Assembly (NCBI RefSeq): GCF_034480035.2
Contig: NZ_CP118753.2
Location: 1,707,426-1,771,425, forward strand
DNA length: 64,000 nt
Reading direction: 5' to 3'
From: Methanosphaera sp. ISO3-F5
GTDB lineage: Archaea; Methanobacteriota; Methanobacteria; Methanobacteriales; Methanobacteriaceae
Numbering within the stretch: position 1 is the stretch's first letter; the number at the start of each line of letters is the position of its first letter. The position numbers were made by a program, and so were the translations under genes. Below are positions 1 to 64,000 of this stretch, one piece after another. Below the pieces are notes generated by a model. That model was not told where the DNA came from and searched no databases. It saw only the letters and a program-made list of their open reading frames with translations.

Positions 1-230
1 TCAATTAAACCTGTGGAATCAACTCGTTTTAACCAAGTTTTAGACTTTTTTAGCTCAGTTAACATAGCTGAACAATCATAAAAAGATAAATACTCCATAT
101 TTTCAGTATATGCTTTCTTTTTGGCATCCAGAAAAGTATTAAAAACAAACCGACAACAACCAAACTGATTGGTGAAAAAATTCTCCTGAACCTCATCAGG
201 ATAAATACGAACAACAAAACTCTTATACAT
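1..230 (-). CDS. TnpB-type transposon protein, N-terminal fragment (runs off window)
   Basis: The reverse strand is open from an ATG at 230 to the window edge, 76 codons. It begins MYKSFVVRIYPDEVQ, followed by a Phe-Gly-Cys-Cys-Arg-Phe-Val-Phe-Asn stretch and then an LTELKKSKTWLKRVDS segment. This is the characteristic N-terminal region of IS200/IS605-family TnpB (OrfB) proteins, which are RNA-guided nucleases carried by these transposons. The catalytic RuvC part and zinc finger would lie outside the window, so activity cannot be judged. A GAAAG stretch precedes the start. It lies next to a second, unrelated mobile element, so this flank looks like an insertion hot spot. The family call rests on the N-terminal pattern only. 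Confidence 0.75.
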   Translation of the reverse strand, partial: MYKSFVVRIYPDEVQENFFTNQFGCCRFVFNTFLDAKKKAYTENMEYLSFYDCSAMLTELKKSKTWLKRVDSTGLI

Positions 231-346
231 AACAACTTTCAAAAAAATACACCAAATAATAAAATATTAAATATAGATAATAAATTATTACTTATTGTAT
301 AGTTAATAATTATTTGATAATAGTATTTAAATATTTTGATAAAAAG

Positions 347-370
347 TCAATGCTATTAAGTTGAGGTATT
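347..370 (+). repeat. Left terminal inverted repeat of the IS4-type element
   Basis: Begins TCAATGCTATTAAGTTGAG. It pairs with 2384-2407 read on the other strand with a single mismatch, and is preceded by the 7-bp direct repeat at 340-346. Confidence 0.85.
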
Positions 371-434
371 GTTGAACTTTGGTAGGATTATATATTTTTT
401 TTAATGTTTATTTTTTTTTACATAATATTTATAA

Positions 435-929
435 GTGATGATGTATATATTATTATATATGGTAGGCAAAACTAAAATTGATATTTTTAGGAATATGTCT
501 AAATCTGAGTTAAAAGAAGCAATGCATGAGTATGTTATAGCTCATAGAATATATGAACGATTATATGCTATTAATTTATTAGCAGAAGGTTATTCATATG
601 ATATGGTAGCACATAAAATGAATAAATCTTATCAGACTATTCACAGGTGGGCTAAAATTTGTGAATCTGAGGGAATTGATGGTTTGAAACCTAATTATAC
701 TGGTGGAAGACCAGAAAAAATAAGTAAATCAGATTTACATAAAGTAGACATTATGATTAAAGAAAATGATGAAATTACTATTCAAGAAGTTCATGATTTT
801 ATTTTAAAAGAATTTAATGTCGATTACAGTATGAAGCAAATATGGGAGATTTTAACTCAAAAACTAAATTATAAATGTAAAAATACTAAAGTTATACCCA
901 AAAATAAAGAGTTAATCATTAATACATAG
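435..929 (+). CDS. Helix-turn-helix protein of the IS4-type element (IS630-like DNA-binding half)
   Basis: Up to 164 residues. A GTG at 435, ATGs at 438 and 441, and ATGs further in are all possible starts; the homologous part begins around MSKSELKEAM. A first helix-turn-helix (YSYDMVAHKMNKSYQTIHRW) is followed by a Gly-Gly-Arg-Pro linker, then a winged-helix-like segment (ITIQEVHDFILKEFNVDY). This order is that of the N-terminal DNA-binding region of IS630/Tc1-type transposases, but the DDE catalytic domain of about 180 residues is absent and the frame stops cleanly. It sits between the left inverted repeat and the IS4-type transposase. It could be an accessory DNA-binding protein of the element or a captured remnant. 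No function beyond DNA binding is claimed. Confidence 0.65.
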   Translation: MMMYILLYMVGKTKIDIFRNMSKSELKEAMHEYVIAHRIYERLYAINLLAEGYSYDMVAHKMNKSYQTIHRWAKICESEGIDGLKPNYTGGRPEKISKSDLHKVDIMIKENDEITIQEVHDFILKEFNVDYSMKQIWEILTQKLNYKCKNTKVIPKNKELIINT

Positions 930-1038
930 TAATTTATAGGTTTAGATCATTATTCTTATTGTTTTTAATCTAATATTTTTTTTTGCATCACATCATCTAT
1001 AAAAAACATTATGTAATATTTTGGTGGTTTGATTTATC

Positions 1039-2370
1039 ATGTTTTCAAAAGTAATAGTATCCAACACATTATCCAATTTACGAAATATAGATAAAAAGTA
1101 TTATGTTAATGAAAATAACTTCATATATTCAAAAAAATTAACTCCCGAAAACACAGCAGGTATTATATTGAATAATAATGGATTAAACATTAATTCACAA
1201 GCTAGACATTTCATCAAAAGAATTGAAAAAAATTGGTTTTTTAAAGTTTCAGGTTCTGCTTTTTGCCAAAGAAGACAAAATTTACTCCCTGAATTATTTA
1301 AAGAGGAAAATGATAAGTTAATTCATAACGTATACAAACAATTAAAACATTTACATAAATATAATGGAAAATCATTACTTGCAGCAGATACTTCCATCAT
1401 AACACTAACTAATCATACTATTACTAACGAAAAATATGGAATTAAGTCCAAATTAGATGCTAAAAACACTATTCCACGAGCAAGAATTTCATGTATAACT
1501 GATACACTAACTAATATGGTAATAAGTGCCAACATCAATATTAAAGCAACTAGCGAACCCAAACTTGCATCTAGACAAATAAATGAGCTTAAAAACATCA
1601 TCGATTTAAAAAACAGCATAATTATGGGTGACAGAGGATATGACTCACTAGAAATGATGTTAAACATCATAGAACAAAACTCCTATTTCATAATACGATT
1701 AAAAGACTCCACATTCAAAAAAGAACGCGAAAATTTAACAAAACAGGATGAAAACATATGGATTAACATAAATAATACTCGTTTAAAAAATGCTGAAAAT
1801 AAAGAAATAAAAGAAAAATACCTAAAAGAAGGACGAATTAAACTAAGAATAATCGAAATAAAATTAGAAAAAGAAAATGATGAAGAAGAAAATAAAGAAT
1901 ACCTTATTACAAATTTAACAAAAGAAATGGCACCATATGATGATTTTAAAGAGTTATATCATCAAAGATGGAGTATAGAAACAGAATTTGACCGATTAAA
2001 AAACATACACGAAATAGAAAATTTCAGCGGTAGAAAAGAAATATGCATAAAACAAGACTTCTACGCTAAAATATTAACATACAACATGACTATGACACTT
2101 AAACAAGACGGAGAAAGATTTATGACAATATTAATCTCAAAAAACAAAAAAAGACGATACCAAATCAACATATCAACTGCACTCAGTTTATTCAAAGACA
2201 TATTAATAGTATTATTAAGAGAAAAAGAAGAATTTAAACTAAAATTATTAGAATTTTGTATATACGAGATGATAGAAGATTTATCTTCATCCTTAATCGA
2301 TCCACCAAACACAGAAAGAATAGTAAAAGACATAACCAACAAATTTCCAGGAAATATCAAAAGAGCATAA
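1039..2370 (+). CDS. IS4-family DDE transposase
   Basis: 443 residues, consistent with cut-and-paste DDE transposases of the IS4 family. The first catalytic Asp is in LLAADTS (D117) and the second in IIMGDRGYDS (D198). The family signature Y(2)R(3)E(6)K is present exactly as YHQRWSIETEFDRLK (Y307, R310, E314, K321), which supplies the catalytic Glu. The long insertion between D198 and E314, rich in Lys and Glu, fits the beta-strand insertion domain of this family. The gene starts at an ATG after a TTTTGGTGGTTTG stretch and ends 13 bases before the right inverted repeat. All catalytic residues are present and the frame is intact. Confidence 0.9.
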   Translation: MFSKVIVSNTLSNLRNIDKKYYVNENNFIYSKKLTPENTAGIILNNNGLNINSQARHFIKRIEKNWFFKVSGSAFCQRRQNLLPELFKEENDKLIHNVYKQLKHLHKYNGKSLLAADTSIITLTNHTITNEKYGIKSKLDAKNTIPRARISCITDTLTNMVISANINIKATSEPKLASRQINELKNIIDLKNSIIMGDRGYDSLEMMLNIIEQNSYFIIRLKDSTFKKERENLTKQDENIWININNTRLKNAENKEIKEKYLKEGRIKLRIIEIKLEKENDEEENKEYLITNLTKEMAPYDDFKELYHQRWSIETEFDRLKNIHEIENFSGRKEICIKQDFYAKILTYNMTMTLKQDGERFMTILISKNKKRRYQINISTALSLFKDILIVLLREKEEFKLKLLEFCIYEMIEDLSSSLIDPPNTERIVKDITNKFPGNIKRA

Positions 2371-2383
2371 AAAAAGATAAAAA

Positions 2384-2407
2384 AATAACTCAACTTAATA
2401 GCATTGA
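2384..2407 (-). repeat. Right terminal inverted repeat of the IS4-type element
   Basis: Mirror of 347-370 with one mismatch, followed directly by the direct repeat TAAAAAG at 2408-2414. Confidence 0.85.
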
Positions 2408-2569
2408 TAAAAAGTATTACTTTTCACACTTTATTCATATGATTTCTACAGAGCCTAAAAAACATAAAAATAAATTTGATTATATAACTTTAGAATCTTT
2501 TTCAAAAGAAAATCTTTTTAATGCTTAATAAAAGAAGAATAATTTTTTCTAGAAGGTTTTCTTCTAGAA

Positions 2570-3469
2570 TTAATAGTTGGAGCTATTATTGGTTGTGTTT
2601 GTGTTTCCTACTTTGTTTGTAGGGTTTATAATTGAATTTATGAATGCTATTGCTCTGTCGAATATTGATTGTGCTGCTCCGGAGTTAACGTATCCTGATA
2701 GTTGGCTTTGATATTGGCTTGCCTGGTCTTTCACTGATTGTGTTTGTTGTATACTGTTTACTAGTATGTTAATGTCATTGTTTGATATTTGGATGTTGTT
2801 GTTGCTTGCTACATTGTTTACTATGTTTGTTATTTTCCCTGCGTCTGTGGTGTTTTCTTTTGCTACTTCTTCTTTTACTGTATCCATCATCTTTGCAATA
2901 TCGTCTGCGCTTGCGTTACTGTTTTGTGCTACTTCTGATTGTGTGTATATTTCATTGTTTGCTGCATCTTTTACTTTGTCTGGTATTTTTGTTCCTGTAC
3001 TTTCCTCGTAGGATTGCATGATACCTGCCAGTGCACTTTCTCCTGTTGCACTTACTGGGCTTGTTATTTTAACATGTCCTTTTGTTATTCCGGCGGAGTC
3101 TAATGCTGATTTGTACATGCTTGGTGTTACTGTTGTAATTTTTGATGTGTCCACGTCAATGTCTATGTTATTATTACCTGATACGTCTACCATTGCACAT
3201 GAGAATATCTGGTTTGAGTTGTATGTTCTTTGACTAATGTCTGAGGAAATCTTATTAACATCATTTGCTGTTATAACTGATTCTTTTGCATTGTTAACAT
3301 TAAAGTAATTGTTCACTATTTGTTTGTATTCAGCATTGTTATATGTTGTTTCACCATATGTTACTACTACGTCACTTGTACCTCCCACGTGGTCGGATGA
3401 TCCGAAGGGTACAAATATTGCTACTGCAATAATAACTAGGATTATTGCACATATAGATTTTCCACTCAT
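2570..3469 (-). CDS. Secreted DUF1002-type protein
   Basis: 299 residues. It starts with a hydrophobic segment (about residues 5-22, ICAIILVIIAVAIFVPF) that acts as signal peptide or N-terminal anchor. The following sequence, with VVTYGETTYNNAEYKQ, a GITKGHVKITSPVSATGESA stretch and a long Asn/Ser/Gln-rich tail, matches the conserved order of DUF1002 proteins (COG4086), predicted extracytoplasmic proteins of unknown role found in Methanobacteriales and Firmicutes. The Ala-Gly-rich 'SALAGIMQSYEESTG' region is the best conserved part. The product is expected outside the membrane. Immediately after the stop codon lies a 9-bp stem (2547-2555 with 2561-2569, loop of 5) that could end the transcript, although no T-run follows it on this strand. 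Confidence 0.75.
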   Translation of the reverse strand: MSGKSICAIILVIIAVAIFVPFGSSDHVGGTSDVVVTYGETTYNNAEYKQIVNNYFNVNNAKESVITANDVNKISSDISQRTYNSNQIFSCAMVDVSGNNNIDIDVDTSKITTVTPSMYKSALDSAGITKGHVKITSPVSATGESALAGIMQSYEESTGTKIPDKVKDAANNEIYTQSEVAQNSNASADDIAKMMDTVKEEVAKENTTDAGKITNIVNNVASNNNIQISNNDINILVNSIQQTQSVKDQASQYQSQLSGYVNSGAAQSIFDRAIAFINSIINPTNKVGNTNTTNNSSNY

Positions 3470-3504
3470 AATAAATGTTCACCTCTACCATATACTAAGC
3501 ACTT

Positions 3505-4452
3505 TTAATTATTATACTTTTTGGGTTTTTTGTCACCAAGAAGTAGAACTCGGCTTTTTTCCACTTCATCAATCACATCCAAGCCTGAGTGGATTGCCAC
3601 CTGCTTTGCAAACTCCTGAATGTCCACAGTTTTTGGCATGTTCTCCCATTGTAGTCTGTTACGTGAATCTCCTACAAACATGTAAGCCTTTATTTCAACA
3701 TAGTCTATGTCACATTTGCTGATTATCTTTGCATATTCCTCTGGGTTGTTCATGTTCAAATCTTTTACGCTGGTTATACGAAGTACTTTCCTGGTGTCTA
3801 ATGTGGATAATAATTCAAGGCTTTCATTAAGCTTTTCCCACCCATTTTCTACTTGTGGTAAACATACTCTCTTATATGTTTCCTTGTTTGGAGCATCAAG
3901 TGACACGTATAACTGTGTTGGTTCCTCTTCTTCCAGTTTCTTAATAGCTTCAGGGTCTTCACCATTACTCACGAGGAATGTTGTGAAATCCTGTCTTTTA
4001 AACTCATGTATAAGCTGGTTAATCTCAGGATATAATAATGGTTCACCTGCAAGGCTCATAGCAGCATTATTGGGCTTAACACATTCTGCTAACTTTTCAG
4101 GATTTGCATTATCATTACCGAAGTAGCCGCATAATAAAAGCTTCTGGTTCTCCACACAATCCTCAATGATAGTTTTCGGATCATCATAGTCATCACTATC
4201 CCATGAGGTCTTAGTTATATCAGTGTCTCTCCAACAGAACAGGCATTTATGCTGACAGTATGGTATGGCAGGTGACATTTGCAGACAACGATGACTCTTT
4301 ATGCCATAAAATTGTTCCTTATAACATACTCCGTCATCAACTATGCTCTTTCGCGTCCAGTGACAAATCTTATTACCTGCATGTGCATGTTCGCCAGCAA
4401 ATCGGTAACCTTTTTTTTCTAAATTTTTACGTTCATTTTCTGTGATTATCAT
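3505..4452 (-). CDS. taw1: 4-demethylwyosine synthase (radical SAM, Taw1/TYW1)
   Basis: 315 residues, the usual size of archaeal Taw1. The enzyme condenses N1-methylguanosine-37 of tRNA-Phe with pyruvate to form the tricyclic 4-demethylwyosine, an anticodon-loop modification that guards the reading frame. The radical SAM cluster motif is CQHKCLFC (C66, C70, C73). Three further cysteines upstream (C30, C43, C56) match the second iron-sulfur cluster of this family. The 'AMSLAGEPLLYPEINQLI' and 'QLYVSLDAPNKETYKRV' segments are typical. It is divergent from tpiA, with about 120 bases between the starts. The assignment is firm. Confidence 0.93.
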   Translation of the reverse strand: MIITENERKNLEKKGYRFAGEHAHAGNKICHWTRKSIVDDGVCYKEQFYGIKSHRCLQMSPAIPYCQHKCLFCWRDTDITKTSWDSDDYDDPKTIIEDCVENQKLLLCGYFGNDNANPEKLAECVKPNNAAMSLAGEPLLYPEINQLIHEFKRQDFTTFLVSNGEDPEAIKKLEEEEPTQLYVSLDAPNKETYKRVCLPQVENGWEKLNESLELLSTLDTRKVLRITSVKDLNMNNPEEYAKIISKCDIDYVEIKAYMFVGDSRNRLQWENMPKTVDIQEFAKQVAIHSGLDVIDEVEKSRVLLLGDKKPKKYNN

Positions 4453-4573
4453 ACTATATATTATATATGTGTGACCCGACTAAAAACAATTTTCAAAGAA
4501 TGTAAAACAAAATTTACTATAATGATATTGAAGATAAATATATATTAATAAAATAATTTAGTAGGTAAAAATT

Positions 4574-5245
4574 ATGAGTCAAACACCAATAATAATACTT
4601 AACTATAAAACATACACAGAATCCACAGGAAAAAATGCGGTACAATTATCAAAGTATGTGCAGGAAGCAAGTGAAGAATCAGGAGTAAACATGGCAATCG
4701 CACCACAAGCAGTTGACCTTTATCCTATAATGAACGAAGTAACAATACCAGTATACTCACAACACATGGATGCAATAACACCTGGGGGACATACAGGTTC
4801 CACACTCCCAGAGGCAATAAAAGAAACAGGAGTAACAGGTACGCTAATAAATCACTCCGAACAAAGATTAACACTAGCCGATGTGGATGCCGTGGTTGAA
4901 AAAACAAGAGAATTAAGTCTTACCAGTGTATTATGCACAAATAATGTGAAAACCAGTGCAGCAGCAGCATCATTCAACCCAGACTATATTGCAATCGAAC
5001 CACCTGAACTTATAGGAACAGGAATACCAGTATCCCAGGCAAACCCTGAAGTGGTAGAAAACACAGTAACTGAAATTCATAAAATCAACAAGGATATTAA
5101 TGTATTATGTGGTGCAGGAATATCCACAGGCGAAGACATGAAAGCAGCATTAGAGTTGGGAACACAAGGAGTACTGTTAGCATCAGGTATTATTAAGGCT
5201 GATGACCAGAAACAAGCATTACTTGACCTTGTAAGTTTAATATAA
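4574..5245 (+). CDS. tpiA: Triosephosphate isomerase (archaeal type)
   Basis: 223 residues, the short archaeal form of the TIM barrel. It interconverts dihydroxyacetone phosphate and glyceraldehyde-3-phosphate in the gluconeogenic/glycolytic trunk. Substrate residues N10 and K12 are in ILNYKTY, the catalytic His is H94 in LINHSEQR, and the catalytic Glu is E142 in AIEPPELIGTG, followed by the mobile loop. The phosphate-binding segment is LCGAGIS. It is followed by pgk after 38 bases in the same direction, so the two consecutive triose-phosphate enzymes are probably co-transcribed. A TATA-like stretch (about 4536-4546) lies 30 bases before the start. Confidence 0.95.
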   Translation: MSQTPIIILNYKTYTESTGKNAVQLSKYVQEASEESGVNMAIAPQAVDLYPIMNEVTIPVYSQHMDAITPGGHTGSTLPEAIKETGVTGTLINHSEQRLTLADVDAVVEKTRELSLTSVLCTNNVKTSAAAASFNPDYIAIEPPELIGTGIPVSQANPEVVENTVTEIHKINKDINVLCGAGISTGEDMKAALELGTQGVLLASGIIKADDQKQALLDLVSLI

Positions 5246-5283
5246 AAAAAAGTAATATAATATAATTCTATGAGGTAATTATT

Positions 5284-6513
5284 ATGGAATACGATTTTGA
5301 TACAATGGATGATTTCGACTTTGAAGGAAAAACCGTACTACTTAGAGTAGATATAAACTCCCCTGTAGACCCATTAAGTGGTGAACTCCTCGATGATACA
5401 CGGATGGTATTGCATTCCAATACAATATCTGAATTATCTAATCGTGGTGCAAAGGTAGTGATACTAGCACACCAGAGCCGTCCAGGAAAATCAGATTTTA
5501 CAACACTAAAACAACATGCACTATCCCTTTCAAACATTATTGGTAAAGACGTGCAATATGTGGATTCAATCTTTTCTTCAAATGCATTAAATGTTATCAG
5601 TAACATGGTAAATGGTGAAATAGTACTATTAGAGAATGTAAGATTCTTCTCAGAAGAAATGCCAAAACTATCAAAAGAAGAACAAGCTAACTCTATACTG
5701 GTACAGAAGTTATACCCACTGGCTGACTACTTTGTCAATGATGCTTTTGCAACAGCTCACCGTTCACAGACAAGTATTATAGGATTTTCACAGGTGCTTC
5801 CTTCATTGGCTGGTCGAGTTATGGAACTGGAATTAAATTCATTGTTCGGAATTCTTGACAATGCTCAGGAACCAAGAGTATATGTGCTTGGTGGAATTAA
5901 GGCTGATGACTCAATAAATGTTATGGCAAATGCACTTAGAACAAACAGTGCTGATTATATTTTAACAACAGGTTTGGTTGCTAACATTTTCCTAGTAGCT
6001 AAGGGTGTGGAATTACAGGAATATAATTTAAACTTCATAAAGGAAAGAGGTTATGTTGATTATATTGATATTGCTAAGGAGTTATTAGATGAATTTGAAG
6101 ATAAGATTATTTTGCCTGTTGATTTAGCAATTCTTGAAAATGATTCTCGTGTAGAGTATCCTGTTGATGAAATTCCTAATTTACCAATTTATGATATAGG
6201 ATCTAAAACTATTGAAATATATAAGGAAAAAATATTACTTGCAAAAACATTATTTGCTAATGGACCTGCAGGAGTATTTGAAAAAGAAGGATTTAATCTT
6301 GGAACTGAGGATTTATTAAATGCTATTGCTCAATCTAATGGTTTTTCAATTATTGGTGGTGGACATTTAGCTGCTGCTGCTAGTAGTATGGATTTGGATG
6401 ATGATGTAACTCATATTAGTAGTGGTGGTGGGGCAAGTATTAATTTAATTGCTGGAGAGGAATTGCCTGCTGTTAGAGCTTTAATTGACTCTGCTAAAAC
6501 TAATAATCATTAA
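5284..6513 (+). CDS. pgk: 3-phosphoglycerate kinase
   Basis: 409 residues, normal length. It catalyses reversible phosphate transfer between 1,3-bisphosphoglycerate and ADP. The N-terminal substrate domain shows VLLRVDINSP and VVILAHQSRPG (Arg and His of the basic patch), ENVRFF, and the DAFATAHRSQTS motif. The C-terminal nucleotide domain shows NGPAGVFE, GGGHLAAAA and SSGGGASI. The start at 5284 follows a TGAGGTAATTATT spacing. The first half uses A/C-rich codons like its neighbours, while from about 5950 onward the codons turn T-rich (GTT, GAT, TTA), a visible internal change in base use. A T-rich stretch after the stop (6517-6535) is a likely terminator. Confidence 0.96.
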   Translation: MEYDFDTMDDFDFEGKTVLLRVDINSPVDPLSGELLDDTRMVLHSNTISELSNRGAKVVILAHQSRPGKSDFTTLKQHALSLSNIIGKDVQYVDSIFSSNALNVISNMVNGEIVLLENVRFFSEEMPKLSKEEQANSILVQKLYPLADYFVNDAFATAHRSQTSIIGFSQVLPSLAGRVMELELNSLFGILDNAQEPRVYVLGGIKADDSINVMANALRTNSADYILTTGLVANIFLVAKGVELQEYNLNFIKERGYVDYIDIAKELLDEFEDKIILPVDLAILENDSRVEYPVDEIPNLPIYDIGSKTIEIYKEKILLAKTLFANGPAGVFEKEGFNLGTEDLLNAIAQSNGFSIIGGGHLAAAASSMDLDDDVTHISSGGGASINLIAGEELPAVRALIDSAKTNNH

Positions 6514-6601
6514 ATAATTTTTTAAAATTTTTTTAGGAGGTTATTTCCTGTTTCCTTCTTTTTAATATATTTTATTTTTTGAAAATGATAAAACCAAAAC
6601 C

Positions 6602-6610
6602 TTTATATAT
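6602..6610 (+). promoter_or_regulatory. TATA box and BRE of the tRNA-Thr/Pro/Tyr group
   Basis: TTTATATAT preceded by an A-rich BRE-like stretch (AAAACCAAAACC). It lies about 70 bases before the mature tRNA-Thr, leaving room for a leader that is removed by processing. The sequence fits the archaeal TFB/TBP consensus. Confidence 0.6.
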
Positions 6611-6679
6611 GAAGAAGGAGTTAAATAATAAATGACTTCTAACTGATTAGGTCACAATCAGTTGGGACAAATTAAGGGT

Positions 6680-6752
6680 GCCTTAGTAGCTCAGTCGGTA
6701 GAGCGCATGACTTGTAATCATGCGGTCGGGGGTTCAATTCCCTCCTAAGGCT
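6680..6752 (+). tRNA. tRNA-Thr (UGU)
   Basis: Acceptor stem GCCTTAG pairs with CTAAGGC. The anticodon loop is CTTGTAA with anticodon TGT. The T-loop is GGTTCAATTCC. 73 bases, no encoded CCA. First of a tandem group of six tRNA genes. Confidence 0.95.
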
Positions 6753-6773
6753 CTTAACTTTAATTTATGCATT

Positions 6774-6848
<75 letters not shown>

Positions 6849-6852
6849 CTTA

Positions 6853-6926
<74 letters not shown>

Positions 6927-6982
6927 TAAACCTTTTTTATAAATGATAACATACATCATACCCTACTGGTATGATAGAAACA

Positions 6983-6990
6983 TTTATATA
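6983..6990 (+). promoter_or_regulatory. TATA box before tRNA-Asp and tRNA-Lys
   Basis: TTTATATA after an A-rich stretch (GATAGAAACA), about 63 bases before tRNA-Asp. The spacing is like that of the tRNA-Thr promoter, so the second tRNA group probably has its own start. Confidence 0.55.
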
Positions 6991-7052
6991 CTTTAAAATA
7001 TAAAGTATTAAATAGTGCTTTGTACCCAGTTACAAAGATACAATAATTAGAT

Positions 7053-7124
7053 GCCGTGGTAGTGTAGAGGCTATCATGCAGGCCTGTCGAGCCTGCGACT
7101 CGGGTTCAAATCCCGGCCACGGCG
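7053..7124 (+). tRNA. tRNA-Asp (GUC)
   Basis: Acceptor stem GCCGTGG pairs with CCACGGC, discriminator G. The anticodon loop CTGTCGA gives GTC. 72 bases, CCA not encoded. Confidence 0.95.
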
Positions 7125-7144
7125 CTAAAACCTTTTCTAAAATA

Positions 7145-7218
7145 GGGCTCGTAGCTCAGTCTGGGAGAGCGCCTGGCTTTTAACCAGGCGGTCGCGGGTT
7201 CAACTCCCGTCGGGCCCG
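7145..7218 (+). tRNA. tRNA-Lys (UUU), copy 1
   Basis: Acceptor stem GGGCTCG pairs with CGGGCCC (one G-U type pair). The anticodon loop CTTTTAA gives TTT. 74 bases. Identical in sequence to the next tRNA gene. Confidence 0.95.
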
Positions 7219-7278
7219 CTAATTAACTATTTATACAAAAATTACTTAACACAACACATAACAACTAATTTTATATTG

Positions 7279-7352
7279 GGGCTCGTAGCTCAGTCTGGGA
7301 GAGCGCCTGGCTTTTAACCAGGCGGTCGCGGGTTCAACTCCCGTCGGGCCCG
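7279..7352 (+). tRNA. tRNA-Lys (UUU), copy 2
   Basis: Identical over all 74 bases to the copy at 7145-7218, including a few bases after the 3' end, while the 60-base spacer differs. Two gene doses of tRNA-Lys(UUU) fit the very heavy AAA codon use of the surrounding genes. Confidence 0.95.
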
Positions 7353-7459
7353 CTAATACTATAACAAAAATCCAAACTTATTCTAATAAAAAAATTAATT
7401 TAATAAACATCAACAAACATAATAAATATTAATACAATTATCACTTGGAGGATACCTAC

Positions 7460-7693
7460 TTGAAAATTGATATATTAAAACACAACTTAGTACCAGAACA
7501 CATCATACTAACAGATGAAGAAGCAGAAGAAGTACTACTCGAAAAAAACATAACAGAAGACCAACTACCAAAAATATTACCAAACGATCCAGTAGTAAAA
7601 GCCATAGGCGCAAAAGAAGGAGACATCCTAAAAATAATCAGAAACAGTGAAACCGCAGGAACATTCATCTCCTACAGAATAGTTAAACCTTAA
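7460..7693 (+). CDS. rpoH: RNA polymerase subunit H (RPB5 homologue)
   Basis: 77 residues from a TTG at 7460. This start is chosen because GGAGGA (7447-7452) lies 7 bases upstream and the protein then begins MKIDILKHNLVPEH, as in other archaeal RpoH. A TTG at 7445 overlaps the ribosome site and is rejected. RpoH is the archaeal counterpart of the C-terminal domain of RPB5 and sits in the jaw of RNA polymerase. The segments LVPEHIIL, LPKILPNDPV and AIGAKEGDILKIIR are diagnostic. In related archaea rpoH directly precedes rpoB2; here a methyltransferase gene and a long spacer intervene. Confidence 0.93.
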   Translation: MKIDILKHNLVPEHIILTDEEAEEVLLEKNITEDQLPKILPNDPVVKAIGAKEGDILKIIRNSETAGTFISYRIVKP

Positions 7694-7817
7694 CAATACT
7701 TTTTAAATTTAACTATTTTCTTATAATTATATTTCATAATTAACCTCTTTTTAGATTTTTTACCATAATTTTCAACAAACTTAGATACTACTACCAAATA
7801 CAAATATTGGTGATACA

Positions 7818-8642
7818 GTGACACAAACAAAAATTTACACAAGTAAACTATATAATGCTTTTAATGTACCAGAAAAGATTGAATATATTCAAGAAAAGAT
7901 TCCTTCAAATAATTTAAACAGAATATACTGTAAATCTAGTAAGGATATGTCTGAATTGCCTGATAATAGTGTTAATCTGATGATCACATCTCCTCCGTAT
8001 AATGTTGGTAAGGAGTATGATGATGATTTAACAATTGATGAGTACAGGAATTTGTTGTTTAATGTTTTCAATGAGACTTATAATAAGTTAGCTACGGGTG
8101 GCCGAGCTTGTATTAATATTGCTAATATTGGCCGTAAACCTTATGTTCCTCTTCATTCCATGATTATAGATATAATGTTGGAAATAGGATTTTTCATGAG
8201 GGGAGAGATTATTTGGGACAAATCTGCTAGTGCCGGTGGTTCATGTGCTTGGGGCAGTTGGATGTCTGCATCTAATCCAGTGTTAAGGGATGTTCATGAG
8301 TACATTTTAGTTTTTTGTAAGGATTCCTTTTCTAAAAAGAAGGTTGAATATAAGAAGGATACTATTAGTCGTGATGATTTTCTTGAATGGACTAAGAGTA
8401 TTTGGACTTTCCCTGCTGTTTCTGCTAAGAGGGTGGGGCATCCTGCACCTTTTCCTATTGAACTTCCTCATAGGTTGATTAATTTGTATAGTTATGAGGA
8501 TGATGTTGTTTTGGATCCTTTTTGTGGTAGTGGCACGACTTGTTTGGCTGCTGTTAAGAATAATAGGAATTTTGTGGGTTATGATGTTGTTGAGGATTAT
8601 GTTGAGTTAGCTAATAAGCGTATTGCTGATTTTATTCTTTGA
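7818..8642 (+). CDS. Solitary DNA methyltransferase (beta-class, N4-C or N6-A)
   Basis: 274 residues from a GTG preceded by TTGGTGAT. The catalytic motif IV is TSPPYN (residues 57-62), near the N-terminus. The S-adenosylmethionine motif I is DPFCGSGTT, near the C-terminus. This permuted order and the SPPY form indicate a beta-class methyltransferase that modifies the exocyclic amino group of cytosine (N4) or adenine (N6). An intervening AWGSWMSASNPVLRDVHEYIL segment fits the family. No restriction endonuclease is adjacent, so it is either an orphan regulator/mismatch-type enzyme or a leftover of a restriction-modification unit. Its T-rich codons (GTT, GAT, TTG) differ from the A/C-rich RNA polymerase genes around it. 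It splits rpoH from rpoB2, which suggests insertion into the operon. Confidence 0.88.
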   Translation: MTQTKIYTSKLYNAFNVPEKIEYIQEKIPSNNLNRIYCKSSKDMSELPDNSVNLMITSPPYNVGKEYDDDLTIDEYRNLLFNVFNETYNKLATGGRACINIANIGRKPYVPLHSMIIDIMLEIGFFMRGEIIWDKSASAGGSCAWGSWMSASNPVLRDVHEYILVFCKDSFSKKKVEYKKDTISRDDFLEWTKSIWTFPAVSAKRVGHPAPFPIELPHRLINLYSYEDDVVLDPFCGSGTTCLAAVKNNRNFVGYDVVEDYVELANKRIADFIL

Positions 8643-9520
8643 TGAAGTTATCATATTTTTAATCATTTGTTTTCTTTTTTTTATGTTTTAGTATTTAAAA
8701 GAATGTGCTTGTATATAAACCTATAGGTTTTTATTAGATAAGGTACATACATATTGTATACGTATTAATTTGTAGAATTAAATTGTATTTTCATGTTTCT
8801 TTCATTCATTTATTAATCAGGATATATTGTTGTCTTGGTTGAATGAAATATTTTGTTCTAAAATTAATTATGGTTTAAACAGAATTTTTATTGCTTATTA
8901 ATGGATTTTATTGTTTTTAAGCTTAAAAATTTCAATAATATTTGATATGATTATAAATTTGTAAAAAATGTCTAATATTGCTGTAAATGATTATCATTTA
9001 TGTATTCTAGTTAAATAATTTTGTATACGCTTATTTACTTGAATTGATTTGTTATGGCTTGTTAGATTAGTGATGGATTGTTTTACTAATTTAGGATTTT
9101 ATTGATTATAATATTATATTTTTTTCATTTTTGTGCATTGGACTTAATTATCCTCATTGTGGGGGTTTTTGCTAATTTACTTGTCCTCTTGCTGTAAGAT
9201 GGAATTCTATTATATTAAAATGTTTTCCTTTTTATATTACATTTCACATACTACTTCTAATAATAAGTCATATAATGATATGATACAGTATTTATCATAT
9301 TATGGATTAATCTTTACACCATCACTTAAGAGACTAATCCTTGTATGGGGAGTATCAGCTATTTTTTTAACAAATTTTATATTGATTAATCATTTAACAT
9401 TAAGTAATCCCTTTTTTGGGAGTAATCGTAGTAGACTAAAACTTGGAAGAGAATATATTATTAATCAAATAGTGTGTAAGTATTAATAAGAAATAATTCT
9501 CTTAATAGGGAGATGGATAT
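8643..9520. other. Long AT-rich spacer before the RNA polymerase genes
   Basis: About 880 bases without a convincing gene. The only long open frame (9157-9486, starting with TTG) lacks a ribosome site and has no recognisable similarity. A T-run at 8669-8680 can terminate the methyltransferase transcript. A perfect 14-bp palindrome AAACCTATAGGTTT lies at 8717-8730. The last part must contain the promoter of the rpoB2 operon, but no single TATA box stands out. GGGAGATGG just before 9521 is the rpoB2 ribosome site. Confidence 0.6.
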
Positions 9521-11032
9521 ATGACAAAAAACGCATGGTCATTGGTTGATTCATTCTTTGATGAATACGATATAGTTGATCATCATATACGTTCATACAA
9601 TGATTTCCTAGATAATAAGATTCAGGAAATTGTTGACATAACAGAACCTATAACACTTGATCATGGTGAATACACTATTAAGACAGGAAATGTTGAAATA
9701 GTCAAACCATACATCAGAGAAGCAGATGGATCAAAAAGTATCATTGAACCTGCAGAAGCAAGATTAAGAAATCTTAATTATTCTGCTCATATGTATCTTG
9801 ACATGGCTCTTGTAAAAGGGGATAGTGAAGATTACGAAATGGAAAAAGTTTACATAGGTGAACTACCTGTCATGCTCAAATCAAAGGCATGTCACCTCTG
9901 TGGACTAAACGATGAAGAATTAGAAAATGTGGGTGAAGATCCACAGGACCCTGGAGGATACTTCATAGTAAACGGTTCAGAAAGAGCAATAGTAACTATG
10001 GAGGAAATTGCTCCAAACAAAATCATACTTGAACAAAGTGAAAAAGACAAAGCTGACCGTAGAGCACGCGCTGTTGTTACTTCAATAAAAAGTGGGTTCC
10101 GTGCAAGAATCACATTAGAATACAGAAAACCTCATAAAAAAGGAGTATTCCTAAGAATATCATTCCCATATGTTCCTGGTGAAATACCACTCGTAATTTT
10201 ATTAAGGGCATTAGGATTTGAAAAAGATGTGGATCTTGTTAACAGTGTATCCGAGGATATTAACACTCAATTCCTCTTAATTGACGATATCCAGACCACT
10301 GGTATTAACACACAATATGATGCTGTTAAATACATTGGTAACAGAGTAGCAAAAGGTATGACCGAGGAATACAGGATTAAACGTGCAGAAGACGTTATTG
10401 ACCGTTACCTCTTACCACACGTAGGAGTAGATCCTGAAGACCGTATCGACAAAGCAGTATACCTTGCAGAAATGACAGAAATGCTCTTACAAGTAATTAA
10501 TGGAGAACGTGAACCACACGATAAGGACCACTACGCAAATAAAAGATTAAGAGTATCCGGAGACCTTATGGAAGACCTTTTCAGAGTAGCTTTCACAAGC
10601 CTTACCCGTGACATGACTTATCAGCTAGAACGTAGCCTTTCACGTGGAAAAGAACCATCCGTTAAACAAGCAGTAAGAAGTGATGTAATCACAGAAAACA
10701 TTAAACACGCAATAGCTACTGGTAACTGGGTAGGTGGACGAGCAGGGGTCAGTCAATTACTTGACCGTACAAGTTACATGGGAACACTTTCACACCTTAA
10801 ACGTGTAGTATCCCCATTATCAAGAAGTCAACCTCACTTTGAAGCAAGAGATTTACATCCAACACAGTTTGGAAAAATATGTCCTAACGAAACACCGGAA
10901 GGACCAAACTGTGGGCTGGTAAAAAACCTGGCTATAGTAACAAAAATATCTGAAGGATATCCGTTAAAAGATATTGAGAAAGATATTAAAGCATTAGATC
11001 ATATAACACCATTAGATCATAACTTAGAATAG
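9521..11032 (+). CDS. rpoB2: RNA polymerase subunit B'' (N-terminal half of RpoB)
   Basis: 503 residues. This is the N-terminal half of the beta/RPB2 subunit, which in Methanobacteriales and several other euryarchaea is encoded as two genes. Visible hallmarks are the start MTKNAWSLVDSFF, the GDFVIVNGSE-like block (GGYFIVNGSERAIVTMEEIAPN), a CHLCGL segment, and near the end the LDRTSYMGTLSHLKRVVSPL fork-loop region with HPTQFGKICPNETPEGPNCGLVKNLA. The stop is followed after 18 bases by rpoB1. The break is at the natural split point of the family, so it is not a frameshift. Confidence 0.97.
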   Translation: MTKNAWSLVDSFFDEYDIVDHHIRSYNDFLDNKIQEIVDITEPITLDHGEYTIKTGNVEIVKPYIREADGSKSIIEPAEARLRNLNYSAHMYLDMALVKGDSEDYEMEKVYIGELPVMLKSKACHLCGLNDEELENVGEDPQDPGGYFIVNGSERAIVTMEEIAPNKIILEQSEKDKADRRARAVVTSIKSGFRARITLEYRKPHKKGVFLRISFPYVPGEIPLVILLRALGFEKDVDLVNSVSEDINTQFLLIDDIQTTGINTQYDAVKYIGNRVAKGMTEEYRIKRAEDVIDRYLLPHVGVDPEDRIDKAVYLAEMTEMLLQVINGEREPHDKDHYANKRLRVSGDLMEDLFRVAFTSLTRDMTYQLERSLSRGKEPSVKQAVRSDVITENIKHAIATGNWVGGRAGVSQLLDRTSYMGTLSHLKRVVSPLSRSQPHFEARDLHPTQFGKICPNETPEGPNCGLVKNLAIVTKISEGYPLKDIEKDIKALDHITPLDHNLE

Positions 11033-11050
11033 AAAAATGGGAGACTAATA

Positions 11051-12862
11051 ATGGCAACAGTTAAAATTTATATAAACGGTAAATTAGTCGGAACAACCGA
11101 AGAACCAGAAGCATTTGTTGAAGAGGTTAAAGCTAAAAGAAGATCTAATGAGTTAACACATGAATTAAACATTACATTCTATGAAGAAAATAATGAAATA
11201 TTCATATTCACAGATCCTGGAAGAGCAAGAAGACCTGTAGTAATAGTAGAAGATGGTAAATCAATGCTAACTGATGACATCATCGACAAAGTTACAGAAG
11301 GAAAAATGAAATGGTTCGACCTCATCCATGAAGGTATCATAGAATACATTGATGCAGAAGAAGAAGAAAACGCATACATCGCAATGTTCGAAGAAGACCT
11401 GACAGAGGAACATACACACCTTGAAATAGACCCTTCAACAATGCTAGGTATATGTGCAGGAATTATTCCATACGCTAACCATAACTCTTCACCAAGAAAC
11501 ACAATGGAAGCAGGTATGACAAAACAGGCACTTGGATTATACGTATCCAACTATAATCTAAGAACTGATACAAGAGCACACCTCTTACACCAGCCACAAA
11601 TGCCTGTAGTTAAAACCAAAAGTATGGTATCAACAGAATATGATAAAAGACCATCCGGTCAAAACTTTGTAGTGGCAATTCTATCATACCAGGGATGTAA
11701 CATGGAAGACGCTCTTGTTATGAACAAAGCAGCACTAGAAAGAGGACTGGGTAGATCATCATTCTTCAGGTCATACGAAGCATCAGAAAGAAGATATCCT
11801 GGTGGACAAGAAGACCACTTCGAATACCCTGAAAACATGGTACGAGGATACCGTTCAGAAGAAGTGTACAAAAACCTTGACGAAGACGGACTCATAAACC
11901 CTGAAGTAACAGTAGAAAGTGGAGATGTACTGATTGGTAAAACTTCACCACCAAGATTCCTGGAAGATGTTGATGAATTCGGTACAGTAGCAGAAAGAAG
12001 ACGTGAAACCAGTGTAACAGTAAGACACGGTGAACATGGTATAGTTGACAAGGTAATGCTAACAGAAACCATAGAAGGAAGTAAATTAGCAAAAGTCAAA
12101 GTACGTGACCACCGACAACCAGAATATGGGGATAAATTTGCATCACGTCACGGACAGAAAGGAGTGCTTGGACTTATAGTACCCCAGGAAAACATGCCTT
12201 TCAACGAGGAAGGAATGTGTCCTGACCTAATGATAAACCCACATGCTATCCCATCAAGGATGTCTATCGGACAGATTATTGAGATGCTTGCTGGTAAAGC
12301 AGGTTGTATGGAAGGTACACGTGTGGATGGAACACCATTTACTGGAGTACCAGAAGAAGAAATTAAACGTTTACTTAAAGAAAACGGCTTCGAAACTCAT
12401 GGACGTGAACAATTATACAATGGTATAACTGGTGAAAGATTTAATGCAGAAATCTTTGTAGGAGTAGCATACTACCAGAAACTTCACCATATGACTAGTG
12501 ACAAAGTATACGCTAGAAGTCGTGGACCAGTACAGGTATTAACACGTCAGCCTACCGAAGGAAGAGCAAGAGAAGGTGGACTTAGATTTGGGGAAATGGA
12601 ACGTGACTGTCTTATCGCACACGGAGCAGCACTTGCACTTAAAGAAAGATTACTTGATGAATCAGATAAGTACGAAGCTCTCATATGTGGTGACTGTGGA
12701 AGACTAGCAGTACGTGATAAGATAAGAGACAGAACTTACTGTGCAATCTGTGGAGAAACAGAATCATTCCCAATCGAGATTTCATACGCATTCAAATTAT
12801 TACTTGATGAATTGAAATCATTATGTATTTCACCAAACTTAGTACTAGAAGATAAAGCATAA
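11051..12862 (+). CDS. rpoB1: RNA polymerase subunit B' (C-terminal half of RpoB)
   Basis: 603 residues, carrying the catalytic side of the second-largest subunit. It shows YQGCNMEDALVMNKAALERG, the nucleotide-binding EYGDKFASRHGQKG motif, and HAIPSRMSIGQIIEMLAGKAG. Near the C-terminus (about residues 550-575) lies a four-cysteine zinc ribbon of the form CGDC...CAIC. GGGAG lies 8 bases before the ATG. It is translated from the same transcript as rpoB2 and rpoA1, with spacings of about 20 bases on each side. Confidence 0.97.
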   Translation: MATVKIYINGKLVGTTEEPEAFVEEVKAKRRSNELTHELNITFYEENNEIFIFTDPGRARRPVVIVEDGKSMLTDDIIDKVTEGKMKWFDLIHEGIIEYIDAEEEENAYIAMFEEDLTEEHTHLEIDPSTMLGICAGIIPYANHNSSPRNTMEAGMTKQALGLYVSNYNLRTDTRAHLLHQPQMPVVKTKSMVSTEYDKRPSGQNFVVAILSYQGCNMEDALVMNKAALERGLGRSSFFRSYEASERRYPGGQEDHFEYPENMVRGYRSEEVYKNLDEDGLINPEVTVESGDVLIGKTSPPRFLEDVDEFGTVAERRRETSVTVRHGEHGIVDKVMLTETIEGSKLAKVKVRDHRQPEYGDKFASRHGQKGVLGLIVPQENMPFNEEGMCPDLMINPHAIPSRMSIGQIIEMLAGKAGCMEGTRVDGTPFTGVPEEEIKRLLKENGFETHGREQLYNGITGERFNAEIFVGVAYYQKLHHMTSDKVYARSRGPVQVLTRQPTEGRAREGGLRFGEMERDCLIAHGAALALKERLLDESDKYEALICGDCGRLAVRDKIRDRTYCAICGETESFPIEISYAFKLLLDELKSLCISPNLVLEDKA

Positions 12863-12884
12863 TTACTCAAGGGAGGATTAATAG

Positions 12885-15506
12885 TTGAAAGGTATAATAA
12901 AGAAAGTATCTGAAATAGATTTTGGATTAATGTCACCAGAAACTATCAGAAAAATGTCTGTAACAAAAATAGTAACACCAGACACCTATGATGAAGATGG
13001 TTATCCAATAGAAGCTGGATTAATGGATCCTAGACTTGGAGTAATTGACCCTGGACTAAAATGCAGAACATGTGGTTCTAAGGGTGGGGACTGTCAAGGT
13101 CACTTCGGACACATAAACTTTGCACGTCCAGTAATACATGTAGGTTTTGCTGATACTATTCACAAAATTTTAAGAAGTACCTGCCGTAAATGTGGAAGAG
13201 TTTTACTTAATGATACTGAAAAACTCGAATACCATGACAGGCTACAAAACAAGATAGATAATGGTGAAGACATATCATCAATCTTAAAACAAATTCATTT
13301 AGCTGCTAAAAAAGAAAAATGTCCATACTGTGAGGAAGAACAGGAAGAAATTAAAATTGATAAACCTATCTCCTTAGTAGAGGGCAACTATAAGCTAACA
13401 GCAAGTGAAGTACGTGAAAGGCTTGAAACAATACCTGAAGAAGATTACATTTATATTGGTATTAACCCAGAAGTTGCAAGACCTGAATGGATGGTTTTAA
13501 CAGTACTGCCTGTACCACCTGTAACGGTAAGACCATCAATCACACTAGAAACTGGTGAAAGATCAGAGGATGATCTTACACATAAACTTGTGGACATCCT
13601 ACGTATCAACCAGAGACTAAAAGAGAACATGGAAGCAGGTGCACCACAACTCATCGTTGAAGACTTATGGGAATTACTACAATACCATGTAACAACATAC
13701 TTTGATAACGAGGCTAGTGGAGTTCCACCAGCAAGACACAGGTCTGGTAGGCCACTTAAAACACTTGCACAAAGGCTTAAAGGAAAAGAAGGACGTTTCA
13801 GAAGTAACCTTGCAGGTAAACGTGTGAACTTCTCAGCACGTACAGTAATTTCACCAGACCCTACACTCAGTATCAACGAGGTAGGAGTTCCTGAAATGAT
13901 AGCAAAAGAAGTAACAGTACCAATAGCAGTTACAAAATGGAACATTGACAAGATGAAAGAATACATCATGAACGGTCCTGACGTACACCCTGGTGCAAAC
14001 TATATTATACGACCTGATGGACGTAAAATAAGAGTATATGATGAAACCAAGGAAACAGTCATAGAAAACCTTGAACCTGGATACATAGTGGAAAGACACA
14101 TCATCGATGGAGATATTGTGCTGTTTAACCGTCAGCCTTCACTTCACCGTATGTCAATGATGGCACACGAGGTAAGAGTGTTACCATACAAGACATTCAG
14201 ATTAAACCTATGTGTATGTCCTCCATACAATGCAGACTTTGATGGGGACGAAATGAACATGCACGTATTCCAGACACCTGAAGCACGTGCAGAAGCAAAC
14301 GACATAATGAAGGTACAGGAACATATTCTTTCACCTCGTTATGGTGGACCAATTATTGGTGCAATACACGACCATATTACTGGAGCATACCTGCTCACAC
14401 ATAAAAGCACAGTATTTGATGAAGACAAGGCTTTCCAAATAATTAAACGTTCAAAAATGGAATTACCTGAAGCAAAAGGTAGACCATGGACTGGAAAAGA
14501 AATCTTCAGCTTACTGCTTCCAGACAGACTAAACCTTGTTTATAAGGCAGAAATTTGTCGTAAATGTGAAGAATGTAAACAGAGAGACTGTGAATACGAT
14601 GCATATGTAGTAATAAGTAATGGTGAATTACTGCAGGGTGTAGTTGATGATAAAGGATACGGTTCCGGTAGTGGAAAAATCTTGGATGCTATTGTAAAAC
14701 AGTTCAGTCCTAGTGATGCACGTTACTTCCTTGACCATGGAACAAAACTCGCAGTATTTGGTGGTGTAATGCAGAGAGGATTCACTACAGGTACAGCGGA
14801 TGAGGAAATTCCTAAAGAGGCTGAGGACAGGATTGCAGAATTACTTGAAAGGTCTGATAAGAAAGTGGAACAACTTATTGAAGCATATGAAAATCATGAA
14901 CTTGAAGCTCTTCCTGGACGTAGCTTACGTGAAACACTTGAGATGAAAATCATGCAAGTGCTCGGGGAAGCAAGGGATAACACTGGGGTTATTGCGGAAC
15001 GTTACTTCACAACAAGTAACAGTGCAGTAATCATGGCACTTACTGGTGCTCGTGGATCCATGCTTAACCTTACACAGATTGCTACTTGTGTAGGACAGCA
15101 GGCTGTTCGTGGTGGACGTATTAATAGGGGTTACATTGACAGGACATTACCACACTTCCATAAGGGGGATGTAGGTAGTAAGGCTAGTGGTTTTGTACAC
15201 AGCAGTTATAAGAAAGGATTAGATCCACTGGAATTCTTCTTCCACGCTATGGGAGGACGTGAAGGATTAGTGGATACTGCTATTCGTACAGCACAGAGTG
15301 GTTACATGCAGAGACGTCTTGTAAATGCTTTACATGACCTTAGTGTACATGAAGACGGAACTGTACGTGACAATAAGGGTACTATCATACAATTCAAGTA
15401 TGGTGAAGATGGTATTAACCCTGCAAAAAGTGATTATGGTGCAGTAGCAAACCTTGACAGGCTCATCGAAGAGATGAGGCTGGAAAATTCTGAAGCAAGC
15501 AAATAG
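12885..15506 (+). CDS. rpoA1: RNA polymerase subunit A' (large subunit, N-terminal part)
   Basis: 873 residues from a TTG start preceded by GGGAGGA. The catalytic magnesium-binding loop [10 protein letters not shown] provides D451, D453 and D455. An N-terminal zinc site has the form C-x2-C-x6-C-x2-H (C60, C63, C70, H73), and two further CxxC pairs follow (CRKC, CPYC). The bridge-helix region near [10 protein letters not shown] and the [28 protein letters not shown] block are intact. The C-terminal part of the subunit is supplied by rpoA2, which starts 13 bases after the stop; this split is normal in archaea. Confidence 0.97.
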
Positions 15507-15519
15507 GAGTAATGTTAGT

Positions 15520-16689
15520 ATGGATGTAGAACAAGTTCAAACAATAGTTAATGAAGTTGGTGCAGATTATTTTCCTATTAAACTTGTAGAGGAAATAACT
15601 GAAGCTGCTATTCGTAATAATGTGACTGATGAAGAACTTAAACAATTAGTTCTTCGTGTTAAGGAAGCTTATGAACGTGAAGAAGTAGAACCTGGAGAGT
15701 CTGTTGGTACTATTGCCGCACAGTCCGTAGGGGAACCTGGTACTCAGATGACCATGCGTACTTTCCACTATGCAGGGGTAGTAGAACTTAACGTAACTCT
15801 AGGGTTACCTCGTCTTATTGAGGTTGTGGATGCTCGTAAGAAAATTTCCACTCCTACAATGGACATTTACTTTACTGATGAGTATAAGGATGATGAAGAA
15901 TTCATTAGGAAAATGGGTAATACGATTGGTAAAATTACCTTGAATGATGTTATTAAGAATTTCAATGTTAACTATATGGATAACATTATTACTGCAGAAA
16001 TTGATATGGATATTCTTGATGAAAGAAGACTTGAACTTTCTGAAGTTACTGATGAAATTGAAAAAACATTTAAACAGGTAACAATAAATAATAATTTACT
16101 GAGTTTTGAAACCACATTTTCTAATGATGAAGAAAAAATTCAACAAGGTATTCGAGAATTAAGATTACTTGCTGATAAAATCAGAGATCTTCAGATTAGT
16201 GGTGTTAAAGGTATTGGAAAGGTTGTTATCCGTCATGAACACAATGAATGGGTTATCCATACCGAAGGTTCTAATATCGGATCTATTCTCAAAATCCCTG
16301 GTGTAGATATTGTTAAAACTACTACCAATGATATATTTGAGATTGAAAAGGTTCTTGGTATTGAAGCAGCACGTAATGCTATTATTCATGAGTTATACAC
16401 GACCATGGAGGAACAGGGGCTTAGTGTAGATATTAGACATATTATGTTAGTTGCTGATATGATGACTGCTGATGGTATTGTTAAATCTATTGGTAGACAT
16501 GGTATTAGTGGTGAAAAATCCAGTGTTCTTGCTCGTGCAGCATTTGAGGAAACTGGTAAACATTTACTTAACGCTAGTATTCGTGGAGAAACTGACCAAC
16601 TCACTGGTATAATTGAGAATGTTATTGTTGGACAACCAATACCTCATGGTACGGGGTCTGTTGGTATAAATATGAAAAAAATAGATTAG
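15520..16689 (+). CDS. rpoA2: RNA polymerase subunit A'' (large subunit, C-terminal part)
   Basis: 389 residues. It contains the trigger-loop region [20 protein letters not shown] followed by [21 protein letters not shown], and the C-terminal [21 protein letters not shown] and HGTGSVGI blocks. With rpoA1 it makes the complete beta-prime-like subunit. TAGGAGTAATGTTAGT before the ATG gives the ribosome site. Codons are distinctly more T-rich (GTT, GAA, ATT) than those of rpoA1. L30e follows after 10 bases. Confidence 0.97.
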
Positions 16690-16699
16690 GAGGCACTTA

Positions 16700-16996
16700 A
16701 TGGATATAGAAAGAGGGATACGTGTAGCCGTTGACACTGGTAAGGTTATATTAGGATCCAATAAATCAATCCAAGCAATAAAACTTGGTAATGGAGAATT
16801 AGTTGTATTAGCAGCAAATGCTCCAAAAACTTTAAAAGAGGATGTTGAAGCTTATGCTAAATTATCCGAATTACCAGTATACACATTTGAAGGTTCTAGT
16901 GTAGAACTTGGTTCTATCTGTGGTAAACCTTTCACAGTATCAGTTCTAGTTGTACAAGAACCTGGAGACTCTAACATATTAGAGCTCAAGGAGTAA
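16700..16996 (+). CDS. rpl30e: Ribosomal protein L30e
   Basis: 98 residues, typical of archaeal L30e, an RNA-binding protein of the large subunit that recognises kink-turn-like structures. Signature parts are the start MDIERGIRVAVDTGKVILGS, the LVVLAANAPKTLKEDVEAYA stretch and the end VYTFEGSSVELGSICGKPF. GGAGGCACTTA precedes the ATG. In archaea it lies between rpoA2 and nusA exactly as here, which supports the call. Confidence 0.95.
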   Translation: MDIERGIRVAVDTGKVILGSNKSIQAIKLGNGELVVLAANAPKTLKEDVEAYAKLSELPVYTFEGSSVELGSICGKPFTVSVLVVQEPGDSNILELKE

Positions 16997-17005
16997 ATTG
17001 ATAAT

Positions 17006-17437
17006 ATGTCCGTCAAGTTTACAATCAATGAGATCAGATATATTGGTTTGTTTGAAACTATAACAAACGCTACAGTCAAGGACTGCATTGTTGATGACGA
17101 ACATAATAAAGTAACTTTTTTGGTAAAAAAAGGAGATATGGGATTAGCAATAGGAAAACGTGGAAGTACTATTGGTAAGATGCAAAAATCTGTCGATAAG
17201 AGTGTTGAAATTATTGAACACTCCGACGATCCCGGCGAATTTATAAAAAATTTATTATCTTCAGCTACTGTTAATTCAATAGAATTTTCTACTGATGCTA
17301 ATGGTAATAAAATCGCTACCTTGGATGTCGACTCAAAGGATAAACGTAATGCTATCGGTAAGAATGGGCATAATATTCGGCGAGCCAGACAATTTGCTAA
17401 AAGACAATTTGAAATTAGTAATATTATCATAAAATAA
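17006..17437 (+). CDS. nusA: NusA-like KH-domain transcription factor
   Basis: 143 residues, the short archaeal form that consists of two KH RNA-binding domains and lacks the S1 and N-terminal polymerase-binding domains of bacterial NusA. The two glycine-rich loops are AIGKRGSTIGKM (about residues 49-60) and AIGKNGHNIRRAR (about residues 116-128). It follows L30e after 9 bases and precedes rps12, the conserved archaeal order. Its role in archaeal transcription is not well defined. Confidence 0.94.
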   Translation: MSVKFTINEIRYIGLFETITNATVKDCIVDDEHNKVTFLVKKGDMGLAIGKRGSTIGKMQKSVDKSVEIIEHSDDPGEFIKNLLSSATVNSIEFSTDANGNKIATLDVDSKDKRNAIGKNGHNIRRARQFAKRQFEISNIIIK

Positions 17438-17672
17438 CCATGTTTATGATTAAACATTTAGGAAATTATAGAAGTCATGTTCTATTCCTAAATTCTATAA
17501 GAAACTCAGTTAATACTAAAAACTATAATGATAAGTATGTGAATAATTTCACGTGAAATTCATAATATTTAATCGGTACTGCAGGTTACATTATTCATCG
17601 TGTAACAATGTACATGTACTGATTTAGAAAACTTAGAATAGATATAAATTAAGTATAAATGGAGGAATAAAT
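17438..17672 (+). promoter_or_regulatory. Structured spacer between nusA and rps12
   Basis: 235 bases that can fold into several hairpins. The first pairs TTTAGGAA (17457-17464) with TTCCTAAA (17485-17492) and has an inner TAGAA/TTCTA stem. A 16-bp perfect palindrome AATTTCACGTGAAATT lies at 17545-17560. A third pairs GTTACA with TGTAAC around 17583-17604. A new promoter for rps12-rps7 probably lies here (TATAAATT at about 17643-17650), so the first hairpin may end the upstream transcript or mark a processing site. No T-run follows it directly. Confidence 0.5.
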
Positions 17673-18098
17673 TTGCCAGGATTATACGCAGCAAAAAAAT
17701 TAAAAGATAACAGACAAAACTTCCGATGGAAAGACACACAATACAAACGTAAAACCCTCGGATTAAACGTAAAAGCAGACCCACTAGAAGGATCACCTCA
17801 AGCAAGAGGAATCGTAATAGAAAAAGTAGGTATCGAAGCAAAACAGCCTAACTCTGCAATCAGAAAATGTGTAAGAGTTCAATTAATTAAAAACGGAAAA
17901 CAAATTACTGCATTTGCACCAGGAGACGGCGCAATCGGATTCATCGACGAACACGATGAAGTAATGATTGAAGGAATCGGAGGACCATCAGGTAGGTCCA
18001 TGGGAGACATTCCTGGAGTAAGATGGAAAGTTACAAAAGTAAACAACGTAGCTTTATCAGAAATGGTAAGTGGAAAAATAGAAAAACCAGTACGATAA
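17673..18098 (+). CDS. rps12: Ribosomal protein S12
   Basis: 141 residues from a TTG start with GGAGGAATAAAT just upstream; the protein begins [19 protein letters not shown] as in related archaea. S12 (uS12) sits at the decoding centre of the small subunit. The conserved loops [19 protein letters not shown] and [17 protein letters not shown] are complete, and the last has the conserved Lys/Arg surroundings ([14 protein letters not shown]). It is followed by rps7 after 30 bases. Confidence 0.97.
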
Positions 18099-18128
18099 GT
18101 AATTAGTTAATAAAGGAGATTTAATTAA

Positions 18129-18692
18129 ATGAGCTTCAAATTATTCGACAAATGGGATGTAACAGAAGTTACAGTAGAAGACATGGGACTACAAAACTAC
18201 GTATGCTTAGACGAAATTGTTGTACCACACACAATGGGAAGACACGTAAAAAGACAATTCGCAAAATCAAAAGTATCAATCGTAGAAAGACTCATGAACA
18301 AAATAATGAGAACCGAAAGAAACAGTGGTAAAAAGAACAAAGCATATTCTATAGTAGAAGAAGCTTTAGAAATAATCAACAAAAAAACAAACGAAAACCC
18401 TGTACAAGTTTTAGTAAAAGCTGTAGAAAACACAGCACCTAGAGAAGAAACCACACGTATCAAATACGGTGGAATAGGATACCAAATAGCTGTAGACATA
18501 GCACCACAAAGAAGAGTAGACCTATCACTCGGATTCCTAACACAAGGTGCAATGCAATCAGCATTCAAAAACACAAAATCCGTAGCACAATGCCTAGCAG
18601 ACGAACTACTCCTCGCATCAGAAGAAGATTCAAGAAGCTACGCACTACAGAAAAAAGAAGAAAAAGAAAGAGTAGCAAGATCCGCACACTAG
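18129..18692 (+). CDS. rps7: Ribosomal protein S7
   Basis: 187 residues, archaeal length. S7 (uS7) binds the 3' domain of 16S rRNA and lines the E site. AAAGGAGATTTAATTAA precedes the ATG. Recognisable blocks are PHTMGRHVKRQFAKSKVSIV, NPVQVLVKAVENTAPREE and the C-terminal SFALQKKEE-like SYALQKKEEKERVARSAH. The stop is followed by a C-rich stretch and a T-run (18698-18719), a 3' end pattern seen after other genes of the window. Confidence 0.97.
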   Translation: MSFKLFDKWDVTEVTVEDMGLQNYVCLDEIVVPHTMGRHVKRQFAKSKVSIVERLMNKIMRTERNSGKKNKAYSIVEEALEIINKKTNENPVQVLVKAVENTAPREETTRIKYGGIGYQIAVDIAPQRRVDLSLGFLTQGAMQSAFKNTKSVAQCLADELLLASEEDSRSYALQKKEEKERVARSAH

Positions 18693-18800
18693 ATCCACTA
18701 CTCCCAACCCCACCTTTTTCACAACAAAAATAGATATTGAAAAACAAAATAAAAACAAAATAAAAAAAAAATTATATTAATTAATAATTAGGTGATATAT

Positions 18801-20993
18801 TTGAGTCGACGAGATCAAATGGTAAACAAAATCAAAGAATTAATGTACGAGCCAGACTACATCAGAAACATAGGTATAGTAGCTCACATCGACCACGGAA
18901 AAACAACACTATCAGACAACCTACTAGCAGGTGCTGGTATGATATCTGCAGACCTAGCAGGAGACCAAAGACTACTAGACTTCGATGAACAAGAACAAGA
19001 CAGAGGAATCACCATCGATGCAGCAAACGTATCAATGGTACACACATACGAAGACCAAGAATACCTCATCAACCTCATCGATACCCCAGGACACGTAGAC
19101 TTCGGAGGAGACGTAACCCGTGCAATGAGAGCAGTAGACGGTGCAGTAGTAGTAGTATGTGCAGTAGAAGGAATCATGCCACAAACAGAAACAGTACTAA
19201 GACAAGCATTAAAAGAAAATGTAAAACCAGTACTCTTCATCAACAAAGTAGACAGACTCATCAACGAACTCAAACTCGACGATGCAGAACTACAAAACAG
19301 ATTCCTCAAAATCATCAACGGAGTAAACAAACTCATCAAAAACATGGCACCAGAACAATTCAAAGACGACTGGAAAGTAGACATCATGGATGGATCCGTA
19401 GCATTCGGTTCAGCATACCACAACTGGGGTATCAACGTACCACACATGCAAAAAACAGGAATCACATTCAAAGACATCGTACAATACTGTAACGAAGACA
19501 ACCAAAAAGAACTAGCACAAAAAATAAAAATCGAAGAAGTTATCCTCGGTATGGTAGTAGAACACTTACCAAGTCCAAAAGTAGCACAAGAATACAGGAT
19601 CCCTAAAGTATGGTCTGGAGACATCGAAAGTGTAGAAGGACAAGGTATGATAAACACAGACTCAACCAGTCCACTAGCAGTAATGGTAACCGACGTAAGT
19701 ATCGACAAACACGCAGGAGAAATCGCAACAGGACGTGTATACGGTGGATCAATCGAAAAAGGATCAGAAATATTCTTCGTAGGTTCAATGAGCAAAGCAA
19801 GAACCCAACAAGTAGGAGTATATATGGGTCCTGAAAGAATCAACACCGACGCAGTACCAGCAGGAAACATCGTAGCAATTACAGGTGCAAGAGGAGCAGT
19901 AGCAGGGGAAACAATCACCGATGCAGGCCACAACATAGCACCATTCGAAAGCCTAGAACACATCTCAGAACCAGTAGTAACAGTAGCAGTAGAAGCTAAA
20001 AACACAAAAGACTTACCAAAACTTATCGAAGTACTAAGACAAGTAAGCAAAGAAGACCCAACACTCAGAGTAGAAATCAACGAAGAAACCGGTGAACACT
20101 TACTCGCAGGTATGGGTGAATTACACCTAGAAGTTATGATTTACAGAATCAACGATAAAGGAGTAGAAGTAGAAACATCCGAACCAATCGTTGTATACAG
20201 AGAAACCATAGCCGGAACCGCAACAAACGTAGAAGGTAAATCACCAAACAAACACAACAGATTCTACATTGACATCGAACCATTAAGCGAAGGATTAATG
20301 AACGCAATCAATGAAGGCGAAATCAAAGAAGGAAGAGTAAAAGGTAAAGAAGAAGCAAAAGCATTCCAAGAAGCAGGAATGGACAAAGACGAAGCAAAAC
20401 GTGTATGGGATGTATACAAAAACTGTATCTTCGTAAACCAAACCCGTGGTATCCAATACTTAGCAGAAATCAAAGAATTACTCCTCGAAGGATTTGAATC
20501 AGCACTTGAAAGCGGACCACTCGCAAACGAAAAATCAATGGGAATAAGAATCAACCTCATGGACGCAAAACTCCACGAAGACGCAGTACACAGAGGACCT
20601 GCACAGATCTTACCAGCAATCAGAAAAGCTATCTACGGTGCAACAATGCTTGCTCAACCAACACTCATGGAACCAATGCAAAAAGTATTCATAAGTGTAC
20701 CACAAGACTACATGGGAGCAGCAACACGTGAAATACAAAACAGAAGAGGACAAATTGTTGAAATGGGTCAAGAAGGAGACATGGCAACAGTTGAATCCAA
20801 AGTACCTGTAGCAGAAATGTTCGGATTTGCAGGTGACATACGTTCAGCAGCAGAAGGACGTTGTATCTGGTCAACAGAAAACTCAGGATTTGAAAGAATT
20901 CCTAGAGAATTACAAAACCAGATCGTAAAAGAAATACGTGAAAGAAAAGGTTTAAGTCCAGAACCATACGGACCAGACCACTACTTAGGATAA
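18801..20993 (+). CDS. fusA: Translation elongation factor 2
   Basis: 730 residues from the TTG at 18801. This start is preferred to the GTG at 18792 because GGTGAT (18791-18796) is then the ribosome site and the protein begins [20 protein letters not shown] as in related EF-2. EF-2 drives ribosome translocation with GTP. The G motifs are [14 protein letters not shown] and NKVD. The domain IV tip has [16 protein letters not shown], whose His is the predicted diphthamide site. The codon pattern is strongly C-ending (AAC, ATC, GAC), typical of a highly expressed gene. It is followed by a strong terminator. Confidence 0.97.
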
Positions 20994-21020
20994 GTATACA
21001 CCCTTCATGTATACTTTTTT
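20992..21020 (+). terminator. Hairpin and T-run after fusA
   Basis: AAGTATACA (20992-21000) pairs perfectly with TGTATACTT (21008-21016) across a 7-base loop, followed by a run of T. It overlaps the fusA stop codon region and looks like an intrinsic-type terminator, so tuf must have its own promoter. Confidence 0.75.
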
Positions 21021-21121
21021 TCTTATAATAAACTCCAATTAATTAAACTAGTTCTGTAAATATTTCTATCTCTCTGAAAAATAAGTAATTATATGTTTTT
21101 TAGAATAATGTATGATTTTTT

Positions 21122-21367
21122 CTAAAATATTACATGCCCTTTAGGATTATATCTTTTCAACCATCTGATATCTAATCCTATGTCTAAGTATAAGTAATCG
21201 GTTATTCCTAATTTTTGTGAGAAATCAAAATCAGGATCATCTGATAAATCATAATGACAATCTTTGATAGATTCATAATCTATTGGAATTCCATCATAAT
21301 ATCCATCAATGAATCGTTGCCATTCTATTTTTTCTTCTTCAGTCATATCATCAGATTCGAATGTCAT
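21122..21367 (-). CDS. Small acidic protein, paralogue of the protein at 29869-30087
   Basis: 81 residues. The family is not recognised. The ATG at 21367 follows GGTGAT by three bases. The C-terminal 40 residues (SDDPDFDFSQKLGITDYLYLD, then GLDIRWLKR and NPKGHVIF) are nearly identical to those of a second protein at 30 kb, while the N-terminal half diverges. The protein is acidic, lacks membrane segments and should be cytoplasmic. The stop codon of an upstream membrane-protein gene lies only 4 bases before this start, so the two are translationally linked; at the 30 kb locus the partner is complete, here it is truncated. The gene is thus the second cistron of a broken pair. Confidence 0.7.
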   Translation of the reverse strand: MTFESDDMTEEEKIEWQRFIDGYYDGIPIDYESIKDCHYDLSDDPDFDFSQKLGITDYLYLDIGLDIRWLKRYNPKGHVIF

Positions 21368-21371
21368 ATTA

Positions 21372-21527
21372 TCACCAAAGTCCTATTTTTAATAATAATA
21401 TTAATGTAATAATTACTAGTAAACTTAAACTAATGATTATATTATTTAAGCCTTTATTGATATATTCTTTTTTGTAATTTAATTTTTGTTTATTTTTCAT
21501 TATTTCCTCAAATTTATAATTATTTTT
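21372..21527 (-). pseudogene. Truncated remnant of the three-helix membrane protein gene
   Basis: The last about 50 codons of a gene homologous to the membrane protein at 30098-30625. The remaining part reads KQKLNYKKEYINKGLNN followed by a hydrophobic helix (IIISLSLLVIITLILLLKI), compared with KKINYKKGYIIKGLNS plus helix in the complete copy. The similarity continues upstream of the internal ATG at 21500 (NYKFEEIM against NYQNYIME) and then meets an in-frame stop. An ATG at 21500 could still give a 42-residue one-helix peptide. The 5' two thirds, with the first two helices, are missing. An insertion sequence begins about 100 bases further upstream and may have caused the deletion. Confidence 0.65.
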
Positions 21528-21720
21528 TTATTTGTTTATTATTATTAATAAACATTGTATATAAAAATTTCAGTTTTATTAGATATATATTTTTCTATAT
21601 GACTACTTTTTTTATTATGACTTTATTTGATAGTGTCAACACTTGTGGGTATGAATTTCATATTACAATATAGTTACAAAAGTATGAAGTTAAATTTGAT
21701 GTTATAAATTTGTTTTTTAT

Positions 21721-21735
21721 CGCCCCTTGTGGGCG
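21721..21735 (+). other. GC-rich stem-loop in the IS leader
   Basis: CGCCC pairs with GGGCG across a 5-base loop. It lies between the left end of the element and the transposase start, in otherwise very AT-rich DNA. A hairpin here could limit transposase translation from outside transcripts, as known for several IS elements; that role is inferred. Confidence 0.4.
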
Positions 21736-21793
21736 TGCTTCAAAAAATAAGTGATAATTAGGTTTATATAGTAAAAAGGAGAGATATTATATT

Positions 21794-22999
21794 ATGAAAT
21801 CCCAAAATACCTCTCCTATTAATAATTATGACGACAAACAATATAAACTTGACGATTATTTTGATGAACTACCTAAGCAATGTAGCCGAAAAGAATATAT
21901 AGAAGATAAAATTGAAAAATTAAATTCCAATTTAACGGTCTTTAAACTTAATGATACGTATCATTTAAAACAGAAACATGTTTATTGTCCTGAATGTTAT
22001 TCTAAAGATATAAATGAAAAAGGATATTACTCTAGAGGAATATTATTAATGGATTATGGTCTTGTTGATTGTAAAATTAAACGATACAAATGTAAACATT
22101 GTGGAAACGATTTTTCAGCAGATATTTCTTCTATTGTAAGACCTAATTTTACAGTATCAAATGAAGTATTAGACATTGTAGAAACAATTTACTCAATTGA
22201 CTTCACAAGTGTCAGAAAAATCAGAGAATTCTTTGAAAAAGTTCATGGAATTAAGATATCCCATCAAGAAATTCAAGACATCTTAGTCGATTATCATATT
22301 CATTTTAATCCAAATATTAAAGAATATTCAGGATATTATGCATTTGATGCTTTATGGATAAAAATAAAAGAAATCAGTGATAAATACGTGTTTTTATTAG
22401 CATTAGTTGATGTGTGTCATGATACTATTGTAGCTTATAAAGTTGTTGAACATGAAACAGAAGAAGAAGTACTAAAATTTCTCAAAGAAGCCACATCAAA
22501 TCAAGAACGAAAAGCCATTACAACAGACTTAAAACCCGAATACATGTCTCCCATCAATGCTTTAGGATTTAAACATCAATTTTGTAAATTCCATTTTAAA
22601 CAAAATAACAATAGAATTATCAGAAAATATGTTAAAGATAACAATCTCCCTGAAGAAAAAATAAAAGAATATAAAAAGTTTTTACCAGAATTATATGAAA
22701 TATATGATGTAAAAACTCAAACAGAAGTAGCAAAAATCGTAAAAAACTTGAAAAAGAAAATAAATTACTTTCCCGAAGTTATTCAATACATAATTAATGA
22801 AAAATTAGCACCGTATTTTAAAAACTTAACATATTTCCTTGAAAATGCAAAAATCGAAAGCACAAGCAATATCATAGAAAGAATATTTGAAGATCTTGCT
22901 CCAAAGCATGTGAAAAAATGTTATAAAACTATAAAAGGATTTTTATCAAGATTTAACTTAAAATTAAAGCGATGGGATGAGAGAAATGCGATTTACTGA
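21794..22999 (+). CDS. DDE transposase with N-terminal zinc site
   Basis: 401 residues. An N-terminal pair of cysteine motifs (CPEC about residue 73 and CKHC about residue 103) forms a zinc ribbon-like DNA-binding part. The catalytic triad is D185 in YYAFDALWIK, D245 in AITTDLKPEY and E362 in SNIIERIF, with a His/Cys-containing FCKFHFKQNNN segment after the second Asp. The order resembles IS6/IS240-type DDE domains with a helical insertion before the Glu, as in ISM1-like elements. GGAGAG lies 7 bases before the ATG. It is the only gene of a complete element with intact ends, so activity is possible. Confidence 0.85.
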   Translation: MKSQNTSPINNYDDKQYKLDDYFDELPKQCSRKEYIEDKIEKLNSNLTVFKLNDTYHLKQKHVYCPECYSKDINEKGYYSRGILLMDYGLVDCKIKRYKCKHCGNDFSADISSIVRPNFTVSNEVLDIVETIYSIDFTSVRKIREFFEKVHGIKISHQEIQDILVDYHIHFNPNIKEYSGYYAFDALWIKIKEISDKYVFLLALVDVCHDTIVAYKVVEHETEEEVLKFLKEATSNQERKAITTDLKPEYMSPINALGFKHQFCKFHFKQNNNRIIRKYVKDNNLPEEKIKEYKKFLPELYEIYDVKTQTEVAKIVKNLKKKINYFPEVIQYIINEKLAPYFKNLTYFLENAKIESTSNIIERIFEDLAPKHVKKCYKTIKGFLSRFNLKLKRWDERNAIY

Positions 23000-23084
23000 A
23001 ATGATGTTAAAATACCCACACATCTTGACACCACCCTTTATTTTACACACCTAAAGTATATATATGATAACAAATATATAGTAT

Positions 23085-23390
23085 AATTACTATAATATAG
23101 ATTATTAAATAGCACTATCTTTTATCAAGAAAAGTAGTGTATGTAATTAAAGATAATAAAGAAGAAATATGTTACTTACAAGGGAATATAACATGTTCCC
23201 TGTTATATTTCTTTGTAGTACTACTCGTAGTACAATATATTTCTTTATTACAATGTTAGAGGACGCACTCTAGAATAAATAATTCTAGCAATCGGCTTGC
23301 TAACACAGATAAATCACACTATTAATAAAAAAATAGTACTTGATTTATCAATTATATTCAAATACATGTTTTATATATGGAGGAAATATA
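23085..23390 (+). promoter_or_regulatory. Long multi-hairpin leader of tuf
   Basis: A TATA-like stretch (AAAGTATATATAT, about 23053-23065) would start a transcript near 23090, leaving about 300 untranslated bases. They contain a series of stems: CACTA-CTTTT with AAAAG-TAGTG (23113-23139); AAGAAATAT with ATATTTCTT (23162-23170, 23205-23213) enclosing AGGGAA/TTCCCT; GTACTAC/GTAGTAC (23218-23233); two alternatives, CTAGAAT/ATTCTAG (23270-23288) and TAGCAA/TTGCTA (23286-23302), which overlap; and a 15-pair stem, GATAAATCA-ACTATT with AATAGT-TGATTTATC (23308-23349), ending 40 bases before the start codon. The overlapping stems could act as a switch. It matches no riboswitch that I recognise. Confidence 0.55.
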
Positions 23391-24630
<1,240 letters not shown>

Positions 24631-24632
<2 letters not shown>

Positions 24633-24669
24633 GTAAACTAGTATTTACTTATTTACAATTTTTTTTTAT
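24631..24669 (+). terminator. Hairpin and T-run after tuf
   Basis: AAGTAAA (24631-24637) pairs with TTTACTT (24644-24650) over a 6-base loop, followed by TTTTTTTTT at about 24659-24667. The stem overlaps the stop codon in the same way as the fusA terminator. Confidence 0.65.
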
Positions 24670-24794
24670 TTCGACTCATAATAACTAATTTTAACAATAT
24701 TTACTATACATGCAATGTCATAAGTCATGTGATATTTGAATATAAAATTGTTATTTGTCGATTATAATAAATTATTTACTAGGGAGAGCATTTA

Positions 24795-25103
24795 ATGAAT
24801 AAAGCAAGAATAAAATTAACAGGTACAGACCCAGATAAAATTGCTGACGTATGTAACCAGCTTAAAAAAATAGCAGAAAGAACTGGAGTCGACTTATCAG
24901 GTCCTATTCCTTTACCAACTAAAAAATTAGTAGTACCTACAAGAAAAAGTCCAGATGGTGAAGGTAAAGCAACATGGGAAAAATGGGAACTTAGAATTCA
25001 TAAACGTCTTATCGGCATAGAAGCTGATGAAAGAGCTATGAGACAAGTTATGAAAGTAAATGTTCCTGATAATGTAAGTATCGAAATAGAACTTAAAGCT
25101 TAA
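24795..25103 (+). CDS. rps10: Ribosomal protein S10
   Basis: 102 residues, archaeal uS10. It starts [20 protein letters not shown] and contains [20 protein letters not shown] and the [13 protein letters not shown] segment. GGGAG lies before the ATG. S10 is part of the small-subunit head. In archaea it regularly follows tuf, and here it does so with a 160-base gap that includes the tuf terminator. Confidence 0.97.
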
Positions 25104-25177
25104 ATACAAAAACTATATATGCTATTACTAACTTATATAGTAATAGATTTATAGTATTAATCTTTTTTTTATTATAG

Positions 25178-25261
25178 GCCGAGATATCAAAGCCAGGTAA
25201 TGAGCCGGACTTGAGATCCGGTGGGCAGTCGCCCGCATGGGTTCGAATCCCATTCTCGGCG
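25178..25261 (+). tRNA. tRNA-Ser (UGA)
   Basis: Acceptor stem GCCGAGA pairs with TCTCGGC, discriminator G. The anticodon loop CTTGAGA gives TGA. There is a long variable arm (GTGGGCAGTCGCCCGC), as expected for a class II tRNA. 84 bases, no CCA encoded. It lies right after rps10. Confidence 0.93.
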
Positions 25262-25404
25262 CTAATCATTTTAACTAATTTTAAAACTAATTTATTATTA
25301 ATTTTTATTATAAAAAATAATCTTCTATATAATTATTGTAAAATAAAATAAGAACTTATTAATTCTTTTCTAAAACAAAATATGGGGGGGGATGATGGGG
25401 GAGT

Positions 25405-26640
25405 TTATTTTACTTTGTATCTGAGAATTCCAGCTATTCCACCGAATGCTCTGTCTAATTGTGTTCCTTCTTCTGTTTCTATACTGATTACTTCAACGTC
25501 TGTTTTCACTTCTTCTGCTAAGCCTATTAGTTCTTCTGCTGTCTCTTCTGTTTTGATGATTTTCATTGTTTCACCACATTTAGGACATTTCTTTTCTGGT
25601 GCTTTCTGCAGGTGTTTTGTTGTGATTACTTCAAGTGTTTGACATGCTGGGCATTGGTATGTTTGTCTGTTTGTTTTAAGATTTTCTGATATGAGTAGTG
25701 TTTCTACTGCTCCCATCTGCAGGTTTTGTCTTACTTCTTGTTCTCCGTATGTTGACAGTCCACTTTCTGATATCAGTCCTGTGAGGAATTTTCTCATAAG
25801 CTTTTTCTCTTTCATGATGTCCATTTCTTCAAGTGTATCTGATGATTCATCAAGCACTTCTCTTATACCGAAGTCTCCGGTGTAGGAAGTGTCCACTATG
25901 TTGATAACCTTATCTTTTATTTCATAGTGTAGGTAATCTCCTTCCACGAAATCATTTTTTGTATGTCCGGGTCCACCAATAAGCACACCCTTAAGTTCAT
26001 CCTTGAGTGGCAGGTAAGCTTCATCAACATATCTTCCTATACGCTTAAGGAATTCATGAGCAGCCAATTCAATTACACGATCAAACCTTCTCTGTGACTG
26101 ACCCCCAGCCTTATGTTTACCAGGCACACCACTAGTCAATGTTTTCAAAATATCAATACGTTTACCACGTACTGTAGCAATTGTTGCTTCTTTACGGTCA
26201 AGCACTACAGCACCATACACTTCCTTATACTCAATAATCTGTTTTAAAGGGTCAATAAAGAATTGACTGTCACAATGGTAAATGTATGTCTGCACAGTTT
26301 CCGGTGGTTCAAAAACATATGTTTCCATCTTCTCAGTACCAGGTCCGCCTCTTGGAATCATTCCAACGAACATTACAAGCCCTTTTGGCGGAGCGGTCGG
26401 GAATAATTTAAGTCTCTGTATGATTACTTCTATAGCGGACTGAACGTTTTTCTTGGTAGTTTTACTTTTAATGTTACTACTTTGTCCTATTTCATCAACC
26501 ATCTGTTTTCTGACATCACTTATCTGTTTGTCAGGTGGTATGTATACACTTACTAGTTCTGTTCCTCTTCCTTTCTTGTTTTCTAGTTCTTTAAGTGTTT
26601 TCTTCACTTCATACATTTCCTTTGATGATACTTCACTCAT
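25405..26640 (-). CDS. prf1: Peptide chain release factor aRF1
   Basis: 411 residues, normal for archaeal RF1. Domain 1 has the stop-codon reading motif NIKS (residues 56-59). Domain 2 has the GGQ motif in [12 protein letters not shown] (residues 179-181) that triggers peptidyl-tRNA hydrolysis. The C-terminal domain has a minidomain with CPAC and CPKC cysteine pairs that is found in many archaeal members. GGAGAACATATA lies before the ATG. Its 3' end faces tRNA-Ser, and the region after the stop carries two C-runs on the coding strand (25384-25401). Confidence 0.96.
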
Positions 26641-26999
26641 ATTATATGTTCTCCTAGAAATTATTAGTAATAGTTATTATAATGATTATTATTCTTTTAT
26701 TGGATATTTTAACTTCTTGGGGATTAGATTAATATTTCTATTATGTTATTGTTTGTTAAATGTTCATTTTAATCAGTTATCCAATATTTTTATAATTTAA
26801 TTTAAAATAGAATATTATTATATTTGTATTTTAATATTTTAGTATTTTTGTGTAATGTTACATAGATGCTCTAAAAAAAATTATGGTAGGACATATTTTT
26901 TAGAGTCATAATTTTAATAGAAAGAATGATTATATTATCAAAGAAATAAACTATACACTATAGACAATTAAAATCATATACTAATGGGGACGGATATTA
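26641..26999. promoter_or_regulatory. Divergent spacer between prf1 and an adhesin gene
   Basis: About 360 AT-rich bases that must hold both promoters. CTCTAAAAAA (26869-26878) pairs perfectly with TTTTTTAGAG (26896-26905) across 17 bases. ACTATACACTATAG at about 26950-26963 is a possible TATA region for the adhesin. GGGGACGG before 27000 serves as ribosome site. No small gene was found. Confidence 0.45.
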
Positions 27000-29765
27000 A
27001 TGGGGATAAATAAGAAATACCTCTTTTTCACAATAGTGTTGATTACTTTTCTTTTAACCATGACAATAGTAACAGCTAACGACTCAACAAACACAACAAT
27101 ACAAGAAGAAGATAATCAGATATCACACACAACAGGAACGGAAAATAATAAAGTACTGAAAACAAACACACAAGAAATATGTAAAGATAGTACTAGTATT
27201 ACTTCTACAACTAAAACCTCTGACTCTACCAATGAGGATACCCGGATAAAACCAACAATCCGCACAGATAAAATACTATCCACATATGTTGGAGAATATA
27301 TTACATTCAATGGCACAATACGATCAGAAAAAAGCCTGAACGGTTCAACACTATTCATAACTGACGGAAACGTTCTACTAAACACAACAGTAAACCTGGA
27401 TAAATATTCATTAAAATACAAAGTACCATCAAAGGGATCACACACATTCAACATATACTATGAAGGAAATGAAGAATTCATGCCAGCATCAACAAGCATA
27501 ACCTTCAACGCCATTCAAAGAACACCCCTGCTAAGCTATAATGAGGTCAAAACAGAATATGTAGGCACACATATAAATATTGGGGGAAAATTAAGCTACA
27601 GAGAATCAATGCTAGAAAATATGAAAATAGAAATTCACTTAAACGATGAAATACATGAAGTAACTACAAACAATAAGGGAATATACTCATATACCTTCAT
27701 TCCAGAAGAAGAAAAATCATACAATGTAGACATATATTACCATGGAACAAACGTATACAAAGAACTCGAAAAACACGGACACTTCAACATAATCAAAAAA
27801 ACAACCAACCTAACAATGAATGTAAGGGCAATCAACTATTATGGCAACATAACAAACATAACAGGAAAACTAGTAGCAGCCGGAAAAGTACAACCCGACA
27901 CAAAAATAAATCTAAAAATAAACAACAAAACAATACCCCTACAAACAGACCAAAATGGAATATACCACTACAAGTACAAAATAACAGATGATTCGGACCA
28001 TATAATAACAGTTTCATACCAGGGAGACAATGCAAGACTAGCATCCAACACAACAAAAACATTCAAAGTAAATAAACTTAAAACAGTACTATTCATAGAA
28101 CCCATAAAAAACACAGAATACAACAACACAGCAACTATAAGAGGAGTGCTGATAACAGGAAACAACACAATAGCAAATGCTAAAATAAAAATCACAATAA
28201 ACAATCAAACAGTAAACTGCACAACAAACAAAAACGGAAGATTCAACCATGAATATAAGATAACAAATATCCAACAAAACAATATAACAGCAGAATACAA
28301 TGGAAATTACACATACTACTCAACAATCAAAACAACAACCTTCAACACAACAAAAAAACATAGCAAAATCATAATAGACTACATACCAACAAAAACATAC
28401 AACGACAAGATACAAATTACAGGCAAACTAATATCATCCAACAACCCATTAAGCAATGCAAAAATAAACATCAACATCAATAATGAAAACACTACAACCA
28501 CAACAGGAAACGATGGAAAATATACCCTAAATTATGAGGTTAAAACAATAGGACAAAACAATATCACAGCATCATATCATGGAGATGAATATATTACAAA
28601 ATCAGAAAACAAGAGAATATTCAATGTAAACAAAAACCAACTAAAAATCAAACTAAATCCAATAACAAGAGTACATTACTCAATGAATACAAGCATCACA
28701 GGAAAAGTAACAGACAAAAAATCAACACCACTAAAACACATAAACCTAAACATAAAAATCAATAAAAAAGAATACACAGTAAAAAGTGATGACAAAGGAT
28801 TATTTAATCTCAGTATCAAAACTACCCAGTCCGGTAAAAATAATCTATCAATAAGCTACCCTGGCAATAAGAATTACCAGAATTATACATTAAAAACAAC
28901 ATTCACAGCATCAAACATGCCCACACAATTAACATTAAACAAGATAACACCAAAAAAAGTCGGAGAAAAAATTATAATAACAGGAACCTTAAAAAACGCC
29001 CACAACCAAACAATCAAAAAACAGCCAATAACACTACAAATCAACAATAAAAAAATAACCATAAAAACAAACAACAAAGGAATATACAAACACACAATAA
29101 AAGCAGAAACACTCGGAAAAAACAATATAACAGCATCATTTTCAAAAAAACACTACACTAAAAACATACAACACAGAACATTCACAGTAACCAAAAAAAC
29201 ACTCAAAATCAAACTAAATCCAATAACAAGAGTACATTACTCCATGAATACAAGCATCACAGGAAAAGTCACAGATAACAATAACAAAACAATCAAAAAT
29301 CTAAAATTCAAAATAACAGTTGATAAAAAACAGTACACAATTAAAACTGATCACAAGGGACTCTTTAATCTCAGCATTAAAACAACAAAGTCAGGTAAGA
29401 ATAAACTGCTAATAAATTACCAGGGCAATAAATATTACCAGGATTATACATTAAAGACAACATTCACCACATCATCAATGCCTACAAAATTAACATTAAA
29501 CAAAATAACACCAAAAAAAGCGAAAGAAAAAGTAGTGATTAAGGGAATATTAAAAGATGGAAACAACAAAGCATTAAAGAACAAACAAATAACTTTAGAA
29601 TTAAACGGAGAAAAAATACCATTAAAAACAAACAAAAAGGGAGAATATAAATACACATTTAATGCAGAAGTCCAAGGAAGAAACAATGTCACAGTGTCCT
29701 TCTCACAAAAACATTACAGTAAAAACTCACAACATAGAACTTTCATAGTTCAAAATATAAATTAA
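27000..29765 (+). CDS. Adhesin-like surface protein with nine Ig-like repeats
   Basis: 921 residues. A signal peptide (hydrophobic core about residues 8-25, ending TIVTAND) is followed by about 60 Asn/Thr/Ser-rich residues and then nine Ig-like repeats of about 91 residues, each with a start like 'LTLNKITPKK...ITGTL' and an end like 'GKNNITASF'. This repeat type is common in archaeal and bacterial surface proteins. Repeats 6-7 and 8-9 are almost the same: a two-repeat unit is duplicated with a period of 561 bases (28644 and 29205). No C-terminal membrane helix or pseudomurein-binding repeat was seen, so the mode of attachment is unclear. It is expected to be secreted and act in adhesion or cell envelope structure; the ligand is unknown. 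Codons are extremely A-rich (AAA, ACA, AAC). Confidence 0.85.
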   Translation: MGINKKYLFFTIVLITFLLTMTIVTANDSTNTTIQEEDNQISHTTGTENNKVLKTNTQEICKDSTSITSTTKTSDSTNEDTRIKPTIRTDKILSTYVGEYITFNGTIRSEKSLNGSTLFITDGNVLLNTTVNLDKYSLKYKVPSKGSHTFNIYYEGNEEFMPASTSITFNAIQRTPLLSYNEVKTEYVGTHINIGGKLSYRESMLENMKIEIHLNDEIHEVTTNNKGIYSYTFIPEEEKSYNVDIYYHGTNVYKELEKHGHFNIIKKTTNLTMNVRAINYYGNITNITGKLVAAGKVQPDTKINLKINNKTIPLQTDQNGIYHYKYKITDDSDHIITVSYQGDNARLASNTTKTFKVNKLKTVLFIEPIKNTEYNNTATIRGVLITGNNTIANAKIKITINNQTVNCTTNKNGRFNHEYKITNIQQNNITAEYNGNYTYYSTIKTTTFNTTKKHSKIIIDYIPTKTYNDKIQITGKLISSNNPLSNAKINININNENTTTTTGNDGKYTLNYEVKTIGQNNITASYHGDEYITKSENKRIFNVNKNQLKIKLNPITRVHYSMNTSITGKVTDKKSTPLKHINLNIKINKKEYTVKSDDKGLFNLSIKTTQSGKNNLSISYPGNKNYQNYTLKTTFTASNMPTQLTLNKITPKKVGEKIIITGTLKNAHNQTIKKQPITLQINNKKITIKTNNKGIYKHTIKAETLGKNNITASFSKKHYTKNIQHRTFTVTKKTLKIKLNPITRVHYSMNTSITGKVTDNNNKTIKNLKFKITVDKKQYTIKTDHKGLFNLSIKTTKSGKNKLLINYQGNKYYQDYTLKTTFTTSSMPTKLTLNKITPKKAKEKVVIKGILKDGNNKALKNKQITLELNGEKIPLKTNKKGEYKYTFNAEVQGRNNVTVSFSQKHYSKNSQHRTFIVQNIN
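28644..29762 (+). repeat. Tandem duplication of a two-repeat unit inside the adhesin gene
   Basis: The unit beginning at 28644 recurs at 29205, in frame, with a period of 561 bases (187 codons). The start of each unit encodes KIKLNPITRVHYSMNTSITG without change. Similarity declines in the middle, so the duplication is not brand new. Confidence 0.7.
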
Positions 29766-29868
29766 ACAAACTCCCTTTTTAACTTTCCCTTTTATTGTCA
29801 ATGATTACTATTAATTTCAAGTGATGCTAACTAAATGTAAATGATTATTGTATGAAATATGATAGTTA

Positions 29869-30087
29869 CTAGAATATCACATGATTTTTAGGATTTAACC
29901 TTTTTAATCTTCGCAAATCAATCCCAGTATCAAGATACAAATAGTCAGTTATTCCCAGTTTTTGTGAAAAATCAAAATCGGGATCATCAGAAACATCAAT
30001 TGTGTATTCATTTATGTCATAGACTTTTATTGGAATTCCATCTAAATCGCCGTTAATGAATGTTTTCCATTCTTTCTCATCTAACAT
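29869..30087 (-). CDS. Small acidic protein, second cistron of a two-gene unit
   Basis: 72 residues from the ATG at 30087. This start is chosen because GGTGAT lies three bases upstream, as in the paralogue at 21.1 kb, and because homology begins there (EKEWKTFINGDLDGIPI against EKIEWQRFIDGYYDGIPI). The last 40 residues carry the shared core DFDFSQKLGITDYLYLD and end in HVIF. The family is not recognised; the protein is soluble and acidic. The complete membrane-protein gene lies 10 bases upstream on the same strand. It could be a regulator, partner or immunity protein of that membrane protein; this is inference from the conserved pairing alone. Confidence 0.72.
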   Translation of the reverse strand: MLDEKEWKTFINGDLDGIPIKVYDINEYTIDVSDDPDFDFSQKLGITDYLYLDTGIDLRRLKRLNPKNHVIF

Positions 30088-30097
30088 AACATCACCC

Positions 30098-30625
30098 TTA
30101 TATAAAAACAAATATAATTATTAAAATAATAATTAACAGTATCATACTTATTAATATACTGTTTAACCCTTTAATTATATATCCTTTTTTATAATTAATT
30201 TTCTTCTCATTTTCCATAATATAATTTTGATAATTGAAAAATTTTTCTTTAACATATTCTTCTTCACTGAAATTTCCAAAAAGTAATTCTTTTAACATCA
30301 CTCCTTGGGTATATATTTTTTCGGATATTTTGGATGATCGTCTAAAATTCAGTATAGCATTAATGTTTAAGAGGATGTTTGCCATAAACAGTACTAAAAG
30401 TATCATCATAACATTTTCTTGTTGAATGTATTCTTGGATAATATTTAGTATAGTGTTTGTTAATAATGTTACTTGTAACGAGAATATTCCTAAACTTATG
30501 CTTAGGAACGTGTTTGTTCTGTTTTCTAGTTTGTCAAATATTTTCTGTACCTGTGTGTCCTCTTTTTCAAGGTTTTCCAGTGCTATTGTTATTTTATGTT
30601 CTGGTATTTTCTTTTCCGTTTTCAT
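30098..30625 (-). CDS. Predicted three-helix membrane protein, first cistron of a two-gene unit
   Basis: 175 residues. The N-terminal 35 residues are polar and helical (LENLEKEDTQVQKIFDKLENR). Two membrane helices follow (FLSISLGIFSLQVTLLT and MMILLVLFMANILL), then about 65 polar residues, and a C-terminal helix (SILISMILLIIILIIIFVFI). The layout of a short helical head followed by two close membrane helices recalls the small SLATT- and Pycsar-type membrane effectors of defence systems, but sequence proof is lacking. It is followed after 10 bases by the small acidic protein. A broken copy of this pair lies at 21.1-21.5 kb. It stands alone between two adhesin genes. Confidence 0.6.
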   Translation of the reverse strand: MKTEKKIPEHKITIALENLEKEDTQVQKIFDKLENRTNTFLSISLGIFSLQVTLLTNTILNIIQEYIQQENVMMILLVLFMANILLNINAILNFRRSSKISEKIYTQGVMLKELLFGNFSEEEYVKEKFFNYQNYIMENEKKINYKKGYIIKGLNSILISMILLIIILIIIFVFI

Positions 30626-30907
30626 GTTTGTTCTAGTTTTTTCACCACTCCAAATAATTTTTACAAATTATAGTTATATTGTATATTATATTTATATATT
30701 TCATAAAAATAATCATATAAACTTTCATAAAATATGGTACATTTTATAATAACGTATTATATGAAACCATAAAACCTCACTTACAATACCAAATCTTAAA
30801 AATATAATTACTCCCAATTTTAAATATAGTAACATATTATAATTTACTGTAAAAATAATCAAACAATATGGAACAATCTAATCGGAGTAAAAATAGGGAG
30901 GAGAAAA

Positions 30908-33900
30908 ATGATAAAAAACAAAAAAATATTCTACACACTAATCATACTAACAGTAGCAATACTGGGATTAACCACAGCAGCAGCCGTAAATACAGAAAAC
31001 AACACAAACAATCATGATGACACCCTACAACAAAGCACAAACACCCTGGAAATACAAGAAATACAAAACAATAAAGAAATAAACAAAAAACAACAACAAA
31101 CAACAAAAAAAGCCACCACAAAAACAATAACCAACCAAACATACACAAACTACTTTAAAAACAGCACAACATCATTCATACCACAAAGCCAGTCAATATC
31201 CGAAGGAGACACAATTGACCTAAGCGGAAGATTCGAAAATATGGACTTCGTAATAGACAAAAAAAATATTAAATTCACAAGCACCAACAAAAACGCACAA
31301 CTATACAACTGCACAGTCTACATACAAAACACAGCAACCGACTCAACAATATCAAACCTACAAATATACAACACAAACAAAGAAAATGCTACTGGAATAT
31401 TTGTTAACTATACAAACAACCTACTCATAGAAAACAACCACGTTATAGTCGATGACTGCTCATATTCATTCGCATTCGCAGGAAGCCTAAACAACAGTAT
31501 CATAAGATCAAACAACTTCAAAACACTAAGTACAAACACCGAAAGAACACACACATGCTTTGTAATGGGAAAATCACATTATAATCTAATCACAAACAAC
31601 ACAGTATACTCTGATGAGGCCAATGGAATATATATAAGTTCGTATGGTTCAGGAAGATTCATCATGGCAGGTGCTGGTTCAAATAATAACATAACAAGTA
31701 ATAATGTAAGTGGAGGAGATGGAACATGGGTAAACCTCATACAAACCACAGGAAATAACAACAAAATAGACTCCAACAATGTAACAGGAGGATACGAAGG
31801 AATAGTAGTACTCGGAGGAAATGCAATAATAACAAACAATCAAGTAAACGGGCCAAAACAATACGGGATGGACATACAAGACGATGGCTCACTAACAAAC
31901 ACCAACACAATAATCTCAAACAACAATATTACAGTAACAGACAATACTGATGCCATAAGAGTATTTAAAAACACACAAATAAACAACAACAATATAAACT
32001 CAGAAAATGGTTATGATATCTACATCGAATCAGGTGAAGACTGTGCAAACTTTAACATAACCTCTAATAACATAACATCCACAAACTCAACAGGAATATA
32101 TACCAAGGGAATAGCAAACCACATCAGGATAGAAGACAACAAAATAAACACAAAACAGGAAGGAATAAAATTTGCTCAACAAAGCATAACCAAAAGACCA
32201 AACAACATACTAGTAAACAATAACAACATCACAACACAAACAGAATATGCAATAAACTTCAACAATGCAGGATCAAGAACAGCATCACAAATAAACATAA
32301 CAGTAACAGACACAAACATACTAACATCCACAAGAGGAACAGGACTACACACAAGTTACCTTCCACCAACCAATAACCAAACAATACCACAAGTAAGAAC
32401 ACAAATACAAATCAATCCAATAGCAGCCACCCTTGAAAAACCTGTAAACATAACAGCAACAATAACAGCAAGAGATTCATCCACAATAAACAATGGAAAC
32501 ATAACATTCACAGACGACAAAGGACAACAAATAGCAACAGCACCAATCATCAATAACCAATCAACCATAACAACCACATTCACAGACTATAGCATAAAAC
32601 AAATAACAGCAACATACAACGAAACAGAAAACTACACAACAAGCCAAAACACAACAACAATAAACATAACAACAAACACTGATGACTATAACAAAGACGA
32701 ATTATTAGAGTTAATACAAAGGTTAGAGGAAGAAAACAACAACCTAAAACAATCACTACTCGACAATCAAACAAAAATCAATCAACTAAACACAGAAAAC
32801 GAAGAACTAAAACAACAACTACAACAATACAACAACACAATAACCAACCAAACACAAACAATAAAAGCACAAGAAGAAAAAATAGCAGAACTAACAGACA
32901 AGATAAACAACATGAACAAAACAGTAAACAATCAAAATCAAAAAATCCAAGAACAAAACATACAAATAAACACATTAAACAATACAATAAATGCATTGAC
33001 CCAGGAAAATAGTAACCTAAAAAACAATATAACACAACAAGAAAACATAATAAAAACACAAAATGATAAAATAAACAATCTAAACACACAAATAAATGTA
33101 TTGAACAAAACAATAAACGAACAAGAACAACAAATACAAGAATATAATAATACAATAAAAACACAAAACACACAAATAAACACACTAAATAACCAAATAA
33201 CAGACATAAACAATGAAATAAACAATCTAAACACACAAATAACACAATTAACCAAAACAATAAACGAACAAGAACAACAAATACAAGAATATAAAAATAC
33301 AATAAAAACACAAAACACACAAATAAACACACTAAACAATAAAATAACAGATATAAACAAGGAAATAACCAACAAAAACAATGAAATAAACGATCTAAAC
33401 GGCCAAACAACACAATTAACTAAAACAATAAACGAACAGGAACAACAACTACAAAGAAATAACAACACAATACAAGCACAACAAAACACAATCAACCAAC
33501 AAAACCAAGAAAATAAACAACTAACCAACACCAACAATAACCTAAACCAAACAATAAAAGAACTAACAACCAACCAAAACGTTAAACTAACACAAGATCA
33601 AATATCTAAAACAAAATACTCAAACAATATAAAAATCATAGGAACGCTAAAAGACAATAATAAAAAACCACTAAACAACCAAATAATTAAAATAAAAATA
33701 AACAATCAAGAAAAAAAAGTTATAACAAACAAAAATGGAATATACGCCCTCACAACCAAAGCTACAATAATAGGAACAAACAATATTACAATACAATACG
33801 AAAAAACAGATAAATACAATTCATCAACCACAAAAACAACATTCCAAATAGAAAAAATGGGATTAAACATAAAATTAGACAACATCAAACAAGTAAAATA

Positions 33901-34693
33901 TGGAGATAATACAACAATCACAGGAAGATTCAGTGACGACAACAATAAAGGACTAATAAACACAGTACTACGAATAAACATCAACGGCCAAACAATAAAA
34001 ATAAAAACAGGACTAAACGGAACATTCACATACACAACACAGACAAACAAAACAGGAACAAACAACATAACAATATCATACCCTGGAAACAAAAATTATA
34101 AACAGGTAACAAGCAAAACAACATTCAAAGTAACAAAACAAGATGTGACAATAAACATCAACGAAATAACACCCGTAAAATATGGAGACAATACAATTAT
34201 TACAGGAACACTCACAGATAAAAACAACAGAAAAATAAAAAATACACAAGTCACAATAAAAATCAACAACAAAGCATACACAGCTAAAACCGATGTAAAC
34301 GGCAAATATAAATTAACCATAAAAACAGCAAACGTCGGAAAAAACAATATAACAGTAAGCTTCAATGGAAACACATATTACAACAAAACAACAATTAGGT
34401 CTACTTTCACAACAAACAAGCAGAATATAAGAGCAACATTAAACACATTACAAAACAAAAATTACAAGACAACAATAAAAGGAAAACTAAGTGATGTCAA
34501 CAATAATCCTCTTAAAAACTCCAACATAAAAATCAGCATAAATGGAAAAACAAAAACAATAAAAACAGATAATAAAGGAATATTCACTTATACAGCAAAT
34601 GTTAAACAGAAACAAATCAAATTTACATTAACTTTTCCTGGTAATGTAAAATACACTAAATACACAAAGACAACACTTCTAAACTTTGCATAA
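30908..34693 (+). CDS. Adhesin-like surface protein: beta-helix, coiled-coil stalk, Ig-like repeats
   Basis: 1261 residues. The order is: signal peptide (residues 1-25, core FYTLIILTVAILGLTTAAA); Asn/Gln-rich linker; parallel beta-helix of NosD type (about 90-480) with repeated 'N-x-I-x-x-N-N' turns; one Ig-like domain (about 495-590); a 300-residue coiled coil (about 592-894) with heptads such as LEEENNNLKQSLLDNQ; and four Ig-like repeats to the C-terminus. Beta-helices in such proteins often bind or cleave polysaccharide; the coiled coil could hold this head away from the cell. The same order is found in the 2280-residue neighbour. Many N-x-S/T sites occur. No membrane anchor is visible. 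The ribosome site GGGAGGAG lies before the ATG. Confidence 0.85.
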   Translation: MIKNKKIFYTLIILTVAILGLTTAAAVNTENNTNNHDDTLQQSTNTLEIQEIQNNKEINKKQQQTTKKATTKTITNQTYTNYFKNSTTSFIPQSQSISEGDTIDLSGRFENMDFVIDKKNIKFTSTNKNAQLYNCTVYIQNTATDSTISNLQIYNTNKENATGIFVNYTNNLLIENNHVIVDDCSYSFAFAGSLNNSIIRSNNFKTLSTNTERTHTCFVMGKSHYNLITNNTVYSDEANGIYISSYGSGRFIMAGAGSNNNITSNNVSGGDGTWVNLIQTTGNNNKIDSNNVTGGYEGIVVLGGNAIITNNQVNGPKQYGMDIQDDGSLTNTNTIISNNNITVTDNTDAIRVFKNTQINNNNINSENGYDIYIESGEDCANFNITSNNITSTNSTGIYTKGIANHIRIEDNKINTKQEGIKFAQQSITKRPNNILVNNNNITTQTEYAINFNNAGSRTASQINITVTDTNILTSTRGTGLHTSYLPPTNNQTIPQVRTQIQINPIAATLEKPVNITATITARDSSTINNGNITFTDDKGQQIATAPIINNQSTITTTFTDYSIKQITATYNETENYTTSQNTTTINITTNTDDYNKDELLELIQRLEEENNNLKQSLLDNQTKINQLNTENEELKQQLQQYNNTITNQTQTIKAQEEKIAELTDKINNMNKTVNNQNQKIQEQNIQINTLNNTINALTQENSNLKNNITQQENIIKTQNDKINNLNTQINVLNKTINEQEQQIQEYNNTIKTQNTQINTLNNQITDINNEINNLNTQITQLTKTINEQEQQIQEYKNTIKTQNTQINTLNNKITDINKEITNKNNEINDLNGQTTQLTKTINEQEQQLQRNNNTIQAQQNTINQQNQENKQLTNTNNNLNQTIKELTTNQNVKLTQDQISKTKYSNNIKIIGTLKDNNKKPLNNQIIKIKINNQEKKVITNKNGIYALTTKATIIGTNNITIQYEKTDKYNSSTTKTTFQIEKMGLNIKLDNIKQVKYGDNTTITGRFSDDNNKGLINTVLRININGQTIKIKTGLNGTFTYTTQTNKTGTNNITISYPGNKNYKQVTSKTTFKVTKQDVTININEITPVKYGDNTIITGTLTDKNNRKIKNTQVTIKINNKAYTAKTDVNGKYKLTIKTANVGKNNITVSFNGNTYYNKTTIRSTFTTNKQNIRATLNTLQNKNYKTTIKGKLSDVNNNPLKNSNIKISINGKTKTIKTDNKGIFTYTANVKQKQIKFTLTFPGNVKYTKYTKTTLLNFA

Positions 34694-35480
34694 ACATTTA
34701 AACCATCTATATATCATTATGTAATGGGATATGGAAAATGTATCTTAAAATGAGTAACTTAACAATATACACAGAATTAATCTTTAATAACGAATCATTA
34801 CGTATAACATTCATTCAATAAAAAACATGCAATCGTGAAAACAATAAAAAAAGCTGAACAATATCCTACAACAAGGTAACAGATAAAACATCATTCCCTA
34901 TTACAAAACAGGACTTGTAATAACATTGGAAAAAGTTAATGCTCCAATGGTAAAAAATTTCAAGACATAAATTGATCAAACAAACATCCTTTTAATGGTG
35001 TAATAGGGATTAATAAAAAAAGGCAAATCATAATACTAAATAATTAAAAGAGCATACAAATTAACCTTTTCATATCCAGTAATGTATGATACAATTTATA
35101 CAATAAAACAAAACACGATAATGAAGTTCAATAAAAATCATCCTCTCCATTAATGGTTAGAAAATTTTTCAACCATTTATATATACTTTTTTTTTTAACA
35201 TGATGTAATGTTTTATACGCTCATTTAATCTAAAAACAATCGTAATAACTTTTAAAAATAGATATAATCAAAAATTTTGTAATAAGAGAATTTATCAAAA
35301 AAATAATTTATTAATACAAAAAATAAAAAATCATAATTCTTTAATTATAATAATAATATAAAATTTATAAAAAATATATTTATTTGAAAAATAAAAATAT
35401 ATAATATCTTTTCAAATAATAAAAAATAAAAATCAAACAAATTTGAAAAGACAAATAAAACCGTAGAAGGCAATACGAAA
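34694..35480. other. Gap between two adhesin genes with adhesin debris
   Basis: About 790 bases with no intact gene. The first part holds decayed adhesin sequence (see the pseudogene entry). The second part (35120-35480) is over 80% A+T and should hold the promoter of the 2280-residue adhesin. A sequence CCATTTATATATAC at about 35174-35187 has the form of a TATA box, but it lies 300 bases from the start codon. Confidence 0.5.
34867..35110 (+). pseudogene. Decayed C-terminal end of an adhesin-like gene
   Basis: Translation at 34867-34917 reads YNKVTDKTSFPITKQDL and then stops. Shifting the frame at that point gives LVITLEKVNAPMVKNFKT (34914-34968). Together they match the junction of two Ig-like repeats of the downstream adhesin (YNKVTKKATFKVVKQDLVLTV). 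At 35052-35105 the frame AYKLTFSYPVMYDTIYTI matches the very end of that adhesin (AYKLTLAYPGNDRYNAYSK). So this is the frameshifted, partly deleted end of a third ALP gene between two live ones. Confidence 0.7.
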
Positions 35481-38400
35481 ATGTTTAAACATAACACAAA
35501 AACATTTTTATTACTTACATTAATATTCGTGACATTACTCGGAGTGTCAGCTGCCACAGCAGCCACAATAGACAACAACGCAACTGACACAACAAGCAAT
35601 GCACAGGAAGCTGTATCACAAGCAGCAGATACTGTTAGTGATAATAGCATCCCAACAACAACCGTGAGTAATAAAGAAATAAACAAAAACACGCAAAATA
35701 ATGTAAAAACAGAAGGCGAAGGCACATTCGCAGACCTTGCAACAGATATCACTGGTAGTGAGGTTACACTCACAAAAGATTATGTACAAGGCCAAGATGA
35801 AACTAATATTACTATAACAGAAGACAAAATAATTGATGGAAATGGACATAGTATCACAGCATCCAATGGTATTTTTATAATTGATACTGGAATCACTTTT
35901 ACTTTGAAAAATACAATAATATATTCAGAATATAGTCCTTCAACAGGTTATCCTCAGGTTTATTTCTCGGATTTATATAATAAGGGAAATCTTGTATTAG
36001 AGAATGTTACATTTTCTTATATTAAGCAGTGGGATGAAAGGACTTATGGATATCCAATTAATATGGCTTCAAACTCTAAACTTGATGTAAAAGATTCTTT
36101 ATTCACAGGATATTCTACTAATGGTGCTATAATATATGCTTATAATCCTGGAGTTTCAATTAAAGTGGATAATTCACTTTTTACAAATTTCAATACTGCA
36201 AATGCTGCTATTTATATGAGAACAAGTAATAGTAATTTAACTCTTACTAATTCTAATTTCACAAATGCTGGAGCAAGTGAAGGAAATGGAATTAATTATG
36301 GTGGAGCTTTATACCTGAATAATGTTAATCAAAATGCATTAATAGAAAATTGTTTATTTGAAAATATCACTTCTAATACTCGTGGAGCTGCAATGTATAT
36401 ATCAGGTAACACAACAGTTAAAAGTTCAACATTCAAAAACCTCAAACAAATAAGTGCAAGCTATAATGGGGGAGCTATCTGGTTAAATGCAGCAAATACT
36501 CAATTGTACTTAGAAGATAATACTATGGAAAACATTATTTCAAATAGTGCAAATGTTTACGTTAATAATGGTAAAATTAATTCAACATTAAAACTTACTG
36601 GAGAAAATGTAACTGTTGATCAGGAATCTTCTGTATCCTTAACATGGAATCTTACTGATGACAATGGTAATAGTATTGACTTTAAATCTTCACCATTTAT
36701 TGTAAAAATTAATGATGAAACAGTTCCACATACAATGGCAAATGGTTCAATTACAGTATCCTTTGATGCAAGTATGGATCCTGGAGTTTATCCGATATCA
36801 ATTGAGTATGATGATTCAAGGATACTAAGTGATTTAACAGTTCCGGAAACATCATTAACCATAAAAGATATTGGATTATTAAAATATGCTAATATAACAA
36901 AAGCATTAGAAGAAGCAACAAGTGATAGTATAACAGTTGATGGTCCTGTTTTCAGAAGTTCTGCTGAAGATAGTATCGTAATCAGTAAACCAATTACCAT
37001 AGACTTCAAAGGTAACACAATCAATGCAAAAACGGGTAAAGTATTTGACATTAATAATAGTGCAAAAGTAACAATTAAAAATGCTATAATCACTAATGTA
37101 GGCAATCCTAGGGTATCTATTTCTAATAGTGAAGGTAGAATAGCAAATATTACTGGTACTGGTACTGATGTAACATTTGAAAATGTAACATTTGAAAATA
37201 ATAGAGCACCGAACTATTCTTCATCAGCTTATGGAAGTTTCATATTTGTATTCACTGACAATTCAGTAAATTTAAAAAATTGTACTGTGACTAATTGTTC
37301 AGGTTCTTTCATAAACAATGTTAATGCAACAGTAACAATAGATGAATCTACCTTTGATAACAATAATTTATATGAAGGATATAGCGCAAGTTGGAATGCT
37401 TTAATAGCAAACGGTGGAAAATTAGATATAAATAATTCTAAATTCACAAACAACAGGGTTAACATAGCAGTAATACGTAGTCAATCAAATACATTACCAT
37501 CAAGCGCTTATGGTGCTTATATTACTTACAGTAACTCACCATTAACTATAGAAAACACATTATTTGAAAATAATTATGCATCAAGTGGAAGAGGAGCAGC
37601 AGTAAACACACATAATGACACAACCATTAAAAATTCAACATTCATATTTAATTCACAAGGATCATCCAATGAGGGTGGAGCAATATTATCTGAAGATGGT
37701 AATTTAGAAATAGATAGCTGTATATTTGTAAACAACACTGCAAAATACAGTGAATCATGGAGTGGAACTATAACTGTTGGGGAAGGAACAGCAATAGCAA
37801 ATGAAAAAGGTAACCTCAACATTAAAAACTCAATAATCATATCAAACGTTACACAAGCCAGTGCTATTTACAACAAAGCAAGTGATGTAGAAGTAATGGC
37901 AAATGGTAATTATTGGGGAACAAATAATCCTGAAGGAAGATATGCTTCTAAATCTGGTGCAGATGAAATCACAGTAGATAACTGGGTAATACTTAACATC
38001 ACTGTCGACCCAGAAGAAAACATAAACTATAATGATGAAATAAACGTAAAAACAACACTCAACCAAGTAACTGATGGAACAACAATAACTACTCTGGAAG
38101 GAACACTTCCTGATTATGGAGAAGTAACATTCACAGCAAAAGGTGGAGAAATCACAGAAACAACAGTAGAGATGAAAGATGGACAAGCAACAACAAAAAT
38201 GAAAGTAACAAACAGTCCATTCACAATAACTGCAACATACCCTAACACAGAAGCAGTATACAATGGCGAAGCAACAATGCCAGAACCATTAGTCATCACA
38301 TTAAATGATGGAAACTGGACATACTACTTCAACGAAGAAGATGGAACAGTAAAAACAGACATAGTAGTGCCAAACAGTGAACTAAGATTTGAAGGAGAAT

Positions 38401-41400
38401 TCAATAATCGTGACATGGTAATAACAATACCATTAAACTTAACCACAGCAGAAGAACAAGCAATACTAAACAATTGTACAATAACAGTAACAGAAAAAGC
38501 ATATGGTACACTAATCAAAGACATTAAAATGGAAGCAACAGACTACACAGATGCATTAATCACACTCGAAAACACAGAAAACGTAACTATAGAAAACAAT
38601 AAACTAACAATAACTAACAATGATGAAAAACAATTAACCCGTGCTATTAACGTAAATCGTGGAGAAAATAATATTATAAGAAACAACACTATTAATGTTG
38701 TAGGTCCAGAGGAAGACATTGTATATGCAGGAGACAGTATGAGTGATGTAAGCATTATTTATACCGCTGCAATCAGTGCAAACAACAGTAAAGCAATAAT
38801 CATCGACTCAAACAGTATAACAACAACTAAAAATGATAAACCGGTAACAACATATGGAACTATCTATGGTGTATATGTAACTGGAGATACAGAAAATCTG
38901 GGTAGTGATATTCAAATAATTAACAATGAAATCACAACAACAGGTGATGTTTACGTTTATGGTATAATTATAAACTCTATTGAAGAAGCAATAATTGATA
39001 ACAATACAATTAAAACAACTGGTGAAACATATGCAAATGGTATTCAATTAGGATCATGTGCTAGTTCAACCGTAAGTAACAATAACATAACAGTAAAAGG
39101 TAACGAATTTGCTTATGGTATATTAAACAATGGAGCAATGGACTATGACACTTATGAAATATATCTTGCAGATAGTAATATTATCACTAACAATGTAATA
39201 AATGCAGAATCTAAAAATGCTCAAGGTATTCAAATTTTCGTGGGTGAATATAATAAAGTTACATATAACAATATTACAATTAATGCAGATAATGGTGTAG
39301 GAATTGGTATGGCCGATGCTTCATATGGTGACATTTCATACAACAATATTGAAGTGACTGCTACAATGGAAACTCCTGCAGGTGTAGGAGATGCAATTAA
39401 ATTTGATACAACCGGAGTAAAAGTACAACAATCTAGTCAACAATTGCATTCAGCAAACTACAATGAAATAAAATTTAACAACATAACAGTTGAAGCTCCT
39501 AATGAAGCAATCCCCGCAGTTAATGTAACAATGAGAAGTACAATTGTTGATAACTACCTAGTTTCACCAATGGGAATGGGTAATTCCGCAGTACTTAACA
39601 CAGCATATTATGGAACAACAATTGAAGATAATAGACCTATATCCGTATCCATAAATTATGATATACTTAATGATGTTGAAGGTAAAGTAGCTATAGAATT
39701 ATCAGTTCTTGATGAAAAAGGAAATGAAATAGAATCACTAGAAATATTATTAACTTCAGATGATTTACCAAATACTAAAGTAAAATCAGGTAAAGTATTC
39801 AAAGACACTACATTAAAACCAGGCGAATACAACATAACAGCTAAATTTGATGGAAACAAAGCATACCAACCAGCAGAAACAGAAATAATCTTAACAGTAA
39901 TAGAAGATCCAAACAAAACAATCGAAGAATTAAACGACACAATAAAAGAATTAAACAATAACATCACAGACTTAAACAACAACATTTCTAAAGCAGAAGA
40001 AAAAATAGCAGAACTCACACAGAATAACACTGAGTTAGCAGATAATCTTACAGCTGCTAATAATAAGATTGAGGAGCTTACTCAGAATAACACAGCTTTA
40101 AATGATAAATTAGATCAAGCTAATCAGAACATAACTGAATTGGCTGGTAATCTTTCAGCTGCTAATGCTAAGATTGATGAACTCACACAGAATAACACTG
40201 AGTTAGCAGGTAATCTTTCAGCTGCTAATAATAAGATTGGGGAGCTTACTCAGAATAACACAGCTTTAAATGAGAAGTTAGGTCAAGCTAATCAGAACAT
40301 AACTGAATTGGCTGGTAATCTTTCAGCTGCTAATGCTAAGATTGATGAACTCACACAGAATAACACTGAGTTAGCAGGTAATCTTTCAGCTGCTAATAAT
40401 AAGATTGGGGAGCTTACTCAGAATAACACAGCTTTAAATGAGAAGTTAGGTCAAGCTAATCAGAACATAACTGAATTGGCTGGTAATCTTACTGATGCTA
40501 ATGCTAAGATTGATGAGCTTACTCAGAATAACACTGAGTTAGCAGGTAATCTTTCAGCTGCTAATGATAAAATTAATGAACTTGTCCAAAATAACACACA
40601 ATTAAATGATAAACTCAACGAAACTAATAACAAACTGGATGAAGCTAACCAAAAAATAGTTGACTTAAACAGTACTAACAAAGAATTAGCAGATAATTTA
40701 ACCAAAGCACAGGAAGACATTAATGATCTAACACAGGCAAACAATAATTTAACCAAAGAATTAAATGATACTAATGCTAAATTGGACGAAGCAAACAGTA
40801 AAGTTGATAATTTAACAGATGCTAATGATAAGTTATCTGATGATGTGGCTGCTGCTAATAAGAAAGTTGATGATTTAAGTAAAGCTAACAGTGACTTAAA
40901 CAACCAATTAGCTGATACCAATAAGAAACTTGACGATGCAAATGCTAAAGTTGATAATTTAACAGATGCTAATGATAAGTTATCTGATGATGTGGCCGCT
41001 GCTAACAAGAAAGCAGATGACCTAGCAAGTGCTAATGATAATCTTACTAAACAATTAAACGAAACCAACAAAAAATTTGACGACCTTGCAAAATCAGTAG
41101 ACAGCCTAGCAAAACAGTTAAATGACACTCAAAACAAAGTCAACGACTTAACTAAAGAAGTAGAAGATAAGGATAAAATTATCGAAGATTTAACAGCTAA
41201 GAAAGATACTAAAGTAACAGTAGGTAAAGTTAACACTACAAGCATTGGAAGCAGTGTTGTAATAACTGGTAAAGTAACTGATGCAAGTGGTGCTGCTCTT
41301 AATAACATGCCGGTCAGCATAAAAATTAATGCTGCATCCACTAAGGTAGTTACAAGTGCTAATGGTGTATACAAGTACACTACAACTGCATGGAATATTG

Positions 41401-42323
41401 GAACTAATAATGTAACAGTATCATCCATTGCTAATGATAAGTACACCAGCAGTAGTGCTAAGACCACATTCAAAGTTAACAAGGCAACTCCAAAAATTAA
41501 TATTGATGCTGTAAGTTCTGTCAGATTCAAGGACAAAGTAACAGTAACTGGTACTTTCACTGATGCTAATGGTAAAGTATTATCTGGTGTTAAATTAACA
41601 GTTAAAGTTAACGGCAAATCTGCTAGTGTAAAAACTGCTAAGGATGGTTCATTCAAGTACACTACTACTGCAACAAGTATGGGTACAAACAATGTAACAG
41701 TAACTTATGCTGGTAACACCAAATACAATAAGGTTACCAAAAAGGCAACATTCAAAGTTGTTAAACAGGATCTTGTATTAACAGTTGACAGGGTGGCTGC
41801 TTCTGTTAAGTTCAAGGATGATCTTGCAATCAGTGGTAAACTTGTTGATGGTAATGGTAAAGCAGTGATGAACACTCAGGTAACTATTAAGATCAATGAT
41901 AAAACATACAAGGCAAAAACAGATAAGAACGGTTTATATGTTCTTAAGACAAGAGCTACCATTATGGGTGCTAACAATGTAGTTGCTAGTTATGCTGGTA
42001 ATGCTAAGTATAATAAGGCAAGTGCTAAAACTTCATTTAATGTTGCAAAACAGGATTTACTCATCACATTTGATGAAGTTAAATATGCAAATGGTAAAGT
42101 TACTGTTAAAGGTACTTTTATTGACCGTAATAAACGTCCTCTTATGAACAGTCTTACAAGGGTAACATTGAATGGTAAACAGGGAACAGCTAAGACAAAC
42201 AATAAAGGTACATTCACTTACACTACTAAGGCAAATAAGGGAGCTTACAAGCTCACATTAGCTTATCCTGGTAATGATCGTTACAATGCTTACAGTAAGA
42301 CCAGTACTATATCCGTAGCTTAA
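35481..42323 (+). CDS. Giant adhesin-like protein: beta-helices, coiled-coil stalk, Ig-like repeats
   Basis: 2280 residues. A signal peptide (core FLLLTLIFVTLLGVSAATAA) is followed by a Thr/Asn-rich linker; beta-helix segments with 'NNNxxxGGAIY'-like and 'FENN' repeats (about 70-830); an Ig-like part (about 840-1000); a second beta-helix (about 1010-1370); another Ig-like domain (about 1385-1475); a coiled coil of about 430 residues (1477-1910) made largely of QNNTELAGNLSAAN-type repeats; and four C-terminal Ig-like repeats ending in SKTSTISVA. The stalk contains exact 56-residue repeats. Potential N-glycosylation sites are very dense. It should be secreted and probably extends far from the pseudomurein wall. 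The ligand is unknown and no known anchor was seen. Start ATG at 35481 after GTAGAAGGCAATACGAA. Confidence 0.86.
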   Translation: MFKHNTKTFLLLTLIFVTLLGVSAATAATIDNNATDTTSNAQEAVSQAADTVSDNSIPTTTVSNKEINKNTQNNVKTEGEGTFADLATDITGSEVTLTKDYVQGQDETNITITEDKIIDGNGHSITASNGIFIIDTGITFTLKNTIIYSEYSPSTGYPQVYFSDLYNKGNLVLENVTFSYIKQWDERTYGYPINMASNSKLDVKDSLFTGYSTNGAIIYAYNPGVSIKVDNSLFTNFNTANAAIYMRTSNSNLTLTNSNFTNAGASEGNGINYGGALYLNNVNQNALIENCLFENITSNTRGAAMYISGNTTVKSSTFKNLKQISASYNGGAIWLNAANTQLYLEDNTMENIISNSANVYVNNGKINSTLKLTGENVTVDQESSVSLTWNLTDDNGNSIDFKSSPFIVKINDETVPHTMANGSITVSFDASMDPGVYPISIEYDDSRILSDLTVPETSLTIKDIGLLKYANITKALEEATSDSITVDGPVFRSSAEDSIVISKPITIDFKGNTINAKTGKVFDINNSAKVTIKNAIITNVGNPRVSISNSEGRIANITGTGTDVTFENVTFENNRAPNYSSSAYGSFIFVFTDNSVNLKNCTVTNCSGSFINNVNATVTIDESTFDNNNLYEGYSASWNALIANGGKLDINNSKFTNNRVNIAVIRSQSNTLPSSAYGAYITYSNSPLTIENTLFENNYASSGRGAAVNTHNDTTIKNSTFIFNSQGSSNEGGAILSEDGNLEIDSCIFVNNTAKYSESWSGTITVGEGTAIANEKGNLNIKNSIIISNVTQASAIYNKASDVEVMANGNYWGTNNPEGRYASKSGADEITVDNWVILNITVDPEENINYNDEINVKTTLNQVTDGTTITTLEGTLPDYGEVTFTAKGGEITETTVEMKDGQATTKMKVTNSPFTITATYPNTEAVYNGEATMPEPLVITLNDGNWTYYFNEEDGTVKTDIVVPNSELRFEGEFNNRDMVITIPLNLTTAEEQAILNNCTITVTEKAYGTLIKDIKMEATDYTDALITLENTENVTIENNKLTITNNDEKQLTRAINVNRGENNIIRNNTINVVGPEEDIVYAGDSMSDVSIIYTAAISANNSKAIIIDSNSITTTKNDKPVTTYGTIYGVYVTGDTENLGSDIQIINNEITTTGDVYVYGIIINSIEEAIIDNNTIKTTGETYANGIQLGSCASSTVSNNNITVKGNEFAYGILNNGAMDYDTYEIYLADSNIITNNVINAESKNAQGIQIFVGEYNKVTYNNITINADNGVGIGMADASYGDISYNNIEVTATMETPAGVGDAIKFDTTGVKVQQSSQQLHSANYNEIKFNNITVEAPNEAIPAVNVTMRSTIVDNYLVSPMGMGNSAVLNTAYYGTTIEDNRPISVSINYDILNDVEGKVAIELSVLDEKGNEIESLEILLTSDDLPNTKVKSGKVFKDTTLKPGEYNITAKFDGNKAYQPAETEIILTVIEDPNKTIEELNDTIKELNNNITDLNNNISKAEEKIAELTQNNTELADNLTAANNKIEELTQNNTALNDKLDQANQNITELAGNLSAANAKIDELTQNNTELAGNLSAANNKIGELTQNNTALNEKLGQANQNITELAGNLSAANAKIDELTQNNTELAGNLSAANNKIGELTQNNTALNEKLGQANQNITELAGNLTDANAKIDELTQNNTELAGNLSAANDKINELVQNNTQLNDKLNETNNKLDEANQKIVDLNSTNKELADNLTKAQEDINDLTQANNNLTKELNDTNAKLDEANSKVDNLTDANDKLSDDVAAANKKVDDLSKANSDLNNQLADTNKKLDDANAKVDNLTDANDKLSDDVAAANKKADDLASANDNLTKQLNETNKKFDDLAKSVDSLAKQLNDTQNKVNDLTKEVEDKDKIIEDLTAKKDTKVTVGKVNTTSIGSSVVITGKVTDASGAALNNMPVSIKINAASTKVVTSANGVYKYTTTAWNIGTNNVTVSSIANDKYTSSSAKTTFKVNKATPKINIDAVSSVRFKDKVTVTGTFTDANGKVLSGVKLTVKVNGKSASVKTAKDGSFKYTTTATSMGTNNVTVTYAGNTKYNKVTKKATFKVVKQDLVLTVDRVAASVKFKDDLAISGKLVDGNGKAVMNTQVTIKINDKTYKAKTDKNGLYVLKTRATIMGANNVVASYAGNAKYNKASAKTSFNVAKQDLLITFDEVKYANGKVTVKGTFIDRNKRPLMNSLTRVTLNGKQGTAKTNNKGTFTYTTKANKGAYKLTLAYPGNDRYNAYSKTSTISVA
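40122..40560 (+). repeat. 168-bp tandem repeats in the stalk of the giant adhesin
   Basis: Units start at 40122, 40290 and 40458 (the last partial), each 168 bases or 56 codons, almost identical at DNA level. 56 residues are eight heptads, so copy number can change without breaking the coiled-coil register. Each unit has five N-x-S/T sites. A degenerate version precedes the first unit (40017-40121). Confidence 0.85.
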
Positions 42324-42519
42324 AACATTTACCTAATCTTCATTATATGAGGGGGAAGTATTCTCTTTTACTTCTCTATCATAATTTCTTTTTTTTAGAA
42401 TAATTTCTTTAATTATAGTTAATTATAAAAATAATTTATTAGATAAATTAGTATTAATAGAACATGTGAATCTTAGGATTTTCATGTTAAATAAAATTTT
42501 TATGGAGAATGCTATTAGT

Positions 42520-43194
42520 ATGAGAATAGTAATTACAATAGGTGGATCTATCTTACTCAGAGAGTATGATAACAAAAAGTTTGAAGCGTATGCTGATATT
42601 ATCAGACAGATTAATGAAGAACATGAAATTTTCATCGTTGTTGGTGGAGGAAGACCTGCACGTGATTATATAGGCGTTGTAAGGGATATGGGTGAAAGTG
42701 AGTCCATTTGTGACGAGATTGGTATTCAGGTTACCCGTATAAATGCACGTTTACTTCAACTGGCACTTAAGGATGTTTCATATCCATCAATTCCTACAAA
42801 CTTCCAGCAGGCACTTGAGTATTCTGCTACTGGTAAAATTGTTATTATGGGCGGTACAGAACCTGCACATAGTACTGATGCTGTGGGAAGCATCCTGGCA
42901 GAATATGTTGGAGCAGACCTTGTGGTTAATGCAACGAGTGTTGACGGATTATATGATAAGGATCCTAACAAGTTTGATGATGCAGTAATGTTCAGTGAGG
43001 TAACAGCTGATAAGCTCATGGAGATTGTGTCAGGCAATGATACTAAGGCTGGTACTTATGAATTTATTGATAAAACAGCTATACAGATTATTAAACGGTC
43101 CGGAATTAAAACAGTAATAGTTAATGGTAATAATCCGGAAAATGTTAGAACTGCTATTACTGAGCCTATTGGTACATTAATAACAAGTGAATAA
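42520..43194 (+). CDS. pyrH: UMP kinase (archaeal type)
   Basis: 224 residues from the ATG at 42520, with GGAGA 12 bases upstream; an upstream in-frame start at 42466 would add residues not found in the family. The enzyme phosphorylates UMP to UDP in pyrimidine synthesis. It has the amino-acid-kinase fold: the N-terminal glycine-rich [10 protein letters not shown], the [13 protein letters not shown] loop, [14 protein letters not shown] and the C-terminal [21 protein letters not shown] with the uridine-binding side. The stop codon is followed after 15 bases by the zinc-ribbon protein gene. Confidence 0.93.
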
Positions 43195-43209
43195 GTGGAG
43201 GGGGAGAAT

Positions 43210-43404
43210 ATGGTAGTTGAAGCTCATAGGCATTGTGCAATTTGTGGAAAACCTATACCAATGTCTGAATCATTCTGTTCTGATCAATGTCAGGAACAAT
43301 TTCAGCTAAGGCAGCAGCAAGTGGCTAAACAGAGAAAGATTATGTATGCTGTGTTTGCAATAGTTATTATTGTTTGGATTGCTTTCATGTTTTTAAGAAA
43401 ATAA
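43210..43404 (+). CDS. Small zinc-ribbon membrane protein (DUF2116-like)
   Basis: 64 residues from the ATG at 43210; GGAGGGGGA (43197-43205) lies right before it, which rules out the GTG at 43195. The N-terminal part has a zinc-binding pattern HCAICGKPIP...FCSDQCQ, that is C-x2-C and C-x3-C, then a Gln-rich helix, and one membrane helix at the C-terminus (IMYAVFAIVIIVWIAFMFL). Proteins of this kind (DUF2116) are widespread in methanogens and of unknown function; the tail would anchor the zinc domain on the cytoplasmic face. It follows pyrH in one transcript. Confidence 0.8.
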   Translation: MVVEAHRHCAICGKPIPMSESFCSDQCQEQFQLRQQQVAKQRKIMYAVFAIVIIVWIAFMFLRK

Positions 43405-43548
43405 TTAACCACCCATTGTTCTAAATATTTTTTTTTTAAACATATTTTTTTTTGGGGGATACTTCATTAAAAGTATATCTTATATAATTAACAAAGTATA
43501 TTATTAGAATAAAGTAATCGATTAGAATAATCGGAGGATTATATACAA

Positions 43549-43839
43549 ATGGACAATGCTTTAATAAGAGTAGTTTTAGATATATTGAAACCGCATTCAC
43601 CTTCATTACCATCATTTGCTATGTATTTAAGTAGCCTTGATGGTGTGGATGGTGTTAATATTACCTTGATGGAAATTGATAAGGACACTGAAAATGTTAA
43701 AATTACTATGGAAGGACAAGATCTTAACTATGATAAAATCAGGGAAGCAATAGAACATTATGGTGCAAGTGTACATAGTGTTGATGAGGTTGTTGCCGGC
43801 AGAAAACTGGTTGAAGAAGTTACAACACCTCAGGATTAA
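43549..43839 (+). CDS. DUF211 protein
   Basis: 96 residues, standard length for DUF211, a small archaeal family with a ferredoxin-like fold. The start MDNALIRVVLDILKPHSPSL and the block SSLDGVDGVNITLMEIDKDTENVKITMEG are diagnostic. The molecular role is not known. GGAGGATTATATACAA precedes the ATG, and CTTATATAA at about 43477-43485 may be its TATA box. Downstream, AACCGCC and a T-run form the 3' end. Confidence 0.9.
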   Translation: MDNALIRVVLDILKPHSPSLPSFAMYLSSLDGVDGVNITLMEIDKDTENVKITMEGQDLNYDKIREAIEHYGASVHSVDEVVAGRKLVEEVTTPQD

Positions 43840-43913
43840 ATTTTTTTCTTTTTAACCGCCTAATTTTTTTATTTATATTATTTATTTTTTTAGTACATGG
43901 TAAGTGATTATTC

Positions 43914-44609
43914 ATGAGTAAAAATAAGATAACACCAAATAGTATATTACACTTTAATAAGAAAGCAACAGAGGATGAGGAAGTCATCATGGCTGATGAA
44001 ATAACATTGGATAATATCTTAGAGAAATCAAGTAGTGATAATGTGTCTGATGCTATGAAGAATTTGTATGGGGAGTATGGCCTGGTCAGGGATGTTAAAC
44101 CATTGAATGGGACTGATAGGGTGTCAGGTTTTATTCGTACTGTTGACACTAACTCCAATGATTGGGGAACATGTATTAAGGGAATATATGCTTGTCAGCC
44201 TGGTGAAATATTATTCATCAAGTGCTCTGATGATGAGTATGCTGTGTGGGGTGAATTGGCTTCTAGTGCTGCATATGCTCATGGTGTGAAGGCAACTGTT
44301 ATTGTTGGAGCATCCAGGGATACTAGTGAAATAATTGAGCTAGGTTTTCCATTATTTTCTCGTACAACAATGTCACGGGCGGGACTTCCATTAAATAGGG
44401 GAGTTATAGGTGAAGATTTGCTTATTAATAATCTTGTTATAAGGACTGGTGACTTCGCTGTTTGTGATTCTGATGGTGTGGTTGTTATTCCTAGGGATAA
44501 GATTGATGAAGTCTTAGAGGAAGTTAATAATATTAAAAAATTTGAACAAAAAATTATTAAGGAATTATTTGAGGATAATAAGCGTTTGGATGATATTGTT
44601 GGCTTTTAA
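43914..44609 (+). CDS. RraA-like protein
   Basis: 231 residues. The core (about residues 30-220) has the RraA/demethylmenaquinone methyltransferase-like fold: SSDNVSDAM, a GELASSAAYAHGVKATVIVGASRDTSEI stretch matching the G-(G/E)-x-(4)-A-x-x-G-x-G-x-V-x-D pattern of the family, and PLNRGVIGEDLLINNLVIRTGD followed by DSDGVVVIPRDKI. Relatives bind divalent metal; some are aldolases for 4-hydroxy-4-methyl-2-oxoglutarate and others inhibit RNase E. In methanogens such domains also occur fused to hexulose-6-phosphate synthase. The substrate here cannot be stated. The first about 25 residues are an unusual extension; a start at 43990 (MADEITLDN) is a possible alternative. Confidence 0.75.
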   Translation: MSKNKITPNSILHFNKKATEDEEVIMADEITLDNILEKSSSDNVSDAMKNLYGEYGLVRDVKPLNGTDRVSGFIRTVDTNSNDWGTCIKGIYACQPGEILFIKCSDDEYAVWGELASSAAYAHGVKATVIVGASRDTSEIIELGFPLFSRTTMSRAGLPLNRGVIGEDLLINNLVIRTGDFAVCDSDGVVVIPRDKIDEVLEEVNNIKKFEQKIIKELFEDNKRLDDIVGF

Positions 44610-44971
44610 TATTTTTTTATCTTTTTATTCTATTTCTATTTTATTTTTTAAGAATTATTGTTACTTTTTTTATGGAGCTTTTTTCATTGTATTGCAATTT
44701 ACTATATAAATGTATCCAAAAGTATTTATATTAAGACAAGTAAAGTATTATTATATAATTACAGTTAAGTATAAATAAAAGCAATAAAATCTCTATTAAA
44801 TTAATAGCTGATTTGAAAATAATAATATTAAAATAATCACCAAAAACCATGAAATACGATGAACTCCAAAAACAAACAAGCTCATTCTAGACAATAATAT
44901 ACTTACAGCAAATACAATAGTGTTTATTTTAATCATATTATCATAAAAAAAAATAATAAAAATAATATAAA
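44610..44971. other. AT-rich spacer before gar1
   Basis: About 360 bases without a gene. T-rich DNA after the RraA-like gene can end its transcript. AGTATTTATATTAAG at 44721-44735 has the form of a TATA box and would give gar1-tfb a leader of about 220 bases. No stable hairpin was noted. Confidence 0.45.
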
Positions 44972-45277
44972 ATGACAAAAAGTAAACCACAAAAAAATAA
45001 AATAGGTACAATAAGTCATATAACAAGCACAAACAAGATAATTGTACCCACAAACAAAACCCCCCGGATAGGATCCACAATAACAAACAACAAAAACCAA
45101 GCAATAGGACGAATAAACGACATATTCGGAAGCACCAAAAAACCATACATTTCCATAAAAACAAGCCACAAATACAAAAAAGCCAAACCGGGAGAAGAAG
45201 TATATCTATCCACACAAAATAAAAAAAGGAGGAGAAAAAATGGCAGGAATTCTAAGAAGAAAAAAACGATTAGGTAG
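44972..45277 (+). CDS. gar1: H/ACA RNA-protein component Gar1
   Basis: 101 residues. Gar1 is part of the H/ACA ribonucleoprotein that guides pseudouridylation of rRNA with Cbf5, Nop10 and L7Ae. The pattern [20 protein letters not shown], then PRIGSTIT and [20 protein letters not shown], is that of the Gar1 beta-barrel. The C-terminal tail is very basic ([15 protein letters not shown]). The last 38 bases overlap the start of tfb in another frame, and the tfb ribosome site lies within gar1, so the two are translationally coupled. Confidence 0.85.
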
Positions 45278-46841
45278 ACCCAGAAAAAGCGTGAAAAACA
45301 CACGAAACACCAAAACTGAAACAAAAACAAAAACCAAGCCAAAGAAAACAACCACCAAAACAGAAACCAAGCCAAAGAAAACAACCACCAAAACAGAAAC
45401 AAAAGCCAAAAAAACAGAACCAACCAAAAAAGTGGCAAAATCAAAAAGAGGACCCGGAAGACCTAAAAAAACCAAGAAAACAACCCCAACACAAGACATA
45501 GAACAGGACGACAAACACACAACAACAATACTAGAAAAACAAGAACCTCCTAAAAAACGAGGCCCAGGAAGACCAAGAAAAAACAAGAAAAAACAAGAAG
45601 ACAAAAAAGAAGACAAAAAACCGGAAAGCTCAAACAAACAACCAAACCCATTACTAGAAATAATGGACAACTTCAGAGACGACAAAAAAAGAAACACAGA
45701 AGATGACTCCTCAAACGACGACCTAGGAGACTTCATGTCAGGATCCATGGGAAGCACAGATGTAGTAATGCCAGAAGACTCAGACATAGAACTCATGTCA
45801 AACTCAGACCTCGACGTAGAAGAAATCATAAAAATCGACACAACAGACTCCGAAGAACTAGAACGAGAACTGGACAACCTCTCAGGAATATCAGAAAAAG
45901 AACAAATGAAAGAAGACGTGGCAGAAATGGAAAAACAAGAAACCATCTGCCCAGAATGTGGATCAACAAAACTAATCAACGACCATGAAAGAGGAGAAGT
46001 AGTCTGTGGGGCATGTGGACTCGTAATAGATGATAACATAGTGGACATGGGACCAGAATGGAGAGCATTCGACCATGAACAAAGAGACAAACGTACAAGA
46101 GTAGGAGCACCAATCACCTACACAATACACGACAAAGGACTCTCCACAATGATTGACTGGAGAAACAAGGACATCTATGGAAGAGACATACCAGCAAGAA
46201 ACAGGGCACAATGGTACAGGCTAAGAAAATGGCAGAGAAAAATAAGAATCAGTGGAGCAACAGAAAGAAACCTTGCATTTGCATTAAGTGAACTGGACAG
46301 AGACTCCTCAAGACTCGGACTGCCAAGATCAGTACGTGAATCAGCATCAGTAGTATACAGGAACGCAGTAGAAAACAAACTCATACGAGGAAGAAGTATT
46401 GAGGGAGTAGTGGCAGCATCACTATACGCAGCATGCAGAAGATGTAAAGTACCAAGAACACTCGATGAAATAGCCGATGTATCACGTGTAAGCAAGAAAG
46501 AAGTTGGAAGAACATACAGGTTCTTAACCAGAGAATTACATATCAGATTACCTCCAACAAGTCCTATAGATTACGTTCCAAGATTTGCAAGTGAACTAAA
46601 CCTTTCAGGTGTAGTGCAATCTAAGGCAATAGAAATAATTAACAAGGCAATGGACAATGGACTAACTAGTGGTCGTGGACCTACCGGTGTTGCAGCAGCA
46701 GCATTATACATTGCAAGTGTACTCTTGGGTGAAAGAAAAACTCAGCGTGATGTTGCAGACATTGCGGGGGTAACAGAAGTTACAATACGTAACCGTTACA
46801 AGGAATTAACCGAACAATTGGATGTTGGAGTAAACCTATAA
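45240..46841 (+). CDS. tfb: Transcription factor B with a long AT-hook N-terminal extension
   Basis: 533 residues; ordinary archaeal TFB has about 300-310. From residue 230 on it is a standard TFB: zinc ribbon with C237, C240, C256 and C259, the B-finger/linker ([18 protein letters not shown]), and two cyclin folds (about 335-533) with [18 protein letters not shown] recruits RNA polymerase to the TBP-promoter complex and reads the BRE. The extension has three AT-hook motifs (GRPRK 12-16, GRPKK 73-77, GRPRK 110-114), an 11-residue Lys/Thr repeat between the first two, and an acidic stretch (about 135-225). The ATG at 45240 has a perfect GGAGGAG site 7 bases upstream, and no good site precedes the internal ATG at 45906, so the extension appears to be translated. 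Confidence 0.92.
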
Positions 46842-47275
46842 CACTCCATATTCACCATTTTTTATTTTAATCATCTACACCAAATTATTATTAAAACTGG
46901 TTTTATAAGAGTAATTCAAAATACTCATAACAATATTCATTAATACTGATAAGACTTAACACTAACATGATAATAATCAGTCATCTAATCAATATGATGA
47001 AAGAATTGTTCACTTCATATTCTTGAATGTTATTATTAATATCAAAACAAAAGTTTACAAGCAATACAATCAACCAAAATCAGATAAAATTAATTTTCAC
47101 AGAATAATTTAAACCAAATTTTAAACCAAAATAATAATAACTATTAGAAACTAATAATAATATGGTAATAACTTTAAAAGTAAACCAATTTTAATACTCT
47201 TGTAATACAATAAAATAACACATAAACAAAAAAACAAGTATTACAAGAATATAATCAAAATAATGAGGTAATAAT
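46842..47275. other. Spacer between tfb and bioY
   Basis: About 430 AT-rich bases without a recognisable gene. CATTTTTTATTTT right after the tfb stop is a likely terminator. The bioY promoter must lie in the second half; ATGAGGTAATA is its ribosome site. No riboswitch or BirA-type operator is recognisable. Confidence 0.45.
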
Positions 47276-47896
47276 ATGCCTATAACATCAAATATTGATA
47301 AACTCCACCAAATACAATACTCATGGTATTCCTGGAGAAACAATGCAAGCACAACAACAATGGTACTACTATCATTCGCAGTAGCATGCTTCACAGGACT
47401 AATGGCACAAGTATCAATTGCAATACCATGGAGTCCAGTATTAATAACCTTCCAAACATTCGCAGTACTCCTAGCAGGAGTATTCCTCGGAGGTAAATAC
47501 GGTGGATTCAGTATGATACTCTACACACTGCTCGGTATAATAGGAATGCCATGGTTTACCAACATGAACCACGGACTATCATTCATATTCGCAGCAAGTG
47601 GAGGATACATCATAGGATTCATATTTGCAGCAACATTCATAGGATACATGTTCGACCACTATGTCAATGCTAGAAAACCTGTTCAAACAGTAATACTAAT
47701 GCTAATAGCAAACTTTGTATTCATATACATCCCAGGATTAATAGGATTATACAATGCAATGCTAGCAAAAACAGGTACACCATTAAGCCTAACCCAACTA
47801 TTACTCATGGGAGTAGTACCATTCATAGTAGGAGACTTAATAAAAATAGCATTAGCATCAGGAATCACAACATCAATCCTACCAAAAGAAGAATAA
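47276..47896 (+). CDS. bioY: Biotin transporter BioY
   Basis: 206 residues with about six membrane helices. BioY is the substrate-binding S component of energy-coupling-factor biotin transporters. The family hallmark segments are PWSPVLITFQTFAVLLAGVFLGGKYG near the first loop, the GIIGMPWF and SGGYIIGFIFAA helices, and the C-terminal MGVVPFIVGDLIKIALASG. No ATPase or T-component gene is adjacent, so it either shares a general ECF module or works alone. Its presence suggests biotin uptake, in line with a gut habitat. Confidence 0.92.
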   Translation: MPITSNIDKLHQIQYSWYSWRNNASTTTMVLLSFAVACFTGLMAQVSIAIPWSPVLITFQTFAVLLAGVFLGGKYGGFSMILYTLLGIIGMPWFTNMNHGLSFIFAASGGYIIGFIFAATFIGYMFDHYVNARKPVQTVILMLIANFVFIYIPGLIGLYNAMLAKTGTPLSLTQLLLMGVVPFIVGDLIKIALASGITTSILPKEE

Positions 47897-48014
47897 ATAA
47901 CACATTCTTCTTACTAATTTTATTTTAAAAAAATTTTTTGTTCTAAAAAAAAAGAAGAGAATAATATTACATCATTAATTGAAGTAATAATAGGGTTAAA
48001 CTAATAAGTATCTA

Positions 48015-49925
48015 TTATAAGTAAACATAGTTTTCCCGTTCAAAATCAGTTAACTTTTTCATAGTAAGATCTACCTTATACGGAGTGAACTTCTTACTGT
48101 GAGTAACAGAAATATGTGTTTCGTCTTTATAAGTGTCCATCATAGTGATAATATTACCTTTATCATCTTTTAAATAAAATTTTGCCTTAACAAACTTATG
48201 AACTGGCATACCATAATCACTAAATAGTGAAATATCCGAGGTAATTGACTCATCTCCAACAAAATCATTCATGGAATAAGTTTCATATCCTTTATCAATT
48301 ACACTATCATTTGTATAAGGTATAGTTAAACTAGATTCTGCAACATCATAAACATAAAATGTTTTAGTTTCACTTGAATTATATGATTCGTTATTTCCAA
48401 AGTACTTAACCGTAATATTATTCACACCCACAGTATCTGCCTTAAATTTTATATTAAAACTATTTAAATTATCTAAACGGATTTTACGTTTGTCTTTATT
48501 ATTTACTGTAATTTCTATTGGCATATTATTTATATATTCACTTGAAGGATATACATATCCGTCAACACTAACATTTTTTCCAAGTTCAAAAATACCATTG
48601 TGATCTATGATAATCTCAGTATCCATTTTTCCAACATTAAAAGTTTTCAATACACTTGAAGGATAATAATTATCATTTCCATTAAATGAAATGTTTAATG
48701 TCATTTCTCCAACGACTTTCGGATAAAGAATATCAGAGAACACACCTTCATCATCTGTATGTAAATAATAATAGTCTTCATGATTAATATCTAATCTGGT
48801 GTTCTTTAGAATATTTCCCTTTTCATCAACAAATTTTCCCCATATTTCTGTATACTCCTCTGCTTTTATGTTTGCAGAGGTTTTATTTAAAATAATTCTG
48901 GTCTTTAATGGTGTGACATTAATTGTTGTACTTGCCTTTGTAGGTGAATAATATGTGTTTCCATTGTAGCTTACCGTTATATTGTGTTTTCCGGTTTTCT
49001 TTGCAGGGATGTTACGTTTGAATAATCCGTTTTTATCTGTTTTTGTCGTGTAATTTTTTCCGTTAATGTTAATTTTGAGGCGCGTGTTAATTAATGCTTT
49101 GTTGTATGCGTCCAGATATTTTCCGCTTATGGTCATGTTTTCCTTGTATTTGGTTGCACTGATGGTGTTGAGTTTTATGTGTGTTGGGTTAATTTTAACA
49201 TTAAATACTGTTTTTGTCTCTGTTTTTGCATATTTCTGGTTTCCCTTGTAGCTTACTGTTATATTATTGTTTCCTATTGTTTTGGCTTTGTATTTGTAGT
49301 TGAAGTGTCCGTTTTTGTCTGTTTTTGCATGGTACTTTTTATTGTTTACTTGTATTGTTAGTATCGTGTTTTTTAGTATGTTCTGGTCTTTGTCCTGGTA
49401 GTATCCGCTTATATTGGTGTATGTGTTGTAGTATGTGTCTGGTACTTTGTCTAGTTTTATTTGGGTGGCTTTGCTTGTTACTTGGAAGGTGCTCTTGATG
49501 CTTGTTCCGGTGTATCTTTTGTTTCCAGGGTAGGATATGATTACCTTGTTTGTTCCGGGAGTGTTTGCCTTGATTGTGTACTTGTATGTTCCTTTGTTGT
49601 TGGTTTTTGTTTTGTATGTTTTGTTGTTGACCTTTATTTGTAGGAGTGTGTTTTTTAATTTTCTGCCATTAGCATCTTCATAACTGCCTGTTATGGTCGT
49701 GTTTTTCTTGTATTGTGTGTTTTTTATTTTGTTTAGTGTTAGTTTTGTCTTTATTTTTGATGTTGTACCTGTATTATTAACTGTTTTTGTAATGATTTTG
49801 TTTTCCTGTTTTTGTATCAGTTTGTTGGAATCATCCTTGCTAACATTTGTTGCACTTGTAATTCCTATCAGTAGTGTTGTTAATAAAACTAGTAGTAACA
49901 TCATTTTAATTTTCTTGTTAAACAT
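48015..49925 (-). CDS. Adhesin-like surface protein with five Ig-like repeats and a distinct C-terminal domain
   Basis: About 636 residues from the ATG at 49925 (GATGAT lies just before it); a GTG at 49943 would add six residues. A signal peptide (core MMLLLVLLTTLLIGITSAT) is followed by about five Ig-like repeats of about 92 residues (about residues 55-505), with units such as 'GHFNYKYKAKTIGNNNITVSY'. The final 130 residues, with FVGDESITSDISLFSDYG and KAKFYLKDDKGNIITMM, are not Ig-like and not recognised; they may be the functional or anchoring part. It ends without a membrane helix. It is the last of three minus-strand surface genes. Confidence 0.8.
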   Translation of the reverse strand: MFNKKIKMMLLLVLLTTLLIGITSATNVSKDDSNKLIQKQENKIITKTVNNTGTTSKIKTKLTLNKIKNTQYKKNTTITGSYEDANGRKLKNTLLQIKVNNKTYKTKTNNKGTYKYTIKANTPGTNKVIISYPGNKRYTGTSIKSTFQVTSKATQIKLDKVPDTYYNTYTNISGYYQDKDQNILKNTILTIQVNNKKYHAKTDKNGHFNYKYKAKTIGNNNITVSYKGNQKYAKTETKTVFNVKINPTHIKLNTISATKYKENMTISGKYLDAYNKALINTRLKININGKNYTTKTDKNGLFKRNIPAKKTGKHNITVSYNGNTYYSPTKASTTINVTPLKTRIILNKTSANIKAEEYTEIWGKFVDEKGNILKNTRLDINHEDYYYLHTDDEGVFSDILYPKVVGEMTLNISFNGNDNYYPSSVLKTFNVGKMDTEIIIDHNGIFELGKNVSVDGYVYPSSEYINNMPIEITVNNKDKRKIRLDNLNSFNIKFKADTVGVNNITVKYFGNNESYNSSETKTFYVYDVAESSLTIPYTNDSVIDKGYETYSMNDFVGDESITSDISLFSDYGMPVHKFVKAKFYLKDDKGNIITMMDTYKDETHISVTHSKKFTPYKVDLTMKKLTDFERENYVYL

Positions 49926-50149
49926 AATATCATCTAGTTTCACATTTTTGTTAATTTATATTTATTGTTTTTAAATGATATTATATTTACTGTATTAGTT
50001 AAATAATTTATTTGTTTAAATTATAAGTTTTGGAAAAAAATTAATGTTGGAATATTATTACTTGATTGTAATAAATTGGTTGGGGGGGTGATTTGAACAT
50101 TCTCTTTATGGGTATGTTCATTGTTTGTAAAAAGAAATTTGCCTAGTTT

Positions 50150-52060
50150 TTATGTGCTGACTTTTTTCTTTACGATTGTCATAGTAGTGTTAACTCTTAC
50201 TCCGAGTGTTTCTCTAAGTTCTGGAATTACTAGTGTCAGGGTATGGTTTCCCTTCTTATAAGTGTTTTTAAGTACAAAGAAGAAATCAATTTTACCATCT
50301 GTTATATTGAATTTCATTGTCTTATTATTTGAATCCTTAAGAGTTTTTCCATCAATTTTAACACTAAGGTATGATTTGTATGGTATGAGTTTCTTATTAT
50401 CATCCACAAACTTACCTACAACATGCACTACAGTGTCTTTCACACTTACTAGTGTGTTTGTAACGTTTGTTGGAACTTTATGTATGCTTACTGTTGTATT
50501 GTATTCTTCACGGAATACTCCGTAACCATATACTACTGTTACCTTGTATGGTTTTGCAGAATATTTTTCGTCAAGATCAAGGTTGAACACTGCAGTACCT
50601 GATACTACATCTATGGTTAGTGTTGAATTGTCAGGGTTGCGTATTGTTTTACCATTTACCTTGAAGAGAACGTGTCCCCCGTCTATTGTAGTATTATCTG
50701 CCTTATACAGTACTAGTGCATTTATTGTGAGGTTTGTTCCGAATCTTGTTTCCGGTGCATGGTAGCTTGTTAGGCTTATAACGTTTGCTTCTGTGACTTT
50801 TGCTGCTTTACCCTTGTTTGCCATGTACTGGGATGTACCATAGTATCTTGCATAGTATGTGTGGTTTGTTTTCTTCCAGAAGTTGGATATTGTATGGTTT
50901 ATGGATGCTGTACCATTGGTTACATTAACATAGATTACTTTGCCGTCTTCATCTTTTATTGTTCTGTTGTCGAATAGGAATGATACGAATCCGCTGTTAA
51001 CTTTCTGGTTGTTTTCATCTGTTACTGTTGTTGTTAGAACAATGTCTTCCTTGTTTACTTTAATGTTTTTTGATTTTATTGTTGTGTTGAGTTTTCCTGT
51101 TGTGAAGTTAACGTCATCTATTAGTAACCATTTTTCTAGTGATGGGATTTCGCTTGCAGGATAGAATTTTGTGTTTGTTCTTATGCTGTCCACTAGTTTT
51201 CCTGTGCTTTTGTTAACGTATCTTCCGTCATCGTTACATGCGTATATTTTTACGTTGGATTTTGTTGCGTTACGTTTATAGGAGTATGTGATAATGTCTC
51301 TTCTTTCAACTCCGTATTCGTCTTTTGCTGCTAGTATTCTTGATGATGTTATTATGTATGCGTTTCCGCTGAGAGTTTGGTATTTTCCTTTTTTGAAGTA
51401 TGTTGGATCGTTTGGAATTACTAAGCATTGTCCTGGTTTTAGTGTGCCTGTTTCGTTGTATGTTTTATTATAGTATTTTATGTATAATGCGTATGTTCCG
51501 TTTGGTGCTTTTATTACAAAGTGTCCTCTTGAGGATATTGATTTTATGTCCATGATGTTGTTGAAGTCTTTTTTTGTTATGCTGTTTTTTTCGATCATCT
51601 GTATTGCGTTTTTCTCAATTTCCATGTTGGTTGTGTTGTAATCGTTTCCACCGTTTCCTACTACCCATCCTTTATTGTTTATTAGCACGTGGAAAAAGTA
51701 TGTTCCTGAACCTTTTTGTTGTTTGATGTATGTGTTGTTGTGTGTAATGTTTAGTGTCACGGAACTTGATGAATCTCTTCTAAATGATACTACACTGTCT
51801 ACATTATTTCCTTGGATGATTGATGTACAGCAGTCGTCATTGTTGTTTGTGTCTTTTTTGCTTGTCTTTTCTGTTTTGTTTGTTGTTTTTTTGGTGACTG
51901 TTTTTTCGGAAATAATGTCTGCTGTGGTTGCAGTACTTTCCTTGGAGATTAGTGTATTACTAGTGGTGTCTTCTGTATGGTTCACATCTGTTGCTGATAC
52001 AACTGTTATGAATGATAGAATTAATACTAATAATACTATTACAGGACTATATTTTCTCAT
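50150..52060 (-). CDS. Surface protein with an unrecognised N-terminal domain and Ig-like repeats
   Basis: 636 residues from the ATG at 52060, which has GGAGGA five bases upstream; the in-frame ATG further up lies outside the ribosome site. A signal peptide (core VIVLLVLILSFITVVSA) and a Lys/Thr/Asn linker precede a domain of about 240 residues (about 80-325) that I do not recognise. It includes GTYFFHVLINNKGWVVGNGG, a conserved-looking GHFVIKAPNGTYALYI and DEYGVERRDIITYSY. Three Ig-like domains follow (about 335-636), with TVHVVGKFVDDNKK and similar starts. The 'IIKAPNGTY' and 'YGVxRRDI' features could belong to an enzyme or binding domain acting on the cell wall; that is speculation. Secreted. 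Confidence 0.75.
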   Translation of the reverse strand: MRKYSPVIVLLVLILSFITVVSATDVNHTEDTTSNTLISKESTATTADIISEKTVTKKTTNKTEKTSKKDTNNNDDCCTSIIQGNNVDSVVSFRRDSSSSVTLNITHNNTYIKQQKGSGTYFFHVLINNKGWVVGNGGNDYNTTNMEIEKNAIQMIEKNSITKKDFNNIMDIKSISSRGHFVIKAPNGTYALYIKYYNKTYNETGTLKPGQCLVIPNDPTYFKKGKYQTLSGNAYIITSSRILAAKDEYGVERRDIITYSYKRNATKSNVKIYACNDDGRYVNKSTGKLVDSIRTNTKFYPASEIPSLEKWLLIDDVNFTTGKLNTTIKSKNIKVNKEDIVLTTTVTDENNQKVNSGFVSFLFDNRTIKDEDGKVIYVNVTNGTASINHTISNFWKKTNHTYYARYYGTSQYMANKGKAAKVTEANVISLTSYHAPETRFGTNLTINALVLYKADNTTIDGGHVLFKVNGKTIRNPDNSTLTIDVVSGTAVFNLDLDEKYSAKPYKVTVVYGYGVFREEYNTTVSIHKVPTNVTNTLVSVKDTVVHVVGKFVDDNKKLIPYKSYLSVKIDGKTLKDSNNKTMKFNITDGKIDFFFVLKNTYKKGNHTLTLVIPELRETLGVRVNTTMTIVKKKVST

Positions 52061-52201
52061 TATATTCCTCCGTTTATAGTTTTTCATCTAAAATTTTCCT
52101 GTATATTATTATATTATTATCAATATTAAAATACTTTAAGAATATATTTTTTCACATATAAAAAAAGAAGAAATGTGGGGGGATTAATAGTGTTTTCAGG
52201 T

Positions 52202-55200
52202 TTATTCTACTTTCAGGTGTGTGATTGTTGTTGCATGGTAGTATCCGCTTGTTTCACCGGCCTGTATTAGCAGGTTGTATGTTCCTTGTCTTACTGTTTC
52301 TGGTAATGTGTAGTCATAGTCTATGATTCCATCTGTTACGTTCATGTCCGTGATTGTCTGCTGGTTTATTTTGATGTTGACTTTTGTATTCACTGTTACT
52401 GTATTGTTTTCTATGTCCACTATTTTTGCCCTTATTTTCACAGTGCTTTGTGGTGTTGCTGTGATGTTTTCTGTTATTATTTGTTTGTAGTTCTTGTTTA
52501 CTGTTAGGTTTACGGTATTTGTTTCTCCCACGTATTTTCTTGTGTCTCCTGCTATTATTGTCAGGTTATATTTTCCGGATCCTACTTCTTCTGGTAATGT
52601 GTAGTTGAATGATAGTTTTCCATTGGTTATGTTTTGTTCGTGTATTGTTTTGTTGTTTATTTTTACAACGGTTTTTATTGGTCCTGTTGCCAGTTTGTTT
52701 TCTGCTAGTATGTTTGCTTTTATGTTTATTGTTTTGTATGCTTGTGTTTGTATGTTGTGTGTTGCTATTTTTAGTTTGCTGCTTTTTATTGTTAGTGTTC
52801 CATTCCATGTGCTGTTGTTGTATATCTTGTTTCTTCCGTAGATTATTTTTATGTTGTAGTCTTTGGATGAGTAATCGTTATTGTATGAGTAGACTAGGTG
52901 TCCGTTTACTACGTTGATATTGTCTAGTGTTACATCGTTTATTTTTATGCATGCTTTTGATGTTCCCTTGACTGGTGTTCTGGTTAGGGAGTCGTATATT
53001 GTTGCGTCGATTATTATTTGTTCTCCGTTCTTGCTTTCTATGTTGTGGCTTGTTATGTATGTGTTTCTTGGGCTTAGTTGTAGTTCTATGTTTTTCTCTG
53101 CTCTGTGGTATTGGCTGTTTTCTATTGAGATTATTGTTATGTTGTATTTTTCGTCTGTGTATTTCTTGTTTAATGCTAGTTTGTATTGGAATTCTCCGTT
53201 CTGGAACATTCCCTGGTATATTGTTTTGTTGTTTATTTTTAGTATTGCTATTATGTTTTCTCTTAGTATTTCATGGTTTAGGTTTAGTGTTGCGTTTATC
53301 TGTATTTTTTCGCCCATTATTGTTCTTATGGTGTTTTGGCTGGTTATGTATGGGTCTTCTTTTATGATGTTTAGTTTTATTGTTCTTTTTGCTTCTTTGT
53401 AGTCTTTTGTTGCTTGTGATGTCATGGTGATGTTGTATGTTCCTTCTGGTGTGTTTGATGGTATTGTGTATGTGAATGTTCCGGTTCCGTTTGTTGTCTG
53501 TATTGTGTGTTCGTTTCCTAGTATGCTTATGTTGATTTTTGTTTGTATTGGTAGTTTGTTTTGGTTGTAATCTGTTAGGTTGACTGTGATTGTTATTGTG
53601 TTTGATGCTTTTGTGTTTATTGTTCCGGGTGTTTGTATGTTTACTGCTTTTTGGTTTCTTTTGTAGTTTATGTTTGTATTGTTTTGTGATGTTCTGTATA
53701 TTTTGCTTCCTGTGTATACTGCTTTTACTTGGTATGTTTTGTCTTCGTATTGGTCCATGTCCACTATCATGTTTGCCATGTTATTTTCTACGCTTGAGCT
53801 ACCTATCATGGTATCGTTTATGTAAAATTCTACACTGCCCTCACTAATATTTGCATAGTTTGCACTATAAACATAACTTGTAAGGTTAAGTTTGTTTTCC
53901 GTGCTGGTGTACGTGTATAATCTGGTACTTGTATTTGTCTTATTTGGATGTATTGATGTGTTAAGAGATGCATCCTCAAACTTACCGGAACCATGATAAC
54001 ACACTAACAATTCATACTCATTGTCACCAGAATATTCCTCCGGTAAAACAATACAAGTAATGTTACCATTAACAGGAACACTTCCAACAAGTTCCCCATC
54101 AACATAATAATCCAATATTCCATCATCCACACTCATATTATAGGAATATTCACGAACATTAACAACAACTCTACCCACATCACTAAGAGACACATTACGA
54201 ACACTTAACGAATTAGCATACCGGTCCACACTTAACACAGCATAACCAGTAGCACCACTGTAACGGTTAGAACCATAATAAACCACCTTAAGTTCATGTT
54301 CACCAAAATCTAAACTGTCAGGTATCACATAAGATTCATTAACTGTCACACTGTTAACCCATCCAGTCTTAATACTCCTCCCATCCAGGAAAAACTCAAT
54401 CATACCCTCACTGGTATCATCAACATAATTATACACACCAGCTCTCAAATACACGGTATCATTCTTATGAGCACTCACATTATAAGTGTACAGGGTAGTG
54501 TTCACCTGGCGCACAGTCAATGTGGTAGCATAACCAGAATCCTCATACACGTCACTACCATAATAGTCAAGATAAACATCATAAACTCCGGCACTATACT
54601 CGGATAGGTCAAAGTCTACAACAACACCTCCAGTGACATTGTACTCCTCTATCAAATCACCATCAACATAGACATCAAGAACACCATCATTCACAAGACG
54701 ATCACTATAAAAAGTGACAGGCTGCGAAATAACAGAGCCCTGAAAACCACTAGGATAAGCCATGTAAATGTTACTTCTGAACTTAGGCACACTCACAAGG
54801 TAATTGGTGCGACAACTACGATAATATTCATCACCAACCCATTCAAAGGTTAAAACCTCATTATTGTACTTCTTGTCAATGGTGAAACTAACATCCTCAT
54901 CCTCAAGCTCCAATGATTTAATCAATTCACTTCCATGATAAACATAAAAGTTACCATAACTGATAATATCCTCATCACCCCTCATATTAAGGGTAACATC
55001 AATATCGTTATCATCATTAAAGTTAGTGACAACATTATCCACGTAACTATCCATTGGATTAATCTTTAGCATAGCAGTAGTGGAGGCAGTGTTATGTATT
55101 AAACTACCAGTATATCTTGCTTCAACAGTATAAGTCCCAGGAACATAATTTGTTGTATCCACTGGTAGACTTGCAGGAGAATTGGATAAATTTCTTGCAC

Positions 55201-55546
55201 CAACAATTCCCTCATTAATATACCAAGAGATTATACCCTCATCCACAACGGGCGTGGTTATAACATTCATGTCTGCAACTTCACCAAAGTCTGCTTCAAC
55301 ATCCTCCATTGATAACGTCACTTCCTCCGGACTGTTTTTAACATTTCTCTGACTATCTTTCTTCACTGTTTTACTCTCTATATATTCTGGATTATCAATG
55401 GCCCTGGCAGTGTTATCAGCATCTATTGTCATGTTGTCCTGTGAATCCATGCATGCGGCACTTGCACTGTTTTGTCCGAGAACCAGGACAATAATTGCCA
55501 CTGCAAACAATAGGCACATAATCCTGTTTGACTTTAACATTGTCAT
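52202..55546 (-). CDS. Mosaic adhesin-like surface protein of about twelve Ig-like domains
   Basis: About 1114 residues from an ATG at 55546 (GGAGGA four bases upstream). A signal peptide (core LLFAVAIIVLVLGQNSASA) is followed by about 600 residues of Ig-like domains rich in Asp, Tyr, Val and Gly (for example YSAGVYDVYLDYYGSDVYED), and then by about 480 residues of a different Ig-like type rich in Asn, Thr, Lys and Ile (TLPEEVGSGKYNLTIIAGD). The change occurs near 53670 and is seen in the DNA too: the coding strand changes from G/T-rich to A/C-rich codons. So the gene looks assembled from two sources. A 70-base hairpin lies in the leader. No membrane anchor is seen. Confidence 0.82.
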   Translation of the reverse strand: MTMLKSNRIMCLLFAVAIIVLVLGQNSASAACMDSQDNMTIDADNTARAIDNPEYIESKTVKKDSQRNVKNSPEEVTLSMEDVEADFGEVADMNVITTPVVDEGIISWYINEGIVGARNLSNSPASLPVDTTNYVPGTYTVEARYTGSLIHNTASTTAMLKINPMDSYVDNVVTNFNDDNDIDVTLNMRGDEDIISYGNFYVYHGSELIKSLELEDEDVSFTIDKKYNNEVLTFEWVGDEYYRSCRTNYLVSVPKFRSNIYMAYPSGFQGSVISQPVTFYSDRLVNDGVLDVYVDGDLIEEYNVTGGVVVDFDLSEYSAGVYDVYLDYYGSDVYEDSGYATTLTVRQVNTTLYTYNVSAHKNDTVYLRAGVYNYVDDTSEGMIEFFLDGRSIKTGWVNSVTVNESYVIPDSLDFGEHELKVVYYGSNRYSGATGYAVLSVDRYANSLSVRNVSLSDVGRVVVNVREYSYNMSVDDGILDYYVDGELVGSVPVNGNITCIVLPEEYSGDNEYELLVCYHGSGKFEDASLNTSIHPNKTNTSTRLYTYTSTENKLNLTSYVYSANYANISEGSVEFYINDTMIGSSSVENNMANMIVDMDQYEDKTYQVKAVYTGSKIYRTSQNNTNINYKRNQKAVNIQTPGTINTKASNTITITVNLTDYNQNKLPIQTKINISILGNEHTIQTTNGTGTFTYTIPSNTPEGTYNITMTSQATKDYKEAKRTIKLNIIKEDPYITSQNTIRTIMGEKIQINATLNLNHEILRENIIAILKINNKTIYQGMFQNGEFQYKLALNKKYTDEKYNITIISIENSQYHRAEKNIELQLSPRNTYITSHNIESKNGEQIIIDATIYDSLTRTPVKGTSKACIKINDVTLDNINVVNGHLVYSYNNDYSSKDYNIKIIYGRNKIYNNSTWNGTLTIKSSKLKIATHNIQTQAYKTINIKANILAENKLATGPIKTVVKINNKTIHEQNITNGKLSFNYTLPEEVGSGKYNLTIIAGDTRKYVGETNTVNLTVNKNYKQIITENITATPQSTVKIRAKIVDIENNTVTVNTKVNIKINQQTITDMNVTDGIIDYDYTLPETVRQGTYNLLIQAGETSGYYHATTITHLKVE

Positions 55547-55580
55547 CGATTCCTCCATTCATTATATTAACAAAATTGTA

Positions 55581-55650
55581 TGAAGTTAGTAGATTACAAG
55601 GGGTATCCAATAAATAATTGGGATTGTAATCCAATTTTTCATTAACTTCA
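55581..55650. promoter_or_regulatory. 70-base nested hairpin upstream of the mosaic adhesin gene
   Basis: Three nested stems share one axis: TGAAGTTA (55581-55588) with TAACTTCA (55643-55650); GATTACAA (55592-55599) with TTGTAATC (55624-55631); and CCAAT with ATTGG inside. It lies 35 bases before the adhesin start and about 160 bases before the GyrI-like gene on the other strand. It would fold in the adhesin mRNA leader, or serve as operator for a dimeric regulator. Confidence 0.5.
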
Positions 55651-55812
55651 TAATAACTAGTATGTAAGAGGTATCAATGTTTCCTGAAAATCATAATATT
55701 TTTTGCAAGGAAAAAAATAAAGTAAGATAAATCATATAAATAATTATAAGAGAATTCATTAAAAAAACGAATAAAAAAAAATATATATTTGATATTAATG
55801 GAATGATATAAG

Positions 55813-56304
55813 ATGGAAATAGTAGAAAAAAAGATACCGGACCAGAAATTAGCTTATGTGCCACACATTGACAGTTTCAGCAAATTACCTGAATTTATTG
55901 AAGAAGTTGGGGAATTGATTGCTGATAATAATCTTGAAGCAGTAGGATATCCTTATGGTTCATATGATAATGATTTAGAAGAACATGCAGAAAATGATCA
56001 AATATTTGAAGTGGGAATGCCTATAAAATCATTTGACATGGGTGGAAAGCCAGCTGGACGTCTTGGAAAGCTTGGATTAAAGGAATTGGCAAGTCATACT
56101 GTGCTGTCTGCTATTCATAGGGGTTCACATAAGAATTTTAACAAGTCTATTCGTGAAATGGTTGAATATGCTGTGGAAAATCATTATGATATTGTGGGTC
56201 CTATAACAGAGATTTATATTCCTGCAGATCCTGGAACTCCTGTTGAGGATACTGTTACTGAAATTCATTTGCCTGTTATTTATATGGGTCCAAAAAGAGA
56301 TTAA
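55813..56304 (+). CDS. GyrI-like small-molecule-binding domain protein
   Basis: 163 residues. The sequence matches the GyrI/AraC-effector-binding fold (SHS2 type, COG4978): IVEKKIPDQKLAYVPHIDSFSKLPEFI at the start, the YPYGSYD loop, a FEVGMPI strand, LASHTVLSAIHRGSHKNFNKSIREMVEYA, and the end TEIHLPVIYMG. Such single-domain proteins bind small hydrophobic ligands or drugs; bacterial relatives inhibit gyrase or sense multidrug compounds. No DNA-binding domain is attached. It has no partner nearby, so the ligand cannot be predicted. A C-rich then T-rich stretch follows the stop. Confidence 0.78.
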   Translation: MEIVEKKIPDQKLAYVPHIDSFSKLPEFIEEVGELIADNNLEAVGYPYGSYDNDLEEHAENDQIFEVGMPIKSFDMGGKPAGRLGKLGLKELASHTVLSAIHRGSHKNFNKSIREMVEYAVENHYDIVGPITEIYIPADPGTPVEDTVTEIHLPVIYMGPKRD

Positions 56305-56887
56305 ACTCCCCACAAAAAATTATTTATTTTACTTTTTTTTAAGTTATTATGGTAATATTTGTTTTTAAAAAAAGTTATGTAGTATAAATAGAACTTATTA
56401 TTAAATTCTATTAATCATTAGCTATACTTTCCGAATATACTCAGGATTTAAATTGTGTAGATTTATTTTCCCTATTCTTTGGAAAGAATAATTAAAGTAT
56501 TTAAAATATTTATGAAAAGATTCAAAATATTCTTTTTATTATAAAAAAAATTTTGAAAGATTATACTATATATCTTATTCATCATTTGTAGAGCTTTTCT
56601 TAATTAAATTTTAAATACCATATCATTCTCATATAGCTAATTAACTAATCATTATATTTATTTCTCATAATATATAATAATTGGGCTTCAAGTATCTTAA
56701 AGAACTTAACTATTTTTGCATATGTATTAAATTTAAATTAATCTTTTAAATCGTATATGATTAAAAAAAATGAAGAATGCCTTATTAATTGTTAAAATCA
56801 AGATTAAAAACTGATAATATGTTAAAAATAGAACTGTATATGTAGTTTGGGGGGGTAAAAGGATTAGAGAAAAGGGTTTAACTAATT
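56305..56887. other. AT-rich convergent spacer
   Basis: About 580 bases between the convergent GyrI-like gene and aif5A, with no gene I can support. It contains TATTCTTT facing AAAGAATA (56473-56490) and a run of seven G (56849-56855), which is a C-run just after the aif5A stop on its coding strand. Confidence 0.5.
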
Positions 56888-57286
56888 CTAGTTTCCACCT
56901 TTGGTTCTCATAATTTTCATGTTACCCATTGCTTCGATGTATTCGATTTCTCTACCTTCTACGATTTCATCTTTTAAGTCTTCAGGTATTGGTAAATCGA
57001 TTGTTTCGTAGGTTTCTAAGTCCATGATTTGTACTTCGCTACCCATTAATGCAATTACTTGTCCTGCTCTTTTGTCAATGATAGGTACATCAACTTTAGC
57101 GTTCACAGGTTTTACAAGACTTCTTTTTTGGTTATCAAAGATACCTACTGCTTCGATACGTGCTTTTGCTGCACCGTGTTTACCAGGTGATGATGTTGAA
57201 ATGCTGGTAATTTTTGAAGCTTCTCCGCCTAATACTAAGTATTTTCCTTGTTTTAAAGTTTTAATTTCTACTACTTTAGTTGCCAT
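56888..57286 (-). CDS. aif5A: Translation factor aIF5A
   Basis: 132 residues, standard for archaeal aIF5A. The protein helps ribosomes through difficult peptide bonds and carries hypusine or deoxyhypusine. The modification site is K36 in [13 protein letters not shown]. The N-terminal SH3-like and C-terminal OB-fold parts are both present ([20 protein letters not shown]). GAGGGAAATTA lies before the ATG. It is divergent from dnaG, with 480 bases between. Confidence 0.96.
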
Positions 57287-57770
57287 TAATTTCCCTCAAA
57301 ATATATTATTATGATTTGTTAATACCCTATAGGTTCACAATAAAAATTATTATATGGAACCTTATTTTATAGTTTGGTATTATTATTAAGTTAAAATCAT
57401 ATCAAAAAAATGCATTGTATAAAACATACAACTAGTTATGATATAAGTTATGTTTAATTTAATTAATATATCTTTGGATTATAATAACATATGTATTAAT
57501 ATAACATGATGTAAATAAATAATATGTGTATATGATATAACGAAGTAGTTATAAAATATGCTTAATTAAATAATAATAAATTAAGAATAAAAAAAAACTC
57601 TTACGGCCATAAAATGGAGAAAAAAATATAAATACACTCCAGAAAAAACGGGCATACAAAGAGAATTATTCTTAAAATCATACTAATATATAAACACAAA
57701 AAATAAGTATTAAATTATTTTTCATCTCTTCGCATAAAAATAGATACATTATGAAATCTAAGGCGATAAA
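57287..57770. promoter_or_regulatory. Divergent spacer between aif5A and dnaG
   Basis: About 480 bases over 80% A+T. GAAAAAAATATAAATACAC at about 57614-57632 has the form of BRE plus TATA box and could serve a transcript toward dnaG. GGCGAT just before 57771 is the dnaG ribosome site. CCTATAGGTT at 57328-57340 lies close to the aif5A start. No small gene is evident. Confidence 0.4.
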
Positions 57771-59177
57771 ATGACTCATAAAAATGCAAAATATCATGAT
57801 GATGAAGAATATTACTATGTTTTCAAGGACGAAATAACAACAACAAAATACTTAATACACTCACAAATAAACGCAAAAGGATTCGTAGAAAAACCTGACG
57901 TTGTAGGAGCAATATTCGGACAAACCGAAGGACTACTAAGTGACAGCCTAGACCTAAGAGAACTACAAAAAACAGGAAGAATAGGCAGAATAAAAGTAGA
58001 CATGACCAACAAATCAGGAAAAACAAAAGGTGAAATAATAATCCCATCAAGCCTAGACAGGATAGAAACAACAATCCTAGCAGCATCACTAGAAACTATC
58101 AACAGAGTAGGACCATGTGAAGCAAGTCTAAGAGTAACCTCAATCGAAGACGTTCGAGCAGTAAAAAGACGAACAATAGTAGAAAGAGCAAAAGAACTAT
58201 ACAAAAACATGATGGAAGAATTCACACCAGAAAGCTCCAGAATGATCGACGAAGTAAAAGAATCAATCAAAGTACCAGAAATAATAGAATACGGAGAAGA
58301 CAAACTACCAGCAGGACCAAACACTCCAACATCAGATGCAATCCTCATAGTAGAAGGAAGATCCGACGTACTAAACCTACTAAAATATGGAATAAAAAAC
58401 ACCATAGCAGTAGAAGGAGTAAACGTACCAAAAACAGTAGCAGACCTAACCAAAGAAAGAACAGTAACAGCATTCCTCGATGGAGACAGAGGAGGAGACC
58501 TAATACTTAAAGAACTACTCCAAATAGGAGACATAGACTACGTAACAAGAGCACCAAGAGGTCAAGAAGTAGAATACCTAAACAAAGACCAAGTAATATA
58601 CGCACTAAAAAACAAAACATCAGTAGAAAAAATAACAAACCACGCAAACTTCAACCACAACCAACACAACTACCATCACAAAAGAAAAACAAACGACAAA
58701 ACACCAACAAAACAGGAAATAAAAGAAGAAGAAAAATTCTCAGACCTAACAAGACAACTAAAAGACCAACTAGAACTAGAAATAAAACAAGCAGAACAAG
58801 ACAAACAAACACAACAACAAACAACAACAGCAACACAGAAAAACGAAAAAACCAAAGAAGAAAAACAAGAACCAGAACAACAAGAAAAACCAGTAAAAAA
58901 ACAAAACAAATACATAACAGCTCTAGACGAAATCAAAGGCACAGGAAAAGGCATACTATACGATGACCAATTCAACAACATAAAAGAAGTCAAAGTAGAA
59001 AACCTTTTCAACGAAATAAGAACAAACCAGAACAAAATACAAACAGTAGTATTTGATGGAATAATAAGCCAAAGACTAGTAGACCTATCAAAAGAAAAAA
59101 ACATCGAATACCTGGTAGCAGTAAAAATGAGTGAAGTTGTAAAAAAACCTGAAACAATAAAAATAATAACAAAATAG
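57771..59177 (+). CDS. dnaG: Archaeal DnaG-type primase
   Basis: 468 residues. In archaea DnaG is a Toprim protein associated with the RNA exosome, with reported priming activity. The N-terminal block TTKYLIHSQINAKGFVEKPDVVGAIFGQTEGLL is diagnostic. The Toprim centre has AILIVEGRSDVLNL (catalytic Glu) and FLDGDRGGDLILKELL (DxD). Between about residues 290 and 385 lies a low-complexity insertion rich in Lys, Gln, Glu and Asn, including a His/Asn-rich NHANFNHNQHNYHHKRK stretch. The conserved C-terminal part resumes at NKYITALDEIKGTGKGILYD. The 3' end is AACCACCCAATTTTTTTT, a C-rich tract plus T-run. Confidence 0.94.
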   Translation: MTHKNAKYHDDEEYYYVFKDEITTTKYLIHSQINAKGFVEKPDVVGAIFGQTEGLLSDSLDLRELQKTGRIGRIKVDMTNKSGKTKGEIIIPSSLDRIETTILAASLETINRVGPCEASLRVTSIEDVRAVKRRTIVERAKELYKNMMEEFTPESSRMIDEVKESIKVPEIIEYGEDKLPAGPNTPTSDAILIVEGRSDVLNLLKYGIKNTIAVEGVNVPKTVADLTKERTVTAFLDGDRGGDLILKELLQIGDIDYVTRAPRGQEVEYLNKDQVIYALKNKTSVEKITNHANFNHNQHNYHHKRKTNDKTPTKQEIKEEEKFSDLTRQLKDQLELEIKQAEQDKQTQQQTTTATQKNEKTKEEKQEPEQQEKPVKKQNKYITALDEIKGTGKGILYDDQFNNIKEVKVENLFNEIRTNQNKIQTVVFDGIISQRLVDLSKEKNIEYLVAVKMSEVVKKPETIKIITK

Positions 59178-59249
59178 TAATATTCTTTTAACCACCCAAT
59201 TTTTTTTCATTTTTTTCATTAGTAATAGAAACAATAGGAGGATAAAAAT

Positions 59250-60200
59250 ATGTCAGAAAATTATTTGGAAGAAATAGAATTTGAAGAACAAATAGAAGAT
59301 TACATACTAGAAATGGATATTCAAAGCTATTCACAAAACACACTAAAAACATATTCCTCAATACTACACAGTTTCTATGGATTCCTACTTCAACAAAAAA
59401 CAATAAAAAACGAGGCAGGATTACTAAGAGCATTTAAGAAATACTTACAACATTTAAAAAGAGATAACGAAGTATCACAAAACTATCTCTACCTAGTAAC
59501 GGTAGTGCTGAAAAAGTTCTTCATGTTCGCAGAAATAGAAATAACAGATGAAATAAAAGCACCAAAAAGAACAAAATCATTACCAAAATCATTAAATGAA
59601 CAAGAAGTATACGACCTAATACATGCAAAAGATGATAAATACGATCCAGAACGAGATAACCCCCAAAACATATCCAGACTCAGAAACAAACTAATACTAA
59701 CACTACTATACTCCACGGGACTACGAGTATCCGAACTCATAAAACTAAAAATTAACACAATAGACCCAGAGGAAAGAACAATAAGAGTACGAGGTAAAGG
59801 AGAAAAAGACCGAATAGTAATATTTGACGACACAACACTGGAACTAATCAAGGAATACCTGATAAAACGGGGCGTAGAAAACGAATACCTATTCGTAAAT
59901 CAGAAAAACCATACACTAACACCACGATACATACAATACATGATAAAAGAATATGCACAAGCAGCAGGAATAGAAAGAAAAGTAACACCCCACGTACTAA
60001 GACACTCATTCGCAACACACCTACTTAAAAATGGTGTTGACATCAGAGCAATCCAACAATTACTCGGCCACAGCAACCTAAGTACAACACAAATATATAC
60101 CAGCGTAGACATGCACACACTCAAAGGTGCATACGATAACGCATGGTTAAACAGGGAACATAATGTGCGAAAAAACAAAGAACTCGAAAGCATAGACTAA
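59250..60200 (+). CDS. xerA: XerA-like tyrosine recombinase
   Basis: 316 residues. It has an N-terminal SAM-like DNA-binding domain (about 15-105) and a catalytic domain with the full set of residues: R159 in STGLRVSEL, a Lys in [10 protein letters not shown]248 and R251 in [13 protein letters not shown]274 in [13 protein letters not shown], and the nucleophile Y283. Archaeal XerA acts at a dif-like site to resolve chromosome dimers; integrases of mobile elements share the same fold. No integration-site repeats or phage genes are nearby, and it follows dnaG with 72 bases between, so a housekeeping XerA role is favoured. GGAGGATAAAAAT precedes the ATG. Confidence 0.9.
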
Positions 60201-60309
60201 AAAAAAGAAATAATTATAAACCCAAAAAAAATAAACCTACTATTTTTTTAACATTTTTCATCCAAAAAAGAAGTTGGTGAAGAAAATAGATTACCAAATA
60301 ATCACGTAA

Positions 60310-62985
60310 TCATAACTTATTAGCAGCCCTAGGATAAGAACTGATTAAACCATAACGGAATAACACATACCCATAAGAACCACCACTAATAACAGCCCTA
60401 GCATCACCTTCAAGCTCACCAGAACTTAACCTATTAATATTATTATTGTATGTTTGAAGAATACTAATAACCTTAGATGACTTTGCCTTCTTCACAACAT
60501 AATTTGTTGAATCCTTAAGCCAACTTCTGCCACTAGAATATGAATACTTATACGTCATAGGCATAATCCAGTCAAGATAAGGACTTAACTTAGCATAATC
60601 CTGACCATAATACTTGACAGTACCACTTTTCTCTGCAAACACACAAGCAGAAAATATAATATTCCTATCATAACCCTTAATAATTGAATTCAAACTTTTA
60701 ACGAAATTCGTAACCCTGCTAGGATTAACAATTCCAGGATTAGTACCACTATACCTGACATAATCAAGATTAATACCACTCACACCAGATATTCTGATAG
60801 TGCTCTTAACAAAGTTTTTAACCAAATTCTGTCTGGCAGTACTCATATCAAAGTTACCATTACTGTTCACAAAACAAACAATCCATGCATGAACACGGAT
60901 ATTAGTTCCTTTACACAGATTAATAGTCTGTCTTAACAGCTTAGTATCCTCTGATGAAGCCTGTGTTTGAACGAATACATCAGTAATTCCAGCATTCACC
61001 CAACTTTTCACCACACTACTTGAAACAGAATAAACACGCTGTACAAACAGTCCAGTAACCTTACCCGTGGAAGTTTTTGAAGTAACTGTAACACTATTTC
61101 TTAGCTGCTGCTTGTTCATTGTAGCGGTAATAGTGGCACTACCAGTTTTAGTAAATTTTGTTGTAAACGTGTTTGCTCCCCTGCTTTTAAGGTTTAATGT
61201 TTTACTTATGCCTGCACCATTAATTTTTACAATTATTTTACTTTCATATAATTCAGGGCTAATACTGGTTACCCTTTTACCATTATATGCATTTTTTAAT
61301 GATACTGTTGTTTTAACTGCATTGTTTACTTTAACAGTATTAGCAGTCTTTAGTGTCATGTAAATCCAGTTATGTAATGCAACATTCTGTGTTCTCTTGG
61401 TGGCTGGCCTACTATTTGAACCCCACCAATTATAATCTGCTTGTACACTGCCTTTCTTGTTATATACATCGTTTTGACCATTATTTAGTATGGTGTTAAA
61501 TTTTAGTGTTGTCTGTCCATTATTGTTATATAATGCTCCACCCCATGTTGCCTTGTTTGCTGATATGTAGTTACTTTTAAGCAATAATTTTCCACCATTA
61601 TTTCTTATTGCTCCACCTCGTAGGGCATCATTCTTGGTTAGTGAAGAGTTATATACTATGTTGTCCTTAGCACTGGTTTTAAGGAATATTGCATTATTAT
61701 TGTTATTGTTAAAGGCACAGCTTCTAATGTCCACTTCGCTTTTGTCCTTGATGTACATTGCTCCTCCTGCTTTTGCAATGTTGTTTGTAAACTCTGATTT
61801 CATGATGTTTAAACGAATGCTGGTACTGGTTTTACTGTATAGTACTCCTCCATTAGCGGCACTGTTTTTATTGAATTTGCTTGTTTTTATGATTGTTTTT
61901 CCCGTATTATATATTACTCCTCCGGATTGTTGTGCAGCATTGTTTTTAACTGAATTGTCTGTTATGGTTAGCTTGTTCGTGTTATATAGTGCTCCTCCAT
62001 TCTTTGCATTGTTGGCTGTGAATGTGCTCTGTTTTATGTTAATGTTTCCTGTATTGTAGATTGCTCCTCCATTCTTTGCACTGTTTTTTCCGAAGTATGT
62101 TTTGCTTATTGTCAGGTTTGATTTCTGGTTGTATATGGCTCCTCCGTTTATTCCCTTATTGGACTTAAAGGAGGATGATCTTATTATTTGATTTCTGTTG
62201 TTTTTCTTAATGAATATGGATGTGTTCCTATTATTATCATAGTTACATGAATAAACATTCATATAACCAGTAGTGTAGGTACTGCTACCATATCTGCCGG
62301 CATTGTTATTGGTGAATGAGCATTTACTTAATGTTAACTTGTTTGTATTGTAAATTGCACCACCATACATTGCATTGTTGCCATTAAATGTGCTTTTATA
62401 TGCATTTAAAGTACCCTTATTATAGATTGCTCCACCCATCTGTGTAGCCTTAGAACTTTCTATTTTAAGTGATTCAATACTCAGGCTTCCCTTATTGTAG
62501 ATTGCTCCACCATTTTTGTCACGGGCATTCTTAATGGTGAATGTTTTTAGTTTAACATTAGCTTTGATGGTGAATGTATGCTTGTTTTTACTGTTAATTA
62601 CTGTGGTGTTGGTGGCAGCTCCTACAATGTTTAAACTTTTGCCGATATAAATTTCTGATTCATCATATGTTCCACTGGCAAGGTAGATTGTTCCACCAGT
62701 CTTAACACTTTTAATTGCATCTTTTATCGTAGCTTTTGGTGAATTTTTTGTTCCACTGTTTGAATCCTTACCCTTGGTACTGACATATACCTTGCTTTTT
62801 GTCTGTGTGCTGCTCTTAACAGTTGTGTTTGTCTGTTTTGTTATTGTTTTATCAACATGATTGCTTTCATGTTGTATAGTGTTTTCACTAGTAATACTGT
62901 GTGTCTGATTATCTTCAGCACTTACACTTGAAATACAGGTTAAAACTAATATTATGGCAAGTATTGGCAAAATTTTCTTAATCAT
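60310..62985 (-). CDS. Surface protein: beta-helix with GGAIYN repeats plus glycosidase-like TIM-barrel domain
   Basis: 891 residues. A signal peptide (core ILPILAIILVLTCISSVSA) and Thr/Ser linker precede a beta-helix (about 70-540) starting VYVSTKGKDSNSGTKNSPKATI, with many copies of GGAIYN and FxxNNA, as in polymorphic membrane-type repeats. An Ig-like part (about 550-635) follows. The last 250 residues form a domain with GLFVQRVYS, IRVHAWIVCF, SGINLDYVRYSG and LDWIMPMTYKYSY. The LDYVRY and MPMTY segments resemble the barrel strands of glycosyl-hydrolase-like (GHL/DUF4015-type) proteins, so hydrolysis or binding of polysaccharide is likely but unproven. The next gene has the same C-terminal domain. 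Secreted. Confidence 0.8.
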   Translation of the reverse strand: MIKKILPILAIILVLTCISSVSAEDNQTHSITSENTIQHESNHVDKTITKQTNTTVKSSTQTKSKVYVSTKGKDSNSGTKNSPKATIKDAIKSVKTGGTIYLASGTYDESEIYIGKSLNIVGAATNTTVINSKNKHTFTIKANVKLKTFTIKNARDKNGGAIYNKGSLSIESLKIESSKATQMGGAIYNKGTLNAYKSTFNGNNAMYGGAIYNTNKLTLSKCSFTNNNAGRYGSSTYTTGYMNVYSCNYDNNRNTSIFIKKNNRNQIIRSSSFKSNKGINGGAIYNQKSNLTISKTYFGKNSAKNGGAIYNTGNINIKQSTFTANNAKNGGALYNTNKLTITDNSVKNNAAQQSGGVIYNTGKTIIKTSKFNKNSAANGGVLYSKTSTSIRLNIMKSEFTNNIAKAGGAMYIKDKSEVDIRSCAFNNNNNNAIFLKTSAKDNIVYNSSLTKNDALRGGAIRNNGGKLLLKSNYISANKATWGGALYNNNGQTTLKFNTILNNGQNDVYNKKGSVQADYNWWGSNSRPATKRTQNVALHNWIYMTLKTANTVKVNNAVKTTVSLKNAYNGKRVTSISPELYESKIIVKINGAGISKTLNLKSRGANTFTTKFTKTGSATITATMNKQQLRNSVTVTSKTSTGKVTGLFVQRVYSVSSSVVKSWVNAGITDVFVQTQASSEDTKLLRQTINLCKGTNIRVHAWIVCFVNSNGNFDMSTARQNLVKNFVKSTIRISGVSGINLDYVRYSGTNPGIVNPSRVTNFVKSLNSIIKGYDRNIIFSACVFAEKSGTVKYYGQDYAKLSPYLDWIMPMTYKYSYSSGRSWLKDSTNYVVKKAKSSKVISILQTYNNNINRLSSGELEGDARAVISGGSYGYVLFRYGLISSYPRAANKL

Positions 62986-63136
62986 AATAATGTAATTCCT
63001 ATTAATTTGACTTAAGAATATAGTTATGTTTGTAATTATTATAATAATCTTTGGTATTATTATATCAAAATAGTGTTATAAAAAGTAGTCATGTCATATA
63101 AATGTGGAGGGGATATGTGGGGTGGTGGTGAATATA

Positions 63137-64000
63137 TTATAATTTGTCTGCTGATTTAGGATAGCCACTTATCAATCCCTGACGGAACAGAACATATCCC
63201 TCGGATCCTCCCATTAGTCCTGCCTTTATATCCTTCTCAAGTACGTTCACAGGAATCTTATTCAAATTCTCATAATATGTCTGTACCACGGACACTACCT
63301 GTGAGTATGGGCTTCGGTCAACAATGTACTGTGTTGCTTCCTTAATCCAGTTCCTGCTTGCTTTATATGAGTACCTGTACGTCATTGGCAACATAACATC
63401 AAGGTATGGGCTAAGTGCCGCATAATCCTGTCCATAATATTTGACCGTACCACCTTTTTCAGCAAATAATGAAGCAGATACTATCATGTTTTCATCATGT
63501 TTCTTAACTATTGTATGCACACTTTTCACAAAGTTAGTGATGACTTTTGGTTTCACGATTGATGGATTTAATCCACTATAACGAACATAATCTAATGAAA
63601 CTCCGTCCACTCCGTTAATATTAATTACTTTTCTGATAAAGTTTTTTATCCGGTTTTGTTGGGTTGTGCTAACATCAAATTTTCCATTTTTGTTTCTGAA
63701 ACATATTACCCATGCATGAACTCTTATATTAGTATTTTTACACAGGGATATTGTTTTTCTTAAGTTTGCAGTTTCATCAGTGGATGCTTTTGCTTGAACA
63801 TAAACATCAGTAATTCCTGCTTTAACCCACCTTTTAACAAGGGCTGGTGTTACATCATAGTATAGTTGCACGTATACTCCGGATATTCGTTTGTCTTTCA
63901 CATTTTTGTGGATTGTGGTATTGTGGACTAGTTTTTCATCATCTAGTATTGCTGTTATCACTGCTTTTCCTATTTCAGTAAAGTTGTTTACTAGTTTGCT
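63137..64000 (-). CDS. Surface protein with the same glycosidase-like C-terminal domain (5' end outside window)
   Basis: The frame is open to the window edge; 287 codons are visible. The start of the visible part (VNNFTEIGKAVITAILDDEKL) matches the Ig-like end that precedes the barrel domain in the neighbour (TTKFTKTGSATITATMNKQQL), so the gene continues upstream, probably with a similar beta-helix. The barrel domain shows GVYVQLYYDV, IRVHAWVICF, DGVSLDYVRYSG and LDVMLPMTYRYSY, with about 60% identity to the neighbour by eye. It is therefore a tandem paralogue. G-rich DNA follows the stop on the plus strand (63109-63125). Confidence 0.8.
   Translation of the reverse strand, partial: SKLVNNFTEIGKAVITAILDDEKLVHNTTIHKNVKDKRISGVYVQLYYDVTPALVKRWVKAGITDVYVQAKASTDETANLRKTISLCKNTNIRVHAWVICFRNKNGKFDVSTTQQNRIKNFIRKVININGVDGVSLDYVRYSGLNPSIVKPKVITNFVKSVHTIVKKHDENMIVSASLFAEKGGTVKYYGQDYAALSPYLDVMLPMTYRYSYKASRNWIKEATQYIVDRSPYSQVVSVVQTYYENLNKIPVNVLEKDIKAGLMGGSEGYVLFRQGLISGYPKSADKL

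Follow-up and report, generated by a model that had tools for sequence, protein, structure and literature searches.

The tuf gene of Methanosphaera sp. ISO3-F5, which encodes archaeal elongation factor 1A (EF1A), is preceded by an unusually long structured leader of 300 bases that very probably acts in cis as a regulatory element of tuf. The gene lies in the 64,000-nucleotide stretch of DNA that was analysed here (the window). The sequence evidence shows a conserved promoter element at the leader's 5' end, constraint on one strand, conservation, P2, P4 and P5 structure, and restriction to tuf, and this is most likely a cis-acting regulatory leader new to Rfam. The complete account, in which the 5' untranslated region (UTR) of tuf is a multi-domain RNA that controls EF1A in cis through feedback by a translation protein, is given a probability of roughly 0.55. 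The leader offers a concrete example on which RNA-level control in Archaea can be tested, in front of the gene for a very abundant protein, in a genus of human and ruminant gut methanogens.

The tuf locus and its promoter

The genes along the window run in the order rpsL, rpsG, fusA, an insertion sequence, tuf and rpsJ, where rpsL, rpsG and rpsJ are what we take these genes to be from recognising their sequences. The EF1A of the window is 89-95% identical to three named Methanosphaera records, and the order fusA-tuf-rpsJ is maintained in the Methanosphaera genomes compared. The initial annotation had an insertion sequence separating tuf from fusA, and this is confirmed by 20-base imperfect terminal inverted repeats (21633-21652/23012-23031) and by a flanking 8-base duplication, CTTTATTT, at 21621-21628 and 23036-23043. 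The transposase ORF (21794-22999) has a weak, below cut-off match to rve as its only Pfam match. The element stops just upstream of the tuf promoter and leaves it unbroken, so tuf should retain its own transcription. Without an insertion sequence, the gap between fusA and tuf is 225-501 bases in 12 of the other genomes. Another Methanosphaera, G122 (L113), has a fusA-tuf distance of 1098 bases, and the same intergenic space therefore seems to carry a different insertion. An 81-residue ORF with no Pfam match lies on the minus strand between fusA and the insertion sequence of the window (21122-21367).

The promoter, which the initial annotation did not include, has the core A[AG]GTATA in 15/15 Methanosphaera genomes with an identified tuf. 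Its distance to the start codon is 294-371 bases in 14 genomes and 163 bases in the most divergent one, G120. From the usual archaeal promoter spacing, the 5' end of the tuf transcript is predicted near 23085, coinciding with the 5' edge of the structured region; no Methanosphaera start-site map was found in the open literature. Since the BRE/TATA element is conserved at the 5' end of the leader, the leader is taken to be the 5' UTR of tuf. The initial annotation also considered a small RNA gene upstream of tuf. Such a gene, or an RNA cut from the leader, would have its own promoter, and the most conserved part could be the processed RNA, but conservation is unbroken across P5, the spacer, the Shine-Dalgarno sequence and the start codon, no second conserved BRE/TATA element lies nearer to tuf in the 15 genomes, the stretch between P5 and the start codon included, and the structure is never seen apart from tuf. 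A separate small RNA is thus quite improbable.

Table 1. Positions of the tuf leader, its helices and neighbouring features in the window
Feature	Position	Strand	Remarks
Insertion sequence between fusA and tuf, 1407 bases	21629..23035	+	outside the leader
BRE/TATA promoter element TAAAGTATATATA (= TAAAGTATAT)	23052..23064	+	predicted transcription start near 23085
Structured 5' untranslated leader of tuf	23085..23390	+	fold z -7, genus-wide conservation
P0: UAAUUAC 23084-23090 / GUAAUUA 23143-23149	23084..23149	+	closes variable hairpin
P1: GUAA-N-UAAAGA 23143-23153 / UCUUUAUUAC		+	competes with P1b
P1b: GAAAUAU 23164-23170 / AUAUUUC 23237-23243	23164..23243	+	minimum-energy folds, alignment
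P2: 15-pair hairpin ACAAGGGAAUAUAAC / GUUAUAUUUCUUUGU	23178..23216	+	z -5 alone
P2alt: GGGAA 23182-23186 / UUCCC 23196-23200	23182..23200	+	excludes P2; U-rich stretch then follows
P3: small hairpin GUACUA/UAGUAC	23218..23233	+	alignment; missing in some species
P4: GUUAG-AGG-A-CG-NNCU-CUAGA...UCUAG-CAAU-CG-G-CUU-N-CUAAC	23255..23304	+	15/15 genomes
P5: 15-pair stem with conserved 1x3 internal loop	23308..23349	+	z -8.6 alone
P6: AUUAUAU 23351-23357 / AUAUAAU 23386-23392	23351..23392	+	weak, over start codon
Shine-Dalgarno GGAGG	23379..23383	+	invariant in 15/15 genomes
tuf, archaeal elongation factor 1A	23391..24632	+	Pfam GTP_EFTU and eEF1A_C

Folding strength and conservation

Positions 23085-23400 fold at -76.5 kcal/mol, compared with a mean of -47.1 (sd 4.2) for 100 dinucleotide shuffles, none of which folded as well (z -7.0). 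Cut into 213 successive tiles of 300 bases, the window has a mean z of -0.62 (sd 1.5) per tile, and the tuf leader scores from -7.0 (offset 23101) to -8.5 (offset 23091); a tile with a tRNA cluster, at 6901, is less extreme (z -4.4). Just one of the 213 tiles is more extreme than the leader. This tile, 35401-35700 (z about -9 to -10), covers the start of a gene for a 2280-residue adhesin-like protein (35481-42323), with a perfect 11-pair hairpin, UCUUUUCAAAU/AUUUGAAAAGA, at 35407-35451, 5' of the start codon.

Each of the 15 Methanosphaera genomes that yielded a tuf gene also has the leader. The full architecture is seen in 14 of these, with fold z values of -4.3 to -7.5 that no shuffle equals, and G120, the sole species with a much shortened leader, retains only the core hairpin P4. 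By DNA search the leader is found at 70-87% identity in another 12 species-level Methanosphaera genomes and also in a same-species genome, and in one more, G120, its core is found. Excluding the same-species genome, identity to the window is 0.62-0.90 from P1 to the start codon, 0.24-0.65 in the tuf-rpsJ intergenic DNA and 0.18-0.58 in the 5' part of the transcript. The leader is therefore far better conserved than adjacent non-coding DNA, and its conservation reaches the start codon. In 14/14 genomes folding is stronger for the plus than for the minus strand, and two G-U pairs of P2, which would be A-C mismatches on the opposite strand, occur unchanged in every one of these genomes, so the constraint acts on the plus-strand RNA. 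The region is AT-rich, which would favour chance folding or inverted repeats for a DNA-binding protein. The z of -7 against dinucleotide shuffles and the folding of 14 genomes argue against chance, and the strand difference and G-U pairs against a DNA palindrome, leaving these explanations hardly credible.

Over the whole leader, 98.1% of the named pairs are paired, compared with 34-47% when the partners are slid. Compensatory changes in relatives, whose absence was to count against the structure, do exist but are few: three pairs show double changes, compared with 0.9 in shuffles, and 20/500 shuffles reach three. Covariation is sparse because the leader sequence barely varies and most stems are invariant, and the pair counts lend the structure thin backing. 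Open frames occur in the leader of this strain (the longest has 40 codons), but a leader peptide is not conserved across the alignment, as gaps occur in lengths not divisible by three and start codons are not retained.

Helices, alternative pairings and the P4 pocket

The initial annotation listed at least five consecutive stems, and the fold contains more than five. In the 5' half, P0 is the weakest helix (88.8% of cells paired in 14 genomes), and P1/P1b, P2 and P3 form a junction region (23143-23252) in which P1b surrounds P2 and P3. P2 is paired in 100% of cells in 14 genomes, with one compensatory change, A-U to C-G, in the species G110, and its loop is conserved in the genus alignment. 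In 13/14 genomes the UUCCC of the P2 loop is complementary to GGGAA of P2's own 5' strand (P2alt). In G110 UCUCC stands in place of UUCCC and an upstream A is replaced by G, and five P2alt pairs remain possible. P2alt cells are 98.6% paired, without informative changes, and forcing P2alt costs 1.5-7.5 kcal/mol above the minimum in all 14 genomes. The local P2alt hairpin would form earlier than P2 during transcription. P2 does not require these loop bases, so their conservation suggests that P2alt matters. The 3' strand of P2 could also pair with the ribosome site (UUAUAUUUC with GAAAUAUAA), but about half of the species have a mismatch there.

P2alt with the U-rich stretch UUAUAUUUCUUU could end transcription early, and P2, by hiding the U-rich strand, would allow read-through. 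Such an attenuator is in keeping with a P2alt that can form in all 14 genomes, that was picked up by a terminator consensus scan, and whose UUCCC bases are kept without a role in P2, the G110 change included. However, terminator-like sites are no commoner than in shuffles and P2alt is absent in G120. The U-rich stretch is interrupted and P2alt shows no informative covariation, so attenuation is a bare possibility and an improbable one.

P2 and P2alt, neither of which was in the initial annotation, are the conserved mutually exclusive pair. A different pair had been named there, two stems that share 23286-23288 (CTAGAA...TTCTAG at 23270-23288, and TAGCAA/TTGCTA from 23286). Both exist on paper but are not conserved as alternatives: TAGCAA/TTGCTA is broken in 4/15 species, by TTACTA in G123 and G115, TTTCTA in G118 and TTTTTA in G120, and this stem is therefore probably incidental.

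P4, also new here as a conserved pocket, consists of a lower stem GUUAG/CUAAC, AGG/CUU, an A-G mismatch, CG/CG, a 4x4 loop NNCU/CAAU and an upper stem CUAGA/UCUAG. All of its cells are paired in 15/15 genomes, with double changes at two pairs. In G120, AGG/CUU is replaced by AAA/UUU, where one pair is changed on both sides and another on one side only. The internal loops (1x1, 4x4 and a single-base bulge) are nearly invariant, while the apical loop ranges in length from just a few to over 40 bases.

Several known elements were compared with P4. A mimic of the sarcin-ricin loop, the elongation factor binding site of 23S rRNA, was rejected since P4 lacks the conserved AGUACGAGAGGA motif and shares only AGAGGA with it, a string replaced by AGGGGA in G123 and G118 and by AGAAAA in G120. 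An H/ACA guide RNA was rejected as well, because the bases 3' of the P4 CUAAC vary (ACA, GAU, GCU, AAG, AUC, AAC) with no fixed ACA box. The P4 string CUAGCAAUCG resembles CUAGUAAUCG, which we take to be a universal 16S sequence near the S7 site. By a rough estimate about one match of this type in rRNA is expected by chance, and the likeness would be a weak lead.

The 15-pair stem with one asymmetric bulge ending 40 bases 5' of the start codon, as first described, corresponds to P5. In this strain it has 9 + 6 pairs around the 1x3 loop (14-15 pairs in the genus), with 96-99% of cells paired and double changes at one pair. P6 is conserved, with a z of -0.9 alone in this species and a pairing probability of 0.16-0.90 in 14 genomes. 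The tuf start codon is weakly paired. Since P6 alone is no better than shuffles, no claim of start-codon sequestration is made.

The leader could also be a ligand-free constitutive stabiliser, or a ribosome stand-by element, for the abundant tuf mRNA. tuf is normally among the most highly expressed genes, strong 5' stems together with P5 beside the ribosome site would shield the transcript from nucleases, and the Shine-Dalgarno sequence remains unpaired in the predicted fold. Stabilisation leaves the invariant unpaired bases of P4 and P5 and the conserved P2 loop unexplained, and appears unlikely.

Distribution, proposed mechanism and known systems

A covariance model of P4 was run on 139 genomes from the family and 152 from the phylum. 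It matches 15 genomes of the genus, each in a single copy on the sense strand and always before tuf; a model of P1-P3 matches 14 genomes, each once and on the sense strand. The five genomes of the genus without a match are those where tuf itself fell short of the threshold used. Outside Methanosphaera, nothing in the family or phylum sets scores above noise with the P4 model, and the Methanobrevibacter and other tuf loci have no homologue. One 23-bit P4-model match in another genome of the family has no tuf nearby and is taken as chance, as are viral contigs with the 15-base core string, whose best model score is 16 bits. No Rfam 15 family matches the leader at the gathering threshold, and none is credible at E up to 5, riboswitches included.

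Most of the other Methanobacteriaceae tuf leaders that were read look different, and those of Methanobrevibacter are much shorter. Some 40-60 bases 5' of the start codon, the leader of Methanobrevibacter tuf has its own short, conserved hairpin, AAGCTAWCATTTAAGCTT (L040:581-598, with equivalents in L036, L037, L043, L048, L050 and L057). This hairpin is unrelated to the Methanosphaera leader and is possibly another cis element.

The initial annotation proposed an autoregulatory or ligand-sensing leader. The cis-acting part is borne out by the promoter, the conservation to the start codon and the single copy before tuf; both the ligand and the direction in which control acts are what we infer. 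In the proposed mechanism, a single transcript beginning near 23085 would carry a multi-domain RNA that influences EF1A synthesis in cis. The invariant internal loops of P4, perhaps together with P5, would be the binding site for EF1A or for one of the ribosomal proteins encoded in the same cluster, and an excess of the binding protein would lower translation initiation about 90 bases downstream. P2/P2alt may serve as a co-transcriptional switch. A single copy before one gene is typical of autoregulated translation genes and not of metabolite regulons. The single copy, the one translation gene and the invariant unpaired P4 bases fit protein-binding feedback better than a metabolite riboswitch, and feedback by a translation protein is put forward tentatively as the leader's mechanism, the natural candidate ligands being EF1A and the ribosomal proteins of the adjacent gene cluster. 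The more specific idea, that archaeal EF1A responds to its own free level, or to the level of aminoacyl-tRNA, by way of a multi-domain leader with a P2/P2alt switch, is speculative and seems unlikely.

In a small-molecule or ion riboswitch, P4 would be the aptamer and P2/P2alt the switch. With invariant internal loops below an apical loop that is free to vary, P4 has the look of a binding pocket, and the exclusive pairings are near-isoenergetic. Riboswitches usually precede several genes of a pathway, however, and this leader precedes tuf only, once per genome, and matches no Rfam riboswitch even at a loose threshold, so a riboswitch is rather unlikely. The partner of the invariant P4 pocket could be sought by pull-down. 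If tuf is regulated through its leader, the supply of elongation factor would be controllable separately from the adjacent ribosomal-protein genes.

No earlier report of an archaeal tuf leader, or of an autoregulatory RNA of an archaeal translation elongation factor, was found in the open literature. In Escherichia coli, EF-Tu or S7 has been described as controlling the elongation factor gene or its operon post-transcriptionally (tufB, str operon). The bacterial gene organisation differs. With the riboswitches of Rfam 15 the leader shares its length, an invariant pocket and exclusive pairings, without a family match. L7Ae autoregulates through a k-turn in the l7ae leader (PMC5539422), which is likewise archaeal translational control by a protein on a structured leader. 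The k-turn signature, a three-base bulge followed by two G-A pairs, does not occur in the Methanosphaera leader; as read from the alignments, the 1x3 loop of P5 is followed by U-G-A in Watson-Crick pairing and not by tandem G-A. Four archaeal r-leaders, for L4, eL15 and two for S15, have been described (Eckert and Weinberg 2020, PMC7247131), in a text with no mention of Methanobacteria, Methanobrevibacter or tuf. EF1A is not among their listed ligands, and filing the tuf leader as an r-leader would be premature. It appears to resemble the r-leaders in position, specificity and structure, and they are likewise lineage-restricted structured mRNA leaders before a translation gene, for which feedback by the encoded protein is expected.
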